A DNA stretch of 64,000 nucleotides from Clostridiaceae bacterium (GTDB lineage Bacteria > Bacillota > Clostridia > Clostridiales > Clostridiaceae), in assembly GCA_014380625.1 (NCBI GenBank), contig JACMJL010000269.1:1-64000 (forward strand), in the 5' to 3' direction. The notes below the pieces were generated by a model. It made no database searches and was not told where the DNA came from. It was given only the letters and a program-made list of their open reading frames with translations. The translations under genes were made by a program, and so were the position numbers. Positions 1 to 64,000 of the stretch are shown piece after piece. How positions within the stretch are numbered: position 1 is the stretch's first letter; the number at the start of each line of letters is the position of its first letter.

Positions 1-819
1 AATGCATTAGGAACAGCAGATACAGTAGTAGTTCCAAGCTTAGCAATAGGAGATATCGTAAAGGTATACTCAGCAGCAACCTTAGGAACATTATTAGGAT
101 CAGCAACAGCAACAGCAGCTGGATCCTTAACAGTAAGCATTGCACAAATTGGAGCTGGAGCAGGAAGTGTATATGTAACAGTAACAAGTAAGAATATGCT
201 TGAAAGCCCTAGATCAGCAGCAGTAACAGTTGCAGCAGAAGCTAAATCAGTAACACCAGTTGCAGCAAATATAGTAGCAACAAATAAGATAACAGGAATA
301 CCAGATACAATAGTGGTTCCAAGCTTAGCAATAGGTGATATAGTAAAAGTATACTCCGCAGCAACCGCAGGAACATTACTAGGATCAGCAACAGCAACAG
401 CAGCAGGATCCTTAACAGTAAATATTGCACAACTTGGAACTGCATTAGGAAATGTATATGTAACAGTAACAAGCAAAGCATTACTTGAAAGTGATAGATC
501 AGCAGCTGTAGCCTACGGTGCAGAAGCAAAATCAACAACACCAATTGTGGCAAATATAACATTAGCTAATTATGCAGATATTGCGGATGTAATAACTGTA
601 ACTGGCCTCTCAGCAGGAGATATAGTAAAAGTATACACAGTATCATCTGGTGGAACAGTCATAGCAACATCAAAGGCTGTAGCTATAGGTAAAACTGGAA
701 TTTCCTTTAATGTAGCACAACTTGGATTAACTTCAGGGAGTGTATACTTGTCAGTAACCAGCACTGGAAAGAATGAAAGTGACAGAACAATAGCAGTAGC
801 GTTTGCTTCTGAACCTTAG
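1..819 (+). CDS. Repetitive surface-type protein, C-terminal part (partial at left edge)
   Basis: The reading frame is open from base 1 to the TAG at 817-819, so the start lies outside the window. The visible 272 residues are nearly all Ala, Thr, Val, Ser and Gly and form about three copies of a 94-95 residue beta-rich module. Each copy has an SAGDIVKVY-like strand, a TVxIAQLG-like strand and a VYVTVTSxxxxES-R ending. Such modules occur in large secreted or cell-surface proteins of Firmicutes; no enzyme motif, LPXTG anchor or S-layer-homology domain is visible here. A surface or adhesion role is inference from composition and repetition. A strong terminator follows directly, so this gene is transcribed separately from the flagellar operon. 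Confidence 0.75.
   Translation, partial: NALGTADTVVVPSLAIGDIVKVYSAATLGTLLGSATATAAGSLTVSIAQIGAGAGSVYVTVTSKNMLESPRSAAVTVAAEAKSVTPVAANIVATNKITGIPDTIVVPSLAIGDIVKVYSAATAGTLLGSATATAAGSLTVNIAQLGTALGNVYVTVTSKALLESDRSAAVAYGAEAKSTTPIVANITLANYADIADVITVTGLSAGDIVKVYTVSSGGTVIATSKAVAIGKTGISFNVAQLGLTSGSVYLSVTSTGKNESDRTIAVAFASEP
19..819 (+). repeat. Tandem 94-95 codon coding repeats
   Basis: Units begin at equivalent Asp codons at 19, 304 and 586, giving spacings of 285 and 282 bases; the third unit is cut short by the stop codon. Units 1 and 2 are nearly identical in DNA over long stretches, including synonymous positions. Unit 3 is diverged in DNA but keeps the protein pattern. This fits recent duplication or gene conversion between the inner units. 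Confidence 0.85.
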
Positions 820-843
820 AAATTAGTTGTAAAATAATAAACT

Positions 844-885
844 AAAGGTAGCCGGTTTTATTAACATAAAGCCGGCTACCTTTTT
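844..885 (+). terminator. Intrinsic terminator of the surface protein gene
   Basis: AAAGGTAGCCGG at 844-855 pairs with CCGGCTACCTTT at 872-883, and the pairing extends inward with one G-T pair. A T tract ends the structure at 885. It lies 24 bases after the stop codon. Confidence 0.93.
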
Positions 886-975
886 CATATAAATTATTAC
901 TGAATTTTATATAAAATTTTAATATACTATATATGGGGAACTAGTTACACTGTTGTAGATCTAATATAATAATAC

Positions 976-1094
976 AAGTAGTGAGAATAAAAATAATATT
1001 ACAGATTAAAAGATTTAAGACATAAATCTTTTAAATTATACAAAAATTATAGTTATCTATAAGACTCTAAGTTTAGAGTCTTATAGACTTTTTT
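976..1094 (+). ncRNA. Possible small RNA in the 886-1308 gap
   Basis: No gene covers 886-1308. Inside it are a TATAAT box at 965-970 with TTACAC at 945-950 (spacing 14, short), a hairpin with a 12-bp stem (1006-1017 with 1023-1034), and then a terminator-like hairpin at 1059-1094. The only frames between the two terminators are about 14 codons or shorter. A promoter, a hairpin and a terminator without an ORF suggest a small RNA of about 120 bases. This is inference only; the promoter spacing is poor. Confidence 0.25.
1059..1094 (+). terminator. Orphan intrinsic terminator-like hairpin
   Basis: ATAAGACTCTAA at 1059-1070 is perfectly complementary to TTAGAGTCTTAT at 1073-1084, followed by AGAC and six T at 1089-1094. 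No coding region lies between this and the previous terminator at 885, so it would end a non-coding transcript or act as a second barrier before the next gene. Confidence 0.6.
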
Positions 1095-1240
1095 GGAATC
1101 TCTAAGCGTCAAATTGTCTCATTACCATCAAACATCGTAAATAAATAGTAATGTTGAATTTTCAAAGGATATGCATAAAAGAAAAATATAAATTTATTGG
1201 TGAAAAATATAAAAAAATGTAGATTAATTCAAATTAGTAG

Positions 1241-1246
1241 TATAAT
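1241..1246 (+). promoter_or_regulatory. Putative -10 box of the 113-residue gene
   Basis: A perfect TATAAT lies 62 bases before the ATG at 1309. The bases 17 upstream (TGTAGA) match the sigma-A -35 consensus poorly, so the promoter class is uncertain. Confidence 0.35.
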
Positions 1247-1308
1247 ATTCATATACAAATTAAATTTCACTTTGATTTGTATAATTTTGTTGGGTGGGGA
1301 GCGATATT

Positions 1309-1650
1309 ATGAGAAACAATTCATTTTTAATCCTTGAATTTATAGAAAATATAAACAAGCAACTCATAGAAATAAAGTTAACCTCGAGAGAAGCTGAAAC
1401 TATAAATAAAGTTACTGATCTAATGGAATATGTTAAAATCTACTATGATAAAAGTGATAGCGCTAGAGAAAACTTAGCTTTATGCATCGAGAATAGTATG
1501 AAACAAGCGAGACACAATAATTCTGAAATGGACGCTATGTTATATATAGTTCACAAAGACTTAATAAATTCTAGAATTTCTGTTGAAAAAGCAAGAGAAT
1601 TATATGAACAATATTTAAAAGTTGAATTATATGAAAAAAACAAGTTTTAA
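1309..1650 (+). CDS. Small helical protein upstream of the flagellar operon, unknown function
   Basis: I do not recognise this 113-residue protein. The ATG at 1309 follows GGTGGGGA at 1293-1300 at normal spacing; a GTG at 1294 in the same frame would lie inside that ribosome site and is rejected. The product is charged, rich in Glu, Lys and Asn, predicted almost wholly alpha-helical, and has no signal peptide or membrane segment. It has its own putative -10 box and its own terminator, so it is a separate unit just before the flgB promoter. Its size and helical nature resemble small cytoplasmic partners such as export chaperones, but no family motif supports that. Confidence 0.7.
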   Translation: MRNNSFLILEFIENINKQLIEIKLTSREAETINKVTDLMEYVKIYYDKSDSARENLALCIENSMKQARHNNSEMDAMLYIVHKDLINSRISVEKARELYEQYLKVELYEKNKF

Positions 1651-1659
1651 AATATTGAT

Positions 1660-1695
1660 AAGAATCCGATTACACAGGATTCTTTGTTTTTTTTT
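1660..1695 (+). terminator. Intrinsic terminator
   Basis: AAGAATCC at 1660-1667 pairs with GGATTCTT at 1677-1684, followed by a long T-rich tract interrupted by one G. It separates the small helical gene from the flagellar promoter. Confidence 0.85.
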
Positions 1696-1728
1696 GTTAA
1701 ATTTATCTAAAAAACAGGAGTTTTGTAT

Positions 1729-1757
1729 TTTACAAAAGAATATTTGCATAGTATAAT
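1729..1757 (+). promoter_or_regulatory. Sigma-A-type promoter of the flagellar operon
   Basis: TTTACA at 1729-1734 and TATAAT at 1752-1757 are separated by 17 bases, a 5/6 and 6/6 match to the housekeeping consensus. It lies about 110 bases before flgB, between a terminator and the first gene of the operon. No sigma-28 consensus (TAAA-N15-GCCGATAA) was seen here, which fits an early-class operon that itself encodes fliA. Confidence 0.7.
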
Positions 1758-1868
1758 AGATTTATAAACAAAAATGTTTAATATTATATTAGTTTTAATT
1801 AAATTTTACAAAATAACTAAGAATTTTACAAAATGTATTATAAGTTACTATTGAAAGGGGTTGAAAAT

Positions 1869-2267
1869 GTGAGTAATATAGATAAAGGACAACAGGTATA
1901 CAACTTAATTAAACAAGGTCTTAGCGCAACAAATCTAAGAAGTAAAGTAATATCTAACAATTTAGCTAACATTAATACACCAGGATATAAGGCATATCAT
2001 GTTAGCTTTGAAGATAATCTCAACGCAAGTGTGGACTCACTTGACCTTAAGGTAAACAGGGGTAAGCACCTTCGGGATTCCGATAAAAGTAGCAATATTC
2101 AATTATATCAAGATAGAGATACTAGTATGAAACAAGATGGTAACAATGTAGACATTGATAATGAGATGGCTGATCAAGCTGCCAACGAATTAGAATATAG
2201 GGCATTGATAACAGAATTAAATAATAGGCTTGCTATTAAAAATATAATTATTAGAGGTGGGAGGTAA
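1869..2267 (+). CDS. flgB: Flagellar basal-body rod protein FlgB
   Basis: FlgB is a proximal rod subunit exported through the flagellar type III system. The 132-residue product has the rod-family N terminus (NNLANINTPGYK) and a C-terminal helix ending in a YRALITELNNR-type motif. The chosen start is the GTG at 1869, eight bases after AAGGGG at 1855-1860; an upstream ATG at 1833 in frame has no ribosome site and would add 12 atypical residues. It is the first gene of the flagellar operon and is followed five bases later by flgC. Confidence 0.93.
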   Translation: MSNIDKGQQVYNLIKQGLSATNLRSKVISNNLANINTPGYKAYHVSFEDNLNASVDSLDLKVNRGKHLRDSDKSSNIQLYQDRDTSMKQDGNNVDIDNEMADQAANELEYRALITELNNRLAIKNIIIRGGR

Positions 2268-2272
2268 TTTAA

Positions 2273-2704
2273 ATGGGAGCTTTTAGTGCATTAAGAATTA
2301 GTGCTAGTGGTCTTTCTGCTGAGAGATTGAGAATGGATACAATAGCATCTAATATAGCTAATATTAATACTACTAGAGGAGAAAATGGACAGCCATATAG
2401 ACGTAAAGTTGCTGTTTTTAAAGAGAATTTGTCTCGAGAATTAGATTTTAATACAGGTAAAATGGTTAACACTCTAAAAGGTGTAAAGGCCGTAGGCGTG
2501 GTAGACGATCTGTCTCCTTTTAGAAAGATTTATGACCCAACTAACCCAGATGCTGATGCAGAAGGTAATGTGTCTATGCCAAACGTAAATACGTTAAATG
2601 AGATGGCAGATATGATTGCCTCTACTAGAGCCTACGAAGCTAATGTAAGTGCAATTACTTCTGAAAAAAACATGTTTTCTAAAGCCTTAGAAATAGGAAG
2701 ATAG
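2273..2704 (+). CDS. flgC: Flagellar basal-body rod protein FlgC
   Basis: FlgC is the second proximal rod protein. The 143-residue sequence begins with the rod signature ([27 protein letters not shown] split over residues 7-33) and ends with the typical [21 protein letters not shown] region near residues 103-125, which forms the C-terminal coiled helix. The start has a strong GAGGTGGGAGG ribosome site that overlaps the end of flgB. Length and order match other Firmicutes. Confidence 0.95.
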
Positions 2705-2715
2705 GAGTGATTTAA

Positions 2716-3036
2716 TTGAGTATTAATATAAATAACTTTGTGCCAGATAGTAAAATCTTTGATAGTATTAAATTTACAACTGATACTAAGTCTGCAAGTG
2801 ACAATAATGGCCAAGCATCTTTTTTAGATGTATTAAAATCTAAAATGGAAGAGGTAAACGAAAAACAAATTGCCTCTGAAAATGCGACTGAAGGTTTTAT
2901 AAATGGTGATAGTAATATAACTATAGATCAAGTAATGTTATCAGGTGAAGAAGCTAAACAATCATTACAACTTGCTTTAGAAGTAAGAAACAAGATTATG
3001 GATGCTTTTCAAGAACTTAATAAAACACAAATGTAA
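2716..3036 (+). CDS. fliE: Flagellar hook-basal body protein FliE
   Basis: FliE joins the MS ring to the rod and is an early export substrate. The 106-residue product has the conserved C-terminal half (MLSGEEAKQSLQLALEVRNK near residues 76-95, then a DAFQELNKTQM end). The start is a TTG at 2716 preceded by TAGGAGTGA. It sits between flgC and fliF, the usual position. Confidence 0.92.
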   Translation: MSININNFVPDSKIFDSIKFTTDTKSASDNNGQASFLDVLKSKMEEVNEKQIASENATEGFINGDSNITIDQVMLSGEEAKQSLQLALEVRNKIMDAFQELNKTQM

Positions 3037-3052
3037 TAAGGAGTGCATATAG

Positions 3053-4663
3053 ATGGGAACATTAGCAGAAAGATTAAAAGGTCTTTTTGAAAGATTTAAG
3101 GGATTAAGCCTTGGCAAAAAGACTGGCTATATTATGCTGGTTATCGTTGTTATTGTTGCTATATCCTCGTTATCTTTTTATACAACTAGTACAAAATATT
3201 CTATACTTTTTTCTAACATGGACCCTACGGATTCTAAAACAGTGCTTGATAAGTTAAATGCTTTAAAGGAACCAAATAAGGTACAGGGTACTTCTATTTT
3301 AGTTCCTACAAAGAACGTGGATAATTTAAGATTACAACTTGCTTCCAGTCTTACTAATGGAAGTAAGGGATTTGAACTTTTCGATGAGGGTAGTCCATTT
3401 GGAATGACTGACCAACAGATGACAATTGAATTTCAAAGAGCTATGGAAGGAGAACTAGAAAGAACTCTTAAAGGTTTTTCTCAAGTAGATGGAGCCAGAG
3501 TTCATCTTGTAATGCAACAAGATAGTGCTTTTGTTCAAGATTCTACAGCTTCCACTGCTTCAGTAACATTAAAACTTAAACCTGGAACCGTTTTAAGTAA
3601 TGACCAAGTTAAATCTATAGTTGCATTAATTAGTGGATCAGTTAAAAACTTAAAGAAAGAAAATGTTCAAGTAGTAGATAATAAAATGAAACTTTTGACT
3701 AGTAATTTGTTTTCTGCTGAGGAAGCAGGCCAATCTATTGATGTGGCATCTGCTACTGCAAATCAACTGAAACAAAAAACTGAATATGAAAATGTATTAA
3801 AACAAAAAATACTTGAAATTGTTCAACCCGTTGCTTTAAAGGGTAATGTAAAGGTTACAGTAAATGCTGATATGGATTTTAATTCACAACAAATAGCATC
3901 TACAATAGTTGATGCAAATGGAGCTAAGGTTAGTGAGAAAATCACAGATAACACAAGTGTTAATGGTGGAGCTATAAATACAGCGGGTTCAGGAGTAGAT
4001 GCCAATACAAATCCAAGTTCTGTAGGATATGCAGCAGGCACTAACGCTGGTACAAATTCATCTACAAATAAGGAAACAATGACTAATTATGATAACGGTA
4101 AAACTGAAACTAAAACTAACGTAGCCCCTGGAAAAGTTCTAAGGTTAACTGCCTCTATTATGCTAGATGCGGGGCTTTCTGATGCAGATAAAGCTACATT
4201 GACCAATAGTATTAGTAATGCTATTGGCTTCGACGCTTCAAGAAATGATACGATTAGCGTTGCAGCTATGAAGTTTAATACTAGTGGAACAGAAGCTGTG
4301 GCAAGTGATCTAGCTTTGATTACTGCCGCAAATCAAGCACAAATCAAACAGAAATTATATGAATATATAGGAATTGGAATAGGTGCATTAGCTGTTTTAC
4401 TTATCCTTATGGTCTCCTTTAAAAAGCGTGGAGCAAATAAGGTAAGAGAAGTTGCAGGCCTTGAACAGGGTGGGCTAAATGTTCTTCTAGGGGATGAAAT
4501 AATGCCTAAGGAAGCTAAGCCAATTGTAATTTACGATCCTATTGATTTTGAACCTAAAAATGAAAACTCTCATTTAGAAAGTGAAATTAGAAAATATGCT
4601 AAGGAAAAACCAGAGCAAGTATCAGACATAGTAAAGGCATGGTTAGCAGATGAGGAGAGGTGA
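3053..4663 (+). CDS. fliF: Flagellar MS-ring protein FliF
   Basis: FliF builds the MS ring in the cytoplasmic membrane that houses the export gate and carries the C ring. The 536-residue protein has a first membrane segment near residues 25-45, ring-building motifs in the first half (PFGMTDQQMTIEFQRAMEGELERT around residues 120-145), a low-complexity Asn/Thr/Gly-rich periplasmic loop near residues 290-350, and a second membrane segment near 435-455. The cytoplasmic tail ends in a region expected to bind FliG (EKPEQVSDIVKAWL). fliG follows at once. Confidence 0.96.
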   Translation: MGTLAERLKGLFERFKGLSLGKKTGYIMLVIVVIVAISSLSFYTTSTKYSILFSNMDPTDSKTVLDKLNALKEPNKVQGTSILVPTKNVDNLRLQLASSLTNGSKGFELFDEGSPFGMTDQQMTIEFQRAMEGELERTLKGFSQVDGARVHLVMQQDSAFVQDSTASTASVTLKLKPGTVLSNDQVKSIVALISGSVKNLKKENVQVVDNKMKLLTSNLFSAEEAGQSIDVASATANQLKQKTEYENVLKQKILEIVQPVALKGNVKVTVNADMDFNSQQIASTIVDANGAKVSEKITDNTSVNGGAINTAGSGVDANTNPSSVGYAAGTNAGTNSSTNKETMTNYDNGKTETKTNVAPGKVLRLTASIMLDAGLSDADKATLTNSISNAIGFDASRNDTISVAAMKFNTSGTEAVASDLALITAANQAQIKQKLYEYIGIGIGALAVLLILMVSFKKRGANKVREVAGLEQGGLNVLLGDEIMPKEAKPIVIYDPIDFEPKNENSHLESEIRKYAKEKPEQVSDIVKAWLADEER

Positions 4664-4666
4664 TAA

Positions 4667-5692
4667 TTGGTGGCAAAAGATAAAGAACAAAGTAAGTTAA
4701 CGGGAGTACAAAAGACAGCAATTTTGTTTATTACATTAGGTCCAGATGCAGCTGCTCCAATTATAAAAAAATTACCAGAACGAGAAATACAAAAGATAAC
4801 TTATGAAATTGCCAATATGAATACTGTAAAAAATGATTTGAAACAATCTATTTTATCTGAATTTATGGATATGAATAAGGCTAAGGATTATTTAATTGAA
4901 GGTGGACTTGATTATGCAAGGGATTTACTTGGTAAGGCATTGGGAACTCAAAGAGCAAAGGAAATACTAGATCAAGTAACGGAAGCTACAGAACAGTTTA
5001 GACCCTTTGCCATAGCAAGGAAGGCTGATGCTCATCAACTACTGAATGTAATAACAAATGAGCATCCTCAAACTATTGCTCTAATTTTATGTTATTTACA
5101 ACCGGATAAAGCAGGCCAAATTGTATCTTCTTTACCAGAAGAAATTCAGGGAGATGTTGCCTTTAGAATAGCTAATATGAGCAACACATCTCCCATGGTA
5201 ATAAAAGAGATTGAAAAGGTTTTAAATACAAAATTATCCTCCGTTGTAAAATCTGACTTAACTGTAATTGGTGGAGTTGAAACTATAGTTGCAATTTTAA
5301 ATCAAGTAGACAGAACAACTGAGAAAAATATTACAGAAGGTCTTGAGAGAGTGGATCCAGAACTTGCAGAAAAAGTTAAGCAATCTATGTTTATCTTTGA
5401 AGATATTATTACACTTGATGATGTATCAATTCAAAGAATTCTTAGAGAAGTTGAATCTAAGGATCTTGCTTTAGCTCTTAAGGGTTGCTCAGATGAGGTT
5501 TCTGCATCTATTTTCAGAAATCAATCAAAGAGAGCGGCTGCATCCCTAAAAGAAGATATGGAGTTCTTAGGTCCTGTTAGGTTGATGGATGTGGAAAAAG
5601 CTCAAATGAAGATTGTTGGAACTATAAGAAGGCTCGAGGACGCTGGAGAAATTATAATTTCTAGAGGTGGAGAAGATGCAATCATTATTTAA
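4667..5692 (+). CDS. fliG: Flagellar motor switch protein FliG
   Basis: FliG is the C-ring protein that contacts the stator and sets torque and rotation. The 341-residue product has the FliG N domain, the EHPQ motif at residues 132-135 and a C-terminal domain with the alternating charged helix (DDVSIQRILREVESKDLALALK). The start is TTG at 4667 or the adjacent GTG at 4670; both lie behind GAGGAGAGG at 4652-4660. FliM and FliN/FliY, its usual C-ring partners, are not in this operon. Confidence 0.96.
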   Translation: MVAKDKEQSKLTGVQKTAILFITLGPDAAAPIIKKLPEREIQKITYEIANMNTVKNDLKQSILSEFMDMNKAKDYLIEGGLDYARDLLGKALGTQRAKEILDQVTEATEQFRPFAIARKADAHQLLNVITNEHPQTIALILCYLQPDKAGQIVSSLPEEIQGDVAFRIANMSNTSPMVIKEIEKVLNTKLSSVVKSDLTVIGGVETIVAILNQVDRTTEKNITEGLERVDPELAEKVKQSMFIFEDIITLDDVSIQRILREVESKDLALALKGCSDEVSASIFRNQSKRAAASLKEDMEFLGPVRLMDVEKAQMKIVGTIRRLEDAGEIIISRGGEDAIII

Positions 5693-6443
5693 AGTTATAA
5701 AAAACAATAGCATTAACGAAAATGGTATGAGAGCTATAGAAACTAATTATAAGGAAGAAAAATCAGAATATCTTTCATCAGTTAATTCTGCAGTTACCTC
5801 ACGATATGAAGATATAGCAAGCTCTATATTACAAAATGCAAGAAAACAAAGCGAAGAACTTTTATCAAATACCTATTTAAGGGCTGAAAAAATTGAACAA
5901 GAAGCCTATAAAAAAGCTTATGAAGCTGGTGAAAAACAAGCATATTATGATTCCTATAACAGAGCATATGAAGAAAATGTAATAAAGGCACAACAAGAGG
6001 CTCAAATTATTATAAATAATGCTCAGGAAACAGAGAGATTTGCAAATAGTATACTATTAAACGCCAATAAAGAATATGAAAACTATGTTAAAGAAAAGAA
6101 AACTGAGGTCAAAGACTTAATATTAGAAATAGTTAAAGGTATACTACAAAAAGAGGTAAAGGCTGAGGATTCTATTAATAAGATGGTAATAAATGCTTTA
6201 GATCAAGTAAAAACTGTTAAAACTTATGTTATAAAATGTAATAATCTTCACATGGAGAAACTTAAGTTAGCTATAGGAGTTTGGAAAATACAATTAACTT
6301 ACAAATGCGAAGTTTTTGTTATTGAAGATAATTCAATCGAAGTTGGAAACGCTGTCGTTGAGAAGGATAATGGTCATATTGAAGTTGGAATAGATATTGG
6401 TTTTACTAGGGTTAAAGAGATTCTTGAGGAGAATGATATATAA
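5676..6443 (+). CDS. fliH: Flagellar export-ATPase regulator FliH
   Basis: FliH binds FliI and carries it to the export gate. This 255-residue protein has a long Glu/Lys/Ala coiled coil (about residues 35-150) and a compact FliH/YscL C-terminal domain. It overlaps the end of fliG by 17 bases. The ATG at 5676 is preferred because GAGGTGGAG lies just upstream; an in-frame GTG at 5667 falls within that ribosome site. Family assignment rests mainly on composition and on position between fliG and fliI. Confidence 0.88.
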   Translation: MQSLFKVIKNNSINENGMRAIETNYKEEKSEYLSSVNSAVTSRYEDIASSILQNARKQSEELLSNTYLRAEKIEQEAYKKAYEAGEKQAYYDSYNRAYEENVIKAQQEAQIIINNAQETERFANSILLNANKEYENYVKEKKTEVKDLILEIVKGILQKEVKAEDSINKMVINALDQVKTVKTYVIKCNNLHMEKLKLAIGVWKIQLTYKCEVFVIEDNSIEVGNAVVEKDNGHIEVGIDIGFTRVKEILEENDI

Positions 6444-7750
6444 TGCTAAATATAAACTTCGGGAGTATAACTAAAAAGGTAAAAGAAGGAAATTATATTT
6501 ATTCAGAAGGTAGAGTTAAAAAGGTAATAGGTTTAACCGTTGAAGTATGTGGTATCAGAGCCTTTGTTGGAGAGGTTTGCACTATTTATAATGAAAAAAA
6601 CCTGCCTATTCCCTGTGAAGTTGTAGGTTTTAGAGATGATGATGTTATTTTAATGCCCTTAGGCGAACTAATTGGAATTTCTCCAGGGTGCAAGGTTGTT
6701 CCTACGGAAAAACCCTTAGGTGTTAAGTGTTCTGATGACCTTTTTGGTAAAGTTTTAGATGGACTTGGAAATCCATTAAATGAAAATGAAATTCTTAATG
6801 GTACTTTGTATCCTTTAGATAGAGAACCTCCAGACCCACTAAAAAGAAGACGAATTAAAAATATTCTTCCTACAGGGGTTCGAGCAATTGATGGGTTTCT
6901 TACTTGTGGGGAAGGTCAAAGAATAGGTATATTTGCTGGTAGTGGAGTTGGAAAGAGTACAACTCTAGGGATGATTGCTAGATATGCCGAGGCAGATGTA
7001 AATGTAATTGCACTTATAGGAGAAAGAGGAAGAGAAGTACTTGACTTTATAGAAAAGGATCTTGGAAAGGAGGGCATGAAAAAGTCTATTGTGGTATGTG
7101 CTACTTCAGATAAACCTGCACTTGTAAGACTTAAAGGCGCTTTTACGGCAACTGCAATTGCTGAATACTTCAGAGATCAAGGAAAAAAGGTTATTTTAAT
7201 GATGGATTCCGTAACAAGATTTGCTATGGCTCAAAGAGAGATAGGACTAGCTATTGGAGAACCACCAGCATCAAAGGGTTACACCCCTTCAGTTTTTGCA
7301 ATGCTTCCAAGATTGATGGAACGTTCAGGAATGTCTGATAAAGGCTCCATTACTGCTTTTTATACAGTGCTAGTGGATGGTGATGATTTTAATGAACCAA
7401 TTGCGGATGCTGTAAGAGGTATATTAGATGGTCATATAGTTTTATCTAGATCTCTGGCGGCAAAAAATCATTATCCCGCTATTGATGTTTTAAGTAGTAT
7501 AAGTAGACTTATGTCGGAAATTGCAGACGAGGAGCATAAGGAAGCAGCTTCCTTTTATCGAGATCTTTTGGCCACTTATCGAGATTCTGAGGATTTAATA
7601 AATATAGGTGCCTATGTAAAAGGTAGCAATAAAAAAGTAGATTTAGCTATTAACTATAATGAATCAATCAATAAATTTTTAAAGCAAAAGATGAATGAGC
7701 ATAATAGTTTAGAAAACAGTTTATCAATATTAAAATCTATAATTAATTAA
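6443..7750 (+). CDS. fliI: Flagellum-specific export ATPase FliI
   Basis: FliI hydrolyses ATP to unload substrates at the flagellar type III gate. The 435-residue protein has a beta-barrel N domain, a P-loop GSGVGKST at residues 166-173, a Walker B strand (VILMMDS) and the SRSLAAKNHYPAIDVLSSISR block of the F1/type III ATPase family. Its ATG overlaps the fliH stop by one base (TAATG), so the two are translationally coupled. Confidence 0.97.
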   Translation: MLNINFGSITKKVKEGNYIYSEGRVKKVIGLTVEVCGIRAFVGEVCTIYNEKNLPIPCEVVGFRDDDVILMPLGELIGISPGCKVVPTEKPLGVKCSDDLFGKVLDGLGNPLNENEILNGTLYPLDREPPDPLKRRRIKNILPTGVRAIDGFLTCGEGQRIGIFAGSGVGKSTTLGMIARYAEADVNVIALIGERGREVLDFIEKDLGKEGMKKSIVVCATSDKPALVRLKGAFTATAIAEYFRDQGKKVILMMDSVTRFAMAQREIGLAIGEPPASKGYTPSVFAMLPRLMERSGMSDKGSITAFYTVLVDGDDFNEPIADAVRGILDGHIVLSRSLAAKNHYPAIDVLSSISRLMSEIADEEHKEAASFYRDLLATYRDSEDLINIGAYVKGSNKKVDLAINYNESINKFLKQKMNEHNSLENSLSILKSIIN

Positions 7751-7759
7751 GGAGACGCT

Positions 7760-8197
7760 ATGAATGGATATAAGTTTCGATTGCAAAAATTATTAGATAT
7801 AAGAATTGATAAAGAAGAAGAAAGTAAAATTAAATTTAAAGAGGCTCAAGTTCAAAAGGAAAACACAGAATTAAGATTAGACAAACTAAAGGAAACCTAT
7901 GAAAACACAGCCAAAACAGAAACTGCTGTCTCACTAATTGAAAGAAAAATTAAATGTAATTATTTAAATGCAGTAAACCAATCAATTAATAATACAAAAA
8001 CAGAATTAGATAGGAATGTGTTAAATTTAGAGGGAAAACGAAGCGAACTAGAAAAAAAACAAATTGAAAGAAAAACTGTTGAAATCTTAAGGGATAAAAA
8101 AGAGACATTGTATTTAAAGGAACAAGACATGGTTGAACAAAAGGCAAATGATGAATTTGCATTATATGGTTTTATTAGAAGAAGAAATAGTATGTAA
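7760..8197 (+). CDS. fliJ: Flagellar export protein FliJ
   Basis: FliJ is the coiled-coil stalk of the export ATPase. The 145-residue product is entirely charged heptad-like helix with the family opening F-R-L-Q-K-L-L-D-I-R near residues 6-15. The sequence itself is weakly diagnostic; size, coiled coil and position between fliI and fliK decide the call. A GGAGAC ribosome site precedes the ATG. Confidence 0.88.
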   Translation: MNGYKFRLQKLLDIRIDKEEESKIKFKEAQVQKENTELRLDKLKETYENTAKTETAVSLIERKIKCNYLNAVNQSINNTKTELDRNVLNLEGKRSELEKKQIERKTVEILRDKKETLYLKEQDMVEQKANDEFALYGFIRRRNSM

Positions 8198-8224
8198 AAC
8201 CTATACTTGAGAGGAGGTGAGAAA

Positions 8225-9970
8225 ATGAAAACAAGTGAAGTAAATTCAAGAATTGATACCAATGGATTAAATGCAAATAATTCTACAAGAAATAGACTAG
8301 TTAAACAAAATTCAAAGGCCAATTCCACGGAAAATAATTTTACTAAGTTTTTGGTTGGAAAATCTATGACTAAATTACCTTCAACTGAAGGCAGTACTGT
8401 AGATCAGCCTAAAGCTGAAGATGTACAAACTTTAGTTATACCTCAGCCTATTAATTTAAGTTCAGATTTAACATCTAAAAACGTAAGCACTGCTGAAAGT
8501 GATAAGTTTGATTTATTGTTGGAACAATTAGAAAAGCCAAAAGTAGAAACACCAGAATTGGGGAATCAACTAAGCCAAGTAAATAAAAACAATTCAGCTG
8601 CAATTACTAATTCCTTGGAGGGTAAATCCATTGAGGTAAATGGTAAGGCGACTTCTATTAAGGATAACATTAATCAATTGACTACTCTTTTATCTAATTT
8701 TGAAGCAAATAAAACTTCAGTAGCTAAAATGCTAATTGAGGATAATAATGGTGAAGTAGCTTTAAAAGATCCAATAGATAAAACAAATGATTTAGTTGTA
8801 TTATTGAGTTCTTTACTAAATCAATTAACTACTAAGCTTCAAAGTGAAGATTTACCATTAACGAAAAAGACCTCTTTAGAAGCTAATCCAACAGCCATAA
8901 ATACAGTCACTGTTGAAACTGAAACGGTTGATTCAATGTTAAAGCAAATATCAAGGCTTGAAGCGAAGGTTCCTCAACAGAGTCAACAATTTAAGGACGT
9001 TAATGAAACAAATGCTATGAATGTGATTAAGGAGATTAAAAGTACAATCCAGGGACTATTATCTAGTCTTAAAGCTGTGGTTCCAAGTTCTGCCTTAATA
9101 GATCAAGATGTAAAGAAAATAGAAGTCATTTTAAAGAACCTCACTGAAGTAGTTAGTAAAGTTGAAAATTCTGAAGATATAAAGACTTTTACTAAGTCCC
9201 AAAGTGATTTAATGTTAAAACAAATATTACAGATGGAAACAAAAATCTCACAACACAAAGAAGTAGCTAAAAGAAATGATGTGATTGTGACCAAAGAAGT
9301 GAAAGAAATTAGAAATGTGAACTCTGGAATATTGTCTAGTGTTAAATTGGAAGAGTCAATTTCAAACAATGTGGATGTAAGGCAAAATGATTTTACTGAG
9401 AATTCAAAAACAAATGCTGGGGCAGATAAAATTTTGCAGAGAATTGCTAAGAAGGACAGTTCAGATAACAATCAGAATTTTGCAAACTTAGTTACTAGGG
9501 CTAGCAATCAAAATAATGTAGCCACCACAAAAGTAGCTGATAATGTACTTCTTAACAAGGATAACATGACAAATGATGTTATTAAAACTGTTAAGTATAT
9601 GAATGTAAACGAGATTAAGGATCTTACTGTTAAAATAACTCCAAATGACTTGGGGGAAGTTGTAATTAAATTAACTCAGGATGCTAATACCATGAAAGCT
9701 ACAATAACGACTTCTAATAAAGAGGCCTATAATCTAATAAACTCAAATCTACAAGAGATAAATGATAAAATTAGCAGTAACAATACAAGCATTCAAAGTT
9801 TTTCAGTAGATGTTTTTAATGGGGAAAGTTCATTATTTAAGCAAGGCACACAACAAAACAAAGAATCAAACCAAGGTAAGAAAAAAAGTAATATGATGTT
9901 CGGTGATGAGGATGAGGCTCAAGCAGAGTCAATTCAATACATGGACAGTAATGTAAATATTTTGGTTTAG
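8225..9970 (+). CDS. fliK: Flagellar hook-length control protein FliK
   Basis: FliK measures hook length and switches the export gate from hook to filament substrates. The 581-residue product has a long, poorly conserved Ser/Thr/Asn/Lys-rich ruler region and a conserved C-terminal hook-length domain near residues 460-540 (LTVKITPNDLGEVVIKL, then helices). The ATG at 8225 follows a near-perfect GAGGAGGTGA; a TTG at 8207 lies upstream of that site and is rejected. Confidence 0.93.
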   Translation: MKTSEVNSRIDTNGLNANNSTRNRLVKQNSKANSTENNFTKFLVGKSMTKLPSTEGSTVDQPKAEDVQTLVIPQPINLSSDLTSKNVSTAESDKFDLLLEQLEKPKVETPELGNQLSQVNKNNSAAITNSLEGKSIEVNGKATSIKDNINQLTTLLSNFEANKTSVAKMLIEDNNGEVALKDPIDKTNDLVVLLSSLLNQLTTKLQSEDLPLTKKTSLEANPTAINTVTVETETVDSMLKQISRLEAKVPQQSQQFKDVNETNAMNVIKEIKSTIQGLLSSLKAVVPSSALIDQDVKKIEVILKNLTEVVSKVENSEDIKTFTKSQSDLMLKQILQMETKISQHKEVAKRNDVIVTKEVKEIRNVNSGILSSVKLEESISNNVDVRQNDFTENSKTNAGADKILQRIAKKDSSDNNQNFANLVTRASNQNNVATTKVADNVLLNKDNMTNDVIKTVKYMNVNEIKDLTVKITPNDLGEVVIKLTQDANTMKATITTSNKEAYNLINSNLQEINDKISSNNTSIQSFSVDVFNGESSLFKQGTQQNKESNQGKKKSNMMFGDEDEAQAESIQYMDSNVNILV

Positions 9971-9981
9971 GAGGTAAAAGA

Positions 9982-10470
9982 ATGTCTGATATAACTAATA
10001 TTTCGATTAATGGAGCTACTAAAACAGCAAAGGGTACACCTATTGTTAAAAAAACAGGCGAGCTTGATAAAAATTCTTTTCTAAGGATTCTAGTAGCAGA
10101 ACTCAGTAATCAAGATCCGACTCAACAAAAGGATTCCACGCAGTATATAGCTCAATTAGCACAGTTTTCATCCTTGGAACAACTGACAAATTTAAATAAC
10201 AATATTTCTTTTTCTGGTGCAACTTCTCTTATCGGAAAAGATGTACTAATTAATCAAACTGATAATGAAGGAAATGCTATCATGGGAACGGTAAAAGGAG
10301 TATCAAAAAATGGAGATTCACTTACAGTTACTTTACAATTGATGCAGAATGGTAAGCCCGTACTTACATCAGATGGAAAGCCTTATCTTCAAGATTTCGA
10401 TTATAAGAATGTTGTTGAAGTTGCAGAAATTACTAAGGCAACAATTCCTAATAGTAATACAACGGTGTAG
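9982..10470 (+). CDS. flgD: Hook assembly scaffold protein FlgD
   Basis: FlgD caps the growing hook and is needed for FlgE polymerisation. The 162-residue protein has the conserved N-terminal block (F-L-R-I-L-V-A-E-L-S-N-Q-D-P-T near residues 29-43, then TQYIAQLAQFSSLEQLTNLN). It lies eleven bases after fliK behind TAGGAGGT, and ahead of the hook gene. Confidence 0.96.
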   Translation: MSDITNISINGATKTAKGTPIVKKTGELDKNSFLRILVAELSNQDPTQQKDSTQYIAQLAQFSSLEQLTNLNNNISFSGATSLIGKDVLINQTDNEGNAIMGTVKGVSKNGDSLTVTLQLMQNGKPVLTSDGKPYLQDFDYKNVVEVAEITKATIPNSNTTV

Positions 10471-10479
10471 GTGAAATAA

Positions 10480-10860
10480 ATGAGTTTTAGAATTATTAAT
10501 GGAAAACCCTATTCTTCTTTAGATATTCAAATACCAAAAGAAGATAAAAAAACAAATTTCTCGAAAAATTTTAAGGACGCATTAAATAATGCAGTTAAAA
10601 AAAATGAAAGCTTTTTAATTTCCAATCATGCGGCTGAAAGGTTACAAAATAGAAACATTAGTTTAAATTCGGCAGATATGAATAAAATAAATGATGGAAT
10701 TAACATGGCTGATGAAAAAGGCTCTAAAGAATGTCTAATTCTTTATAAGGATTTGGCATTGGTAACAAGTATTACTAATAGAACAATAATTACAGCTGTT
10801 CACAAAGAAAGTAGTAAAGGTAATGTATTTACAAATATTGATAGCGTTGTAATGTTGTAA
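10480..10860 (+). CDS. Flagellar operon protein, TIGR02530-like
   Basis: This 126-residue protein matches what I know of the small flagellar operon protein family found between flgD and flgE in Firmicutes (TIGR02530). Its recognisable core is SNHAAERLQNRNI near residues 48-60, followed by a beta-rich half that includes LILYKDLALVTS. The function is not established; a role around hook assembly is inferred from position. It starts nine bases after flgD behind a weak GGTGA site and is followed by the only sizeable gap before flgE. Confidence 0.8.
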   Translation: MSFRIINGKPYSSLDIQIPKEDKKTNFSKNFKDALNNAVKKNESFLISNHAAERLQNRNISLNSADMNKINDGINMADEKGSKECLILYKDLALVTSITNRTIITAVHKESSKGNVFTNIDSVVML

Positions 10861-10941
10861 AATGGCCGGACCTCTTGTAGGAAGCCAACTTTGTAGATTG
10901 ATAGAAACAAAGAAAAAATAAAAAATTTGGAGGTTTATATT
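10861..10941 (+). promoter_or_regulatory. Structured leader before flgE, possible CsrA target
   Basis: This 81-base stretch is one of the few sizeable spacers in the operon and is locally GC-richer than its surroundings. GGC and GCC at its start pair around an inner CCT/AGG stem, and CTTTGT pairs with ACAAAG further on. Three GGA motifs occur, the last in the flgE ribosome site TTTGGAGG. Spaced GGA motifs with one at the ribosome site are how CsrA represses the flagellin leader in Bacillus. No csrA is in the window, so the CsrA link is inference. Confidence 0.35.
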
Positions 10942-12354
10942 ATGTTAAAATCACTTTATTCAGGAATTTCAGGTATGAGAGCTAATCAACAAAAATTAGA
11001 TGTTGTGGGTAATAATATAGCTAATGTAGGAACTACGGCTTTTAAAGGTTCAAGGGCAAGGTTTCAAGATATGTTAAGTCAATCCGTTAGTGGAGCTCAA
11101 GGTTCAACATCAAATCAAGGTGGTATTAATGCAAGTCAGATTGGTTTAGGTGTAAAGATAGGCGGTATTGATGTAAATCAAACACAGGGGTCAATGACTC
11201 CAACAAGTAGTGTTACAGATTTAGCTATTGACGGAGATGGATACTTCATTGTAGCAAAAGGGCAAGATGTTTATGAGGATGGCAAAATAATTATTGATTC
11301 AACTCAAGGGAATCATTCAATTGACACAAATTCTTTATCATCATCTGGTGAGCAAGTTTTTTATACAAGAGATGGATCTTTTAGCCGTGACTCTTTGGGC
11401 AACTTTGTAAATTCTGGTGGATATAGAGTTATGGGATATTCAATTACTGGAGAATCAAATGGTGTTACGGCTACTGGAGCTGCACCAGCAGCTGCAGTGG
11501 GTACATCAATGACATTTAAACCCTCTGCTGGTGAGGGACTAAATGGATATACTATAAAAGTACAACAAGATACAGCCACTCCAGCAACAACAAATGTAAA
11601 AATAACTACTGCGTATGTTCCAGAAAATCCAGCTGCAATCCCACCAGTAGTACAAACAAATGGTGTGATCACAGTTAATCTTGGTGGTCTCGGCACTGCC
11701 ACTTCTAAGGATGTAGAAAATGCGTTAAATTCTTTTCTTGGTTCAAATGGATTTACTCAGACAATTGCTGTAACACAAACGGCTACTCCACTCGTTTCAG
11801 AAGATACAACTGCTTCAACAGCCAATGGATTTGTAGGTGGTACACCAGTTCAAAGTATAGATGGAAATAACAGGATAAATTTTGTTGATGCTACGGGTGT
11901 TTTGAAAGCAGAGGATACAAGTTTAAAAGCATTAAAAATTCCGGACAAGGTATATGATTCAAGTACAGGTACTTATTTAAAGGTAACTAAAGTTTCAATA
12001 GATGCTAAAGGGATATTAACAGCTACATTGGAAGACCAAAGACAAACTGCACTTGGACAAGTTGCCTTAGCATCTTTTAATAATACAGCTGGACTTAAAG
12101 ATATTGGTAACAATTTAAATCAAAGTACTGTTAACTCTGGCGTACCAGTAATTATGGCCGGACAAGGAACAACTGGACAAGATAATAGTAAAGGATATGG
12201 AGATATAAACTCTGGTTTCTTAGAAGCATCTAATGTTGACCTTACAGAACAATTTACAGAAATGATTGTTACTACGAGAGCCTTTGAAGCTAATGGTAAG
12301 ACAATAACTAATGGAGATGAAATTCTTCAGACTATTATTGGATTAAAGAGATAA
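10942..12354 (+). CDS. flgE: Flagellar hook protein FlgE
   Basis: FlgE polymerises into the hook. The 470-residue product has the N-terminal rod/hook signature (LYSGISGMRANQQKLDVVGN at residues 4-23), central variable surface domains rich in Thr/Ala/Pro (about 140-340), and the conserved C terminus (GFLEASNVDLTEQFTEM, then TTRAFEANGKTI and a QTIIGLKR end). The ATG at 10942 follows TTTGGAGG; a TTG at 10927 in frame overlaps that site and is rejected. Confidence 0.96.
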   Translation: MLKSLYSGISGMRANQQKLDVVGNNIANVGTTAFKGSRARFQDMLSQSVSGAQGSTSNQGGINASQIGLGVKIGGIDVNQTQGSMTPTSSVTDLAIDGDGYFIVAKGQDVYEDGKIIIDSTQGNHSIDTNSLSSSGEQVFYTRDGSFSRDSLGNFVNSGGYRVMGYSITGESNGVTATGAAPAAAVGTSMTFKPSAGEGLNGYTIKVQQDTATPATTNVKITTAYVPENPAAIPPVVQTNGVITVNLGGLGTATSKDVENALNSFLGSNGFTQTIAVTQTATPLVSEDTTASTANGFVGGTPVQSIDGNNRINFVDATGVLKAEDTSLKALKIPDKVYDSSTGTYLKVTKVSIDAKGILTATLEDQRQTALGQVALASFNNTAGLKDIGNNLNQSTVNSGVPVIMAGQGTTGQDNSKGYGDINSGFLEASNVDLTEQFTEMIVTTRAFEANGKTITNGDEILQTIIGLKR

Positions 12355-12367
12355 TTTATTGAAATAT

Positions 12368-12391
12368 AGGGGAATATATATTTATTCCCCT
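12368..12391 (+). other. Intra-operon hairpin after flgE
   Basis: AGGGGAATA at 12368-12376 pairs perfectly with TATTCCCCT at 12383-12391 around a six-base loop. Only three T follow, so full termination is unlikely. It may protect the upstream mRNA from exonucleases or attenuate, giving more hook mRNA than downstream export-gate mRNA. Confidence 0.55.
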
Positions 12392-12420
12392 TTATATTAA
12401 AAAGCGTATTGGAGAAAAAA

Positions 12421-12645
12421 ATGATTATATTAACAGGGTTTAAAGGAAATGAGTTTGTTCTTAATTCTGACCATATAGAAAAGGTAGAAGAAGCATTAGG
12501 AAGTACTACAATTACCTTAATAAATGGAAATAAATACATTGTTTTAGAATCCTCAGAAGAGATAATTGGAAAAGTTATTGAATTTAAAAAGAAAATATTT
12601 GCCTTAGGCTTTAATTTCAAGGTAGATAGTGTAAAGGAGATATAG
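12421..12645 (+). CDS. swrD: FlbD/SwrD family protein
   Basis: This 74-residue protein belongs to the small FlbD family, named SwrD in Bacillus subtilis where it raises the power of the flagellar motor. It shows the family pattern I-x-L-T-x-x-x-G at the start and T-x-I-T-L-x-N-G-x-K-Y-x-V-x-E-S in the middle. The ATG at 12421 follows TTGGAG; a TTG at 12409 would start inside that site. In many Firmicutes motA/motB follow it; here fliL follows directly. Confidence 0.85.
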   Translation: MIILTGFKGNEFVLNSDHIEKVEEALGSTTITLINGNKYIVLESSEEIIGKVIEFKKKIFALGFNFKVDSVKEI

Positions 12646-12650
12646 TTTTT

Positions 12651-13139
12651 ATGAGTGAAAAGAAAGTAAAAGAGAAAAAAGACAAGGCAAAAATAAATCC
12701 TATTATGATAATGATTGTGTTAATGTTTATTCTTATAGTGGGTTTAGGGGCAGGAATTGGATATATAATCATGAACCAAAAAACCCCAGCTACTACTTCT
12801 ACTGAAAAAGTAACCGGACATACTGAACTAGAAGTTCCTCCTCTAACCCATGTTATAGAAAAGGACTTTACTGTAAACCTTACAGATACTGATGCAAAGA
12901 GATACATAAAATTAAATATAACATTAGCTTTTACAAGCACCAAGTTAGTAGAAGAATTGGAAAAAATGGATTCTTTTATTAGAGATACTGTAATTAGTGT
13001 TTTAAGAGAGAAAAAAGCTGCTGACTTTACATCAAAGGGAACAGAAGATCTTAAAAAGGAATTTATGGCTAGAATTAATCCATATTTAAAAGATGGAAAA
13101 ATTAGTGACATTTATTTTAATGATATATTAGTACAGTAA
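12651..13139 (+). CDS. fliL: Flagellar basal body-associated protein FliL
   Basis: FliL is a single-pass membrane protein that surrounds or supports the stator units. The 162-residue product has a Lys-rich cytoplasmic start, one membrane helix near residues 16-38, and a periplasmic domain with the family motif (F-T-V-N-L-T-D near 72-78, [11 protein letters not shown] near 82-92). A ribosome site AAGGAGAT lies in the end of swrD. Confidence 0.92.
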
Positions 13140-13155
13140 GGCAGGTAGATCTTTA

Positions 13156-13503
13156 ATGTTAGATTATTTATTTTTAATTATTAAAACTATTTTCGCGTTG
13201 GTATTTATTTTAGGACTTATAATACTTACTTTAAAATACGGTGGAGGAAAACTTCAATTACTTTCCAATAAAAAGTATTTAAAGATATTAGAAAGAATCT
13301 CTCTATCCAAAGACAATAATATATTGGTGGTTAAAATGGGAAATAAAGGATATGTAGTATCTTCTTCCTCAAATAATATAGAAATTTTAAAAGAAGTATC
13401 AGAAGAGGACCTAAAAAATCTAGAGAAGTCCATGGAAAGTCCCCAAAATGATAAATTCCAGGAAATTATAAAAAAACTGGGAAAAAAAGGAAGATTGAAA
13501 TGA
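13156..13503 (+). CDS. fliO: Flagellar biosynthesis protein FliO
   Basis: FliO assists assembly of the FliP ring of the export gate. The 115-residue product has one N-terminal membrane helix (about residues 3-25) and a small cytoplasmic domain with the FliO pattern [10 protein letters not shown]-x-I-L-V-V-K. The fliP start overlaps its stop (ATGA at 13500-13503). It lacks fliM and fliY before it. Confidence 0.88.
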
Positions 13504-14282
13504 AGAAAAGAAAAAACTTATTTTTGTATATACTGTTTTTTTCAGTATTTATAGTGTTGACCTTTTGGGGGAGTAAGGTTTATGCTGCACCCGCTACAAT
13601 ACCAGTTCCAAAGGTAAGTATTGCTGTAGATAATGGGACTAATTCACCTAAAGATTATGTTGACAATATTAAATTATTAATGCTTTTAACTGTACTAACC
13701 TTATTGCCATCGATAATAGTGATGATGACAAGTTTTATAAGAATAATTGTAGTGTTTTCATTTTTAAGAAGTGCTATTGGATCGCAACAAGCGCCACCAA
13801 ATCAAGTGTTAACAGGACTAGCAATTTTTTTAACGATTTTTATTATGGCACCTACCTTTACTCAAATAAATGATAAGGCATTAACTCCTTATATGAATAA
13901 TACAATCTCTCAAGATGCAGCAGTTGAGGCTGGCTCAAAACCATTAAGAGAGTTTATGTTAAAACAAACACGCCAAAAGGATTTAAAACTTTTTATGGAT
14001 GCATCAAAGGTAGATACCTCAAAAATAACTAAGCAAAATGTTCCACTTTACGTGGTAATTCCTTCTTATATTATTAGTGAATTAAAAACTTCCTTTACAA
14101 TTGGTTTTTTATTATATATACCTTTCCTTGTTATTGATTTAGTTGTCGCAAGTGTATTGATGTCAATGGGTATGTTTATGCTACCACCAGTTTCAATCTC
14201 ATTGCCCTTTAAATTATTACTTTTTGTAATGGTAGATGGTTGGTATTTGATTGTGCAATCTTTGATGGTTAGCTTTAAGTGA
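13500..14282 (+). CDS. fliP: Flagellar export gate protein FliP
   Basis: FliP forms the core pore of the type III export gate with FliQ and FliR. The 260-residue protein has a cleavable-type signal peptide (residues 1 to about 29, ending VYA), then four membrane segments and the family block [19 protein letters not shown] near residues 77-95, with [15 protein letters not shown] after it. The start overlaps the fliO stop by four bases. Confidence 0.97.
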
Positions 14283-14292
14283 GGTGAAATAG

Positions 14293-14562
14293 TTGAGTGA
14301 AAATATGGTTATTAGTATATTAAAAGATGCAATTTATACAGGATTATTAATGGCTGCTCCAATACTTGTAGCATCTATTGTTGTGGGCTTGCTTATTAGT
14401 ATTTTTCAAGCAACCACCCAAATTCAAGAACAAACTCTTACTTTTGTTCCAAAGCTTGTTGTTGTTGCTGCAGTTGGATTAATAACTGGCACTTTTATGA
14501 TGACCACTATAGTAAACTTCACGCAAAGAATCTTTGGATATATTGCTAATATTTCTCATTAG
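14293..14562 (+). CDS. fliQ: Flagellar export gate protein FliQ
   Basis: FliQ is the small two-helix subunit of the export gate. The 89-residue product has two membrane helices (about 16-38 and 55-77) linked by the conserved F-Q-A-T-T-Q-I-Q-E-Q-T-L-T-F-V-P-K segment. The start is a TTG at 14293 behind GAGGTGA. Confidence 0.96.
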   Translation: MSENMVISILKDAIYTGLLMAAPILVASIVVGLLISIFQATTQIQEQTLTFVPKLVVVAAVGLITGTFMMTTIVNFTQRIFGYIANISH

Positions 14563-14574
14563 GTGGGATAGAAT

Positions 14575-16404
14575 TTGATAGATGTTACTTATTTTACTGG
14601 ATTTATATTTGTTTTTATAAGAATGATAAGTTTTTTTGGAATTGTTAATATTTTTTTCCCTATAGGTTTTCCTAATAAAGCTAAAGTTGGCTTTGCAGTA
14701 ATTATGTCTTTTATGCTTTTACCAGGAATTAATCAAACTGGGTTAGCTGTAAATAATAATCTTGAGCTTATTATTACTATTGGAAGTGAGATTACAACTG
14801 GAATAACCTTAGGGTTTTTAACTAATCTTTGTTTTAACGCTATTAAATTTGCTGGGCAAATTATAGATACTGAGGTGGGTTTTGGGATGATTTCGATATT
14901 TGACCCAACTACAAGTTCTAATGCCACTTTTATTGAAAATATGTTATATTGGTTTTCAATTATGCTATTTTTTATAACAGACACTCATCATGTACTGATA
15001 TCAGAATTAGTTAAAAGCTTTCAAGTAGTTGAAATAGGGGAATTTATTCTTTCACCGAAGTCAAGTACTGTAATTTTAAATATATTTATTCAGTATTTTG
15101 CAATAGGATTAAAAATATCAATTCCAATAGTATTTATTATATTAATTACTGATTTGACCATGGGTTTAATTGCTCGTACAGTACCTTCACTAAATGTAAT
15201 GATACTAGGACTTCCTATTAAAATTGTATTAGGATTAATGTGTATTTCTCTTGCGTTACCTATATTTGCAGATGAAATTATATCAAATTTTAATAGCTTT
15301 CCACAAATATTTAAAGGAATATATAAGGTTATACCTTTTATTTTTATTTTTGCTTCCGACGATAAAAGCGAAGAAGCAACTGCTAAAAAAAAGCAAGATG
15401 CTAGGAAAAAGGGGCAAGTGGCAAAGAGTAAAGAAATAAATTTAACTGCTACACTTTTAGCTTCTACTTTAGTAATAGCTGCTCTAGGAAATTATATGAA
15501 AGATAATTTAGGCAGATTTTTATTAGATTTTTACACTAATTATTTAAATTCAACCTTGAGTTATTCAAGTATTTCCCACATAGCTATCATTGCTGTAACT
15601 AGGATAGGCTTAGTACTACTCCCTTTCATAATACCAATAATGGCTTTAGGTGTAATTTCTAGCCTTGCTCAAACTGGGTTTTTATTAAGTGCTGAGTCAA
15701 TTAAGCCCTCTCTTTCAAAAATAAACCCTTTAAAAGGATTTAAGAAAATGTTTTCTATGCGAAGTTTTGTAGAACTTTTTAAAAACTTAGCAATTGTCAG
15801 TGTAGTAGGGTTTGTAGGTTATAAATATATATATTCAAATTTTAGCTCCTTGCTTTACATGGGGGATGTTGGGGTTCCTTCCATGCTTGAATTATTTAAA
15901 AAGCTAGTAGTAGGAATATTTACTCAAACTATATATGTTTTAATTGCTATATCTATAATTGATTATATTTTTCAAAGACGTAGCTATAATAAAGATTTAA
16001 AAATGAGTAAACAAGAGGTTAAAGAGGAATATAAACAACAAGAAGGAGATCCTCAGGTCAAAGGGAAGATTAGGCAAAAACAAAGAGAGATGGCTTCCCG
16101 AAGGATGATGTCCGAAGTTCCTAATGCTACAGTGATAGTGACAAATCCAACACATTTAGCCATTGCGCTAAAGTACGAGGAAGGAAAAAGTGAAGCACCT
16201 ATAGTTGTTGCAAAAGGAGCAGATCTAGTGGCTTTTAAAATCAGAGAAATTGCTAAAGAAAATGATGTACCAATAATTGAAAACAAACCTTTAGCTAGGT
16301 TAATATATAAAGAAGTAGAACTAGAACAAGAAATTCCTGCACAGATGTATCAAGCAATTGCAGAAATACTTGCACTGGTTTTTAAAATGAAGAAAAGGAA
16401 GTAG
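14575..16404 (+). CDS. Fused export gate protein FliR-FlhB
   Basis: One 609-residue frame joins two normally separate proteins. Residues 1 to about 255 are FliR, with a string of membrane helices and the FGMISIFDPTTSSNA region. From about residue 262 the sequence is FlhB: D-K-S-E-E-A-T-A-K-K-K-Q-D-A-R-K-K-G-Q, four membrane helices, then the cytoplasmic domain with the autocleavage motif NPTH at residues 524-527. FlhB switches export specificity after self-cleavage at that motif. There is no stop or internal ribosome site at the junction. Fused FliR-FlhB is known in clostridia. The start is TTG at 14575 behind AGGTGGGAT. Confidence 0.95.
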   Translation: MIDVTYFTGFIFVFIRMISFFGIVNIFFPIGFPNKAKVGFAVIMSFMLLPGINQTGLAVNNNLELIITIGSEITTGITLGFLTNLCFNAIKFAGQIIDTEVGFGMISIFDPTTSSNATFIENMLYWFSIMLFFITDTHHVLISELVKSFQVVEIGEFILSPKSSTVILNIFIQYFAIGLKISIPIVFIILITDLTMGLIARTVPSLNVMILGLPIKIVLGLMCISLALPIFADEIISNFNSFPQIFKGIYKVIPFIFIFASDDKSEEATAKKKQDARKKGQVAKSKEINLTATLLASTLVIAALGNYMKDNLGRFLLDFYTNYLNSTLSYSSISHIAIIAVTRIGLVLLPFIIPIMALGVISSLAQTGFLLSAESIKPSLSKINPLKGFKKMFSMRSFVELFKNLAIVSVVGFVGYKYIYSNFSSLLYMGDVGVPSMLELFKKLVVGIFTQTIYVLIAISIIDYIFQRRSYNKDLKMSKQEVKEEYKQQEGDPQVKGKIRQKQREMASRRMMSEVPNATVIVTNPTHLAIALKYEEGKSEAPIVVAKGADLVAFKIREIAKENDVPIIENKPLARLIYKEVELEQEIPAQMYQAIAEILALVFKMKKRK

Positions 16405-16415
16405 AGGTAAGTTAA

Positions 16416-18482
16416 GTGGGTGAGAATACTAAAAAGTTAAATATACGAAGTTACTCTGATGTCATTGTAGCTTTTGGAGTTATAGGAATTATTTTAATTA
16501 TAATTATTCCATTACCGACAGTTTTGTTAGATGTATTTATTGCACTAAACATTACTGTAGCTTTAATCATAATACTTATGACCATGTTTACTACAGAAGT
16601 TCTTCAGTTTTCTGTATTTCCTACTTTACTTTTAATAACTACATTATTTAGGCTTGCGTTAAACATATCTTCTACCAGATTAATTTTAAGAGATGGTTAT
16701 GCAGGAGAAGTTATTGAGTCATTTGGAAGTTTTGTTGTTGGTGGAAGTTATATTGTTGGTGTAGTAATATTTTTAATTATTGTTGTTGTGCAATTTATAG
16801 TTATTACTAATGGTGCGGGAAGAGTTTCTGAAGTTTCTGCAAGATTTACTTTAGATGCTATGCCTGGTAAACAAATGAGTATAGATGCGGATTTGAATTC
16901 AGGGCTTATAGATGAATCCCAGGCTAGGACGCGAAGGTCAAACCTTCAGCAGGAAGCTGACTTTTACGGAGCCATGGATGGAGCTTCTAAGTTTGTTAAA
17001 GGAGATGCCATAGCAGGAATAATTATTACTTTAATTAATATTCTTGGTGGTATTATAATTGGAGCTCTAGTTTTAAAAATGCCTATTGCTGAGGCTGCAG
17101 CAACCTTTACAAGGATGACCATAGGAGATGGATTAGTTACTCAAATACCAGCACTATTAATTTCCTCTGCTTCAGGTATAATGGTTACCCGTTCAGGAAA
17201 TGACACTAATTTTGGAGCACAATTAGTCACTCAGTTAACTGCCTTTCCTAAGGTTATTGGAATTACAGCCTCTGTGCTTTTCTTTCTTGCTTTAATTCCA
17301 GGCTTACCAACCTTTGTCTTCCTTTTTTTATCAGCTCTAACTGGTGCTAGCGCTTACCTATTATACAGAGAAGAGAAAGCGTCCATAATAAAAAATATTG
17401 AATACAAGGAACAAGAAGACATTGATATTGAAAGAAAGGAACCTGAAAATGTTATGGATTTAATCCAGGTTGAACCAATGGAAGTAGAGATTGGTTATGG
17501 ATTGATCCCTCTTGCAGATGAAAGTTCAGGGGGCGATTTACTTCAAAGAATTTCTTCAGTAAGAAGGCAATGCGCTATTGAATTAGGAATTGTCGTTCAA
17601 CCAATTAGAATTAGGGATAACCTTCAATTAAAAACAAACGAGTATGTATTAAAGATTAGGGGAACCGTGGTTGCCAAATCCGAGTTAATGGCAAACATGT
17701 TATTATGTATGGATCCAGGTACGGAAGATATTCAAATTCAAGGTATTAAAACTACAGAACCTACCTTTGGACTTCCAGCAATGTGGATCAATAAGGATCA
17801 AAGGGAAGATGCTGAAATTAATGGTTTAACAGTTGTAGACCCTACTACAGTTTTAGTTACTCATTTAACTGAAACTATTAAGCTTCATTCTTATGAACTA
17901 ATCGGCAGACAAGAAGTTAAAATGATTATAGATTCTCTTAAAACTAAATATAGTGCTGTAGTGGAAGAACTAATTCCAGATCTTATGACAATTGGAGAAG
18001 TTCAGAAAATTATTCAAAATTTATTAAAAGAAAAAGTTCCAATAAAAGATATGGTTACGATTATGGAATCCCTGGCAGATAATTCTAGGAACTCAAAAGA
18101 TATTGAATTATTGACTGAGTATGTTAGAATATCTTTAGGAAGAACAATATGTAATCCTTTAGTAGATGAAAATAATTGCATTACAGTAGTAACCTTATCT
18201 ACTCAGATAGAGGATTTAATAGCTTCAAATATTCAAAAATCAATACAGGGGTCCTTTCCAGCTATTGACCCGGAATCAACTGGTAGAGTGTTAAATGCCA
18301 TTAAGGAAATAGTTAATTCTGTATACTTTAATGAAAATCAACCAGTTATTTTAGTATCACCGAGAATAAGACCGCCATTTAGAAGATTAATAGAAATGGT
18401 GTTTCCACATATTACAGTACTTTCTTTAAATGAAATACCTAATGATATAGAGATAAAAACTGAAGGGGTAGTGACAATCTAA
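16416..18482 (+). CDS. flhA: Flagellar export gate protein FlhA
   Basis: FlhA forms the nonameric ring that accepts export substrates and couples the proton motive force. The 688-residue protein has eight membrane helices in the first half, the FHIPEP-family loop with RFTLDAMPGKQMSIDADLNSG near residues 143-163, and a large soluble C domain. The start is a GTG behind GAGGTAAG. Its stop overlaps the flhF ATG by one base. Confidence 0.97.
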   Translation: MGENTKKLNIRSYSDVIVAFGVIGIILIIIIPLPTVLLDVFIALNITVALIIILMTMFTTEVLQFSVFPTLLLITTLFRLALNISSTRLILRDGYAGEVIESFGSFVVGGSYIVGVVIFLIIVVVQFIVITNGAGRVSEVSARFTLDAMPGKQMSIDADLNSGLIDESQARTRRSNLQQEADFYGAMDGASKFVKGDAIAGIIITLINILGGIIIGALVLKMPIAEAAATFTRMTIGDGLVTQIPALLISSASGIMVTRSGNDTNFGAQLVTQLTAFPKVIGITASVLFFLALIPGLPTFVFLFLSALTGASAYLLYREEKASIIKNIEYKEQEDIDIERKEPENVMDLIQVEPMEVEIGYGLIPLADESSGGDLLQRISSVRRQCAIELGIVVQPIRIRDNLQLKTNEYVLKIRGTVVAKSELMANMLLCMDPGTEDIQIQGIKTTEPTFGLPAMWINKDQREDAEINGLTVVDPTTVLVTHLTETIKLHSYELIGRQEVKMIIDSLKTKYSAVVEELIPDLMTIGEVQKIIQNLLKEKVPIKDMVTIMESLADNSRNSKDIELLTEYVRISLGRTICNPLVDENNCITVVTLSTQIEDLIASNIQKSIQGSFPAIDPESTGRVLNAIKEIVNSVYFNENQPVILVSPRIRPPFRRLIEMVFPHITVLSLNEIPNDIEIKTEGVVTI

Positions 18483-19636
18483 TGATTATAAAGAGATATA
18501 TTGCAAATAATATGAACGAGGCACTGACCCGCATTAGATATGAATTAGGCAAAGAGGCTGTGATTATTAGTCAAAGAAAAATAAGGAAGCCAGGTTTCGC
18601 GGGACTATTTGCTAAAAAATCCATAGAAGTTACTGCTGCAGTGGAAAATATGATTAAGAATGAGGATAATTCAGTAAAAGAAAGTATTGAGGCAATTAAA
18701 CAAGTTATGAAAAATGAAATAAAAGCAGAAAAAGAGGTTAATATAATTAAAGAAACACAAGCCTCCGCTTTGCTTGTAAATGGAAATAAAGAGGAGTCCA
18801 GCGATTTAGCTAAAGAAATTCGTGAAATACGAGAGATGATGTCCAATATGGTTTCTGTTAAGACTACGGAGAGAACCATAAGAAAAAGTAAATTACAAGT
18901 TAAATTAGCACAAGCAGATATTAATGATTCAGTTTCTAAAAAAATCCAGACCAGGATTAAAAGTATTGAGGAAAAATTAGAAGAAGATGAGAAGTTAAAA
19001 ATTACTCTTGAAAAAATGATTTCTATCTCCAAGGTTAAAATGGAAGGTAAGGTAATACTAGTTGGACCAACGGGCGTTGGTAAGACTACTACAATAGCAA
19101 AACTTGCTGGTAGATTAGCACTTATAGAAAAGAAAAAGGTAGGGTTAGTTACTATTGATACTTATAGGATAGGTGCAATAGAGCAGCTTAAAACCTATGC
19201 GGAAATTATGGAGTTACCCTTTAAGGTGGTTATTACTCTAAAGGAAATGGATGCCGCTCTAGACTCCATGAAAGATTGTGATGTAATATTAATAGATACA
19301 ACTGGACGAAGTAGCAAAAATACAATGCAACTCTCCGAGCTAAGAGCATTTGTTGAGAAAGTAAATACTAAAAATATACACTTAGTTATTAGTTCAACAA
19401 CTAAAAACAATGATATTCAAGCAATAATTGATGGATATAAGGTATTAAATTATAGTAATTTAATAATTACAAAACTTGATGAGACATCCACTTATGGCTC
19501 GATTTTAAATATTTTGGATTATGCAAAGAAACCCTTAAGCTTTGTTACTACTGGACAAAGCGTGCCAGATGATATAAAAAATCTTACTGCTGAAGCAATT
19601 TCAAATCTGATACTGGGAGTGGATTCTATATGCTAG
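18482..19636 (+). CDS. flhF: Flagellar placement GTPase FlhF
   Basis: FlhF is an SRP-type GTPase that sets where flagella form. The 384-residue product has a basic N-terminal domain, a charged linker, and an NG GTPase domain with P-loop GPTGVGKT at residues 195-202, followed by LVTIDTYRIGAIEQL and DTTGRSSKN motifs. Its ATG overlaps the flhA stop and its end overlaps flhG by seven bases. Confidence 0.95.
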   Translation: MIIKRYIANNMNEALTRIRYELGKEAVIISQRKIRKPGFAGLFAKKSIEVTAAVENMIKNEDNSVKESIEAIKQVMKNEIKAEKEVNIIKETQASALLVNGNKEESSDLAKEIREIREMMSNMVSVKTTERTIRKSKLQVKLAQADINDSVSKKIQTRIKSIEEKLEEDEKLKITLEKMISISKVKMEGKVILVGPTGVGKTTTIAKLAGRLALIEKKKVGLVTIDTYRIGAIEQLKTYAEIMELPFKVVITLKEMDAALDSMKDCDVILIDTTGRSSKNTMQLSELRAFVEKVNTKNIHLVISSTTKNNDIQAIIDGYKVLNYSNLIITKLDETSTYGSILNILDYAKKPLSFVTTGQSVPDDIKNLTAEAISNLILGVDSIC

Positions 19637-20487
19637 ACCAAGCTGAGCGATTAAGACAATTGGCAGTAGAGAATACAAAAGATAATTCTAGAGCTAAAAT
19701 ATTGACTGTGACCTCTGGGAAAGGGGGAGTGGGTAAAAGTAATTTTGTTGTTAATTTATCCATTTCGCTTTCAAAGTTTGGAAAAAAAGTTTTAATTTTT
19801 GATGCGGATATAGGGATGGCTAATGACGACGTTCTTATGGGTTTTTTACCTAAATACAATATACATGATGTTCTTTTTAAAAATAAAGAGATTGAGGATG
19901 TTATGATAACGGGCCCATATGGGGTGAAACTTATAGCTGGAGGCTCAGGACTTACTAGAGTAGAAGAGCTAACAGAAGAACAAAGAGAAAATTTTTTAAT
20001 AAAACTAGCTTCGCTACAGGATTTTGATTATATAATTATGGATACTGGAGCAGGAATTAATAGAAGTGTATTAGGATTTATAGCTTGTTGTGAGGAACTA
20101 ATTATTATTACTACACCTGAACCCACCTCACTTACTGACTCTTATAGTTTGTTAAAAGCGGTAAATCACTTTAAAATAAAATCAAAGGCAAAGGTAATTA
20201 TTAATAGAACTCTTGATTCAAAAGAAGGTATTATGACTTATAATAAGTTTAATAATGCGGTTACAAATTTTTTAAAAATGGATATAGAGTTTTTAGGATC
20301 TATATCTGAAGATCGAAAGGTTGTTCAAGCAGTTAGAGAACAGCAACCATTCATTATAAGTTATCCTAAATGTGAAGCAGCTGATGATATTAATAAAATC
20401 GCTAAAAAGTTAATTGGAGAAACCATGATAGTAACTGATATGAATGTTCAAGGCTTATTCAAAAAGCTGTTTAGTATATTTTCTTAA
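19630..20487 (+). CDS. flhG: Flagellar number regulator FlhG (MinD-like ATPase)
   Basis: FlhG is a MinD/ParA-type ATPase that limits flagellar number, acting on FlhF. The 285-residue protein starts with a short helix of the FlhG type (D-Q-A-E-R-L-R-Q-L, which in Bacillus activates FlhF), has the deviant Walker A SGKGGVGKSN at residues 29-38, a DADIGMAN block, and a C-terminal amphipathic stretch (GLFKKLFSIF) suited to membrane binding. It overlaps flhF. Confidence 0.94.
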   Translation: MLDQAERLRQLAVENTKDNSRAKILTVTSGKGGVGKSNFVVNLSISLSKFGKKVLIFDADIGMANDDVLMGFLPKYNIHDVLFKNKEIEDVMITGPYGVKLIAGGSGLTRVEELTEEQRENFLIKLASLQDFDYIIMDTGAGINRSVLGFIACCEELIIITTPEPTSLTDSYSLLKAVNHFKIKSKAKVIINRTLDSKEGIMTYNKFNNAVTNFLKMDIEFLGSISEDRKVVQAVREQQPFIISYPKCEAADDINKIAKKLIGETMIVTDMNVQGLFKKLFSIFS

Positions 20488-20499
20488 GGAAGTGGTAAA

Positions 20500-21171
20500 T
20501 TGGAAAAATTAGATCTATTAATTAATAAAAAAATTGAAGTTATATGGGAAAAACAATCATTTAAAAGTAATATTCAAGATGTAAATGAAAAATTTTTTTA
20601 TATAAGTATTCCAACTAAGGATGGAGAATATATTCCACTTAGATCTGGAGATTTAGCTGAAGTTATGTACTATCAAGAGTTGAGCATATTTCAGTTTGAT
20701 TCTAGAGTAATAGGTAGAAAAGTAGATGGAATTCCACTAATAATATTAGAAATACCTAACACTTATAAAGTTGTTCAAAGAAGGCAATATTATAGAGTAG
20801 TTAAATTAGATTATCTTACTGTTATTAATTTTGAAAAACTGCCTGAAGGTGAAGGATATAAATCAAAAATACCCAAAAAGCAAATGGATATCAGTAAAGT
20901 ATCACAAAAGGTGGTACTTTTAGATTTAAGTGGTGGAGGAATGAGGATAAAAGTTGAGCAACCTATACAATATGGAGATATCTTACATTTCATCCTAAAT
21001 ACTTTAAAGGGAGATATTGAGATATACGGTAAGGTTGTTCGTGTAGAACGTGACGAAAAAAACTTTTATGTCTGCGGTATTAATTTCTTAGATCTAACTA
21101 ATCTTGAGAGAGAAAAGATAATTCAATACACTTTTGAAATTATGAGAAATCAAAGGAGTAAAGGGTTATAG
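20500..21171 (+). CDS. YcgR-like PilZ domain protein, c-di-GMP receptor
   Basis: The 223-residue protein has an N-terminal YcgR-type domain (about residues 1-90) and a PilZ domain with both parts of the c-di-GMP site visible: QRRQYYR at residues 93-99 (RxxxR) and DLSGGG at 142-147. Proteins of this family bind c-di-GMP and then slow the motor at the FliG/Mot interface; the Bacillus member is YpfA/DgrA. It is embedded between flhG and fliA, so it is made with the basal body. The start is TTG at 20500 behind AAGGAAGTGG. Confidence 0.9.
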   Translation: MEKLDLLINKKIEVIWEKQSFKSNIQDVNEKFFYISIPTKDGEYIPLRSGDLAEVMYYQELSIFQFDSRVIGRKVDGIPLIILEIPNTYKVVQRRQYYRVVKLDYLTVINFEKLPEGEGYKSKIPKKQMDISKVSQKVVLLDLSGGGMRIKVEQPIQYGDILHFILNTLKGDIEIYGKVVRVERDEKNFYVCGINFLDLTNLEREKIIQYTFEIMRNQRSKGL

Positions 21172-21183
21172 GAGGTATGTCAA

Positions 21184-21909
21184 ATGACTATAGATCAAGG
21201 TAGCGAAGTTAAGGGTGAGGTTTTAAAAAAATTTATACCTCTAGTTAAATATATTGCGTCAAGAGTTATCATAGGAAAAAGTAGGTATATAGAGTATGAA
21301 GACCTTATAAGTTACGGAATGATTGGTTTAATTGATGCTTTTAATAAATTTGATTCTAGTAAAGGGATGAAATTTTCTTCTTATGCTTCTATAAGAATTA
21401 AAGGAGCCATGATAGATGAGTTAAGGAAAAATAGCCCTATTTCTAAAGGTGCTATGGATAAACTTAATAGATATAACCTAGCTATTGAAGAGTTACAAAA
21501 GCGATTTCTTAAAGAACCTAGTACTGAAGAAATTGCTAGTTCTTTAGGGATTTCAATTAGTGAGGTAGGGGAGATAGAGGGATATATAAACTATATATCA
21601 GTAATGTCTCTGGAAAATTTAATATACACTGAAGATGATGATATGCCTTTAATAGGCTCAGTTGAAGATAAGATGAGCCCTAGTCCTGAAAAATCTTTAG
21701 AAGAAAAAGAACAACTTGAATATCTTGCTAAAGCATTGGACATGATAAATGAGAAGGATAAAACTGTATTAACCCTATATTACTATGAAGGACTTACTTT
21801 AAAGCAAATTGGATTAATACTTGAGGTATCAGAGTCTAGAATTTGTCAATTGCATAGCAGGGCTATTATGCATTTAAAAAAGGAACTTCAAAAACTAAAA
21901 TATAAGTAG
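21184..21909 (+). CDS. fliA: Flagellar sigma factor FliA (sigma-28/SigD)
   Basis: This sigma-28 directs RNA polymerase to late flagellar and motility genes. The 241-residue protein has sigma region 2 (YEDLISYGMIGLIDAFNKFD near residues 38-57, then KFSSYASIRIKGAMIDELR), region 3 and region 4 (YYEGLTLKQIGLILEVSESRICQ near 197-220). It follows the PilZ gene behind TAGGAGGT. Its anti-sigma factor FlgM is not in the window. Confidence 0.95.
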   Translation: MTIDQGSEVKGEVLKKFIPLVKYIASRVIIGKSRYIEYEDLISYGMIGLIDAFNKFDSSKGMKFSSYASIRIKGAMIDELRKNSPISKGAMDKLNRYNLAIEELQKRFLKEPSTEEIASSLGISISEVGEIEGYINYISVMSLENLIYTEDDDMPLIGSVEDKMSPSPEKSLEEKEQLEYLAKALDMINEKDKTVLTLYYYEGLTLKQIGLILEVSESRICQLHSRAIMHLKKELQKLKYK

Positions 21910-21926
21910 TTAGAAGGGTTGGTTTT

Positions 21927-22382
21927 ATGGCCTTTTATTTAATAATATTAATAGGAATTTTTTTGATTTTATTTAACTATAACGCGATTAAAAAAGAACA
22001 TAAATCTTTTAATAGTATTTTAAATCATGAAGTAGATAATATGGATGAATTTAAAGTACTATTAGGGGAAAATAATGAGCAATTTAACCAAGTAATATTT
22101 GATATTCGAAAGGAATTAGAGGATATTAATGGAAAGTTTAATTCTATTGTGGAAATGAATAAAAAAAATAATGAAATCACAGTGGAAAAAGTTGAAACAT
22201 ATGATAAAATAGAAGATAATAAGAGTAAAATAAATACTGAGGCTGATCAGTTCAGTAATAATATTAAAATAAATGAAATTAGCGATTTAATAAAGCAGGG
22301 CTTCAGTATAGAAGATATTGCTGGAAAGCTAAATATTGGTAAGGGGGAGGTACTATTAATAAAAGAGTTATATATAAAATAA
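21927..22382 (+). CDS. SwrB-like single-pass membrane protein
   Basis: The 151-residue product has one N-terminal membrane helix (residues 3-16), a Glu/Asn/Lys-rich coiled-coil stretch, and a C-terminal helix-turn-helix-like tail (ISDLIKQGFSIEDIAGKLNIG, about 119-139, followed by KGEVLLIKELY). This layout and its place just after the flagellar sigma gene match SwrB of Bacillus subtilis, which helps activate the export apparatus during basal-body assembly. Identity to SwrB itself cannot be judged here. The end overlaps the next small frame by 28 bases. Confidence 0.75.
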   Translation: MAFYLIILIGIFLILFNYNAIKKEHKSFNSILNHEVDNMDEFKVLLGENNEQFNQVIFDIRKELEDINGKFNSIVEMNKKNNEITVEKVETYDKIEDNKSKINTEADQFSNNIKINEISDLIKQGFSIEDIAGKLNIGKGEVLLIKELYIK

Positions 22383-22564
22383 AGGATTTATTTAATTTTT
22401 TTAGTGATAGGAGAATTCTCATAGGAATAGGAGTAGGTCTTGTTCTAGGTGCCTTAGTTATGAGTTTAAGCGCTAAACCTTCAAAACCGGTTTCTAATTT
22501 AGAAATTGAAAACAGAGCTAGAGGTCTTGGCATGGAATATCCAGGTGAATTTAAATTTAAGTAG
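22355..22564 (+). CDS. Small single-pass membrane protein with probable ATT start
   Basis: Between swrB-like and flgF lies an open frame of 69 codons with no ATG, GTG or TTG at its ribosome site. A strong AAGGGGGAGG at 22341-22350 is followed at 22355 by ATT-AAT-AAA-AGA-GTT. The product has a basic start, a membrane helix (ILIGIGVGLVLGALVMSLS near residues 23-41) and a tail with ENRARGLGMEYPGEF near the C terminus. The frame overlaps the swrB-like end by 28 bases and ends 15 bases before flgF. The only in-frame ATG lies inside the membrane helix without a ribosome site. ATT initiation, or frameshift entry from the upstream gene, is inference. The function is unknown. Confidence 0.6.
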   Translation: MNKRVIYKIKDLFNFFSDRRILIGIGVGLVLGALVMSLSAKPSKPVSNLEIENRARGLGMEYPGEFKFK

Positions 22565-22579
22565 GAGAGGTGAAATAAT

Positions 22580-23371
22580 ATGATTAGAGGATTATATACA
22601 GCTATATCTGGGTTGATAACCCAAGAGGCGAAAATGGATGTAATTACCAACAATATGTCAAATGTAAATACAGCTGGTTTTAAGGGTGACGACTTGAAGA
22701 TTAAAAAATTTGATGATGTATTGCTTCAAAGTTATGACAGACTTAAAGGTAAAGGCGCCGGAAAAACCACTATAGGCTCAATTAGTTTAGGTAGCAGAAT
22801 CGATGAAACTACAACTTCTTTTGAACAGGGGGAAATTCAAACTACTGGAAAGCAAACTGATTTTGCGCTAGATGGTCGTGGGTTTTTTACTGTACAAAAG
22901 GATAATGGTACCAGCACTCAAAAGTATTATACTAGAGATGGTAATTTTCATGTAGATTCTAAAGGAACTTTAGTAACAAATAATGGGGATGCTGTTTTAG
23001 ATTCAAATGGGAACAGTATTAATGTTGGTTCAAACAAGTTTTCAAGTGATGCTGAAGGAAATATTACTATTGCTAATAATGAAACCAGTGTGAAGTTAGC
23101 AGTGGTTGATTTTAATACAAATATATCTACTAATAATGCCTATAAAAATTTACTTAAAGTAGGGGACAACCTTTACACAAGTAATGAGGTGGCTCAAACT
23201 AGTAATGCTGCTGTGAGACAGAATTCCTCAGAGAAGTCCAACGTTAATGTTATAACTCAAATGATAGACATGATGAATACAATGAGAACTTTTGAAACTA
23301 ATCAAAAAGTTATCCAAGCTATAGATCAAACTTTAGGAAGAGCTGTTAATGAAGTAGGTACAGTAAGATAA
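22580..23371 (+). CDS. flgF: Flagellar rod/hook-basal body protein, FlgF-like (FlhO type)
   Basis: The 263-residue protein is a rod-family subunit with the N-terminal signature GLYTAISGLITQEAKMDVIT (residues 4-23) and NNMSNVNTAGFKG, the TDFALDGRGFFTVQ block, and a C-terminal helix with MMNTMRTFETNQKVIQAID. It is the first of two adjacent FlgG-superfamily genes, like FlhO and FlhP in Bacillus. FlgF rather than FlgG is assigned by order and by the shorter, more divergent sequence, with moderate certainty. Confidence 0.85.
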   Translation: MIRGLYTAISGLITQEAKMDVITNNMSNVNTAGFKGDDLKIKKFDDVLLQSYDRLKGKGAGKTTIGSISLGSRIDETTTSFEQGEIQTTGKQTDFALDGRGFFTVQKDNGTSTQKYYTRDGNFHVDSKGTLVTNNGDAVLDSNGNSINVGSNKFSSDAEGNITIANNETSVKLAVVDFNTNISTNNAYKNLLKVGDNLYTSNEVAQTSNAAVRQNSSEKSNVNVITQMIDMMNTMRTFETNQKVIQAIDQTLGRAVNEVGTVR

Positions 23372-23390
23372 ATAAGTTGGAGGTGAGGTA

Positions 23391-24161
23391 ATGATTAGAG
23401 CATTATGGAATAGTAGAAGTGGTATGCAGGCAATGCAAGATAAAATAGATAGTATTTCTAGTAATATTTCAAACGCTGAAACAGATGGATATAAAAAAGT
23501 TGATGTTAGTTTTAATGATTTAGTGTATGAACAATTAGAGAGAAATGGTTATCCAACAAATAAAAATGGAGTTAATCAGCATTTAACAGGCTCAGGTGTA
23601 AAAGCAACAGGCTGGTTCAGAAATGACACCCAAGGACCACTTAAAACAACAGGAGTAGATACTGACTTAGCAGTGGATGGCCCAGGTTATTTTAAGGTAA
23701 CTCAAGCAAATGGTACAACTGCCTATACAAGAGATGGTGGCTTTAACTTAGATGACACTGGGAAATTGCTAGATTCAAATGGTAATAGAGTTGACGTTAC
23801 TTTTACTGGGGCTCAAAATACTCTGACGAAGGGGAATTTTATTGTAGCTGAAGATGGAAGTATAATTGACAATAGTACTGGTACAAACAAGAATGTGGGC
23901 AAAATTAGTTTGTATCAGCCAATAGGGCAAGATTCTATGGTATCAATTGGTAATAGTTTGTTTATTGCTACTGAAGGCAGTCAAATTAATCAAGTTACTA
24001 ATCCTTCAATTAGACAAGGTTTTCTTGAAGCTTCAAATGTAGATATAACAACTGAGATGACTGACATGATTTTAGCTCAGAGAGCCTTTGAATTAAGTTC
24101 AAAAGGATTATCTACTGTTGACCAAATGATGGGACTAATTAATAATTTAAAAGGAAATTAA
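23391..24161 (+). CDS. flgG: Flagellar distal rod protein FlgG
   Basis: The 256-residue protein has the rod-family N terminus (NSRSGMQAMQDKIDSISSNI near residues 7-26, then SNAETDGYKKV), the TDLAVDGPGYFKV block and the C-terminal GFLEASNVDITTEMTDMI segment followed by RAFELSSKGL. FlgG makes the distal rod. It is the last gene of the flagellar operon; a terminator overlaps its stop codon. Confidence 0.9.
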   Translation: MIRALWNSRSGMQAMQDKIDSISSNISNAETDGYKKVDVSFNDLVYEQLERNGYPTNKNGVNQHLTGSGVKATGWFRNDTQGPLKTTGVDTDLAVDGPGYFKVTQANGTTAYTRDGGFNLDDTGKLLDSNGNRVDVTFTGAQNTLTKGNFIVAEDGSIIDNSTGTNKNVGKISLYQPIGQDSMVSIGNSLFIATEGSQINQVTNPSIRQGFLEASNVDITTEMTDMILAQRAFELSSKGLSTVDQMMGLINNLKGN

Positions 24162-24190
24162 GAGTTTTAAATAACTCTTTTTTTTTTTAT
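24161..24190 (+). terminator. Terminator of the flagellar operon
   Basis: AGAGTT at 24161-24166 pairs with AACTCT at 24173-24178, followed by an uninterrupted run of T. It begins at the last base of the flgG stop codon and closes the 22-kb operon. Confidence 0.85.
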
Positions 24191-24203
24191 TAAATTAAAA
24201 AGA

Positions 24204-24230
24204 AATATTCATAAAAATACTTCATATAAT
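24204..24230 (+). promoter_or_regulatory. Sigma-E-like sporulation promoter
   Basis: AATATT at 24204-24209 and CATATAAT at 24223-24230 are separated by 13 bases. This resembles the mother-cell sigma-E consensus (about KATATT, 13-15 bases, CATACAHT). It lies between the flagellar terminator and two small genes on the same strand. The TATAAT inside the -10 could also serve sigma-A, but no -35 fits. Confidence 0.45.
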
Positions 24231-24273
24231 AAAATAAGTATGAATAATAATGGGATTAAGAGGGGTGAGAGTT

Positions 24274-24465
24274 TTGAAGGAATATGGTTATTGGGGATTT
24301 CAATTTTTGGAACCACCAACTGATGTTTACAGAGAAATGAAATATTTAGCTGAGGACCGAATTTGCAGAATAAAGTGTCAAATGAGATTGAGGCAACAAC
24401 AATTACATCAGCAGGGGCCAAGAGTAGGCTTTAGCGCTGTAGATGTGAAGGAACTTAAGGAGTAA
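24274..24465 (+). CDS. 63-residue protein of unknown function, possible sporulation gene
   Basis: I do not recognise this protein. The TTG at 24274 follows AAGAGGGGTGAGAG; an ATG at 24250 in frame lies before that site and is less likely. The product begins MKEYGYWGFQFLEPPTDVYR, is rich in aromatic residues at the start and in Arg and Gln in the middle (MRLRQQQLHQQ), and has two Cys around residues 31-35. It lacks a signal or membrane segment. A sigma-E-like promoter precedes it and a membrane-protein gene follows, which suggests a spore-formation role as inference. Confidence 0.6.
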   Translation: MKEYGYWGFQFLEPPTDVYREMKYLAEDRICRIKCQMRLRQQQLHQQGPRVGFSAVDVKELKE

Positions 24466-24501
24466 AGAATCATAGTAATTATTTAAATGGGGGGGATAAT
24501 A

Positions 24502-25278
24502 TTGGGTATTGGTTACGCCGCTGGATGTTTGCTCAGCATATTATTATGGAAGATTGACAGACAAAATATTTTTACAGGTATAAATAATTTTTTTGTAAAA
24601 CATTTTAAGAATTACATTCTTATAAATATCTTTTATCTGGCTACTTTTTTTATTATATTTTATCTGCTGAACAAAATTGTAAATATTCAAAAGCCTTATA
24701 ATGAAATTTTCAATGCAATAACAACTTTCATTGCCATAGACATAAGTAATACAGAGAGAAAAAATTTAAATAGAAAAGATATTATATTTTTTTATAATTC
24801 AATATCATGTATATCTAGATCCTTAGTATGTGGATTCATTGCTCCAATTTTTTATATTTTATTATTTGGTAATGCTTTTGGAATTTTATATATGGTTATA
24901 TATAATTTTTCTCAACAGGAGTTACGACTCATTAAAGGAATAAATGCAATGCTTAATATTATACCTGCTTTAATAGCTGAAGTGTTTTTATATATAATTT
25001 ATGTATATACTCATAAAAGCTTAAAGTTTAAAGAGAAAATTGATTATAATGAAAATATTATTGCTAGACCTTTGCTAAATGTTGATGTTATGGCAGCTTA
25101 CATAGAAGATGTAAACTTTTATTATTATTATACAAAACACTATGTAAATTATATGAAAGGTTTCGGAAGGAGCAAGAATAAAATTGATGATAGATGTATA
25201 AAGAGCTATCTTGGTATAGAATATGGGATTTGTATCGTGTCTTTTATTTGTTTTTATTACATTGTTTCAGTAATGTAA
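24502..25278 (+). CDS. Multipass membrane protein, possibly SpoIIM-like
   Basis: The 258-residue product has about five hydrophobic segments: near the N terminus, at about 33-55, two or three between 95 and 165, and one at the C terminus. The pattern CGFIAPIFYILLFGNAFGIL followed by INAMLNIIPALIAEVFLYII resembles the central helices of the stage II sporulation protein M family, which works in engulfment under sigma-E. The resemblance is loose and unverified. The TTG at 24502 lies six bases after a run of G; an upstream ATG at 24487 is possible. The preceding 63-residue gene and its sigma-E-like promoter support a sporulation role. Confidence 0.55.
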   Translation: MGIGYAAGCLLSILLWKIDRQNIFTGINNFFVKHFKNYILINIFYLATFFIIFYLLNKIVNIQKPYNEIFNAITTFIAIDISNTERKNLNRKDIIFFYNSISCISRSLVCGFIAPIFYILLFGNAFGILYMVIYNFSQQELRLIKGINAMLNIIPALIAEVFLYIIYVYTHKSLKFKEKIDYNENIIARPLLNVDVMAAYIEDVNFYYYYTKHYVNYMKGFGRSKNKIDDRCIKSYLGIEYGICIVSFICFYYIVSVM

Positions 25279-25306
25279 AAAGAAGACACTTTTGCGTGTC
25301 TTCTTT
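25279..25306 (+). terminator. Bidirectional terminator between convergent genes
   Basis: AAAGAAGACAC at 25279-25289 pairs with GTGTCTTCTTT at 25296-25306 around a six-base loop. The T-rich flank is better on the minus strand, where it ends near the preceding gene. It can serve both the membrane-protein gene and the minus-strand pyrophosphatase gene. Confidence 0.75.
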
Positions 25307-25322
25307 CATTAACCGAAAGTAC

Positions 25323-26969
25323 TTAATCCTTTAAGGCTAAAATTGTATCTGTTAATGGTGGAATTATCTGTTTTTTCCTGGAAAGAATCCCAGGAAGATA
25401 AACGCAATCATTTTCAATTGTCGCGTTAAAGGTTTTTGAAACTATATCTTTATTTTCCCCCGCCACAAGAAGCTCAGATCCATCCTTTAAAATATTAGTT
25501 AGCATTAAAATTAATATGTTAAAATGATTGTCAGATGCTTTTTTATTCATAAGTAAAAGCATATCTTCTTTCATACTTTCAAACCCTTCTATATCCATTG
25601 TTCCAACCTGAGAAACTCCAACCTTAAAGTCTGCTAGGGTAAAAACTTTAAAATCCTGATGAAAAATTTCTTCCATAGTTTTACCTTTTAAGGAAGTTCC
25701 AGCTTTAAACATTTCTTCAGCGAATTTCTCCACATCAATATCTACTATTTCAGTAAGTCTCTTTAAAACCAATCTATCTATATTAGTTGCTGTAGGTGAT
25801 CTAAACATAAGGGTATCAGAAATTATTGCAGCTGCTAATATACCAGCAGTTTTCTTTGTGGGCCTTATTCCATTTTCAAAGAAAATCGAAGCTACTATAG
25901 TTGAAGTACTTCCAACTGGTTCGTTTCTAAAGTAAATTGGTAAACCTGTTTGGATATCTGCAATACGATGATGATCGATTATTTCTAGAATAACAGCATC
26001 TTCTATACCATCTACACTTTGGGTTTTCTCATTGTGATCTAATAATATTAGGTTTTTCTTGGTTTGAGAAATTAGATGAAAACGAGATATGCTCCCAACA
26101 ACATGATTATTATTATCTACCACAGGATAACTTCTAAATCTTGTCTTTAGCATAATATCTTTTATATCATCTACTAAATCGTTTGATCTAAATTTTATCA
26201 GGTTATCTTTAGCCATAACATAACTTATTGGAATGCTTTGAATAATTAATCTTGAGGTAGTATATGTATCATAAGGAGTTGAAAGAATACAACAATTGTT
26301 CACCTTTGCTTTTTCAATTATACTCTCACTAACTTGAAGATTACCTGTAACTATCATCATAGCGGCTTTTGCCTCTATGATTACCGCTTGCGTGTCCTCT
26401 CTATTACCACAAATAACTATATCACCTGGATCTATGCCTTTTTTTACAAGATCAGGTTCCATTGCCGCCACAAGTATTTTTCCAGGATATTTGGGATTTT
26501 GTTCTTTAGAATAAATAATAGTAGCTGATAAAGTATCAAGAATGTTTTCCAATGGTGTGTTGCTCTTGGAGAGTAAGCCACTGTCCCAAATATCAGTGAA
26601 GATATTTGCTAAATCCGTTATTGAAGCAAGTCCTATTAATTTGTTATCATTATCTGTCACAGGAAGGGTTTTAATATTATGTTTTTTTATAATCTCCCAT
26701 GCCATTCTAAGTGAGATTTCAGGTGATACCGCGGCTATATTATCTATATTTAAGTCTGATATTTGAGTCTTCATGGTTTCTATAAGGATTGGAGATTCTA
26801 CATCGAAGTAATCTAAGATAAATTGTGACTCTCTATTAATTTCTCCAAGCCTTATTGGAATAGCTTTAATATTTCCAGTTTTATTTTTAAATTCGGCATA
26901 TGCTATAGCTGAACAGATTGAATCTGTATCAGGATTTTTATGTCCACTTATATATAAAACGTCTTTCAT
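25323..26969 (-). CDS. ppaC: Mn-dependent inorganic pyrophosphatase with regulatory CBS and DRTGG domains
   Basis: This family II (DHH) pyrophosphatase hydrolyses pyrophosphate in the cytoplasm. In its 548 residues, metal ligands are visible in GHKNPDTDS (9-17), DHN (311-313) and DHH (332-334), followed by the DHHA2 domain with GSTSTIVAS. Inserted between the first two catalytic blocks are CBS 1 (about 73-128), a DRTGG domain (about 140-250) and CBS 2 (about 255-305). In clostridial enzymes of this type the insert binds adenine nucleotides, including diadenosine polyphosphates, and controls activity. It has its own promoter on the minus strand. Confidence 0.96.
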   Translation of the reverse strand: MKDVLYISGHKNPDTDSICSAIAYAEFKNKTGNIKAIPIRLGEINRESQFILDYFDVESPILIETMKTQISDLNIDNIAAVSPEISLRMAWEIIKKHNIKTLPVTDNDNKLIGLASITDLANIFTDIWDSGLLSKSNTPLENILDTLSATIIYSKEQNPKYPGKILVAAMEPDLVKKGIDPGDIVICGNREDTQAVIIEAKAAMMIVTGNLQVSESIIEKAKVNNCCILSTPYDTYTTSRLIIQSIPISYVMAKDNLIKFRSNDLVDDIKDIMLKTRFRSYPVVDNNNHVVGSISRFHLISQTKKNLILLDHNEKTQSVDGIEDAVILEIIDHHRIADIQTGLPIYFRNEPVGSTSTIVASIFFENGIRPTKKTAGILAAAIISDTLMFRSPTATNIDRLVLKRLTEIVDIDVEKFAEEMFKAGTSLKGKTMEEIFHQDFKVFTLADFKVGVSQVGTMDIEGFESMKEDMLLLMNKKASDNHFNILILMLTNILKDGSELLVAGENKDIVSKTFNATIENDCVYLPGILSRKKQIIPPLTDTILALKD

Positions 26970-26983
26970 TTGTACGCCTCCTC

Positions 26984-27005
26984 GAATGTTAGATATATAA
27001 CATTC
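26984..27005. promoter_or_regulatory. Palindrome between the ppaC promoter and start codon
   Basis: GAATGTTA at 26984-26991 and TAACATTC at 26998-27005 form a perfect 8-bp inverted repeat with a six-base centre. It overlaps the -10 box of the ppaC promoter and ends just before the ppaC ribosome site, so it could be a repressor operator or a 5' hairpin in the ppaC message. No candidate regulator is nearby. Confidence 0.45.
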
Positions 27006-27030
27006 TATAATGTAAGTTTTTAAATGTAAA
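27002..27030 (-). promoter_or_regulatory. Sigma-A-type promoter of ppaC
   Basis: Read on the minus strand, TTTACA (27030-27025) and TAGAAT (27007-27002) are separated by 17 bases, matching 5/6 at each box. The ppaC ATG is at 26969, with a strong GAGGAGG site before it. Confidence 0.65.
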
Positions 27031-27117
27031 GTAAATATTTTTTCATAAGAACCAATGTGTTATACATATATATACAATAAACAATACTAATGCACATACT
27101 AATAAGGAGTGAATTTA

Positions 27118-29655
27118 ATGGAAGAGAGCAATGAACTTTATGGGCTTAGCTCAAAGGAATCAAAGAGGAGATTAGAAAAATATGGACTAAATCAGCTGAA
27201 GAAAAACAAAAAGGTTTCAAGATTAAGAATATTTTTGGAGCAATTTAATGATTTTATTACTTGGGTGCTAATAGGAGCAACGATAATCTCGGGACTAATG
27301 GGGGAAAGTGCAGACGCAATAACCATATTAATTATAGTTGTTATAAATGCTTTACTTGGTTTTATACAAGAGTATAAAACTGAAAAATCCCTTGAAGCTC
27401 TTAATAAATTAGCAGCACCAACGGCAAAGGTTGTTAGAGATGGTAGAATTCAAATAGTTAATGCAAAATTAATAGTCCCTGGGGATGTAGCCATTATCGA
27501 AAGTGGGGATAGGATACCTGCTGATGGGTTCCTTTTAGAAGCTAGCGGAGTCCTTATGGACGAGTCCTTGTTAACTGGGGAATCAATAGGCGTAGAAAAA
27601 AAATGCAGTGGTAAGGCTTCTAATGTGTTTATGGGCACTACTGTGCTTACTGGAAAGGGATATATTAAAGTTAGCGAAACTGGAATGAATACAGAAATGG
27701 GAAAAATAGCATACATGCTTCAAAATATTGAAGTGGAAAGGTCACCACTAAAGGAGAGACTTAATAATCTTGGTAAGATTCTTGTAGTATTGTGTATAGC
27801 CATTTGTATAGCAGTTACAATGCTTGGAATTGCAAGGGGACAAGATAAGTATCAAATGTTTTTACTTGGAGTAAGTTTAGCTGTAGCTGCAATTCCAGAA
27901 GGACTAGCAGCAATTGTAACAGTGGCACTTGCGTTAGGTGTTTCTAGAATGCTTAAAAGAAATGCCTTAGTTAGAAAACTTCCAGCAGTAGAAACACTAG
28001 GTTGTACTTCAATTATTTGTAGTGATAAGACTGGCACACTAACTCAGAATAATATGACTGTTGTTGAGATGTATTTTGATGGTGAAGTAAAAAAAGGTGC
28101 TGATATATCAAAAAATTTAATGCTTAAAAAGTGTTTTACATATTGCAATGATTGTAATTATAATTTTAATGAGAAAGAATTTAAAAAGTGCCTATTTGGA
28201 GACCCTACTGAGACTGCTTTAATAAAGGCATTTTTTGAGAATTCAAAAACATTAAGAGAATTCATAGCGGAAGGAAGTAGAATATTTCACATTCCTTTTG
28301 ATTCCGACAGAAAAATGATGTCTGTTTTAATGAAAGAAAAGGGTACGGAAATATGTTATGTAAAAGGCGCTCCTGAAAAGTTATTGAGAAAATGCTCTCA
28401 CATTTTAATTCGAGGGGAGGTAGTACTATTAAGTGATCCAGAGAGATTTAGGATTTCTAAAGTTGTAGAAGAAATGTCCCTTAGAGCTTTAAGGTGCATT
28501 GGCGGTGCTTTTAAATCTTCTGGAGCTAAAAGAGGAAATCAGATGGAAGAAAGCTTAACATTTATTGGTATCGCAGGAATAGTTGATCCTCCAAGAAAAG
28601 AAGCTAAAGAAGCAGTTCTAAAATGTAAAATTGCCAGTATAAAACCTGTAATGATTACAGGTGATCATAAAAATACTGCGTTTGCTATTGGCAAAGAGTT
28701 AGATATATGTAAATCAATAAATGAAGTAATGACAGGTGAAGAGTTAGATCAGCTAAGTGACAGGCAACTTAAAGAACAAGTGGATAAATACACAATATTT
28801 GCAAGAGTAAATCCAAAGCATAAGCTAAGAGTGGTGAAAGCATATAAAAGCAAAAATAACATTGTAGCAATGACTGGGGATGGAGTAAATGATGCTCCAG
28901 CAGTAAAAGAGGCTGATATTGGAATTTCTATGGGCATATCAGGTACAGACGTAACTAAAGAAGCATCTTCTATGATTTTACTTGACGATAACTTTTCAAC
29001 CATTGTGGCAGCGGTTGAAGAAGGTAGGGTGATTTATGATAATATTAGAAAGTTTATTAGGTATTTACTTTCTTGCAATTTAGGAGAAGTGCTTACTATG
29101 TTTCTATCCTCCTTATTTTATCTAGATATACCATTGTTACCAATTCAAATTTTATTAATAAACCTTGCTACAGATGGTCTTCCTGCAATTGCTCTTGGCG
29201 TAGACCCTTCAGAAGATGATGTAATGTACGAAAAACCTAGAAGTAAAAATGAAAGTGTTTTTGCAAGAGGATTAAAAGAAAAAATTATTCTTAGGGGTAG
29301 TTTAATAGGTGTTTGTACAATTTTAGCTTTTTTAATTGGAAAACATTATGGTATGGATTTGAAAACCTGCAGGACATTAGCTTTATGTACCTTAATATTA
29401 TCTCAATTAATTCATGTTTTTGAATGTAGATCCGAAAAACATTCTATTTTTGAAATTAATATCCTTACCAATTTATATCTTGTTGGAGCAGTGTTTATCT
29501 CAATCTCCTTATTGATTTGTGTACTATATATTCCTTTTTTACAAAGTGTATTTCATACAGTAGCCTTAAATATGGCCCAATGGTTTATTATTTTATTTTT
29601 TTCTGGGATAATCGCCTTCTTGAATAGTATGTACTTATTTTTTGCTAAAAAATAA
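27118..29655 (+). CDS. P-type Ca2+-transporting ATPase
   Basis: This type IIA P-type ATPase exports Ca2+ across the cytoplasmic membrane. The 845-residue protein has the cation N-terminal domain, paired membrane helices near 55-95, the actuator motif LTGES near residues 152-156, the PEGLAAIVTVALALG ion-site helix, phosphorylation site DKTGT with Asp303, the KGAPE nucleotide-binding motif and TGDGVNDAPA. The C-terminal half carries NLATDGLPAIALG and more helices. The ATG at 27118 follows AAGGAGTGA; a GTG at 27109 lies within that site. In sporulating relatives a similar pump (YloB) works in spores; that link is inference. Confidence 0.95.
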   Translation: MEESNELYGLSSKESKRRLEKYGLNQLKKNKKVSRLRIFLEQFNDFITWVLIGATIISGLMGESADAITILIIVVINALLGFIQEYKTEKSLEALNKLAAPTAKVVRDGRIQIVNAKLIVPGDVAIIESGDRIPADGFLLEASGVLMDESLLTGESIGVEKKCSGKASNVFMGTTVLTGKGYIKVSETGMNTEMGKIAYMLQNIEVERSPLKERLNNLGKILVVLCIAICIAVTMLGIARGQDKYQMFLLGVSLAVAAIPEGLAAIVTVALALGVSRMLKRNALVRKLPAVETLGCTSIICSDKTGTLTQNNMTVVEMYFDGEVKKGADISKNLMLKKCFTYCNDCNYNFNEKEFKKCLFGDPTETALIKAFFENSKTLREFIAEGSRIFHIPFDSDRKMMSVLMKEKGTEICYVKGAPEKLLRKCSHILIRGEVVLLSDPERFRISKVVEEMSLRALRCIGGAFKSSGAKRGNQMEESLTFIGIAGIVDPPRKEAKEAVLKCKIASIKPVMITGDHKNTAFAIGKELDICKSINEVMTGEELDQLSDRQLKEQVDKYTIFARVNPKHKLRVVKAYKSKNNIVAMTGDGVNDAPAVKEADIGISMGISGTDVTKEASSMILLDDNFSTIVAAVEEGRVIYDNIRKFIRYLLSCNLGEVLTMFLSSLFYLDIPLLPIQILLINLATDGLPAIALGVDPSEDDVMYEKPRSKNESVFARGLKEKIILRGSLIGVCTILAFLIGKHYGMDLKTCRTLALCTLILSQLIHVFECRSEKHSIFEINILTNLYLVGAVFISISLLICVLYIPFLQSVFHTVALNMAQWFIILFFSGIIAFLNSMYLFFAKK

Positions 29656-29682
29656 CCGGAGATTAAATTCTCCGGTTTTTTT
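29654..29682 (+). terminator. Bidirectional terminator between convergent genes
   Basis: AACCGGAGA at 29654-29662 pairs with TCTCCGGTT at 29669-29677 around a six-base loop, with T runs on both strands. It begins within the stop codon of the ATPase gene and ends four bases before the end of the convergent gene. Confidence 0.92.
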
Positions 29683-29685
29683 AAT

Positions 29686-30087
29686 TCATTTTCGAAACTT
29701 TTGAACGCTTTTCTGAGGTTTTGTATCCGTTTTAAAGAGTTCTTTCTTATTTGATTGATTTAATATGTTAAGTACAGATAAAGTTTCTCTGTCTTCTTTA
29801 CCTTTTTTACCTTTCATTCCTTGAACAATTACTAAATTACCTTGATTAATAGGAATAAAAGGTATCTTTTTAAACCATTTATTTTTACTATAAACACATT
29901 TAACTATGGATTTACTTCTTTCAGGTCTAATAAATAGAATAACTGTTAGTTTGTTAAAGAGCCATAGAATCTTTTTTTCTTCCATTTTTATAGAAACAAC
30001 ATTACCTTGAACTGAAATAAGTCTATCACCGTACTTTTCTAAATATGATTGAGTATATCGATTTTGTATCTTTTCTCTGAACCCCAT
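29686..30087 (-). CDS. Unrecognised 133-residue basic protein
   Basis: I cannot assign a family. The ATG at 30087 has a good AAAGGAG site seven bases upstream on the minus strand, and a terminator follows, so it looks like a real single-gene unit. The product is basic with several beta strands (DRLISVQGNVVSIKM; NQGNLVIVQGMKGKKGK) and a hydrophobic strand ILWLFNKLTVILFI, and ends in a Lys-rich tail. The strand pattern could be an OB-like or SH3-like barrel, which is a guess. Confidence 0.65.
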   Translation of the reverse strand: MGFREKIQNRYTQSYLEKYGDRLISVQGNVVSIKMEEKKILWLFNKLTVILFIRPERSKSIVKCVYSKNKWFKKIPFIPINQGNLVIVQGMKGKKGKEDRETLSVLNILNQSNKKELFKTDTKPQKSVQKFRK

Positions 30088-30295
30088 GTGTTTAACTCCT
30101 TTACCGCTATCTTGTTTTTGTAATGTAAATTGTTATTTATACGCATTATATTATAACATAAATATATACCATTTAATAGTAGTGTAAATACTAAATGAAA
30201 TTTATTATTGATGATTATTACATAATATTGTGGTAAAATTACATCTATATATTAAGAACAGTAGATTAAATTATAGTAGGAAAAGGAGAAATGTT

Positions 30296-30529
30296 ATGTG
30301 TCTTGGTATTCCATTAAAAATAATCGAGATAAATGGTATGGAAGCAATTGGTGAAATGAATGGTGTTAAAAACAAATTGAGGATAGATCTTTTGCCAAAG
30401 TTGAAAATGGGGGATTATGTTATGGTCCATGCTGGTTTTGGAATAGAAATTATTGATGAGACTTTAGCGCTGGAAACCATTGAAACCTTGATGGAATTAG
30501 AAGAAGTTATGAATGAAGGTGCTGAGTAA
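30296..30529 (+). CDS. hypC: Hydrogenase maturation chaperone HypC
   Basis: HypC carries the Fe(CN)2CO group with HypD and delivers it to the hydrogenase large subunit. The 77-residue product starts with the defining MCLGIP (Cys2 is the iron-binding residue after Met removal) and has VMVHAGFGIEIIDE in the middle. The ATG at 30296 follows AAAAGGAGA; in-frame codons further upstream would mask the N-terminal Cys and are rejected. It heads a hypCDEAB cluster. Confidence 0.96.
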   Translation: MCLGIPLKIIEINGMEAIGEMNGVKNKLRIDLLPKLKMGDYVMVHAGFGIEIIDETLALETIETLMELEEVMNEGAE

Positions 30530-30531
30530 GA

Positions 30532-31608
30532 TTGAAAATTAATTATTCAGAGGCTATAAAAAAAATTGAGAATATAAATCAGTATAAAGAAGAAATAAAT
30601 ATTATGGAGGTATGTGGTACTCATACTAATGCAATTGGAAAGTTTGGGATAAGAAATTTACTGAATTCCAATATAAATCTTATTTCTGGACCTGGATGTC
30701 CTGTATGTGTAACTCCAGATATCTATATTGATTATATATATGATTTAGCTTTGAAAGCAAATATCATTATAGCTACTTATGGTGATATGTTAAGAGTCCC
30801 TGGTTCAAATCCTAAAAAAACACTTGAAAGTGCCAAAGCTCTTGGAGCTAAAGTAAAATTAATATATTCTTCTATGGATGCTGTAGAACTAGCAAGATTA
30901 AATCCAACTCAAAAGGTAGTTTTTCTTGGAATTGGGTTTGAAACCACAACACCAGCTACTGCAATAGCTATATTCGAAGCAAAAGAAAAAAACATTACTA
31001 ACTTTTATGTTTTATCTCTACATAAAATAGTAGAGCCTGTGATGAGGGTATTACTTTCGGATGAAGAATTGAAAATCCATGGGTTTATAATTCCAGGTCA
31101 TGTTGCTGTAATTATTGGTGAAGAAGGTTTTAAATTTCTTGAAGAGTATAATTGTCCAGGAGTTATTGCTGGTTTCGCTTTAGAAGAAATAGTAGAAGGG
31201 ATTTGGCTACTGATTAATAGTATAGAAGAAGATAAAGGTATAGTTTTAAATGCATACAAAAAGTTAGTAAGAGCAAAGGGTAATGAAGAGGCAGTTGTTT
31301 TGATTAATAAGGTTTTTGATAAAAGGGATGACGCTTGGAGAGGAATTGGTATAGTTCCTAATAGCGGGTACAAGCTTAAAGCTGAATATATGGATTTTGA
31401 TATAGAAAATATATATAAATTAGATATAATAGAAAGTAAAAGTTCCTCAAACTGCAAGTGTGGCGAGGTTTTAAAGGGTAAAATTAAACCTAATCAGTGT
31501 GATTTATTTGGAAAAGCATGTATTCCTGAAAATCCAATAGGACCATGTATGGTTTCGGAGGAAGGAAGTTGTGCGGCTTATTTTAGATATGATGAAGGAG
31601 ATTTATAA
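30532..31608 (+). CDS. hypD: Hydrogenase maturation protein HypD
   Basis: HypD is the iron-sulfur scaffold on which the Fe(CN)2CO group is built. The 358-residue protein has the conserved motifs MEVCGTHT near residue 25, GPGCPVCVTP near 53-62, GFETTTPATA and a C-terminal Cys cluster (CKCGEVLKGKIKPNQCDLFG, then ACIPENPIGPCMVS). It starts at a TTG two bases after hypC, with a GAAGGTG site inside hypC. Confidence 0.96.
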   Translation: MKINYSEAIKKIENINQYKEEINIMEVCGTHTNAIGKFGIRNLLNSNINLISGPGCPVCVTPDIYIDYIYDLALKANIIIATYGDMLRVPGSNPKKTLESAKALGAKVKLIYSSMDAVELARLNPTQKVVFLGIGFETTTPATAIAIFEAKEKNITNFYVLSLHKIVEPVMRVLLSDEELKIHGFIIPGHVAVIIGEEGFKFLEEYNCPGVIAGFALEEIVEGIWLLINSIEEDKGIVLNAYKKLVRAKGNEEAVVLINKVFDKRDDAWRGIGIVPNSGYKLKAEYMDFDIENIYKLDIIESKSSSNCKCGEVLKGKIKPNQCDLFGKACIPENPIGPCMVSEEGSCAAYFRYDEGDL

Positions 31609-31609
31609 A

Positions 31610-32611
31610 ATGGAAGATATTATTTCTATGTCTTATGGAAATGGTGGTAAAAAGACTTCGAAATTAATTGATGAAATGATTTTACCACATTTTGACAATG
31701 AACATTTAAATGCATTAGGAGACGGAGCACTCTTAGAGGTTCAGGGTAAAATAGCTTTTTCTACAGATAGTTTTGTTATTTATCCATGCTTTTTTCCTGG
31801 TGGGGATATCGGTAAGTTAAGTGTATGTGGGACAATAAATGATTTACTTATGTGTGGGAGTGTACCTAAATATTTAAGTCTTTCTTTAATAATAGAGGAG
31901 GGTTTTAAACTTTCCGAACTTGAAAAGATAATACAATCAATTAGTGAGACTTCAAGACTTGCTGGAGTTAAGGTTGTAACTGGAGATACAAAGGTAGTTG
32001 ATAAGGGACATGGACATGGAATTTATATAAATACTGCAGGTATTGGTGAAAGGATAGAGGGGCTTTTGTTATCTGTGGACAGAATAAAAAAAGGTGATAA
32101 GGTAATAGTGTCTGGAAGTGTAGGTAATCATGGTATTGCTATTCTTTGTGCTAGAGAAAATTTATTGCAAGGAAGTCTAAACTCAGATTGTACGCCACTA
32201 AATGAAGTTGTAAGTAAAATTACTAGTTTCGGGGATAAAATAAAAATAATGCGAGATCCGACGCGTGGGGGTGTCGCTACAACATTAAATGAATTTACGG
32301 ATAAAATGAAATTTTCTATCGAACTTATAGAAGAACAGATCCCTATAGATCCAAGTGTAAGAACTGCTTGTGATTTGCTTGGGTTAGATCCATTATATAG
32401 TGCTAATGAAGGAAAGGTACTAACTATAGTTTCTTCAGAAATTGCAGAAGAATTAATTATTGAGTTAAGAAAAATAGAGGCTTCTAAGGATGCGGCAATT
32501 ATTGGAGAGGTTGTGGATTATGCTACTTCTAAGCTTATCTTAAAAGGGGGCCTTGGAGGTAAAAGAATTTTAGACAAATTAACTCATGATGCTTTACCAA
32601 GAATATGTTAG
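31610..32611 (+). CDS. hypE: Carbamoyl dehydratase HypE
   Basis: HypE dehydrates the thiocarboxamide on its own C-terminal Cys to make the cyanide ligand. The 333-residue product has the AIR synthase-like fold motifs (GDGALLEV, FSTDSFVI, DPTRGGVATTLNEF) and ends exactly in PRIC, whose Cys is the carrier. The ATG at 31610 follows AAGGAGAT and lies one base after the hypD stop. HypF, which loads the carbamoyl group, is missing from this cluster. Confidence 0.96.
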   Translation: MEDIISMSYGNGGKKTSKLIDEMILPHFDNEHLNALGDGALLEVQGKIAFSTDSFVIYPCFFPGGDIGKLSVCGTINDLLMCGSVPKYLSLSLIIEEGFKLSELEKIIQSISETSRLAGVKVVTGDTKVVDKGHGHGIYINTAGIGERIEGLLLSVDRIKKGDKVIVSGSVGNHGIAILCARENLLQGSLNSDCTPLNEVVSKITSFGDKIKIMRDPTRGGVATTLNEFTDKMKFSIELIEEQIPIDPSVRTACDLLGLDPLYSANEGKVLTIVSSEIAEELIIELRKIEASKDAAIIGEVVDYATSKLILKGGLGGKRILDKLTHDALPRIC

Positions 32612-32627
32612 TGGAGGTAGCAAAACC

Positions 32628-32969
32628 ATGCATGAATATCCCATAACTCAAAGTATTGTACAAATTTCAAATGAAGAAGCTCTAAAGCATGGAGCAAAAA
32701 AGATAACTGAAATAAGGTTAAAGATAGGTGAACTATCCGGTCTAGTACCTGAGTCGTTGCAGATTTATTTTGATATGATAAGTCAAGGGACTATTTCAGA
32801 AGGCGCAAAGCTAGTTGTAGTAAAGATTCCAATAAAATTTATATGTAATAACTGTGGTAACGAAAGTGGCGTAGTTGGTGGAATATATAAATGTCCTATA
32901 TGTGATAGTAAGGATATAAAAATTATAAATGGAAATGAATATATGATTGATTCTATGGAGGTTGAATAA
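32628..32969 (+). CDS. hypA: Hydrogenase nickel incorporation protein HypA
   Basis: HypA delivers nickel to the hydrogenase precursor. The 113-residue protein begins MHE, whose His2 binds nickel, and has a zinc site of two Cys pairs (CNNC near residues 70-73 and CPIC near 87-90). The ATG at 32628 follows GTGGAGG; alternatives upstream would hide the essential MHE start. It abuts hypB with no spacer. Confidence 0.95.
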   Translation: MHEYPITQSIVQISNEEALKHGAKKITEIRLKIGELSGLVPESLQIYFDMISQGTISEGAKLVVVKIPIKFICNNCGNESGVVGGIYKCPICDSKDIKIINGNEYMIDSMEVE

Positions 32970-33617
32970 ATGGAAATAAAAGTTGTTAGACAAATTATGG
33001 AGTGGAATGAGAACTGTCATGCGGAGCTTCAGACTTATTTAAATGAAAAAAAGATTTTAATGATTAACATAATGGGATCACCAGGAACAGGAAAAACTAC
33101 TTTTATAATTAAATTAATTGAAAGCTTAAGAGAAGAATATAACATAGGCGTTATTGAAGCAGATATTGCAGGCAAAATTGATGCTGAGAAAATAGCAAAT
33201 ATGGGAATACCCGTGGTGCAACTAAATACAGATGGTGCCTGCCATATTGAGGCACTTGCCATTAAAAACATGTTACCTGAATTTGATTTAGATAAGTTAG
33301 ATATTATGATAATAGAGAATGTTGGGAATTTGGTCTGCCCAGCAGAATTTGATATAGGAGAGGATTTAAAGTTAGCAATTTTAAGTATACCAGAGGGCGA
33401 TGATAAAGTGGAAAAATATCCACTTATGTTTACCAGGGCTGATGGGCTTATTTTAAGCAAATATGATATGAAGACTTATTTTGATTTTGATGAGGATAGA
33501 GTGATTAATAATGCACTAAATGTTAATAAAGATATAAAGATATTTAGAGTCAACTCTAATAAAGGTGAAGGCATAGATGACGTTAGGGAATGGATTAAAG
33601 CTAAGATGAAAATATAA
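32970..33617 (+). CDS. hypB: Hydrogenase nickel incorporation GTPase HypB
   Basis: HypB is a SIMIBI GTPase that drives nickel insertion with HypA. The 215-residue product has P-loop GSPGTGKTT at residues 36-44 and the metal-binding/switch block NTDGACHIEA, plus VGNLVCPAEFD. It lacks the N-terminal CxxCGC metal motif and the His-rich stretch found in some proteobacterial HypB. The start codon directly follows the hypA stop, and a terminator follows the gene. Confidence 0.95.
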   Translation: MEIKVVRQIMEWNENCHAELQTYLNEKKILMINIMGSPGTGKTTFIIKLIESLREEYNIGVIEADIAGKIDAEKIANMGIPVVQLNTDGACHIEALAIKNMLPEFDLDKLDIMIIENVGNLVCPAEFDIGEDLKLAILSIPEGDDKVEKYPLMFTRADGLILSKYDMKTYFDFDEDRVINNALNVNKDIKIFRVNSNKGEGIDDVREWIKAKMKI

Positions 33618-33627
33618 TTTAAACAAA

Positions 33628-33663
33628 AATATCACTGCAATGTTATGTAGTGGTATTTTTTTT
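33628..33663 (+). terminator. Terminator of the hyp operon
   Basis: AATATCACTGCA at 33628-33639 pairs with TGTAGTGGTATT at 33646-33657 (two G-T pairs), followed by six more T to 33663. It ends the hypCDEAB cluster eleven bases after hypB. Confidence 0.85.
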
Positions 33664-33936
33664 AACTGTAAATCTTAAGTAGGGCATAGGGGTGCATTAT
33701 TGAGGGTATTGATCGCTGTTTAAAAAGTATGTTGGTGATATTGGAGATTACATAGCTCATTTAGTATATGTTTAACAACACGGTTCTTAAACACAGACTG
33801 ATTAACTCTGAAATATGAAATAGATAGGAGTTGAGGCATCTTTGAATTGGTATTTCTTTCAGATGCCCAAAAAATAGTGCCTAAAATATCCTTTTAAGAA
33901 TACTATTATATAAAGAACTAAATGGAAGGGGAAGTT
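33664..33936 (+). other. Non-coding gap with a hairpin, upstream of the Lon-like gene
   Basis: No convincing frame is present in these 273 bases. GGCATCT at 33835-33841 pairs with AGATGCC at 33861-33867 but is followed by A, not T, so it is not a terminator on this strand. GGGCAT at 33682-33687 could pair with the same ATGCCC instead, a possible switch. An AT-rich stretch around 33901-33915 may hold the -10 of the next gene, but no clear -35 was found. Confidence 0.35.
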
Positions 33937-36222
33937 ATGCTAAGAAAATTAAGCCCTGAGGAAGTTATATATAAGTTGAGTTTTGATAACATCGAGTATA
34001 GTGAAAATAAAGAATATAGATTTGATAATAATTCTACTTTAGATTATATAAACACAGCCTTTGAAATAGATACAAGTGGTTTTAATATGTATATTGTTGA
34101 CGAATTTTCTAAAGAAAAGTTAAATAGTATTATGAATTATATAAAAGAAATTCTTAGTAAAAAGAATAAACCAAAGGATATATGTTATGTAATAGATAGT
34201 GCAAATAAAAATCCAAGGCCGATTTTTGTTTCTCAGGGAAAAGGAAATCAATTGAAGAAAGCAGTTGAAGAACTTCAAGAAAAGTATCTTCTAAGTGATT
34301 ATGAATTCTATAATACCTGGATTAACGAAAAAAAAGAAAATTTAATTATAAATTTGCAAAACAAAAAAAATCATCTTGTAGAATCACTTATGGAAGTTGC
34401 GAAAGAAGAAGGGTTTATACTTAAAACAAACAAGCCCCGATTTGCATTTACTCCCATTAAAGATGGAAATTCAGTAACAGAAAAAGAATATGATGAATTG
34501 GATGAAGAGCAAAAGTGTGAATTAGTTAAGAAAGCAAGTAAACTAAAGCGCATTGCAAAGGTCGTAATAGAAGAAATAAGCCAACTTGACAAGGAAGAAA
34601 CTATAAAATTAAGGTTGATACTTCAGGAATATCTAAAAAAGGAGATGTATTTAACTAAATTAGAATTTAAGGAGAAGTTTCAAAAGGATGAAGAAGTCAT
34701 AGGGTTTTTAGAAACTATCTATGAAAAGATTGAAGAAGATTTAATAATGGATTATACAATGGACTTTGAAGATGATCAAGTAAGAATAAAAGAGGATATA
34801 TTTAAATATAAGGTTAAGGTTCTAGTGGATAATAGTAATAATGAGAGTCCCTTAGTAATATTTGAGGAAGATCCAAATTTAGTAAATTTAATCGGAAGTA
34901 TTGGATATTATAGCCATAATGGTGAATATACAACAGATGTAGAATCAATAACTGCAGGATCGATTTTTAGGGGTAATGAAGGGTGCGTTATTATAAGGGC
35001 AAGTAGTTTAATTTCAAATATTGGCATCTATCATTATTTAAAAAAGTATTTATTATCTGGATATGTTAGTCTAGAATGTGGTAAAAGTAATAATGAACTA
35101 CTTACTTTAAATACCATTAAACCTAGGCCTATCAAAATAGATGCTAAAATAATATTAATTGGTGATATTAAAATTTATAATTTATTATATTTAAATGATG
35201 AAGATTTTAAAAATATTTTTAAGATGAGATTAGAAATTAATTCATTTTTTGATATAAGTCCATCTTCTAAGCAAGCTCTACTTTACAAAGTAAAAGAAAT
35301 TTTAAATAAAAGAGGTCTAAATGCTATCACTTTAGAGGGCTTAATGAAAATAGCAAAACTATTTTCAAAAAAAGCAGGAGATAGAGATAGGTTATATATT
35401 GATGAAGAAGAACTGAACAAAATTTTAATACTAGCTAATAACAGGGCAAATAAATTAGTGAACAAAGTGATTGATTCTGAACAAATTATGGAATTGATAA
35501 ATAAAGAGGATCCACTTCAATTAGAAATTTTAAGAAATTATAGAGATAAAAAATTATTAATTGAAATAAAGTCTAGTGTAATAGGACAGGTGAATGGATT
35601 ATCTATAATTGATATTGGATATGCATGTTTTGGTAAACCTATGCGGATAACCTGCACCTGTGAGAAGGGAAGTGGACACATAGTTGACGCTCAAAAGGAA
35701 AGTGGTTTAAGTGGAAATATTCATAAAAAATCACTGAATATTTTAAAAGGTTATTTAAGTACCCTTTTTGGTGGCTATAATACATTACCAGTGGATTTTT
35801 ATTTAAGTTTTGAACAAGTTTATGGAAGAGTAGAAGGTGATAGTGCTTCCATAGCATGCATAACCAGTATACTATCAGCATTAGGAAAAATACCTGTAAA
35901 ACAAAACCTAGCAGTTACAGGTTCCATAAACCAATTTGGTGAGATTCAACCTATTGGAGGGGTAAATGAAAAGATAGAGGGGTTTTATAAGATCTGTAAG
36001 GCGTTAGAAGATGTAAAAGGCAAAGGTGTTATAATTCCACATGCAAATCTGAAGGGGCTAATACTCTGTGAAGAGGTAGAAAATGCGGTTTTAAAAGGGG
36101 ATTTTTATATTTATGTTGCTGATAACGTAAAAGATGCTATGGAATTATTAATGGGGAAAGAAAATATTATGGAAGACATTCTTAGAGAATTAAAAAAATA
36201 TAGGGTGCCAGAAATAAAATAA
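33937..36222 (+). CDS. Lon-family protease with degenerate ATPase domain
   Basis: The 761-residue protein follows the layout of the Lon-related AAA_32/LonB-like family: an N-terminal AAA half, a helical insertion (about 130-260), the rest of the AAA domain and a C-terminal Lon protease domain. The protease dyad is intact: Ser636 in VEGDSAS and Lys679 in GGVNEK, 43 residues apart as in Lon. The P-loop is not: where relatives have VGPTGTGKST, this reads VDEFSKEKLN (54-63). The Walker B strand reads GCVIIRASSL, with Arg where an acid is expected. It may therefore act without ATP hydrolysis, like LonC-type proteases. The ATG at 33937 follows GGAAGGGGAAG. Confidence 0.85.
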   Translation: MLRKLSPEEVIYKLSFDNIEYSENKEYRFDNNSTLDYINTAFEIDTSGFNMYIVDEFSKEKLNSIMNYIKEILSKKNKPKDICYVIDSANKNPRPIFVSQGKGNQLKKAVEELQEKYLLSDYEFYNTWINEKKENLIINLQNKKNHLVESLMEVAKEEGFILKTNKPRFAFTPIKDGNSVTEKEYDELDEEQKCELVKKASKLKRIAKVVIEEISQLDKEETIKLRLILQEYLKKEMYLTKLEFKEKFQKDEEVIGFLETIYEKIEEDLIMDYTMDFEDDQVRIKEDIFKYKVKVLVDNSNNESPLVIFEEDPNLVNLIGSIGYYSHNGEYTTDVESITAGSIFRGNEGCVIIRASSLISNIGIYHYLKKYLLSGYVSLECGKSNNELLTLNTIKPRPIKIDAKIILIGDIKIYNLLYLNDEDFKNIFKMRLEINSFFDISPSSKQALLYKVKEILNKRGLNAITLEGLMKIAKLFSKKAGDRDRLYIDEEELNKILILANNRANKLVNKVIDSEQIMELINKEDPLQLEILRNYRDKKLLIEIKSSVIGQVNGLSIIDIGYACFGKPMRITCTCEKGSGHIVDAQKESGLSGNIHKKSLNILKGYLSTLFGGYNTLPVDFYLSFEQVYGRVEGDSASIACITSILSALGKIPVKQNLAVTGSINQFGEIQPIGGVNEKIEGFYKICKALEDVKGKGVIIPHANLKGLILCEEVENAVLKGDFYIYVADNVKDAMELLMGKENIMEDILRELKKYRVPEIK

Positions 36223-36247
36223 ATAGGAGCGGTTATTGCTCCTATTT
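36221..36247 (+). terminator. Bidirectional terminator between the Lon-like gene and rsgI
   Basis: AAATAGGAGC at 36221-36230 pairs with GCTCCTATTT at 36238-36247 around a seven-base loop. It starts inside the stop codon of the Lon-like gene and overlaps the last bases of the convergent rsgI gene, so both genes share it. Confidence 0.75.
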
Positions 36248-36832
36248 ATATAAGTTAGATAATTCACCATTATCATTTATTTGTAAAGTGATTTTAAGTT
36301 CATCTGCCTTGTGCTTAAAAGCAGTTAAAGGAATTAAGGTATTGTTATGAGCAGTCATATAAAGGTGAATAGGGTTATCTTTTTTTGAATAGAAATTATC
36401 TAGATATTTTAATTTATGGGATTTCTCTAAAAGCATAGTTAAGGCTATATCTAAGGTTTTATTTTTAAGATTCAAATCTTTAGTTAAATCTGCACCCTTG
36501 ACACTTAATGGCATTACCTTTAGTACTTCATTGGATTTATTAACTTTAAATTGTATTGAAGAATTTATATCAACAACTACCGAGTAAGCAACAGTGTTTT
36601 TATAAATAGTATTAATCAATCCATATATAACCAATGAACTGATTACTGCCAAAAAAATCAATTTATAAAAGACTTTACCTTTTACATAGAGTTCACCGGT
36701 AAACATTTCTCCAATATGGGGAGGCTTGTTATTCTTTGTTCTTAAATTAAAGAATTCACAATCACAGGTCATTATATAAGTGAATTCTTTATTTGCCTCT
36801 ACAACAACACCAGTTTTAAGCAGTTGAATCAC
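36242..36832 (-). CDS. rsgI: Short RsgI-type anti-sigma-I factor
   Basis: RsgI proteins hold sigma-I at the membrane until a periplasmic signal triggers cleavage. This 196-residue member has the cytoplasmic RsgI N domain (residues 1-55), one membrane helix (about 57-76) and the juxtamembrane region (about 80-190). It has no C-terminal sensor or carbohydrate-binding domain, unlike many clostridial RsgIs. Where the family typically reads D-[VI]-N-P-S-I, this has D-I-N-S-S-I at 88-93, so the Asn-Pro bond reported as the autocleavage site is absent. The start overlaps sigI by 17 bases. Confidence 0.85.
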   Translation of the reverse strand: MIQLLKTGVVVEANKEFTYIMTCDCEFFNLRTKNNKPPHIGEMFTGELYVKGKVFYKLIFLAVISSLVIYGLINTIYKNTVAYSVVVDINSSIQFKVNKSNEVLKVMPLSVKGADLTKDLNLKNKTLDIALTMLLEKSHKLKYLDNFYSKKDNPIHLYMTAHNNTLIPLTAFKHKADELKITLQINDNGELSNLYK

Positions 36833-37493
36833 CTACTCTAATGTTTAAGTATGACTTAAAATATAGATAATTATCTTGAGAAAAAACTAATAACAACATA
36901 ATTACATACTTTTTATATTTTTTAATTATTTCATTTTCTAAATGGGCTAAGTTAGATAGAATATTGATATCAAAGTTTTTTTTCAATAGAATACTTTCAA
37001 TTAATGAATCATCCTTGCAAATATTTAGTGCTAAGTTCAAGAGTTTAGTTTTCAAAGACTTATCTTCAAATTTTATGTTTTGTAGATCTTTAAAGCTTAT
37101 ATTATATTTTTTCAATTCCTCAGTTAAAAGGGCTATCTCCATAGCTCGTGATTTATTTTCAAAATATATTTCAAAGTCACTTAAGGCTGATAAATACTCT
37201 AAATATATTTTGTTTTCTGATTCAAAAGTAAGTGATACTGATTCCTGAAGTTTAATATAATACTGAATCAGAGCCGATTGAATCAAAGTAGAGGCATACC
37301 CTAAAAAGTTAGTATGAATATCACTTTGTGACTCGCAGGCTCTATTAAAGGCTATTAAAGAAATATTAAGTTCTTGATCTTTTGACCAATCTAAGGTTTT
37401 ATTACAGAAGTATTCAGCAGTTCTATATATGAACGGTTTGTTTTCTTCGATAAATTTACTTCTATTTTCTTTGGTAAAAGTTCTAACTTCCAT
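36816..37493 (-). CDS. sigI: RNA polymerase sigma factor SigI
   Basis: The 225-residue protein resembles sigma-I, an alternative sigma factor for heat, wall stress or polysaccharide responses. Region-2-like helices are near residues 15-75 (I-A-F-N-R-A-C-E and the IQSALIQYYIKLQ helix). The C-terminal part looks like the sigma-I-specific domain, with LENEIIKKYKKYVIMLLLVFSQDN near the end. The ATG at 37493 follows GAGGTGATA. It lies 14 bases after ychF and overlaps rsgI, so the three probably form one transcript. No SigI autoregulatory promoter was seen in front of it. Confidence 0.85.
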   Translation of the reverse strand: MEVRTFTKENRSKFIEENKPFIYRTAEYFCNKTLDWSKDQELNISLIAFNRACESQSDIHTNFLGYASTLIQSALIQYYIKLQESVSLTFESENKIYLEYLSALSDFEIYFENKSRAMEIALLTEELKKYNISFKDLQNIKFEDKSLKTKLLNLALNICKDDSLIESILLKKNFDINILSNLAHLENEIIKKYKKYVIMLLLVFSQDNYLYFKSYLNIRVGDSTA

Positions 37494-37507
37494 AAGTATC
37501 ACCTCAT

Positions 37508-38605
37508 TTAGACATTAAATCTAAAGTTTACTATATCCCCGTCTTGCATAATATATTCTTTTCCTTCAAGCCTATAGAAACCTTTTTCCTTTGCAGCAGA
37601 TTCGCTTCCACATTCTACTAACTTATTATAAGAAACTATTTCGGCTCTAATAAAACCTCTTTCAATATCTGAATGAATTTTCCCAGCTGCAGCAGGTGCT
37701 TTTGTACCAATTTTAATTGTCCAGGCTCTAACTTCAACAACACCAGCTGTTAAGTAACTCATAAGCCCAAGAAGTTTATAAGAAGAATGAATTAATTTAT
37801 CTAGTCCACTTTCTTCTAAGCCATATTCATTAAGCATTTCCATTTTTTCCTCATCACTAAGTGCTGCCATTTCTTCTTCTAGTTTCCCACAGATAACAAT
37901 AACCTCAGCAGTTTCTTTTTCAGCATATTTTTTTACAGTTTGAACAAACTCATTATCAAGATTACCTGAAATTAAATCATCTTCAGAAATATTTGCTACA
38001 TATAATATTGGCTTAGAAGTTAGAAGAAATAATTCCTTAATAAAGTTATCTTCTTCTTCAGTAACTTCTAGTGCTCTAACTGGATTTCCAGATTCAAGTT
38101 GGGCTTTAATTCTAAGCATTAATGCATGTTCTTCTTTAGCCTTTTTATCTCCAGAATGTAATAGTTTAATTATCTTTTCTATTCTTTTATCCATAACATC
38201 AATATCAGCAAAAATAAGTTCTAAGTTTATAATCTCAATATCACGAATTGGATCTACTGTACCTTCAACATGAATTATATTATCGTCTTCGAAACACCTT
38301 ACCACGTGAACTATTGAAGCGGATTCTCTGATATGTGAAAGAAATTTATTGCCTAAACCTTCACCTTTACTTGCACCTTTAACTAGGCCTGCAATATCGT
38401 AAAATTCTATAGCTGTATAGACTTTTTTCTTAGCAGTATATATTTTTTCAAGAACATCTAATCTTTTATCAGGAACACTAACTACACCTACATTTGGCTC
38501 TATTGTGCAAAAGGGGTAATTGGCTGACTCAGCTCCTGCTTTTGTTATTGCATTAAATAATGTGCTTTTTCCTACGTTTGGTAGGCCTACTATTCCTAGT
38601 CTCAT
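37508..38605 (-). CDS. ychF: Ribosome-binding ATPase YchF
   Basis: YchF (OLA1 family) is an Obg-related P-loop protein that prefers ATP and binds ribosomes. The 365-residue product has the G1 motif GLPNVGKST at residues 7-15, the EPNVGVV and DIAGLVKGASKGEGLGNKFL switch region, a coiled-coil insert and the C-terminal TGS domain (TIKIGTKAPAAAGKIH, then MQDGDIVNFRFNV). It has its own sigma-A-type promoter and reads into sigI-rsgI. Confidence 0.97.
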   Translation of the reverse strand: MRLGIVGLPNVGKSTLFNAITKAGAESANYPFCTIEPNVGVVSVPDKRLDVLEKIYTAKKKVYTAIEFYDIAGLVKGASKGEGLGNKFLSHIRESASIVHVVRCFEDDNIIHVEGTVDPIRDIEIINLELIFADIDVMDKRIEKIIKLLHSGDKKAKEEHALMLRIKAQLESGNPVRALEVTEEEDNFIKELFLLTSKPILYVANISEDDLISGNLDNEFVQTVKKYAEKETAEVIVICGKLEEEMAALSDEEKMEMLNEYGLEESGLDKLIHSSYKLLGLMSYLTAGVVEVRAWTIKIGTKAPAAAGKIHSDIERGFIRAEIVSYNKLVECGSESAAKEKGFYRLEGKEYIMQDGDIVNFRFNV

Positions 38606-38672
38606 ATATTAACTTCCTTTCGATGCGATGTTTTTTTTTCGTTTTATTTATATAAAAAGGTTTTACTTATAA

Positions 38673-38701
38673 ATTATACTCTACAGTGATTTTCAAATCA
38701 A
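38673..38701 (-). promoter_or_regulatory. Sigma-A-type promoter of ychF-sigI-rsgI
   Basis: On the minus strand, TTGATT (38701-38696) and TATAAT (38678-38673) are separated by exactly 17 bases. The predicted transcript start is about 60 bases before the ychF ATG at 38605, which has a GAAAGGAAG ribosome site. Confidence 0.72.
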
Positions 38702-38810
38702 GAAAATTTCAAAGAGACATCGTTATTTAACAATTCTGTCAAGCAATAAAAAAAATAAAAAAATCGAAAGAAATAAGAAGGAGTTTTGATTTCTTTGCAG
38801 AATATATAGA

Positions 38811-38840
38811 TTAGTGGTTTAAAGTGGATTAAAGTGGAGC
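38811..38840 (+). promoter_or_regulatory. Three MraZ boxes in 10-base register
   Basis: TTAGTGGTTT, AAAGTGGATT and AAAGTGGAGC follow each other with no gap at 38811, 38821 and 38831. MraZ binds direct repeats of this kind (GTGG-type core, 10-base period; AAAGTG-type in Mollicutes) upstream of its own gene. They lie 25 bases before the mraZ ATG, at or just after the expected promoter, which fits autorepression. The promoter itself is not clear; TTGATT at 38786-38791 is a possible -35. Confidence 0.75.
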
Positions 38841-38864
38841 AAAAAACCACAATTGAGGTGAAAT

Positions 38865-39293
38865 ATGTTTATTGGGGAATATGCTCATGCCTTAGATAAT
38901 AAAAATAGAATAATTATTCCCTCTAAATTTAGAGAAGGCCTTGGTGAAAATTTTGTTTTGACGAAAGGTTTAGATGGATGTTTGTATGCATACCCTATGC
39001 CTGAATGGATGATATTAGAAGAAAAATTAAAAAAATTACCACTTACCAGTAAAGATGCTAGAGCTTTTGTAAGATTTTTCTTTTCTGGTGCAAATGAAAT
39101 TGAAGTAGATAAACAAGGAAGGGCTTTAATCCCTCAAAATCTTTTAGAATATGCAAACCTTGAAAAGGAAATAGTAAGTATAGGTGTATCTACAAGAATT
39201 GAAATTTGGGGTAAAGATAAGTGGAAAACTTATAATGATTCCAATATTGATTTTGATGAGATTGCAGAAAAAATGAGCGAATTAAACATATAA
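38865..39293 (+). CDS. mraZ: Division/cell-wall cluster regulator MraZ
   Basis: MraZ is a ring-forming DNA-binding protein with two AbrB-like domains that controls the division and wall cluster. The 142-residue product has both halves: [21 protein letters not shown] (start, residues 4-24, cut here at the domain turn) and [19 protein letters not shown] (about 79-97). It is the first gene of the cluster and follows its own putative operator by 24 bases, with GAGGTGAA as ribosome site. Confidence 0.96.
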
Positions 39294-39307
39294 AGGGGAA
39301 GAAAACT

Positions 39308-40237
39308 ATGGAGTTTAAGCATATTTCAGTGCTCCTAGAAGAGAGTATTGATTCTTTAAATATAAAAGAAGATGGAATTTATGTAGATTGCACTTTAGGT
39401 GGTGCTGGTCATTCTTACGAAATATGTAAGCTACTCTCAAATAAAGGAAGGCTTATAGGTATAGATCAAGACACTACAGCGCTAGAGGCGGCAAAAGACA
39501 GACTAAAGGAATTTAGTAACGTTACCTATGTGCATAATAATTTTTATAATATTGCAGAGGTTCTAGATAGTCTTAAAATTGAAAAAGTTGATGGTATACT
39601 CATGGATCTTGGAGTGTCATCTTATCAGTTAGATGAACCACAAAGAGGGTTTAGTTATATGCATGATGCACCCTTAGATATGAGAATGGATACTGAGAAC
39701 GACTTCTCAGCTTACAATGTTATAAATGAGTATTCTGAAGCAGCATTACGTCAGATAATGTGGGACTATGGTGAAGAAAAGTTTGCAAGAAGAATTGCCG
39801 CAATTATAGTTGAAAGAAGAAAAAACAAACCTGTTGAGACCACTGCGGAACTAGTAGATATTATAAAGGCATCAATTCCAGCAAAGTTTAGGAAGGAAGG
39901 TCATCCAGCGAAAAGAACTTTTCAAGCGGTTAGAATAGAAGTTAATAAAGAATTAAAGATAATTGATAAAACCATCGAAGATGGAGTAAATAAACTTAAT
40001 ACAAATGGTAGGATTTCAATTATAACTTTTCATTCATTAGAGGATAGAATAGTTAAAAATAAGTTTAGGGATTTACAAAATCCATGCAAGTGCCCAAAAG
40101 AGCTACCTATTTGTGTTTGTGGGAAAAAGTCAATTGCAAAGGTTGTTAATAAAAAACCAATTGAAGCATCGGAGTCAGAACTGGAGAAAAATCCAAGAAG
40201 TAGAAGTGCAAAATTAAGAGTAGCAGAAAAAATCTAA
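39308..40237 (+). CDS. rsmH: 16S rRNA (cytosine-1402-N4)-methyltransferase RsmH
   Basis: RsmH (MraW) methylates C1402 of 16S rRNA in the P site. The 309-residue product has the SAM-binding block [10 protein letters not shown] near residues 28-37, [20 protein letters not shown] near 97-116 and the C-terminal [11 protein letters not shown] followed by a Cys-containing [13 protein letters not shown] stretch. It lies in its usual place after mraZ. Confidence 0.97.
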
Positions 40238-40246
40238 TTCTAATTT

Positions 40247-40756
40247 ATGGGTGAGGTGTTTATCATAGAAGATTTTAAACGGAATAGTTATGTAAGTGGT
40301 AATACAGTATTAGTTCCAGAATACAATCCTTCAAGGAAAAATAATGACGAAAAATTTAAAAAACTTGAGAAAGCTAAAAAAGAAGCGCAGATTAAGATTA
40401 GAAAGCAACAAACAAAACAAAAGTTAACTGTTCTAAAAATGATTGCTTTCGTATTTATAGTAGGAGTTGTATTACTTCTAAGATATGCCTCTATTTATAA
40501 AATGCAGGCTAATTTACAATCCTACAAAACTGAAATTTCGAACATAAAAGCTCAAAATGAAAGTCTTACATTAATACTTGCAAAAAGTAGCAAATTAGAA
40601 TCTGTTGAAAATACGGCTATTAATGATCTTCATATGGTAAGAGCAACTGCTTCAGATGTTATTATGGTAGATTTGACAAAGAAAAATTTTAAAACCGCAC
40701 AAGATAATGAAACTCCTCCTAGCATACTGGAGAAATTAAAAAATATTTTATTCTGA
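40247..40756 (+). CDS. ftsL: FtsL-like septum protein
   Basis: The 169-residue frame gives a basic cytoplasmic region, one membrane helix (about residues 66-84) and a short extracellular coiled coil, the layout of FtsL. Sequence identity to FtsL is always low, so position between rsmH and the PBP gene decides the call. The start is uncertain. The only ATG (40247) has no ribosome site, while a good GGTGAGGTG at 40250-40258 points to the ATC/ATA codons at 40262-40267, which are not standard starts. Starting there would remove six residues. Confidence 0.75.
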   Translation: MGEVFIIEDFKRNSYVSGNTVLVPEYNPSRKNNDEKFKKLEKAKKEAQIKIRKQQTKQKLTVLKMIAFVFIVGVVLLLRYASIYKMQANLQSYKTEISNIKAQNESLTLILAKSSKLESVENTAINDLHMVRATASDVIMVDLTKKNFKTAQDNETPPSILEKLKNILF

Positions 40757-40779
40757 TCTACCTATGGGGGTACTGAAAA

Positions 40780-42978
40780 ATGACAAAGAAACGATTAAAT
40801 AAGAAGGTTAAAGATAAACCCATATTGAAGCCAAGGATGCTAGCAATATATAGCGTGTTCTTGCTTCTATTTTTTGGACTAATTGTAAGAGTGATTTATA
40901 TTGGAATATATCAAGGAAATAATCTAAAAGCACTAGCTACTGAACAATGGACAAGCCAAGTAACCATTGATGCTAAAAGAGGTCGAATACTAGATAGTAA
41001 TGGTGTTCAATTAGCTATAAGTGCTGATGTTTATAGAATAGATTTAGATTTAAAAACAATTATTAGTAGACTAAAGAACAATAAAGAGCTTACTGAAGCG
41101 CAGAGAGATCTTAAATTAAGTGACATTGCTAAAAATTTGGCAACGGCTACTGGAATGAAATACGAGGATGTTAATAAAATAGTTAATGGAAGGCTAAAAA
41201 GTGGGTTAAGACCACCCAGTGTAAATTTAATTAGAAGGATAGAAAAAGCTGAGATAGATAAGGTTAGAGCTCTAAATATATATGGAGTAATTATTTCAGG
41301 GGATACCAGAAGATTCTACCCTAATGATAATTATCTAGCTCATGTTTTAGGTTTTACAGATATTAACGGAAAAGGGGAAAAGGGGGTAGAACTTACTTAT
41401 AACACAGCCTTATCAGGAACTGCGGGAAAACGTATAGCAGAAGTGGATAAAAAAGGAGAAGATTTACCCTATAATTCATCTACTTTTACTAAACCTATTG
41501 ATGGAAAGGATCTTGTTTTAAGTATTGATTCAGTAATGCAACACTTTTCAGAACAATTAGCAGAACAAGCTATGAAAGACTATAAGGCAAAGGCTGTTTC
41601 CATTATCATATCTAATCCTAATAATGGTGAAATATTAGCTATGGTAAATAAACCGGATTTCAATCCTAATATTCCAAGGCTTCCAGGGAAAACTGCTACG
41701 GAGTTAAATCAGATGTGGAGAAATAGAGCTGTAAGTGATGTCTTTGAGCTTGGATCAGTAATGAAGGTAATTACAGCTGGAGCAGCAATGCAGGAAAAGC
41801 TTACTCAAGAAAATGATTCTTTTGATTGTAATGGATATCTTATGATAGGCAAAACTCGTGTTAATTGTGATGCCATTCATAATCATGAGAATTTAGTAGA
41901 TATTATAAAAAACTCCTGTAATGTAGGATTTATGCAACTTGGTGACAGGCTTGGTAAAGAAAAATTAACTAATTATCTTAAATTATTTGGATTCGGACAA
42001 AAAACTGGTATTGATTTAGGTGATGAAACTAAAGGTATTGCTAAGAAACCGGAAACTATGACACCAGTGGATCTTGCAAACTTAGCTTTTGGTCAAGGCG
42101 ATGCACAGTCTTGTATTCAATATATTGAAGCTTTTAATGCGGTTGCAAATGGTGGAAAGATGATAACACCCCATGTAATGAAGGCTATAACACATGTAGA
42201 TGAAGAAAATAAAACTATAGTAGATGAAACCTATAAAAATGTGGAAACTAAACAAATACTATCACCTGAGGTAATGAAAAATCTTAGAGGATATTTAGAA
42301 AAGGTAGTAACTGAAGGAACAGGAACTACTGCTAATATTGAAGGATATCGTATTGCTGGAAAGACAGGAACTGCTCAAAAACCAATTAATGGTATATATC
42401 CCGCGGGGAAATACGTAGCTTCCTTTGTAGGAATGGTTCCAGTAGAAGAGCCTCAATTTACAGTATTGGTATCTGTGGATGAGCCAGATCCTTCAAAGCA
42501 TTTTGCGTCAGAAACTGCGGCGCCAGTGTCTAAACAGGTTTTTCTTCAGTTATTTAATTATTTATCACTAAGCCCTGCTGGAAAAGTTCAAGGGGTTTTA
42601 AAGGACGTAGTGATTCCTGAAGTCAGAGGAGTTACTAAGGCAGATGCTTCTAACATTTTAATGAATAAAAATATAACCTATGATATTGAGGGTACCGGAA
42701 ATTATATTGTTAATATGCAACCTCTGCCTGGGACTTTAGTTAAAGAAGGTGGAAAAGTAAAACTTACTACGGGTACTACAGGAAATTACGAAAAAATCGT
42801 GATTATGCCTGGATTTAGCGGGTATAGTAAAGACAAAATCTTAGAAATTACAAAAAATATTGGACTAACCGCGAATTTTCAGGGTGAGGGAGTAGTAAAA
42901 AGCCAAGATGTAAAAGCAGGTACACAGGTGCGTAAAGGAAGTAATGTTAAGTTTGTTTTACAAAAGTCCTTGGATTAA
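40780..42978 (+). CDS. Class B penicillin-binding protein with two PASTA domains (FtsI/SpoVD type), copy 1
   Basis: This 732-residue peptidoglycan transpeptidase has a membrane anchor (about 20-42), a pedestal domain (R-G-R-I-L-D and following), a transpeptidase domain with Ser326 in SVMK, SCN and KTGT (528-531), and two C-terminal PASTA repeats from about residue 605. The active-site approach reads F-E-L-G-S-V-M-K, where most class B PBPs have F-E-P-G-S-[TV]-F-K. A close paralogue follows. One copy is probably the vegetative FtsI and the other sporulation SpoVD; the sequence does not decide which. The start follows TATGGGGGT. Confidence 0.92.
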   Translation: MTKKRLNKKVKDKPILKPRMLAIYSVFLLLFFGLIVRVIYIGIYQGNNLKALATEQWTSQVTIDAKRGRILDSNGVQLAISADVYRIDLDLKTIISRLKNNKELTEAQRDLKLSDIAKNLATATGMKYEDVNKIVNGRLKSGLRPPSVNLIRRIEKAEIDKVRALNIYGVIISGDTRRFYPNDNYLAHVLGFTDINGKGEKGVELTYNTALSGTAGKRIAEVDKKGEDLPYNSSTFTKPIDGKDLVLSIDSVMQHFSEQLAEQAMKDYKAKAVSIIISNPNNGEILAMVNKPDFNPNIPRLPGKTATELNQMWRNRAVSDVFELGSVMKVITAGAAMQEKLTQENDSFDCNGYLMIGKTRVNCDAIHNHENLVDIIKNSCNVGFMQLGDRLGKEKLTNYLKLFGFGQKTGIDLGDETKGIAKKPETMTPVDLANLAFGQGDAQSCIQYIEAFNAVANGGKMITPHVMKAITHVDEENKTIVDETYKNVETKQILSPEVMKNLRGYLEKVVTEGTGTTANIEGYRIAGKTGTAQKPINGIYPAGKYVASFVGMVPVEEPQFTVLVSVDEPDPSKHFASETAAPVSKQVFLQLFNYLSLSPAGKVQGVLKDVVIPEVRGVTKADASNILMNKNITYDIEGTGNYIVNMQPLPGTLVKEGGKVKLTTGTTGNYEKIVIMPGFSGYSKDKILEITKNIGLTANFQGEGVVKSQDVKAGTQVRKGSNVKFVLQKSLD

Positions 42979-43024
42979 TAGATTGAGTTTGTTCTATATG
43001 GTTAAAAATCAGAATAAATTATTA

Positions 43025-43056
43025 TAATGTAATGTTAGTAACATAACATTACATTA
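43025..43056. other. Perfect 13-bp inverted repeat between the two PBP genes
   Basis: TAATGTAATGTTA at 43025-43037 is exactly complementary to TAACATTACATTA at 43044-43056, with a six-base loop. No T run follows, so simple termination is unlikely. It could be an operator for separate control of the second PBP gene or an mRNA-processing hairpin. Confidence 0.55.
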
Positions 43057-43129
43057 CATAATCTTTTAAGATAATAAATAAATACACCTATGAATAGAAT
43101 TTATAAGAAGTTTTAATATTCTAATATAT

Positions 43130-43156
43130 CCATAAGTCTTTTCTTAAGATTTATGG
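43130..43156 (+). other. Hairpin just before the second PBP gene
   Basis: CCATAAGTCTT at 43130-43140 pairs with AAGATTTATGG at 43146-43156 with one G-T pair and a five-base loop. It ends about 12 bases before the ribosome site of the second PBP gene, a place where folding could affect translation. Confidence 0.45.
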
Positions 43157-43181
43157 ACATATAATTATGGGGGCGTTTATT

Positions 43182-45377
43182 TTGGATAAAAGACAATTTA
43201 GAGACATTATAATAATTAAGCGAAGGATGTTAATTATTTTTAGCATTCTATTGCTTTTATTTTTTGGTTTGGTCTGTAGACTATGTTATGTAATGATCTA
43301 TGATTCTTCTAAACTAAAAGATGCAGCTATGGAGCAATGGACTAGTGAGGTAAGGATAGATGCTAAGCGTGGAAGAATTTTAGATAGAAATGGAGTAGAA
43401 CTAGCAGTAAGTGCTAATGTATACAGGATTGACTTAGATATGAATGCAATCCGCCAAAATATAAGTAATGGTAAGGTATTAACCATTACAGAAATGGATA
43501 TAAAATTAGATGAGTTGTCAAAAGTATTATCAGATACTTTAGGCCTTAACCCTCAAACCGTAAGTAAAAAATTAAAGCAACGATTAAGCAATGGCTTACC
43601 TCAAGGTGCAGTAATTTTAGCTAGAAGAATTGAAAAGACAGAGGCAGACAAAGTGACAGCATTAAAAAAGAATGGAATAATGATTTCTCCAGATACAAAA
43701 CGATATTATCCTAATGAAAGTTTTTTGTCTCATGTTTTAGGATTTACTGATATTGATGGAAAGGGTCTATATGGGGTTGAAAAAATTTATGATGAGGTGC
43801 TTCAAGGTACTCCTGGAAAACGTACTGCTGAAATTAATAAATACTCAGATGAAATAAATTCAAACACCATATCTACATATTCAAAACCCATTCAAGGAAA
43901 AGATGTAATTTTGACCATAGATGCTAATATTCAGCACTTTGCTGAAAAAGCTGCACAGGTGGCTTTAACAGATAATAAAGCAAAAGCAGTAAGTATAATA
44001 ATAGCTGATCCTAATAATGGTGAGATATTAGCAATGGTTAATAAACCAGATTACAATCCTAATATCCCTAAGCCGGAGGGAAAGACTTCTGATGAACTAA
44101 ATGCAACCTGGAGAAATAGAGCTGTAAATGATACCTTTGAACCAGGATCTGTTTTTAAAGTTGTTACAGCAACCGCAGCCATGCAAGAGGGTGTGGTTAA
44201 AGAAACTGATACCTTTAATTGCAACGGTAGCCTCACTGTGGTGAATAGAGTAATTCATTGCTGGAAGAGGACTGGTCATGGCGGCGAGAATTTTGTTGAT
44301 ATTTTAAAAAATTCCTGCAATGTAGGCTTTATGACACTAGGTCAAAGACTTGGTAGGGAAAATTTAAATAAATATATAAAATTATTTGGGTTTGGTAAAA
44401 AAACCGGAATAGATTTAAATGGAGAGGCTTCCGGAATTATAAAGAAAACTCAGTCGATTACTGATGTAGACCTTGCAACTTTGTCCTTTGGACAAGTGGA
44501 CACAGTGTCTTGTATTCAATATTTAGCTGCATTAAATTCAATTGCTAATGGTGGTAAATCCATAGTGCCTCATGTGATGAAGGAAATATCTCATGTAGAT
44601 GAAAATGATAATAAAATTATTGATAAAACTTATAGCAAGTATGATACAAAACAGATTTTAGATCCAAAAACAATGGAGACCCTAAGAGGATATTTAGAAA
44701 AAGTAATTTCGGAGGGTGGAGGTTCAAAAGCTTTTGTGGATGGATATCACATTGCTGGTAAAACAGGAACTGCACAAAAACCTATTAATGGAGTATATGC
44801 GGCTGGTAAGTATGTAGCTAGCTTCGGCGGAATGGCTCCAGCTGATAAACCTAAAATAACTGTAGTAATTTCTATAGATGAGCCTGATCCATCAAATTAT
44901 TATGCTGGACAAATAGCTGCACCTGTAGCTAAGGAGGTTTTTGGGGACGTATTTAATTATATGTCTTTTACTCCACAAGGAAGTGCAGAGAGTCTTCTTA
45001 AGGATGTAACAGTACCAGAAACTAGGGGTATGAAAAAAGAAGAGGCTATTAAAAAATTAAAGGAACTAAATTTAGCTTATGATATTGATAATAATGGTGA
45101 CTATATTGTAAACATGAGCCCACTTCCTGGCGGAACTGTAAAAGAGGGAAATAAAATTGTACTTTACACTGGAACAACACCAACATATAATAAAGTAGTA
45201 GTTGTACCTGATTTAAAAGGATATGGAAAGGAAAAGGCTCAACAAGTTTTAAATAGCTTTGGACTAAAGGGCAATTTTATTGGCGATGGTGTTGTAATAG
45301 ACCAAGACATGCAAGTTGGCATAGAAGTAAATATGGGAACTACAATTGGGTTAGATCTGGAGTATAGCGATGACTAA
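43182..45377 (+). CDS. Class B penicillin-binding protein with two PASTA domains (SpoVD/FtsI type), copy 2
   Basis: The 731-residue product is a clear tandem paralogue of the preceding PBP, collinear through anchor, pedestal, transpeptidase and two PASTA repeats. Active-site motifs are standard: F-E-P-G-S-V-F-K with Ser323 and Lys326, SCN, and KTGT at 527-530. The TTG at 43182 follows the GGGGGCG run; an ATG at 43167 precedes that run and is less likely. A 200-base spacer with two hairpins separates it from copy 1, so it may be controlled separately, as expected if one paralogue serves sporulation. Confidence 0.92.
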   Translation: MDKRQFRDIIIIKRRMLIIFSILLLLFFGLVCRLCYVMIYDSSKLKDAAMEQWTSEVRIDAKRGRILDRNGVELAVSANVYRIDLDMNAIRQNISNGKVLTITEMDIKLDELSKVLSDTLGLNPQTVSKKLKQRLSNGLPQGAVILARRIEKTEADKVTALKKNGIMISPDTKRYYPNESFLSHVLGFTDIDGKGLYGVEKIYDEVLQGTPGKRTAEINKYSDEINSNTISTYSKPIQGKDVILTIDANIQHFAEKAAQVALTDNKAKAVSIIIADPNNGEILAMVNKPDYNPNIPKPEGKTSDELNATWRNRAVNDTFEPGSVFKVVTATAAMQEGVVKETDTFNCNGSLTVVNRVIHCWKRTGHGGENFVDILKNSCNVGFMTLGQRLGRENLNKYIKLFGFGKKTGIDLNGEASGIIKKTQSITDVDLATLSFGQVDTVSCIQYLAALNSIANGGKSIVPHVMKEISHVDENDNKIIDKTYSKYDTKQILDPKTMETLRGYLEKVISEGGGSKAFVDGYHIAGKTGTAQKPINGVYAAGKYVASFGGMAPADKPKITVVISIDEPDPSNYYAGQIAAPVAKEVFGDVFNYMSFTPQGSAESLLKDVTVPETRGMKKEEAIKKLKELNLAYDIDNNGDYIVNMSPLPGGTVKEGNKIVLYTGTTPTYNKVVVVPDLKGYGKEKAQQVLNSFGLKGNFIGDGVVIDQDMQVGIEVNMGTTIGLDLEYSDD

Positions 45378-45419
45378 CCTTAATCTGTGAAATAAGCCTA
45401 TTTGGAGAGTGATAAATTT

Positions 45420-46880
45420 ATGAAGCTTAAAGAAGTAATGAATGGACTAATATATGAAAAAACCTATGGGGACTTAGATATAGATATTAAATCCTTACAA
45501 TATGATTCGCGAAAAGTAGGCGAAGGGGATATGTTTTTTTGTGTTGAGGGCTTTGAGGTTGATGGACATAAATACATAAAAAACGCAATAGAGCAGGGGG
45601 CAGCCCTAATAATTTGTAGTAAGGAACCACAAGAAGAATTATTAAAACATAAGGTTACATTTATAAAGATGCCTGATATTAGAAAGGTAATGGCAATATG
45701 TGCTAGTAATTTTTATTATAATTGCCATAAGAAGTTAAAACTAATAGGAATTACTGGTACAAATGGTAAGACAACATCTTCTTTTATGTTAAAAAGTATT
45801 TTAGAAACCGCTGGCTACAAGGTTTCAGTAATAGGGACCATAGCAAATTATATTGGAAATAAACGAATAGATACTCATAGGACAACGCCCGAAGCACTTG
45901 AACTTCATGAATTGTTTCAAGAGATGGTAGAAAAGAAAGTAGATTATTGTATTATGGAAGTTTCTTCTCATTCCCTAGTTTTATCACGGGTCTATGGGTT
46001 AGAATTTGAAGAAGGTATTTTTACAAATCTAACTCAAGATCATTTGGATTTTCATAAAACCTTTGAGAATTATTATAATGCGAAATTAATGCTTTTTAAA
46101 AATAGCAAAAGATCTATTATAAATATAGAAGATGACTATGGGAATAGATTATTTAATGAGATAAACAATAAAAAAGTTACCTATGGCACTTTTGCTAGTT
46201 GTGATGTAAGAGCTGAAGACGTCCAGATGAGTTCTAGGGGGATAAATTTTAAATTATGTTATAAACAAGTACAAAGATCAGTAGCACTTGAAATGCCTGG
46301 AGCTTTTAATCTTTCCAATGCCCTTTGTAGTGCTGCTACCTGTCTTGAAGAAGGAATAGACATAGAAGTGGTAGCTGAGGGACTAAATTCTATAGCGGGG
46401 GTTCCTGGTAGATGTGAAGTTGCTTCTAAAAAATACAAATTAGATTATGATATTATATTAGATTATGCTCATTCACCAGACTCGTTGAAACAAATACTAA
46501 AGACAGTAAGAGAATTTACAATAGGAAAAATCATTTGTGTATTTGGCTGTGGTGGAGATAGAGATACTACAAAGAGAGCTCAAATGGGGTTTATAGGCAC
46601 AGAACTAAGTGATATAGCAATCATAACTTCTGATAACCCTCGTAGTGAAGACCCAAAAAAGATAATTGAAGATATTATTTTAGGCGTAAAAAATAACAAT
46701 TATATTATTGAGGAAAATAGAAAAGAGGCTATAAAAAAAGCCATTGCTTTAGTTAGTAGCCAGGATACAATACTAATTGCAGGAAAAGGTCATGAAGATT
46801 ATCAAGAATTAAAAACTGGTAGGATTCACTTTGATGAGAGGGAAATTATTGAAGAGATATTTACCACAACAAATTGCTAA
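45420..46880 (+). CDS. murE: UDP-MurNAc-tripeptide synthetase MurE (meso-DAP type)
   Basis: MurE adds the third amino acid to UDP-MurNAc-L-Ala-D-Glu. The 486-residue protein has the ATP-binding GTNGKTT at residues 113-119, the HRTTPEA substrate block and the DNPR motif in the C domain, which marks meso-diaminopimelate specificity. The ATG at 45420 follows TTGGAGAGTG; a TTG at 45402 lies within that site. murF, normally next, is absent and mraY follows after 15 bases. Confidence 0.96.
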   Translation: MKLKEVMNGLIYEKTYGDLDIDIKSLQYDSRKVGEGDMFFCVEGFEVDGHKYIKNAIEQGAALIICSKEPQEELLKHKVTFIKMPDIRKVMAICASNFYYNCHKKLKLIGITGTNGKTTSSFMLKSILETAGYKVSVIGTIANYIGNKRIDTHRTTPEALELHELFQEMVEKKVDYCIMEVSSHSLVLSRVYGLEFEEGIFTNLTQDHLDFHKTFENYYNAKLMLFKNSKRSIINIEDDYGNRLFNEINNKKVTYGTFASCDVRAEDVQMSSRGINFKLCYKQVQRSVALEMPGAFNLSNALCSAATCLEEGIDIEVVAEGLNSIAGVPGRCEVASKKYKLDYDIILDYAHSPDSLKQILKTVREFTIGKIICVFGCGGDRDTTKRAQMGFIGTELSDIAIITSDNPRSEDPKKIIEDIILGVKNNNYIIEENRKEAIKKAIALVSSQDTILIAGKGHEDYQELKTGRIHFDEREIIEEIFTTTNC

Positions 46881-46895
46881 AGAGGGGATAGTTAA

Positions 46896-47861
46896 ATGAA
46901 AATAGTTATTTACTTTGTATTAATTTCTTTTTTATTTGCTTTATTTATAGGACCTATTCTAATACCAATACTTCATAAACTTAAGTTTGGACAAAATATT
47001 AGAAAAGAAGGACCTGAAAGCCATCAAAAAAAAGCTGGAACACCAAGTATGGGAGGAATGATTTTTATTCTTGCATCCATTATTGCTTTGAGTTTTAGAA
47101 TAAATAAGTTTAGCGATGATGCTGCAGTTGCTTTATATGCTTTAATTGCTTTTGGAGTAATTGGGTTTATGGATGATTATTTAAAGATTAAACATAAAAA
47201 AAATGAGGGCTTAAAATCAGGTCAAAAAATGGTTTTATTAATTGCGGTTGCAACCTTGTTTGCGTATTATGGTGCCACAAGTTCTTCAATAGGAACAGTG
47301 ATACTTTTTCCATTTACCAAAGGTACAATAGATTTAGGGATTATGTACATTCCGTTCATTGTTTTTTATTATGCAGCAGCTACAAATGCGGTAAACTTAA
47401 CAGATGGACTGGATGGACTTGCTTCATCTATAACACTTTTAGTTATGACATTTTTCGCATTAGTAAGCTTTGCAATGGGTAACTATGACTTAGCTATATT
47501 TTGTGGTGTAGTAGCTGGAGCTCTTTTAGGGTTTTTAAGATATAATACTTATCCTGCTAAAGTTTTTATGGGGGATACTGGATCTCTAGCGTTAGGTGGA
47601 GCAATTGCTACAGTTGCGCTAATATTAAAATTAGAAATATTTGTTGTAATAGTTGGCGGTATTTATGTTGTAGAAGCTCTTTCAGTTATTCTTCAAGTAG
47701 CCTCCTTTAAGTTGTTTAAAAAGAGAATATTTAAAATGAGTCCTATTCATCATCATTTCGAGTTATCAGGTTGGCATGAAGCTAAAATTGTAGCTATTTT
47801 TTCAATAATTACTGCTATTTTATGTCTCATAACCTTTATTTCCTTACCAGTAATTAAATAG
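46896..47861 (+). CDS. mraY: Phospho-N-acetylmuramoyl-pentapeptide-transferase MraY
   Basis: MraY transfers phospho-MurNAc-pentapeptide to undecaprenyl phosphate, giving lipid I at the membrane. The 321-residue protein has about ten membrane helices, the Mg-binding and substrate motifs GFMDDYLKI (about 90-98) and [13 protein letters not shown] (about 164-176), and [13 protein letters not shown] near the C terminus. It sits between murE and ftsW/spoVE. Confidence 0.97.
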
Positions 47862-47872
47862 GAGGCAAAGTA

Positions 47873-48976
47873 ATGAAAAAGGCCAAAATTAAATTAGCAC
47901 CCTTCGATTTTGTAATGTTTTCAATTGTAATGCTACTAGTATCAATTGGTGTGGTTATGGTTTTAAGTGCTTCAGCTTATATGAGAGGACAAGATTATAC
48001 TGGATTTTTTGTAAAACAATTATTCTCTGCCTGCTTGGGAACTATGGCCATGGTATTTACACAGCGCTTTGATTATCATAATATTAAAAAATATACAACT
48101 TTATTAATGTTTATCTCAGTAGTTTTACTTATAGTGGTTCTATTTTTTAGTGGCATAAATGGTGCTACAAGATGGATTCCTTTAGGCCCTTTAAGTCTTC
48201 AGCCTTCTGAAATAGCTAAATTTGTTGTAGTATTATATATGGCAAAGAGTATGGATTCTAAAGGTGAAAAAATCAAAAGTTTTTTTTCTGGAGTAATCCC
48301 CATCCTTTTAGTATCTAGTTTTTTTGCGGGTTTAATCTTAATAGAGCATAATTTGAGTATAGCCGCTGTAATTATGATTGTAACTGTAATTATGCTTTTT
48401 GCAGCAGGCTCGAAAATAATGCAAATGTTTATATTTATACCGCCTTTGGTGGGAGCAGGTGTTTTCTTTATAGTAAGTGAAGCCTATAGATTGAAAAGGG
48501 TAACAGGCTTTCTACACCCCTTTGAGGACAGACTAGGTAAAGGCTATCAATTAGTTCAATCTCTACTGGCTCTTGGGTCTGGTGGAATTCTAGGGGTGGG
48601 GTTAGGTCGATCAAGACAAAAGGCCTTATATCTTCCTGAACCTAATACTGATTTTATTTTCTCTGTTATTGGTGAAGAATTAGGAATTATAGGCTGCATT
48701 TTTATTATCATTTTATTCATAATTTTAATATGGAGAGGCATAAGAACCGCAATTAATTCCAAAGATACCTATGGAAATTTACTTGCTGTTGGTATTACTT
48801 CAGTAATTGCGGTACAAGCAATTATAAATATTGCAGTAGTCACAGGATCTATGCCTGTTACGGGGGTACCACTTCCATTTATCAGTTATGGTGGTTCTTC
48901 GTTGTTATTTAATATGATGTCAATAGGCGTGCTTTTAAATATATCTAGACAGGCTAATACTAAAAAGGCATTGTGA
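47873..48976 (+). CDS. SEDS peptidoglycan polymerase FtsW/SpoVE
   Basis: The 367-residue SEDS protein polymerises glycan strands from lipid II with a class B PBP partner, here probably one of the two upstream PBPs. It has ten membrane helices, the GATRWIPLGPLSLQPSEIAK block near residues 101-120 and the C-terminal PLPFISYGGSSLLFNM motif. FtsW and SpoVE cannot be told apart from sequence alone; the neighbouring PBP pair fits either. Its stop codon lies in a terminator hairpin. Confidence 0.92.
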   Translation: MKKAKIKLAPFDFVMFSIVMLLVSIGVVMVLSASAYMRGQDYTGFFVKQLFSACLGTMAMVFTQRFDYHNIKKYTTLLMFISVVLLIVVLFFSGINGATRWIPLGPLSLQPSEIAKFVVVLYMAKSMDSKGEKIKSFFSGVIPILLVSSFFAGLILIEHNLSIAAVIMIVTVIMLFAAGSKIMQMFIFIPPLVGAGVFFIVSEAYRLKRVTGFLHPFEDRLGKGYQLVQSLLALGSGGILGVGLGRSRQKALYLPEPNTDFIFSVIGEELGIIGCIFIIILFIILIWRGIRTAINSKDTYGNLLAVGITSVIAVQAIINIAVVTGSMPVTGVPLPFISYGGSSLLFNMMSIGVLLNISRQANTKKAL

Positions 48977-48991
48977 AAAACAAGCCTTTTT
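48962..48991 (+). terminator. Terminator after ftsW/spoVE
   Basis: AAAAAGGC at 48962-48969 pairs with GCCTTTTT at 48984-48991, and TTG/CAA extends the stem past one bulged A. The stop codon of the SEDS gene lies in the loop. It splits the cluster, so ftsQ onward needs its own promoter. Confidence 0.65.
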
Positions 48992-49073
48992 AATTATTTT
49001 ATTTTATATTTTTCTTAAATGTGTTATCATATTTTCATAGCTTATTCTTTATATGGAGGTTGTAAAAGTACTT

Positions 49074-49841
49074 ATGGCTAAGATTTCTTATAGTAATGAA
49101 TTGATAAGAAAAAGAAGGAAAAAAAAAGCTGTTAAAAAGTTAGTAGTATTTTTTGTTTTGCTTTTTTCTATATTAATTATATTATGCTTTAAATTACCAT
49201 ATTTTAATATAGTACAGATAACTGTATTTAATAATAAAAGCATTTCACAGGATGAAATTATCAAGTTATCTAAGCTTAAGTTGGGAACAAATCTATTTTA
49301 TCAAAATTTTGCTAAAAGCAAAAAAGAAATAATGAGTAACCCATATATATTAGATGTTACTTTTTCTAGAAAAATACCAAACGAAGTGGAGATATTCATA
49401 TCAGAACGCAAAGCTGAGTTTTACTCTACAGAGGGATCGGAGTTTGCCATCTTTGATAAGAATTCAATTGGTTTGGAAATAAAAGATAATATTAATAATA
49501 TGAAACTTGTTAGAGTTGATGGTATAGATATAAAAAGTGTTAAGTTAGGCAAGGCTTTAGGAAATGATGATGATAAAAGAGTAAAAACTATTAAGACTAT
49601 TTCTGATTTGAATTCAAGGAAAATGGATGGAGTACCAGATATGACCTCAATAGATTTAACTAATGCAAATGATTTAAAGATTTATTATGGGGATATATAT
49701 GTTATACTTGGAGCTGGGCATGGTATAGAAGAGAAGTTAAATAAAGCCATAAGTATTCTTCAGTCGGATGGAGTTAAATCCGGAAAAGGATATATTGATG
49801 TTAGTTTTAATGGGATTCCAGTAGTTTCTTTACAAAAATAA
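49074..49841 (+). CDS. ftsQ: Division protein FtsQ/DivIB
   Basis: FtsQ/DivIB is a single-pass septum protein that joins FtsL and FtsB-type proteins. The 255-residue product has a very basic cytoplasmic tail (IRKRRKKKAVKK), one membrane helix (about 24-42), a POTRA domain starting F-N-I-V-Q-I-T-V and a beta domain. The ATG at 49074 is 13 bases after GGAGGT, longer than usual; an ATG at 49053 overlaps that site and is rejected. Confidence 0.88.
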   Translation: MAKISYSNELIRKRRKKKAVKKLVVFFVLLFSILIILCFKLPYFNIVQITVFNNKSISQDEIIKLSKLKLGTNLFYQNFAKSKKEIMSNPYILDVTFSRKIPNEVEIFISERKAEFYSTEGSEFAIFDKNSIGLEIKDNINNMKLVRVDGIDIKSVKLGKALGNDDDKRVKTIKTISDLNSRKMDGVPDMTSIDLTNANDLKIYYGDIYVILGAGHGIEEKLNKAISILQSDGVKSGKGYIDVSFNGIPVVSLQK

Positions 49842-49887
49842 GTTGTAAGGATATTACTGTAGTTTTTTATAAAGGGGGGTGGAATGT

Positions 49888-50610
49888 ATGAAAAAGTTAA
49901 GTTCTCAAATTACAGTTGCTATTGTGTGTTGTCTTTTAGGTTTTATTTTGACTTATCAGTTCAGGCAAATTAATAAGAATCAAGAAAGTGCCCAGCCACG
50001 AGTAAATAATGAAGATATTACTGCGCAAATTGAACTACTTACAAAGCAAAAGGAAGAACTCCAGATTAAATTTGATGATCAAGATGAAAAAATAAAAAAA
50101 TATGAATCCTCGGTTGCAGGCGCTAACACTGCAAATAGTGAGTTATTAAAGGAGTTAGTGAATTCTAGAACTGTAAATGGAATTGTGGATGTAAAGGGCC
50201 CTGGAGTAATTATAGAACTTATTCCTCAAAATAATTTATTTAATAACACTACTTCAGACTCCTCTATAACTCCGGAAAATTTAGCCGTTTTGGTGAATAA
50301 TTTAAATAGTTCTCAAGCAGAGGCTATCTCAATTAATGATATAAGGATAACCTCTAGAACCGGCATTGCTTACTCAGGAAAGTTTGTTGAAATCAATAGT
50401 ATAAAAATCCCTACAGATAAAAAAGTTACTATAAAAGTTATAGGAGATAAAAAAAAGATTATTTATGCTTTAGATTTTTTACTTATCTTGAGTGAATTTA
50501 CTAAAAATAATAATTGCCTTGCAAATAGGTCTACACCAGCTGAGATAGTAATTCAAAAGTATGAAGGTAATTTTAAGTTTAATTATGCTAAACCAGTGGA
50601 TGATAAATAG
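49888..50610 (+). CDS. DUF881 family protein, first copy
   Basis: The 240-residue product has an N-terminal membrane helix (about 9-25), a coiled coil (about 45-80) and a DUF881 domain with the family pattern G-V-I-I-E-L and AEAISINDIRITSRTGI. Such proteins (YlxW/YlxX in Bacillus) flank sbp in division clusters; their function is not established. The ATG at 49888 follows AAGGGGGGTGG; a GTG at 49879 lies inside that site. Confidence 0.9.
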   Translation: MKKLSSQITVAIVCCLLGFILTYQFRQINKNQESAQPRVNNEDITAQIELLTKQKEELQIKFDDQDEKIKKYESSVAGANTANSELLKELVNSRTVNGIVDVKGPGVIIELIPQNNLFNNTTSDSSITPENLAVLVNNLNSSQAEAISINDIRITSRTGIAYSGKFVEINSIKIPTDKKVTIKVIGDKKKIIYALDFLLILSEFTKNNNCLANRSTPAEIVIQKYEGNFKFNYAKPVDDK

Positions 50611-50621
50611 GAGTGATTTAA

Positions 50622-50960
50622 TTGATAGCTATTTTAGGATTATTAATTGGTATAATATTAGGTATTTTTTTCGATGTAAATATACCTGCTGAGTTTTCGC
50701 CTTATATGTCGGTGGCTATTTTTGCGTGCTTAGATTCTGTTTTTGGAGCAATAAGAGCATCACTAGCTAAAAACTTTAAAGCCGACATATTTATATCAGG
50801 TTTTTTTGGGAACGCCGTGTTAGCCGCAGGGTTAGCATATGTAGGTGATAGATTGGGAGTTCCTGTATATCTAGCCGCAGTAATAGTATTTGGTGGAAGA
50901 ATATTTAATAATTTCGCCGTTATTAGAAGATTATTAATCGAGAAAGCAAGAGCTCATTAA
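50622..50960 (+). CDS. sbp: Small basic protein Sbp (DUF1290)
   Basis: This 112-residue membrane protein has three hydrophobic segments and the family blocks NIPAEFSPYMSVAIFACLDS (about residues 19-38) and FGGRIFNNFAVIRR near the end. It is the conserved sbp of Firmicute division clusters, of unknown function, here between the two DUF881 genes. It starts at a TTG behind TAGGAGTGA. Confidence 0.93.
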   Translation: MIAILGLLIGIILGIFFDVNIPAEFSPYMSVAIFACLDSVFGAIRASLAKNFKADIFISGFFGNAVLAAGLAYVGDRLGVPVYLAAVIVFGGRIFNNFAVIRRLLIEKARAH

Positions 50961-50972
50961 TGAGGTGTAGCA

Positions 50973-51686
50973 ATGAAAAACAATGAAGCAAATATTTTTG
51001 TGTTTCTAGCTTCTATTATAGTTGGTATTATGATATCTCTTAATATGTCTTTTTCTAACAAAATACACATGACAATTTTAGATACTAAACAATATGAAGA
51101 GGCGGTTAATAAGAGAACTCAGCTCCTAGAACAAATAAGTAAAATGAATACTGAATATAATTTAAGCTATTCTAAACTTAATAAATATGAAAGTGTAGGT
51201 TTAAATAATACTAAATTAGCTCAGGAGATGAAAAATGAACTTTTAAAAAATAAGATGGCCTATGGAACCACTGACCTTCATGGTCAAGGAATAAGAATAA
51301 CTTTAGATGATGGGCCGGAAGAAATAAAAAGAACTTGGTCTCTGTATATGGTTCATAACTATGACCTTGCAATGATTCTGAATTTTTTGAAAATTGCTGG
51401 TGCAGAAGCTATATCAGTAAATGGCGAAAGAATCACAAATATGACAACTGTTGATTGTGACGGTGTTTTTATTCAAACAAACGACAATCAAATATATTCA
51501 CCTTTTACTATAGAGGTAATTGGAAATAAGGATGTACTTTATGAATATATGAATAGAGAAGAGTATGTAAAGAGAATGTTAATTGTAAGAAAGTTGCGTG
51601 TGGATATTCAACAGGTAGAAGATGTTAAAATAAATGGATTTAATAGAAATATTAAGAGCAAATTTTTAACTGTTTTAAATAAATAA
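50973..51686 (+). CDS. DUF881 family protein, second copy
   Basis: The 237-residue product is a paralogue of the one before sbp, with a membrane helix (about 7-25), a coiled-coil stretch and a DUF881 domain (DLHGQGIRITLDDGP; AEAISVNGERITNMTTVDCD). The sequence has drifted more at the C terminus, which gains a basic tail. It follows sbp by 12 bases with GAGGTG as ribosome site. Confidence 0.9.
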   Translation: MKNNEANIFVFLASIIVGIMISLNMSFSNKIHMTILDTKQYEEAVNKRTQLLEQISKMNTEYNLSYSKLNKYESVGLNNTKLAQEMKNELLKNKMAYGTTDLHGQGIRITLDDGPEEIKRTWSLYMVHNYDLAMILNFLKIAGAEAISVNGERITNMTTVDCDGVFIQTNDNQIYSPFTIEVIGNKDVLYEYMNREEYVKRMLIVRKLRVDIQQVEDVKINGFNRNIKSKFLTVLNK

Positions 51687-51788
51687 TAAAAATTTAAAAT
51701 AATTCTTGTTTTTTGAAGGAAAAATAATATTTATGAAGAATATAAATAGTAATTGATATATTTAGCATTATTAAAGGAGACGGTGAAA

Positions 51789-52445
51789 TTGTCTGGCATA
51801 AAAAGTAATATTAAGGACATATTAGATTTTATACCTTCTTCAGTTAAATTAATTTCAGTTTCTAAAACTCGAGACTTAGCTGAGATGGAGGAAGCTTATG
51901 AGGAAGGTATTAGAGAGTTCGGAGAAAATAAAGTTCAGGAACTAGTAAGTAAATACGATAATTTTCATAAGGATGTAAAATGGCACTTAATTGGGCATCT
52001 TCAGAAGAATAAAGTTAAGTATATTGTGGGAAAAGTATCTCTAATTCATTCCTTAGACAGTATAGAACTTTTAAGAGAAATAGAAAAAAGATTTTCAAAA
52101 GAAAATGAGCTTGCAGAGTGCTTAATACAAATTAATATTGGAGAAGAGACCAGTAAAACTGGGATAGCCCTTAATGAATTACAAGGCATTATAAAGGAAG
52201 TTGAATCTTGTAAGAATGTTAAAGTTAAAGGGCTAATGGCTATAATTCCTACTGGTGATGAAGAGCAATGTAGAAGGTACTTTAGGGAGATGAAAACAAT
52301 ATGGGAGAAGCAAAAGAAACAAAGCTTCAATAATGTGTCCATGGAGTTTCTTTCTATGGGTATGACTGATGATTATAAATTAGCTATTGAAGAAGGGTCT
52401 AATGTAATTAGAATTGGGCAAGGAATATTTGGCAAAAGATTATAA
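51789..52445 (+). CDS. PLP homeostasis protein YggS/YlmE
   Basis: This alanine racemase-like TIM-barrel protein binds pyridoxal phosphate and buffers its level. The 218-residue product has SVSKTRDLAEM near residues 28-38 (the PLP lysine, in VSKT), the FGENKVQEL block, WHLIGHLQKNK and LSMGMTDDYKLAIEEGSNVIRIG. The TTG at 51789 follows AAAGGAGACGGTG; an ATG at 51753 precedes that site and is rejected. Genes of this family usually sit before sepF. Confidence 0.94.
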   Translation: MSGIKSNIKDILDFIPSSVKLISVSKTRDLAEMEEAYEEGIREFGENKVQELVSKYDNFHKDVKWHLIGHLQKNKVKYIVGKVSLIHSLDSIELLREIEKRFSKENELAECLIQINIGEETSKTGIALNELQGIIKEVESCKNVKVKGLMAIIPTGDEEQCRRYFREMKTIWEKQKKQSFNNVSMEFLSMGMTDDYKLAIEEGSNVIRIGQGIFGKRL

Positions 52446-52469
52446 AATAATAAATAGGAGGTTTTAGTA

Positions 52470-52922
52470 ATGGCTACAAAGGTACTAAATAAAGTTATGG
52501 GGTTTTTAGGATTAGAAGAGGAAAATTCAGATTATGATGAGGTTGAATACCTTGAAGAGGAAGAAGAAAACCAAGTTGAACAACCAGTAATTTCTTCATC
52601 TAAAAAACATGGTAAGGTTGTAAATATTCATACAGTCATAGCCGCTAAAGTTATGATTATAAAACCTAGAGATTATGAAGAAGCCACATATATTTGTGAT
52701 AATCTTAAAAATAGAAAAATTATCATAGTTAATTCATGCGAAATGGAACCAAAAGTAGCTCAAAGACTTTTAGATTTTATGGGGGGCGCGAGTTATGCCT
52801 TAGGTGGGGACCTACAAGAGATAGAAAAAGGCGTTTATATGCTTTCTCCATCAAATGTTGAGGTCACTAATGAACTTAAAAGTGAATTATCTTCAAAAGG
52901 TATGTTTAATTGGACGAAATAA
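52470..52922 (+). CDS. sepF: Division protein SepF
   Basis: SepF binds FtsZ and the membrane and shapes the septal ring. The 150-residue product has an N-terminal amphipathic start ([12 protein letters not shown]), an acidic linker and the SepF core ([20 protein letters not shown] near 72-91, then [19 protein letters not shown]). ftsA and ftsZ, its partners, are not in this window. Confidence 0.95.
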
Positions 52923-53693
52923 ATGGATAAGAAAAGTTTCGTTAATTTATTTCTTTTAGAGGATAAAAATTCTATTTCAAATTTATTTGATAAAGTGATT
53001 TTAGCGAATAGAACTGGGCAGACTATATATTTAAATGAATTTTATACTCCAAAGGTTTGGAAAACCCTAGAGAGAATTCAAATAGAATTAGGCATAAAGG
53101 TATTTAACTATGGTCTATTTGAAGACTCGGACAGAAGGATGATTGCTTTTACTGAGGAAGATGAACTAAAGTTTCCTGTGAAAATTTTATCTATAAAAAA
53201 TAAATCTAAATTCTCTACACTAAAACACAAAGATTATTTAGGTGCTATTATGTCTTTAGGTATAAAAAGGGAAAAATTCGGTGATGTTGTCTTGAATACA
53301 GAGGGGTGTTATTTCCCAATTTGTAGTGATATAAGCGATTATGTGTTTATAAACCTAAATACTATTGGGAACAGCCCTTGTTCCTATGAGGTTTTAGATT
53401 CCTCAATAAATGTAAATTTAACTAGAAACTATGAAGAAAAAGTAGTTATAAGTTCATCTTTAAGAATGGATTGTATTGTTAGCTCTATCTGCAATATCTC
53501 AAGGTCTACTGCAGTAGAGCTGATAGATAATGGAAAAGTATTACTAGATTATATTGAGATTAAATCAAAAGAGAAAAAAGTATGTCCCGAGAGTGTACTA
53601 ACAGTAAGAGGGTATGGTAAATTTAAAGTTGGTGAGGAAATAGGTACTACTCAAAAAGATAGGATAAGATTACTTATAAAAAAATACATATGA
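52923..53693 (+). CDS. ylmH: S4-domain RNA-binding protein YlmH
   Basis: YlmH is a conserved S4-domain protein of division clusters; in Bacillus it binds ribosomal particles and acts in ribosome-associated quality control, where it can add to or bypass the RqcH pathway. The 256-residue product has an N-terminal YlmH domain (DYLGAIMSLGIKREKFGDV near residues 99-117) and a C-terminal S4 domain (SSLRMDCIVSSICNISRSTA near 178-197). It starts directly after the sepF stop. rqcH lies further along in the same window. Confidence 0.93.
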   Translation: MDKKSFVNLFLLEDKNSISNLFDKVILANRTGQTIYLNEFYTPKVWKTLERIQIELGIKVFNYGLFEDSDRRMIAFTEEDELKFPVKILSIKNKSKFSTLKHKDYLGAIMSLGIKREKFGDVVLNTEGCYFPICSDISDYVFINLNTIGNSPCSYEVLDSSINVNLTRNYEEKVVISSSLRMDCIVSSICNISRSTAVELIDNGKVLLDYIEIKSKEKKVCPESVLTVRGYGKFKVGEEIGTTQKDRIRLLIKKYI

Positions 53694-53709
53694 TTTTGGG
53701 GTGAGATAC

Positions 53710-54327
53710 ATGAAGATGACGTCTATGGATATAATGAATAGACAATTTAAAATGAACATTAGAGGGTATGATCGAACTGAGGTAGATGAGTTTATTGAAA
53801 AGGTAGCTGAGGATTACGAAACTATTTTTAAAGAAAATTCATCCTTTAGGGAAAAAATGTTATCCTTTGAGGAAAAGATAGAACATTATGTAAAAATAGA
53901 AAATACTATTCAAAATACCTTGTTACTTGCTCAAAATGCTGCAGACCAATCAAAATTATCAGCTCAAAAGGAAGCAGAACTTATTGTTAGAAATGCAAGT
54001 GACTCAGCTAAAAGAATTTTAGACAAAGCAAATAATGATGTTATTAGAATAAATGATGATCATGAGAGACTAAGACAGGAATTCTCAAAGTTCAGGACTA
54101 GATACAGAAGTTTTTTAACTTGTCAAATGGAAATGTTTACAGATATGGAGATGGACTTTGTTAAAAATTATAATATAGGCTCTATAATTGATGACGGTAT
54201 TAAAGAAAAAGGAATACAAAACCATTTAGATGAGGATAAGTTTAAAATAAGAGATTTGAATTTAGAAAAAGTAAATTCTATAGAAAATTTTAGTGAAGTT
54301 AAAAGTTTTTTTGTTGAAGATAAATAG
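53710..54327 (+). CDS. divIVA: DivIVA domain protein
   Basis: DivIVA recognises curved membrane at poles and septa and recruits partners. The 205-residue product opens with the conserved pattern (T-S-M-D-I-M-N-R-Q-F, then RGYDRTEVDEFIEKV at about 18-32) and continues as coiled coil. The ATG at 53710 follows GGGGTGAGAT; a GTG at 53701 lies in that site. It is the last gene of the cluster, with a terminator after it. Confidence 0.93.
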   Translation: MKMTSMDIMNRQFKMNIRGYDRTEVDEFIEKVAEDYETIFKENSSFREKMLSFEEKIEHYVKIENTIQNTLLLAQNAADQSKLSAQKEAELIVRNASDSAKRILDKANNDVIRINDDHERLRQEFSKFRTRYRSFLTCQMEMFTDMEMDFVKNYNIGSIIDDGIKEKGIQNHLDEDKFKIRDLNLEKVNSIENFSEVKSFFVEDK

Positions 54328-54330
54328 TAG

Positions 54331-54365
54331 ACATCTCACTCAAATTAGGGTGAGATGTTTTCTTT
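54331..54365 (+). terminator. Terminator after divIVA
   Basis: ACATCTCAC at 54331-54339 pairs perfectly with GTGAGATGT at 54350-54358, followed by a T-rich stretch with one C. It closes the ftsQ-divIVA unit. Confidence 0.88.
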
Positions 54366-54425
54366 GATAATAATCTTGATAAATTAAGCTTGCTATTCAA
54401 GAAAGCATTATGAAAGGACGTTAAT

Positions 54426-55118
54426 ATGAATATTGGTATTATTGGAGCTATGAAAGAAGAAATAGATGTGATTTTGAGTGAAATCACAATAGAAAAGGAA
54501 GAGATTAAGGCTGGAATGAACTTCAAAATGGGTGAGTTTGGTAATAATAAAGTAATATTAGTAGTCTGTGGAATTGGAAAAGTTAATGCAGCTATATGCA
54601 CTCAAATTTTAATTGATGATTTTAAAGTTAATTCCATTATTAATGTTGGAGTGGCTGGAGGCCTAGGAGAAAATATTAAACCAGGTGATATAGTAATTGC
54701 TGAGAATTTAGTTCAACATGATATGGATACAAGTTTTTTTGGAGATAAAAAGGGGCAGATACCTAGATTAGATACTTTTGATTTTAAGTGTGATGTTAAT
54801 CTAGTTGAAAAAGCAAAAATTGCCTGCAAAGAAGTTAAGGGACACGGTTGGTTTACTGGAAGAATAGCTACAGGAGACCAGTTTATGTCGGAGGTAGAAA
54901 AAATAAAATGGATAAATTCTGAATTTGGTGCAATTGCATGTGAAATGGAAGGTGGAAGTATTGCACAAACTTGCTATTTAAATGCTGTACCCTTTGTAGT
55001 TATAAGGTCAATTTCAGATAATTCATTAACAAAAGAATTTATGGATTATGAGAAGTTCTTGCCCATAGCTATTAAAAATTCAACAAATATATTAAAAAAT
55101 ATGTTATTGGTGCTTTAG
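54426..55118 (+). CDS. mtnN: 5'-methylthioadenosine/S-adenosylhomocysteine nucleosidase
   Basis: MtnN (Pfs) cleaves methylthioadenosine and S-adenosylhomocysteine to adenine and a thio-sugar, and so feeds methyl-cycle recycling and AI-2 precursor. The 230-residue product has GAMKEEIDVIL at residues 6-16, CGIGKVNAAICTQ near 49-61, the catalytic EMEGGSIAQTCYLN block and SDNSLTKEF near the end with the catalytic Asp. The start has AAAGGACG. Confidence 0.96.
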   Translation: MNIGIIGAMKEEIDVILSEITIEKEEIKAGMNFKMGEFGNNKVILVVCGIGKVNAAICTQILIDDFKVNSIINVGVAGGLGENIKPGDIVIAENLVQHDMDTSFFGDKKGQIPRLDTFDFKCDVNLVEKAKIACKEVKGHGWFTGRIATGDQFMSEVEKIKWINSEFGAIACEMEGGSIAQTCYLNAVPFVVIRSISDNSLTKEFMDYEKFLPIAIKNSTNILKNMLLVL

Positions 55119-55222
55119 AAATTAATAAATATATTCTGTAATAAAATCCACTTAATGTGAAAGACTATATTAAATAGTATTTATATATGCTATTTAAAAT
55201 TGAAAATAGGTTGGTGGTTTTT

Positions 55223-55834
55223 ATGGATAAAAAGAATTTAGAGTATTATAAAGATAAGTTGCTGAAAGAAAAGCAAAAGGTGCAAAACACCATAAGTTTG
55301 ATGAAGAAAAATCAAACTATAGGCTCAAATGCTGAAATGTCCTCAGAACTTTCTTTTTATGATAATCATCCAAGTGATTTAGGGGAAGAATTATCAGATA
55401 TTGAAAAGGGAAGAGCTTTAAAGGGTAATGAACTTTCTATCATTAGCAAAATTGATGAAGCACTAATAGAAGTAGAAAAAGGCAGTTATGGTATTTGCAA
55501 AGATTGTGGAATAAAAATACCAGAGGCTAGATTAGAATTTATTCCCTATGCAAGTTTATGCGTAAATTGCCAAAATACCAGAAATAAAATAGAGAAGAGT
55601 ACTGGCGGAGAAAGACCTATAGAAGAGAGTGTCTTAGGAAAGCCCTTTGGATTTGGATTTAATGACTTTAAAGATGATACCCAGTTTGATGCAGAGGATA
55701 GCTATCAATCAGTAGCAAGATTTAATAATATTAGGAATACACCGGATTATTATGAGGATGATGACGTAGATGGATACGTAGATCCCATGGATAAGATAAG
55801 TAACGAACAATATAAGAATCAATTACCTGATTAG
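55223..55834 (+). CDS. TraR/DksA-type zinc-finger protein (YteA-like)
   Basis: The 203-residue product has an N-terminal coiled coil, the block LSFYDNHPSDLGEELSDIEK near residues 43-62, and a four-Cys zinc finger (Cys92, Cys95, Cys113, Cys116). The C-terminal acidic tail is typical of the sporulator YteA family rather than true DksA. Such proteins may act on RNA polymerase, but the role of YteA members is not established. The ATG at 55223 follows TTGGTGG; an upstream ATG at 55187 lacks a ribosome site. lspA, often next to it in relatives, is absent and rluD follows. Confidence 0.85.
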   Translation: MDKKNLEYYKDKLLKEKQKVQNTISLMKKNQTIGSNAEMSSELSFYDNHPSDLGEELSDIEKGRALKGNELSIISKIDEALIEVEKGSYGICKDCGIKIPEARLEFIPYASLCVNCQNTRNKIEKSTGGERPIEESVLGKPFGFGFNDFKDDTQFDAEDSYQSVARFNNIRNTPDYYEDDDVDGYVDPMDKISNEQYKNQLPD

Positions 55835-55866
55835 GGATTGAGTTAATGGGGGGAAGGATTTTTAAA

Positions 55867-56778
55867 ATGGAAAAAAACCAATTACAAATTGAAGAAGCTT
55901 TTGTAGGTGTAAGATTAGATACCTTTCTTTCAACCTATTATCAGGATAAATCCAGATCGTATATTCAAGGAATTATAGAAGATTCAAATGTAGAGGTTAA
56001 TGGAAGAATTAAAAAAAGCAATTATAAACTTAAATTAAATGATTTAGTAGAATTTAGTATTCCACAGGCAGTGGAGATGAATGTTTTAGCAGAAAAAATG
56101 CAATTAGATATCTTGTTTGAAGATAGTGATGTTATTGTTGTTAATAAGGCACAAGGCATGGTGGTTCATCCTGCACCTGGAGTACAATCAGGAACATTGG
56201 TTAATGCCCTTCTTGCTCACTGTAAGGACTTATCTGGCATTAATGGAGTAATGAGACCTGGAATTGTCCATAGAATAGATAAGGACACAACAGGGGCTTT
56301 GATAGTAGCGAAAAATGATTTAGCTCATAATAAACTCGCTGAGCAGTTAAAAGCGCATACAATGACTCGAGAATATTTAGCTTTAGTGGAAGGAATAATT
56401 AAAGATGAAGAGGGAACCATTGATGAACCCCTGGGTAGGCATCCTTCACAAAGAATAAAAATTGCTATTTTAAAAGGTGGTAGAAATGCAATTACTCATT
56501 ATAAAGTTATTGAAAGGTATAAGGAGTACACACTTATTAAATGCATACTTGAGACTGGAAGAACTCATCAAATAAGAGTTCATATGGCACATATTGGGCA
56601 TCCATTAGTAGGAGACCCAGTCTATGGATTTAAGAAACAAAAATTCAGCTTAAAAGGCCAAGTACTTCATGCACAAAAACTAGGCTTTATTCATCCAACC
56701 AGTGGAGAGTATATGGAATTTTCTGCTCCAATACCTAGTTATTTTAGTATTCTTATAAATAATTTAAAAAAATGTTGA
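55867..56778 (+). CDS. rluD: RluD-family rRNA pseudouridine synthase
   Basis: The enzyme makes pseudouridine in structured RNA, probably 23S rRNA. The 303-residue product has an S4 domain (about 14-70) and the RluA/RluD catalytic block PGIVHRIDKDTTG at residues 131-143, with Asp138 as catalytic residue, and the TGRTHQIRVH motif. The ATG at 55867 follows GGGGGGAAGGA; an ATG at 55846 lies before it. Exact target sites cannot be read from sequence. Confidence 0.93.
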   Translation: MEKNQLQIEEAFVGVRLDTFLSTYYQDKSRSYIQGIIEDSNVEVNGRIKKSNYKLKLNDLVEFSIPQAVEMNVLAEKMQLDILFEDSDVIVVNKAQGMVVHPAPGVQSGTLVNALLAHCKDLSGINGVMRPGIVHRIDKDTTGALIVAKNDLAHNKLAEQLKAHTMTREYLALVEGIIKDEEGTIDEPLGRHPSQRIKIAILKGGRNAITHYKVIERYKEYTLIKCILETGRTHQIRVHMAHIGHPLVGDPVYGFKKQKFSLKGQVLHAQKLGFIHPTSGEYMEFSAPIPSYFSILINNLKKC

Positions 56779-56826
56779 ATTAAATAAAATTCTGTGATAT
56801 TATGCTTATTAGATAATACCTTTAAA

Positions 56827-56906
56827 TGATCCTGTGAGGTCATAAGGCATGAAAATAGGACGTTTTGGATTCATTGCCTTCCCCTCGTGGGTGGGCTTTT
56901 TTTATT
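56827..56906 (+). promoter_or_regulatory. PyrR attenuator upstream of pyrR-uraA
   Basis: GATCCTGTGAGGTC at 56828-56841 matches the PyrR-binding loop consensus (about ARUCCNGNGAGGYU). It is followed by a terminator in which GCC (56876-56878) and CCC pair with GGG and GGC, ending in seven T. With UMP bound, PyrR would stabilise the anti-antiterminator and stop transcription before pyrR and uraA. This is the standard Firmicute arrangement; the precise alternative pairings were not computed. Confidence 0.85.
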
Positions 56907-56922
56907 ATAAAAATGGAGGTGA

Positions 56923-57462
<540 letters not shown>

Positions 57463-57503
57463 TCTTTTAAAATATTAAGCAACGACTAAAAGGAGGAATA
57501 TTA

Positions 57504-58817
57504 ATGAAAAATCCAGAAAAAAATTTTGTAGGAATCGAAGAAAAATTGCCGTTACTTCAACTATTACCCCTTAGTTTTCAGCACTTATTCGCCATGTTTG
57601 GTGCAACAGTTTTAGTTCCAATACTTTTTGGGATTAATCCAGCAATAGTTTTATTAATGAATGGTATAGGAACTCTTTTATATAGTTTTGTAACTAAGGG
57701 TAAAATACCAGCTTATCTTGGTTCAAGCTTTGCATTTTTAGCACCAACTTTTTTAATTATGGGAGATACACATAACTTTGCGGCGGCTCAAGGTGGCTTC
57801 ATTTTCTTTGGTATATTCTTTGTAGTTGTGTCCTTTATAATTAAATATGCAGGGATAAAATGGATAGATGTTGTTATGCCACCAGCAGTAATGGGTTCAG
57901 TGGTTGCTATAATAGGTTTAGAATTAGCACCTGTAGCAGCTCAACAGGCAGGCCTTGTAGCACCAGCTACTGCAGTTGGAAGTGTTGTACAAGCTTTCAC
58001 AGCAGGTCCTAATGTAATATTGGTTTCAATGTTTACCTTAGCTGTAGGTGTAATAGGAACTGTAGTTTTCAGAAGGTTTATGAAGATTATTCCTATCCTA
58101 ATCTCTGTTGTTGCAGGTTACTTACTTGCTTTAGCATTGGGAATGGTGGATACAAAAGCTATTTCTGAAGCACATTGGTTTGCTCTTCCAACATTTTCAG
58201 CACCTACTTTTAGTATGCATGCAATATTTATTATCGCTCCAGCATGCCTTGTGGTATTAGCAGAACATATTGGTCATTTAATAGTAACTGGGAAGATAAC
58301 TGAAAAGGATTTAATGACAGATCCTGGTTTACATCTCTCACTTCTAGGTGATGGTATTTCAAATATTATCTCAGGTTTATTTGGATCTTCACCTAATACT
58401 ACCTATGGTGAAAATATCGGCGTTATGGCTATAACTAAAGTATATTCAGTTTGGGTTATAAGAGGAGCTGCTCTCCTTGCTATAGCATTTTCCTTTATAG
58501 GAAAAGTATCAGCTGCGATTCAGTACATTCCTGTTCCTGTAATGGGAGGCGTTACTATAATGTTATACGGGGTAATAGCTACATCAGGAATTAGAATGTT
58601 TGTTGAAAGCAAGGTTGATTTCAGTAAGAACTATAATATGATATTAGCTGCTGTTACCTTTGTAATTGGAGTAAGTGGTGCCAGTGTTAAACTAGGCAGC
58701 GCAGGAGAATTAAAAGGTATGTCTTTTGCAGCAGTAGTAGGTATGTCTTTATCAATAATCTTCTATTTATTTGGTAAGTTTGGAATTATGAATGAGGATT
58801 ATAAGCCTAATAATTAA
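57504..58817 (+). CDS. uraA: Uracil permease (NCS2 family)
   Basis: UraA/PyrP imports uracil with protons. The 437-residue protein has about 14 membrane segments, an N-terminal QHLFAMFGATVLVPILFGIN block near residues 26-45, the family motifs LAEHIGHL and SPNTTYGENIGVMAITKVYS. The position after pyrR and its PyrR attenuator makes uracil the likely substrate. A terminator follows. Confidence 0.95.
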   Translation: MKNPEKNFVGIEEKLPLLQLLPLSFQHLFAMFGATVLVPILFGINPAIVLLMNGIGTLLYSFVTKGKIPAYLGSSFAFLAPTFLIMGDTHNFAAAQGGFIFFGIFFVVVSFIIKYAGIKWIDVVMPPAVMGSVVAIIGLELAPVAAQQAGLVAPATAVGSVVQAFTAGPNVILVSMFTLAVGVIGTVVFRRFMKIIPILISVVAGYLLALALGMVDTKAISEAHWFALPTFSAPTFSMHAIFIIAPACLVVLAEHIGHLIVTGKITEKDLMTDPGLHLSLLGDGISNIISGLFGSSPNTTYGENIGVMAITKVYSVWVIRGAALLAIAFSFIGKVSAAIQYIPVPVMGGVTIMLYGVIATSGIRMFVESKVDFSKNYNMILAAVTFVIGVSGASVKLGSAGELKGMSFAAVVGMSLSIIFYLFGKFGIMNEDYKPNN

Positions 58818-58829
58818 TAGTATTGTACA

Positions 58830-58869
58830 GGAAAAAGGTTTTTTTAAAACCTTTTTCTTTTCTTTTTTT
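58830..58869 (+). terminator. Terminator after uraA
   Basis: GGAAAAAGGTTTT pairs with AAAACCTTTTTC (about 58830-58842 and 58846-58857), followed by a T-rich tract to 58869. Confidence 0.88.
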
Positions 58870-58919
58870 GATAAAAACTATATAATTAGTTCACAAGGTT
58901 TTGATTGGAGGTAATTATT

Positions 58920-59684
58920 TTGAAAATATATTCTTGGAATGTAAATGGATTAAGAGCTGTAGCTAAAAAGGGTTTTTTGGACTTTATTAAGGATGAAAAT
59001 CCGGACATAGTATGCATTCAGGAAACTAAAATTCAAGGAGATAAATTAACGGAAGAACTAAGAAATATAGAAGGATATAAATCATATTTTAGTTTTGCAG
59101 AAAAGAAGGGTTATAGTGGTGTTGCAACTTACACTAAAGAGGAGCCTATATCAATAAAACATGGTATGGGAATTGAACGCTTTGACCTAGAGGGAAGAAT
59201 TATAGAAACTGAGTTTAAGGATTTTATTTTACTAAATATATACTTTCCTAATGGACAAAGAGATGAGGAAAGGTTAAATTATAAATTAGAATTCTATGAT
59301 GCTCTTTTGGAGTATTGCAATACTCTAGTAAATCAAGGCAAGAAGCTTTTAATTTGTGGAGATTATAATACCGCACATACACCTATGGACATAAAAAATG
59401 CTAAAGCAAATGAAAAAACCTCTGGCTTTTTACCTATTGAAAGAGCTTGGCTAGATAAGTTTATTAGCAATGGCTATAGTGATACCTATAGAGTAATCAA
59501 CCCTGAATTAATAGAGTATTCTTGGTGGAGTTATAGATTTAATGCAAGAGAAAACAATACCGGTTGGAGAATTGATTATCATTTTGTTTCAAATAACTTA
59601 TTACCACAGGTTACACAAGCCACAATATTACCCCAAGTTATGGGATCGGACCATTGTCCAATAATGATTGAAATTACAGATTAG
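58920..59684 (+). CDS. exoA: Exodeoxyribonuclease III (AP endonuclease)
   Basis: ExoA/XthA cuts DNA 5' of abasic sites and trims 3' ends. The 254-residue product has all family motifs: SWNVNGLRA at 5-13, IQETKI with the metal-binding Glu, SGVATYTKEEP, CGDYNTAHTPMDIKNA and GSDHCPI at the C-terminal end. The TTG at 58920 follows TTGGAGGTAA; a TTG at 58905 lies in that site. Confidence 0.96.
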   Translation: MKIYSWNVNGLRAVAKKGFLDFIKDENPDIVCIQETKIQGDKLTEELRNIEGYKSYFSFAEKKGYSGVATYTKEEPISIKHGMGIERFDLEGRIIETEFKDFILLNIYFPNGQRDEERLNYKLEFYDALLEYCNTLVNQGKKLLICGDYNTAHTPMDIKNAKANEKTSGFLPIERAWLDKFISNGYSDTYRVINPELIEYSWWSYRFNARENNTGWRIDYHFVSNNLLPQVTQATILPQVMGSDHCPIMIEITD

Positions 59685-59695
59685 GAGAGATAAAG

Positions 59696-60811
59696 ATGGA
59701 TTTTAAATTAATTGCTACTACGACCTTTGGGCTAGAAGCAGTAACTGCTAAGGAACTGAAGAAATTAGGCTATGAGGATTTAGAATTAGAAAATGGTAAG
59801 GTTACCTTTGATGGAGATGAAATGGATATTGCTATATGTAACATCTGGCTGAGAACTGCAGACAGAGTTCTAATACAAATGGCTCAATTTGAGGCAAGAA
59901 GTTTTGAAGAATTATTTCAAGGTACCCTTGCAGTAAATTGGGGGGAATATATACCTGAAGATGGAGTAATGCATATTACAGGTAAATCTATAAAGTCTCA
60001 GCTACATAGTGTACCTGATTGTCAGGGTATAGTTAAAAAAGCTGTAGTAGAAGGTATGAAAAATACATATAAAAAAGATTGGTTTGAAGAAGATGGACCA
60101 GTATATAAAATCGAAGTAGGTATATTAAAGGATTTAGTAACTTTAACTATGGACACCACAGGCCCTGGACTACATAAAAGAGGGTATAGGAATCTAGCAG
60201 GAGAAGCACCTATGAAAGAGACCTTAGCGGCAGCACTTGTTCTTTTAAGTGACTGGAATACTTCTAAAGAATTGGTTGACCCTATGTGTGGATCTGGCAC
60301 AATACCCATTGAAGCTGCCTTAATTGGTAAAAATATAGCGCCAGGGCTTAATAGAACTTTTGTATGTGAGCAATGGCCAATAATGCCTAAGGATGTTTGG
60401 GAACAGGTAAGAGAGGGTGCAGAAAAATCAATAAACAAAGAAGAATTCAGAATTTTAGCATCGGATATAGATGGAAGTGTCTTAAGAACTGCTAGAGACA
60501 ATGCTGTTAAGGCTGGAGTTGATAAATATATAGCTTTTCAAACACTCCCTATGGAAGAATTCAGTGCTAAAAAGAAAAAAGGGTGTATAATATGCAATCC
60601 TCCTTATGGCGAAAGAATAGGAGAGAAAGAGCAAATTGAAAAATTATATATAAGTTTAGGTAAAATGTATAGGAACCTTGATAATTGGTCATGTTTTGCA
60701 ATTACTTCCTTTGAAGACTTTCAAAAATTCTTTGGTGCAAAGGCAGATAAAAACAGAAAACTATATAATGGAAGACTTTTATGTTATTACTACCAATATT
60801 TGAGTAAATAA
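59696..60811 (+). CDS. THUMP-domain 23S rRNA guanine-N2 methyltransferase (RlmL-N/YpsC-like)
   Basis: The 371-residue protein has an N-terminal ferredoxin-like and THUMP domain (about 1-160) and a Rossmann methyltransferase domain with the SAM motif DPMCGSGTIPIEAAL near residues 196-210 and the catalytic CNPPYGERIG motif, NPPY being typical of amino methylation of bases. It matches the YpsC/RlmL N-half family that modifies 23S rRNA; the exact position is not shown by sequence. It follows exoA by 11 bases. Confidence 0.92.
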   Translation: MDFKLIATTTFGLEAVTAKELKKLGYEDLELENGKVTFDGDEMDIAICNIWLRTADRVLIQMAQFEARSFEELFQGTLAVNWGEYIPEDGVMHITGKSIKSQLHSVPDCQGIVKKAVVEGMKNTYKKDWFEEDGPVYKIEVGILKDLVTLTMDTTGPGLHKRGYRNLAGEAPMKETLAAALVLLSDWNTSKELVDPMCGSGTIPIEAALIGKNIAPGLNRTFVCEQWPIMPKDVWEQVREGAEKSINKEEFRILASDIDGSVLRTARDNAVKAGVDKYIAFQTLPMEEFSAKKKKGCIICNPPYGERIGEKEQIEKLYISLGKMYRNLDNWSCFAITSFEDFQKFFGAKADKNRKLYNGRLLCYYYQYLSK

Positions 60812-60818
60812 TAAATTA

Positions 60819-60858
60819 GAAGATACTAATCATATTTTAATAGATTAGTATCTTCTTT
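60819..60858 (+). terminator. Bidirectional terminator between convergent genes
   Basis: GAAGATACTAATC at 60819-60831 pairs perfectly with GATTAGTATCTTC at 60843-60855, then TTT. It separates the methyltransferase gene from minus-strand rqcH. Confidence 0.8.
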
Positions 60859-60872
60859 AAATTTAATAGGCC

Positions 60873-62618
60873 CTACTTAACCACAGTTAAACCAAGTTCT
60901 TCTGGACTTTTGGGGTCACTTAAAATAGTTTTATTAGTGTAATAAATAACCATACCAGGTTTAGCACCTGTAGGTTTTTTTACGTTTTTTATTTCTGTGT
61001 AATCCACAGCAACCTTTAGGGATTCTCTAGCTTTACTGTAAAAAGCAGCTAAAGCTCCAGCTTCAATTAAAGTATTATCAGGAATATCTCCGAACTTTTT
61101 GATTATAACATGAGAACCTGGAATATTTTTTGTGTGAAGCCAAAGATCATGTTTATCAGCAAATTTTGTTGTTAAAGCATCATTTTCGAAATTATTTTTT
61201 CCTACATAGATATCAATTCCATCAGAAGAAATAAGATGCATAGGCTTAGTAGCCTTGGCTTTTTTAATTTTATCTGTTTTCTTGAATTTAATGTAACCAG
61301 TTTGCATTAATTCCTTTCTAATTTCTTCAATTTCTTCGTAAGTCTCAGAATTTTTTATATTTGTAAAAACTGAATTTAAATAATCTAGCTCTTCAGTAGC
61401 ATTTTTAAGTTGTATTTTGCCTGCTTCTTCAGCTTTTTTCAATTTATTATATTTTTTAAAAAATACTTGAATAATTTCAGAAGGGGATTTAGTAGGGTCT
61501 AATTTGATACTTAAATACTCCTCTTTTTCTGAATAATAATTTAAAACTTCAATGGTTTTCATGCCTGGTTTTATATTATAAATATTTGCAGTTAATAGTT
61601 CTCCAGATATTTTAAAACTGTCTTTATCATCACATTCTTTAAGGGTATGTTCTAAAATTTTGATTTTTTTCAAACATCTATCTATATTAGTATTTATCAA
61701 TCTTTGCAAATCAGAGCTCTTAGAATTAAGTCTATTAAATTTATCTTTCTCATAGTAGAAATTCTCTAAAAGTATAGATGGAGTAGAATAGGATTTAGTA
61801 TTGGTTTCATCATACTTTCTGAGTTTGAAGCAATAAAAATCTTTAACAACACCATTTTCTAAGTATGTACTATAGTGGAAATCACCTTCCTTAATTTTCA
61901 AAAAGCTTTTTTGCGCAAAAAAGAATAAGTATCTAAGGTCAGTTTGCGCCTCTATTGAATTTGAATTAAAAAATTCATCTAACAAGTCCTTTGAAAAAGG
62001 TCCACTGATTCCAGTAAACATTTTAGAAAATAAATTTTCATCTGTTATTAATTCGTTAGTAGTGTAAAAGTCTTTAAAGTTGTCAAAGTTAAAATCAAGA
62101 GGATTTAATTTAGTTGATTCAGGTGGATAAATAAACTTAAGACCAGGATATATAGAGCGCACTGAATTTATATCAGGTGTTATGTGTTTTATACTATCCA
62201 TTATTATTTTATCTCTATGTCTTATCAAAGTAATATTACTGTGTCTACCCATTATTTCTATTATCAAGGAATACACACTGTTAAATCCAAGTTCATCCAT
62301 ACTCTCAAAATCAATTAAAACCACCCTATCAGTGTCAAGTTGTCTAATATCAATTATTTTACCTCCACCAAGATACTTCCTAAGCACCATACAAAACATT
62401 GGTGCTGTAAGGGGATTAGGTTTATTAACATTTGTGAGGTGTATTTTCGGATAGGTGGAACTAGAGCTTATTAAAAGACGATAAGAATTTTTTGCATTTC
62501 GTATATTTAAAACTATTTCATCCTTTTCAGGTTGATTAATTTTTTCTACTTTGCCATTAATTAATTCATCTTTAAGTTCTTTTACAATGCTGTATAAAAA
62601 AATGCCGTCTAAAGCCAT
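60873..62618 (-). CDS. rqcH: Ribosome quality-control factor RqcH (NFACT protein)
   Basis: RqcH binds stalled 50S subunits and adds C-terminal alanine tails that mark nascent chains for degradation. The 581-residue product has the NFACT-N domain with the Asp97-Arg98 pair in Q-L-D-T-D-R-V, needed for tRNA binding in the Bacillus protein, helix-hairpin and coiled-coil middle domains (about 300-430), and the NFACT-R domain with DLWLHTKNIPGSHVIIKK. The ATG at 62618 (minus strand) follows AAAGGATGA; the ATG at 62627 lies within that site. Confidence 0.95.
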   Translation of the reverse strand: MALDGIFLYSIVKELKDELINGKVEKINQPEKDEIVLNIRNAKNSYRLLISSSSTYPKIHLTNVNKPNPLTAPMFCMVLRKYLGGGKIIDIRQLDTDRVVLIDFESMDELGFNSVYSLIIEIMGRHSNITLIRHRDKIIMDSIKHITPDINSVRSIYPGLKFIYPPESTKLNPLDFNFDNFKDFYTTNELITDENLFSKMFTGISGPFSKDLLDEFFNSNSIEAQTDLRYLFFFAQKSFLKIKEGDFHYSTYLENGVVKDFYCFKLRKYDETNTKSYSTPSILLENFYYEKDKFNRLNSKSSDLQRLINTNIDRCLKKIKILEHTLKECDDKDSFKISGELLTANIYNIKPGMKTIEVLNYYSEKEEYLSIKLDPTKSPSEIIQVFFKKYNKLKKAEEAGKIQLKNATEELDYLNSVFTNIKNSETYEEIEEIRKELMQTGYIKFKKTDKIKKAKATKPMHLISSDGIDIYVGKNNFENDALTTKFADKHDLWLHTKNIPGSHVIIKKFGDIPDNTLIEAGALAAFYSKARESLKVAVDYTEIKNVKKPTGAKPGMVIYYTNKTILSDPKSPEELGLTVVK

Positions 62619-62734
62619 GAATATCATCCTTTCAAATTAACTATATAACTTAAGTTAATGAAATTAGTATATCATTTTATAGTTTTAAAATAAAGATAGA
62701 AAAACAATAACAATCAAGGAGTATATTAACAAGG

Positions 62735-62765
62735 GCAGTTGATATTTTTAAAATATTTCAACTGC
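62735..62765. other. Hairpin in the gap between rqcH and the next gene
   Basis: GCAGTTGA at 62735-62742 pairs with TCAACTGC at 62758-62765 across an AT-rich centre that can itself fold. It lies in the 213-base divergent spacer. No consensus promoter pair was convincing; a TATAAT at 62804-62809 may be the -10 of the next gene. Confidence 0.4.
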
Positions 62766-62831
62766 ATAATTGTAATTTATAAGTAAAATTATAAAAATAA
62801 GTATATAATGTTATTGGTGAGGTGTTAATAT

Positions 62832-63323
62832 ATGAGAAAATATATGAAATGGATAACTATTAGTTTAGTAATTATAATTATTGCTGGAATATTATTTTTT
62901 GCTAAAGAACAAATTATATATAAAGAACAAGTAAAAAATCCGGAAGTTACGAAATCAATGGAACAAATTGAAGAGGAAAATAAGCTGGATCTGGATAAAG
63001 TTAAAATTGATAAGTCTATAATAAAGAGCGCAGAGGATATTTACGATCTAATTCATCAAATGGCAAATACCTTAATTGTGGCAGAAGATAATCTGATTAT
63101 TGGGGAAATACCTATAAATGATCAAAGTATTAATGAAGCTATGTTTATTGTAAAAGATAATAAATTAATATCAAAGGAAGAAAAGGAAGTTTTTCTAAAT
63201 GTATTGAATGATTGGAAACATAAAGATTATTCAAACGGGGTACAAGCTCATAACTACACCTGGAAGTTATTAAAAGGAAATATGGGGAGAGCTAAAGAAC
63301 TTAGACCTGAGTTTAAGAAATAG
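62832..63323 (+). CDS. Membrane-anchored DUF6241-like protein
   Basis: The 163-residue product has an N-terminal signal anchor (residues 7-24, no lipobox Cys) and an extracellular domain with helices H-Q-M-A-N-T-L-I and VLNDWKHKDYSNGVQAHNYTWKLL (written as two parts around residues 125-149), ending in G-R-A-K-E-L. This pattern resembles the DUF6241 family of Firmicute exported proteins, of unknown function; the assignment is from memory. The start follows GGTGAGGTG. The gene stands alone, with a terminator after it. Confidence 0.7.
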   Translation: MRKYMKWITISLVIIIIAGILFFAKEQIIYKEQVKNPEVTKSMEQIEEENKLDLDKVKIDKSIIKSAEDIYDLIHQMANTLIVAEDNLIIGEIPINDQSINEAMFIVKDNKLISKEEKEVFLNVLNDWKHKDYSNGVQAHNYTWKLLKGNMGRAKELRPEFKK

Positions 63324-63417
63324 ACTTGAATTTATGGTAATATTTACGGCTGAAGATAATATTAGATATATTAGTTATGATAAATAGAAATTAGGATAAT
63401 AAATTAAGTGTATCGAT

Positions 63418-63459
63418 TAAGATGGGTATTCATATTAAGTGAGTATCCTTCTTTTTTTA
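63418..63459 (+). terminator. Terminator after the DUF6241-like gene
   Basis: GGGTATTCA at 63424-63432 pairs with TGAGTATCC at 63440-63448 (two wobble pairs), flanked by AAG and CTT, and followed by a run of seven T. Confidence 0.75.
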
Positions 63460-63486
63460 TTGATTATTTTTTAAAATTCATATTAG

Positions 63487-63526
63487 TTTAATCACTTTTA
63501 AAATTTTTATTCTAAAAGTGATTAAA
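63487..63526. other. Perfect 14-bp inverted repeat before the pilB-like gene
   Basis: TTTAATCACTTTTA at 63487-63500 is exactly complementary to TAAAAGTGATTAAA at 63513-63526, with a 12-base loop. It lies about 60 bases before the pilB-like ATG and about 40 bases after a terminator, so it may be an operator or part of a leader. Confidence 0.5.
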
Positions 63527-63589
63527 AATTTTGAGAGTAGTTATAATACTATGATGTAAGAGGCCTTAACCCCATGAGGAGTTGTTCTA

Positions 63590-64000
63590 ATGAACTTGAA
63601 ATTTGAAGAAATACTAATTCAGGAGAGTTTAATATCGTCGCAACAAATGGTTAGTTTAAAGAATCTACAAAAGACTAATGGAAAAGCACTGACAGAAATA
63701 CTAATCTCACAGGGAACCATCAATAAGAAAACAATAATAAGTATTTTGGAGAAAAAGTTTAATGTTTCATTCATTGATCTTGATAGTACAGAAATAAATT
63801 ATCTAGCAACTGAATCCATTCCAAAAGAAATTTCAGTAAAATATTGTGCTTTTGCCTATCAATTAAAGGGTAAAGTTCTATCGGTTGTTATGGCGGACCC
63901 TTTGAATGTAGAAGCAATAGATGCAATTAAGTTTGTTACCGGAAAGGAGATAAAAGCATATTTTGGAGTAGCAGATCAAATTACCACATTAATTGATAAA
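63590..64000 (+). CDS. pilB: Type IV pilus assembly ATPase PilB/GspE, N-terminal part (partial at right edge)
   Basis: The frame runs off the window after 137 codons, so the ATPase core is not seen. The visible part is the N-terminal type II secretion/pilus E (MshEN-type) domain: N-G-K-A-L-T-E-I-L-I near residues 31-40, the LEKKFNVSFIDLD helix-strand, P-K-E-I and VVMADPLNVEAIDAIKFVTG near 102-121. PilB/GspE ATPases power pilus assembly, and some MshEN domains bind c-di-GMP. The ATG at 63590 follows GAGGAG. Confidence 0.85.
   Translation, partial: MNLKFEEILIQESLISSQQMVSLKNLQKTNGKALTEILISQGTINKKTIISILEKKFNVSFIDLDSTEINYLATESIPKEISVKYCAFAYQLKGKVLSVVMADPLNVEAIDAIKFVTGKEIKAYFGVADQITTLIDK

Follow-up and report, generated by a model that had tools for sequence, protein, structure and literature searches.

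In the current analysis we have identified a large and conserved clade of LonC-type proteases in which the P-loop has been lost, one member of which is encoded in the window, the whole stretch of 64,000 nucleotides of contig JACMJL010000269.1 (Clostridiaceae bacterium) that was analysed. LonC proteins are known to be ATP-independent and the characterised member of the group binds nucleotide. The clade was seen in no family other than that of the window, presumably the Clostridiaceae.

Domain organisation of the window protein

The gene (33937..36222, forward strand, as are all the features of the protein given below) is an uninterrupted reading frame coding for a LonC-type protease of 761 residues. 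An alternative in-frame ATG at 33922 would add five residues, and the stretch AAGGGGAAG immediately 5' of 33937 looks like a ribosome site serving the start at 33937. Promoter signals sought upstream of the gene did not rise above chance and a search of the window for RNA families returned none.

Pfam assigns an AAA_32 domain (PF13654, 111.5 bits, E 4e-32) to residues 307-433 (34855..35235), for which a search of the genome gives the same coordinates, and a Lon protease domain, Lon_C (PF05362, 44 bits, E 2.5e-11), to residues 546-738 (35572..36150). The catalytic residues are Ser636 (35842..35844), in the motif EGDSAS, and Lys679 (35971..35973), in the motif NEKIEG. They are separated by 43 residues and both are present in all 67 clade members whose protease domain could be read, in agreement with the intact Ser-Lys dyad described in the first-pass annotation of this DNA. 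No membrane segment is detected in the window protein by hydropathy (best 19-residue value 1.5). The structure predicted with AlphaFold2 from the single sequence had a pLDDT of 34 and was discarded.

The replaced P-loop and the Walker B position

Residues 54-63 of the window protein (VDEFSKEKLN; 34096..34125) occupy the site of the P-loop, or Walker A motif. This had been proposed from the sequence by eye and is confirmed by an in-register profile-profile alignment with P-loop-bearing AAA_32 proteins, to which the clade is homologous from end to end (hhalign probability 100%, E 1e-144, P-loop stretch ungapped). The clade profile likewise sets LIDDFSKEKL opposite LVGPPSLGKH of MtaLonC. The motif GxxxxG[KR] is kept in none of the 69 clade members, which were drawn from most sampled genera of the window's family, as against 62 of 65 ordinary AAA_32 Lon-like proteins (annotated as 'ATP-binding protein' or unannotated) that come from other families and phyla and include a second kind of gene inside the window's family. 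The three exceptions comprise two true losses (L136 and L143) and one protein, L065, without the region in the frame taken. The window protein was also scanned over its whole length for GxxxxGK[ST], and no P-loop was found elsewhere in it.

In place of the P-loop the clade carries the motif (I/V)-D-x-F-S-x-x-K-L, read as YLIDDFSKxKLxxI in relatives, in which the conserved positions correspond to D55, S58 and K61 of the window protein. The first position of the loop is Asp in 65 of the 69 members and the fourth is Ser in 60. The seventh, in the register of the P-loop Lys, is Lys in 45 and Arg in five, and elsewhere Ser, Thr, Ala or Asn; where Lys is present it may still make some contact with phosphate. 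As all the loop glycines are replaced, nucleotide binding is probably gone. MtaLonC, the loop of which is partly degenerate, binds an ATP analogue with a Kd of 7.8 uM, one molecule to each subunit, and has no ATPase activity (PMC3391209); a nucleotide could in the same way be held unhydrolysed in a non-canonical pocket at the P-loop site of the clade, as a structural or regulatory ligand. The unchanged length of the loop and the position of K61 opposite the P-loop Lys are consistent with such a pocket, which we nevertheless consider unlikely in view of the replaced glycines, the Asp with which the loop nearly always begins, the variability of the Lys and the want of any other P-loop motif.

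The Walker B site corresponds to residues 349-357 (GCVIIRASS; 34981..35007; GCLIIRA in relatives), with Arg354 in place of the acid, and this position is basic in 66 of the 69 clade members. The Arg pointed out in the first-pass annotation is thus present at the site; as an argument for a destroyed ATPase it is weak, since the P-loop-bearing relatives mostly lack the acid too, Asp or Glu being found at this column in only eight of the 65 and Gln in most. The Walker B acid appears, from these alignments, to be absent from bacterial AAA_32 proteins as a group. As its absence is common to the protein family, the clade is marked only by the loss of the P-loop and by having turned basic at the Walker B position. 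A D/R pair of the D55/R354 type is found in 60 of the 69 members, and it is conceivable that Asp55 and Arg354, both conserved, interact across an empty nucleotide site. A salt bridge between them stays a guess, as the exceptions are without clear covariation.

Two further observations concern the ordinary AAA_32 proteins. Where the P-loop of bacterial AAA_32 Lon proteins is perfect (for example L044-L073), the Walker B residue is mostly Gln, which makes ATP hydrolysis by any of these proteins questionable. The P-loop is also gone in the AAA_32 Lon proteins L136 (genome G371; NFCDAEEQ) and L143 (genome G221; GDEDTNME), which belong to other families of the same phylum and lie outside the window's clade; loss of the P-loop therefore seems to be recurrent.

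Assignment to the LonC family

The LonC family has been defined by a C-terminal Lon domain with a Ser-Lys dyad and a LonB-like site, by the lack of canonical AAA+ motifs and of the LonA N-terminal domain or a transmembrane region, and by two insertions, the first following the catalytic Lys with the motif CX3GLX(G/E) and the second in helix alpha-5 with the pattern hydrophobic-x2-Ala-hydrophobic (PMC3391209). In the window protein the LonB-like site is formed by the EGDSAS and NEKIEG motifs, the Ser-Lys dyad of which is invariant in the clade. Canonical AAA+ motifs are missing, with GxxxxG[KR] absent and Arg at Walker B, and the Pfam matches are AAA_32 and Lon_C only, with neither a LonA N-terminal domain nor a transmembrane region. 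A LonC insertion of seven residues follows the catalytic Lys, the distance from this Lys to the next strand being 19 residues in the clade, in ordinary AAA_32 proteins and in MtaLonC as against 12 in an archaeal LonB. The insertion reads CKALEDVKG (CKALEDVK at 35995..36018), in which the length and the Cys are kept and the GL is replaced, so that CX3GLX(G/E) is only partly matched. The second insertion reads VENAV in the window protein, in accordance with the published pattern; its Ala is not universal in the clade.

Among proteins of solved structure the best match is MtaLonC/TTC1975 (PDB 4fwd), with an E-value of 6e-61 for the single sequence and of 2e-89 for the clade profile. The similarity lies mainly in the C-terminal two thirds, and the N-terminal part is matched by the profile only (E 6e-6). 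On these sequence features the window protein is a LonC protein by the published definition, on a separate, deep branch. The suggestion of the first-pass annotation that the protein is built on a different Lon subfamily is not supported, given this best solved relative, the length of the LonC insertion and the VENAV motif. An archaeal LonB assignment is not supported by the TIGR00764 model (120.8 bits, cut-off 516.6), the Walker motifs and the membrane segment being absent, and the LonA model TIGR00763 matches the protease part only (36.2 bits, cut-off 608).

Distribution, selection and orthology

Homologues at near full length, mostly 41-47% identical to the window protein, are encoded in roughly 170 of 195 genomes sampled in the window's family, a count taken from E-values, with a few of the 195 genomes having the ordinary type only and about 17 having neither. 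The residues of the replaced loop are met again in homologues from dozens of genera. In a tree computed from an alignment without both Walker regions, with only a few archaeal LonB and no LonA among its rows, the clade is monophyletic with a support of 100/100, and both it and MtaLonC are placed among the bacterial AAA_32 proteins. A profile search of 148 genomes of the class gave 977-1192 bits in the six genomes of the window's family and at most 605 bits in the rest, without overlap. Scans of contigs added one distant Lon among genome contigs and one distant homologue among viral contigs.

The altered region is under constraint. For close pairs within the clade dN/dS is 0.05-0.17 over the whole protein and 0.04-0.23 over the N-terminal part that holds the altered loop, and the replacement loop ranks as the 30th most conserved of the 293 eight-residue segments of the N-terminal region. 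Conservation along the protein is highest in the protease domain, with a mean column entropy of 1.18 bits as compared to 2.00 bits in the N-terminal 300 residues. This conservation weighs against the view that these proteins are mainly regulators or binding platforms for which proteolysis is minor or confined to a single substrate. MtaLonC is choosy among forms of casein (PMC3391209) and E. coli YcbZ makes two-hybrid contacts with RNase E (PMC13232886), both of which would suit such a role; we nevertheless hold it to be improbable.

The gene adjoins ychF in 23 of 29 relatives, and mraZ is next in two with a long enough flank. The synteny with ychF supports orthology; by itself it is silent on function, as ychF is oppositely oriented. 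With close relatives examined at the P-loop region, the orthologues share the altered loop and the copies with an intact P-loop form a separate branch. Together with the invariant dyad, the low dN/dS and the family-wide conservation of the replaced loop, this bears out the earlier statement that the gene is not decaying. The window genome is a draft assembly of 338 contigs, 81% complete, and the frame is broken in two relatives, which might raise the suspicion of a strain-specific mutation, decay or an assembly error; orthologues with the same residues across dozens of genera, the low dN/dS and the conserved synteny rule this out for practical purposes.

One P-loop-bearing and one P-loop-less gene occur side by side in each of five genomes (G004, G027, G033, G037 and G044) of the family, so that the two kinds are separate genes rather than variant forms of a single one. 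Their co-occurrence could also suggest that energy is supplied by a partner, either in rings shared with the AAA_32 paralogue that bears a P-loop or with another ATPase as the driver. This is very improbable, because most sampled genomes of the family hold the P-loop-less gene alone, as does the 81% complete assembly of the window genome, where a P-loop-bearing AAA_32 gene was sought and none was found, and because the P-loop-bearing relatives are themselves mostly without the Walker B acid.

The clade's Lon gene is split into two overlapping frames in two genera of the family, near 2196-2217 in L096 (genome G032) and near 2201-2259 in L098 (genome G039). Both breaks lie at a run of A where the AAA-like domain passes into the protease domain; one has a shift of -1 and the other a shift of +1. 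They may stem from sequencing error, decay or slippage.

Genomic neighbourhood

The window gene is flanked by the hypCDEAB genes and by an rsgI/sigI pair (36242-37502, reverse strand), which separates lon from ychF. The sigma factor of this pair has no match in Pfam and scores 116 bits with its best NCBIfam SigI model, for which the cut-off is 244; by its sequence it is classed here as a divergent SigI. The window genome encodes further Lon-domain genes, namely two frames of LonA size (777 and 813 residues) and frames of 639 and 573 residues, which match the spore LonC and LonB types in size.

Relationship to known Lon systems

The closest known system is MtaLonC of Meiothermus taiwanensis and TTC1975 of Thermus thermophilus (PDB 4fwd, 4fw9, 4fwg, 4fwv and 7euy), which shares with the clade the domain order, the B-type protease site, the length of the insertion after the catalytic Lys, the lack of a membrane segment and degenerate AAA motifs. 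MtaLonC differs in that most of the P-loop (GPPSLGKH) and the Walker B Asp (YLILDA) are kept and nucleotide is bound, whereas the clade has neither the loop glycines nor the acid. In the tree MtaLonC is placed beside a Thermomicrobium protein with the loop GRPGSGRES, far from the window's clade and not as its sister, which suggests that the loops degenerated separately. Forcing MtaLonC and the clade together costs 21.8 log units and is not rejected (AU p 0.097), MtaLonC being a long branch. The tree thus disfavours a common origin of the loss, and the P-loop of the clade was likely lost independently of MtaLonC.

The ordinary P-loop AAA_32 Lon-like proteins share the insertion length with the clade and mostly lack the Walker B acid as well; the P-loop is what sets them apart. 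E. coli YcbZ has the same type of protease domain (41.6% identity over 222 residues) and is likewise devoid of the P-loop, but it is a protein of 586 residues in which the whole P-loop region is missing and it clusters with gammaproteobacterial P-loop proteins; on this placement it is classed as a further separate case of P-loop loss. Archaeal LonB (for example PDB 3k1j) has a B-type protease site and a related AAA module (E 1e-24) in common with the clade and differs in having Walker A and Walker B (GVLFLDE at Walker B of Natrinema LonB) and a membrane anchor, without the LonC insertion.

In the course of these comparisons a 21.8 kb record of a Klebsiella pneumoniae plasmid (NZ_CP061967.1) was seen to encode an AAA_32 Lon, L113, with motifs close to those of L068 of the window's phylum and unlike the gammaproteobacterial ones. 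The record may be a contaminating contig that was given a plasmid label.

A wider reading of these relationships, to which we give somewhat less than an even chance, is that the clade would be a LonC branch without any nucleotide binding, in which the charged residues Asp55 and Arg/Lys354 hold the empty site. It would then stand at the end of a series leading from ATP-hydrolysing LonB through proteins with a P-loop and without the Walker B acid, its loss being independent of those in MtaLonC and YcbZ.

Proposed function

MtaLonC is a hexamer without ATP or Mg, and it cleaves unfolded and not folded substrates at rates that are unchanged by ATP (PMC3391209). By analogy, it is quite probable that the proteins of the clade are soluble LonC-type subunits which assemble as a hexameric chamber and degrade unfolded or damaged polypeptides with no ATP spent. 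The AAA-like ring would be retained as a passive gate and scaffold above the protease ring. At its original site the P-loop would have been remodelled as a charged segment that is conserved (D55, S58 and K61), with the basic R354 at Walker B, and nucleotide is probably not bound, as judged from the missing glycines only. A protease working without ATP hydrolysis was already envisaged in the first-pass annotation, and the anatomy of the protein (the invariant dyad, the low dN/dS and the conserved replaced loop) agrees with it; that reading was probably right as to mechanism and wrong as to subfamily. A search of the literature for the biochemistry of clade members or for clostridial LonC returned nothing specific.

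AsrA of Pseudomonas aeruginosa presumably belongs to the same AAA_32 Lon family as the window protein. It is a heat-shock-regulated protease (PMC9866376), and a role of the clade in the clearance of misfolded proteins would fit with it.

Significance of the P-loop-less clade

Labels such as 'ATP-dependent protease' and 'ATP-binding protein' carried by several relatives can mislead as to the working of these proteins. The P-loop-less clade provides natural material on the role of the AAA ring when nucleotide is not needed, and it lets one ask whether the binding of nucleotide by LonC serves a function or is a remnant. As some species encode both kinds of gene, the two can be compared within one cell.
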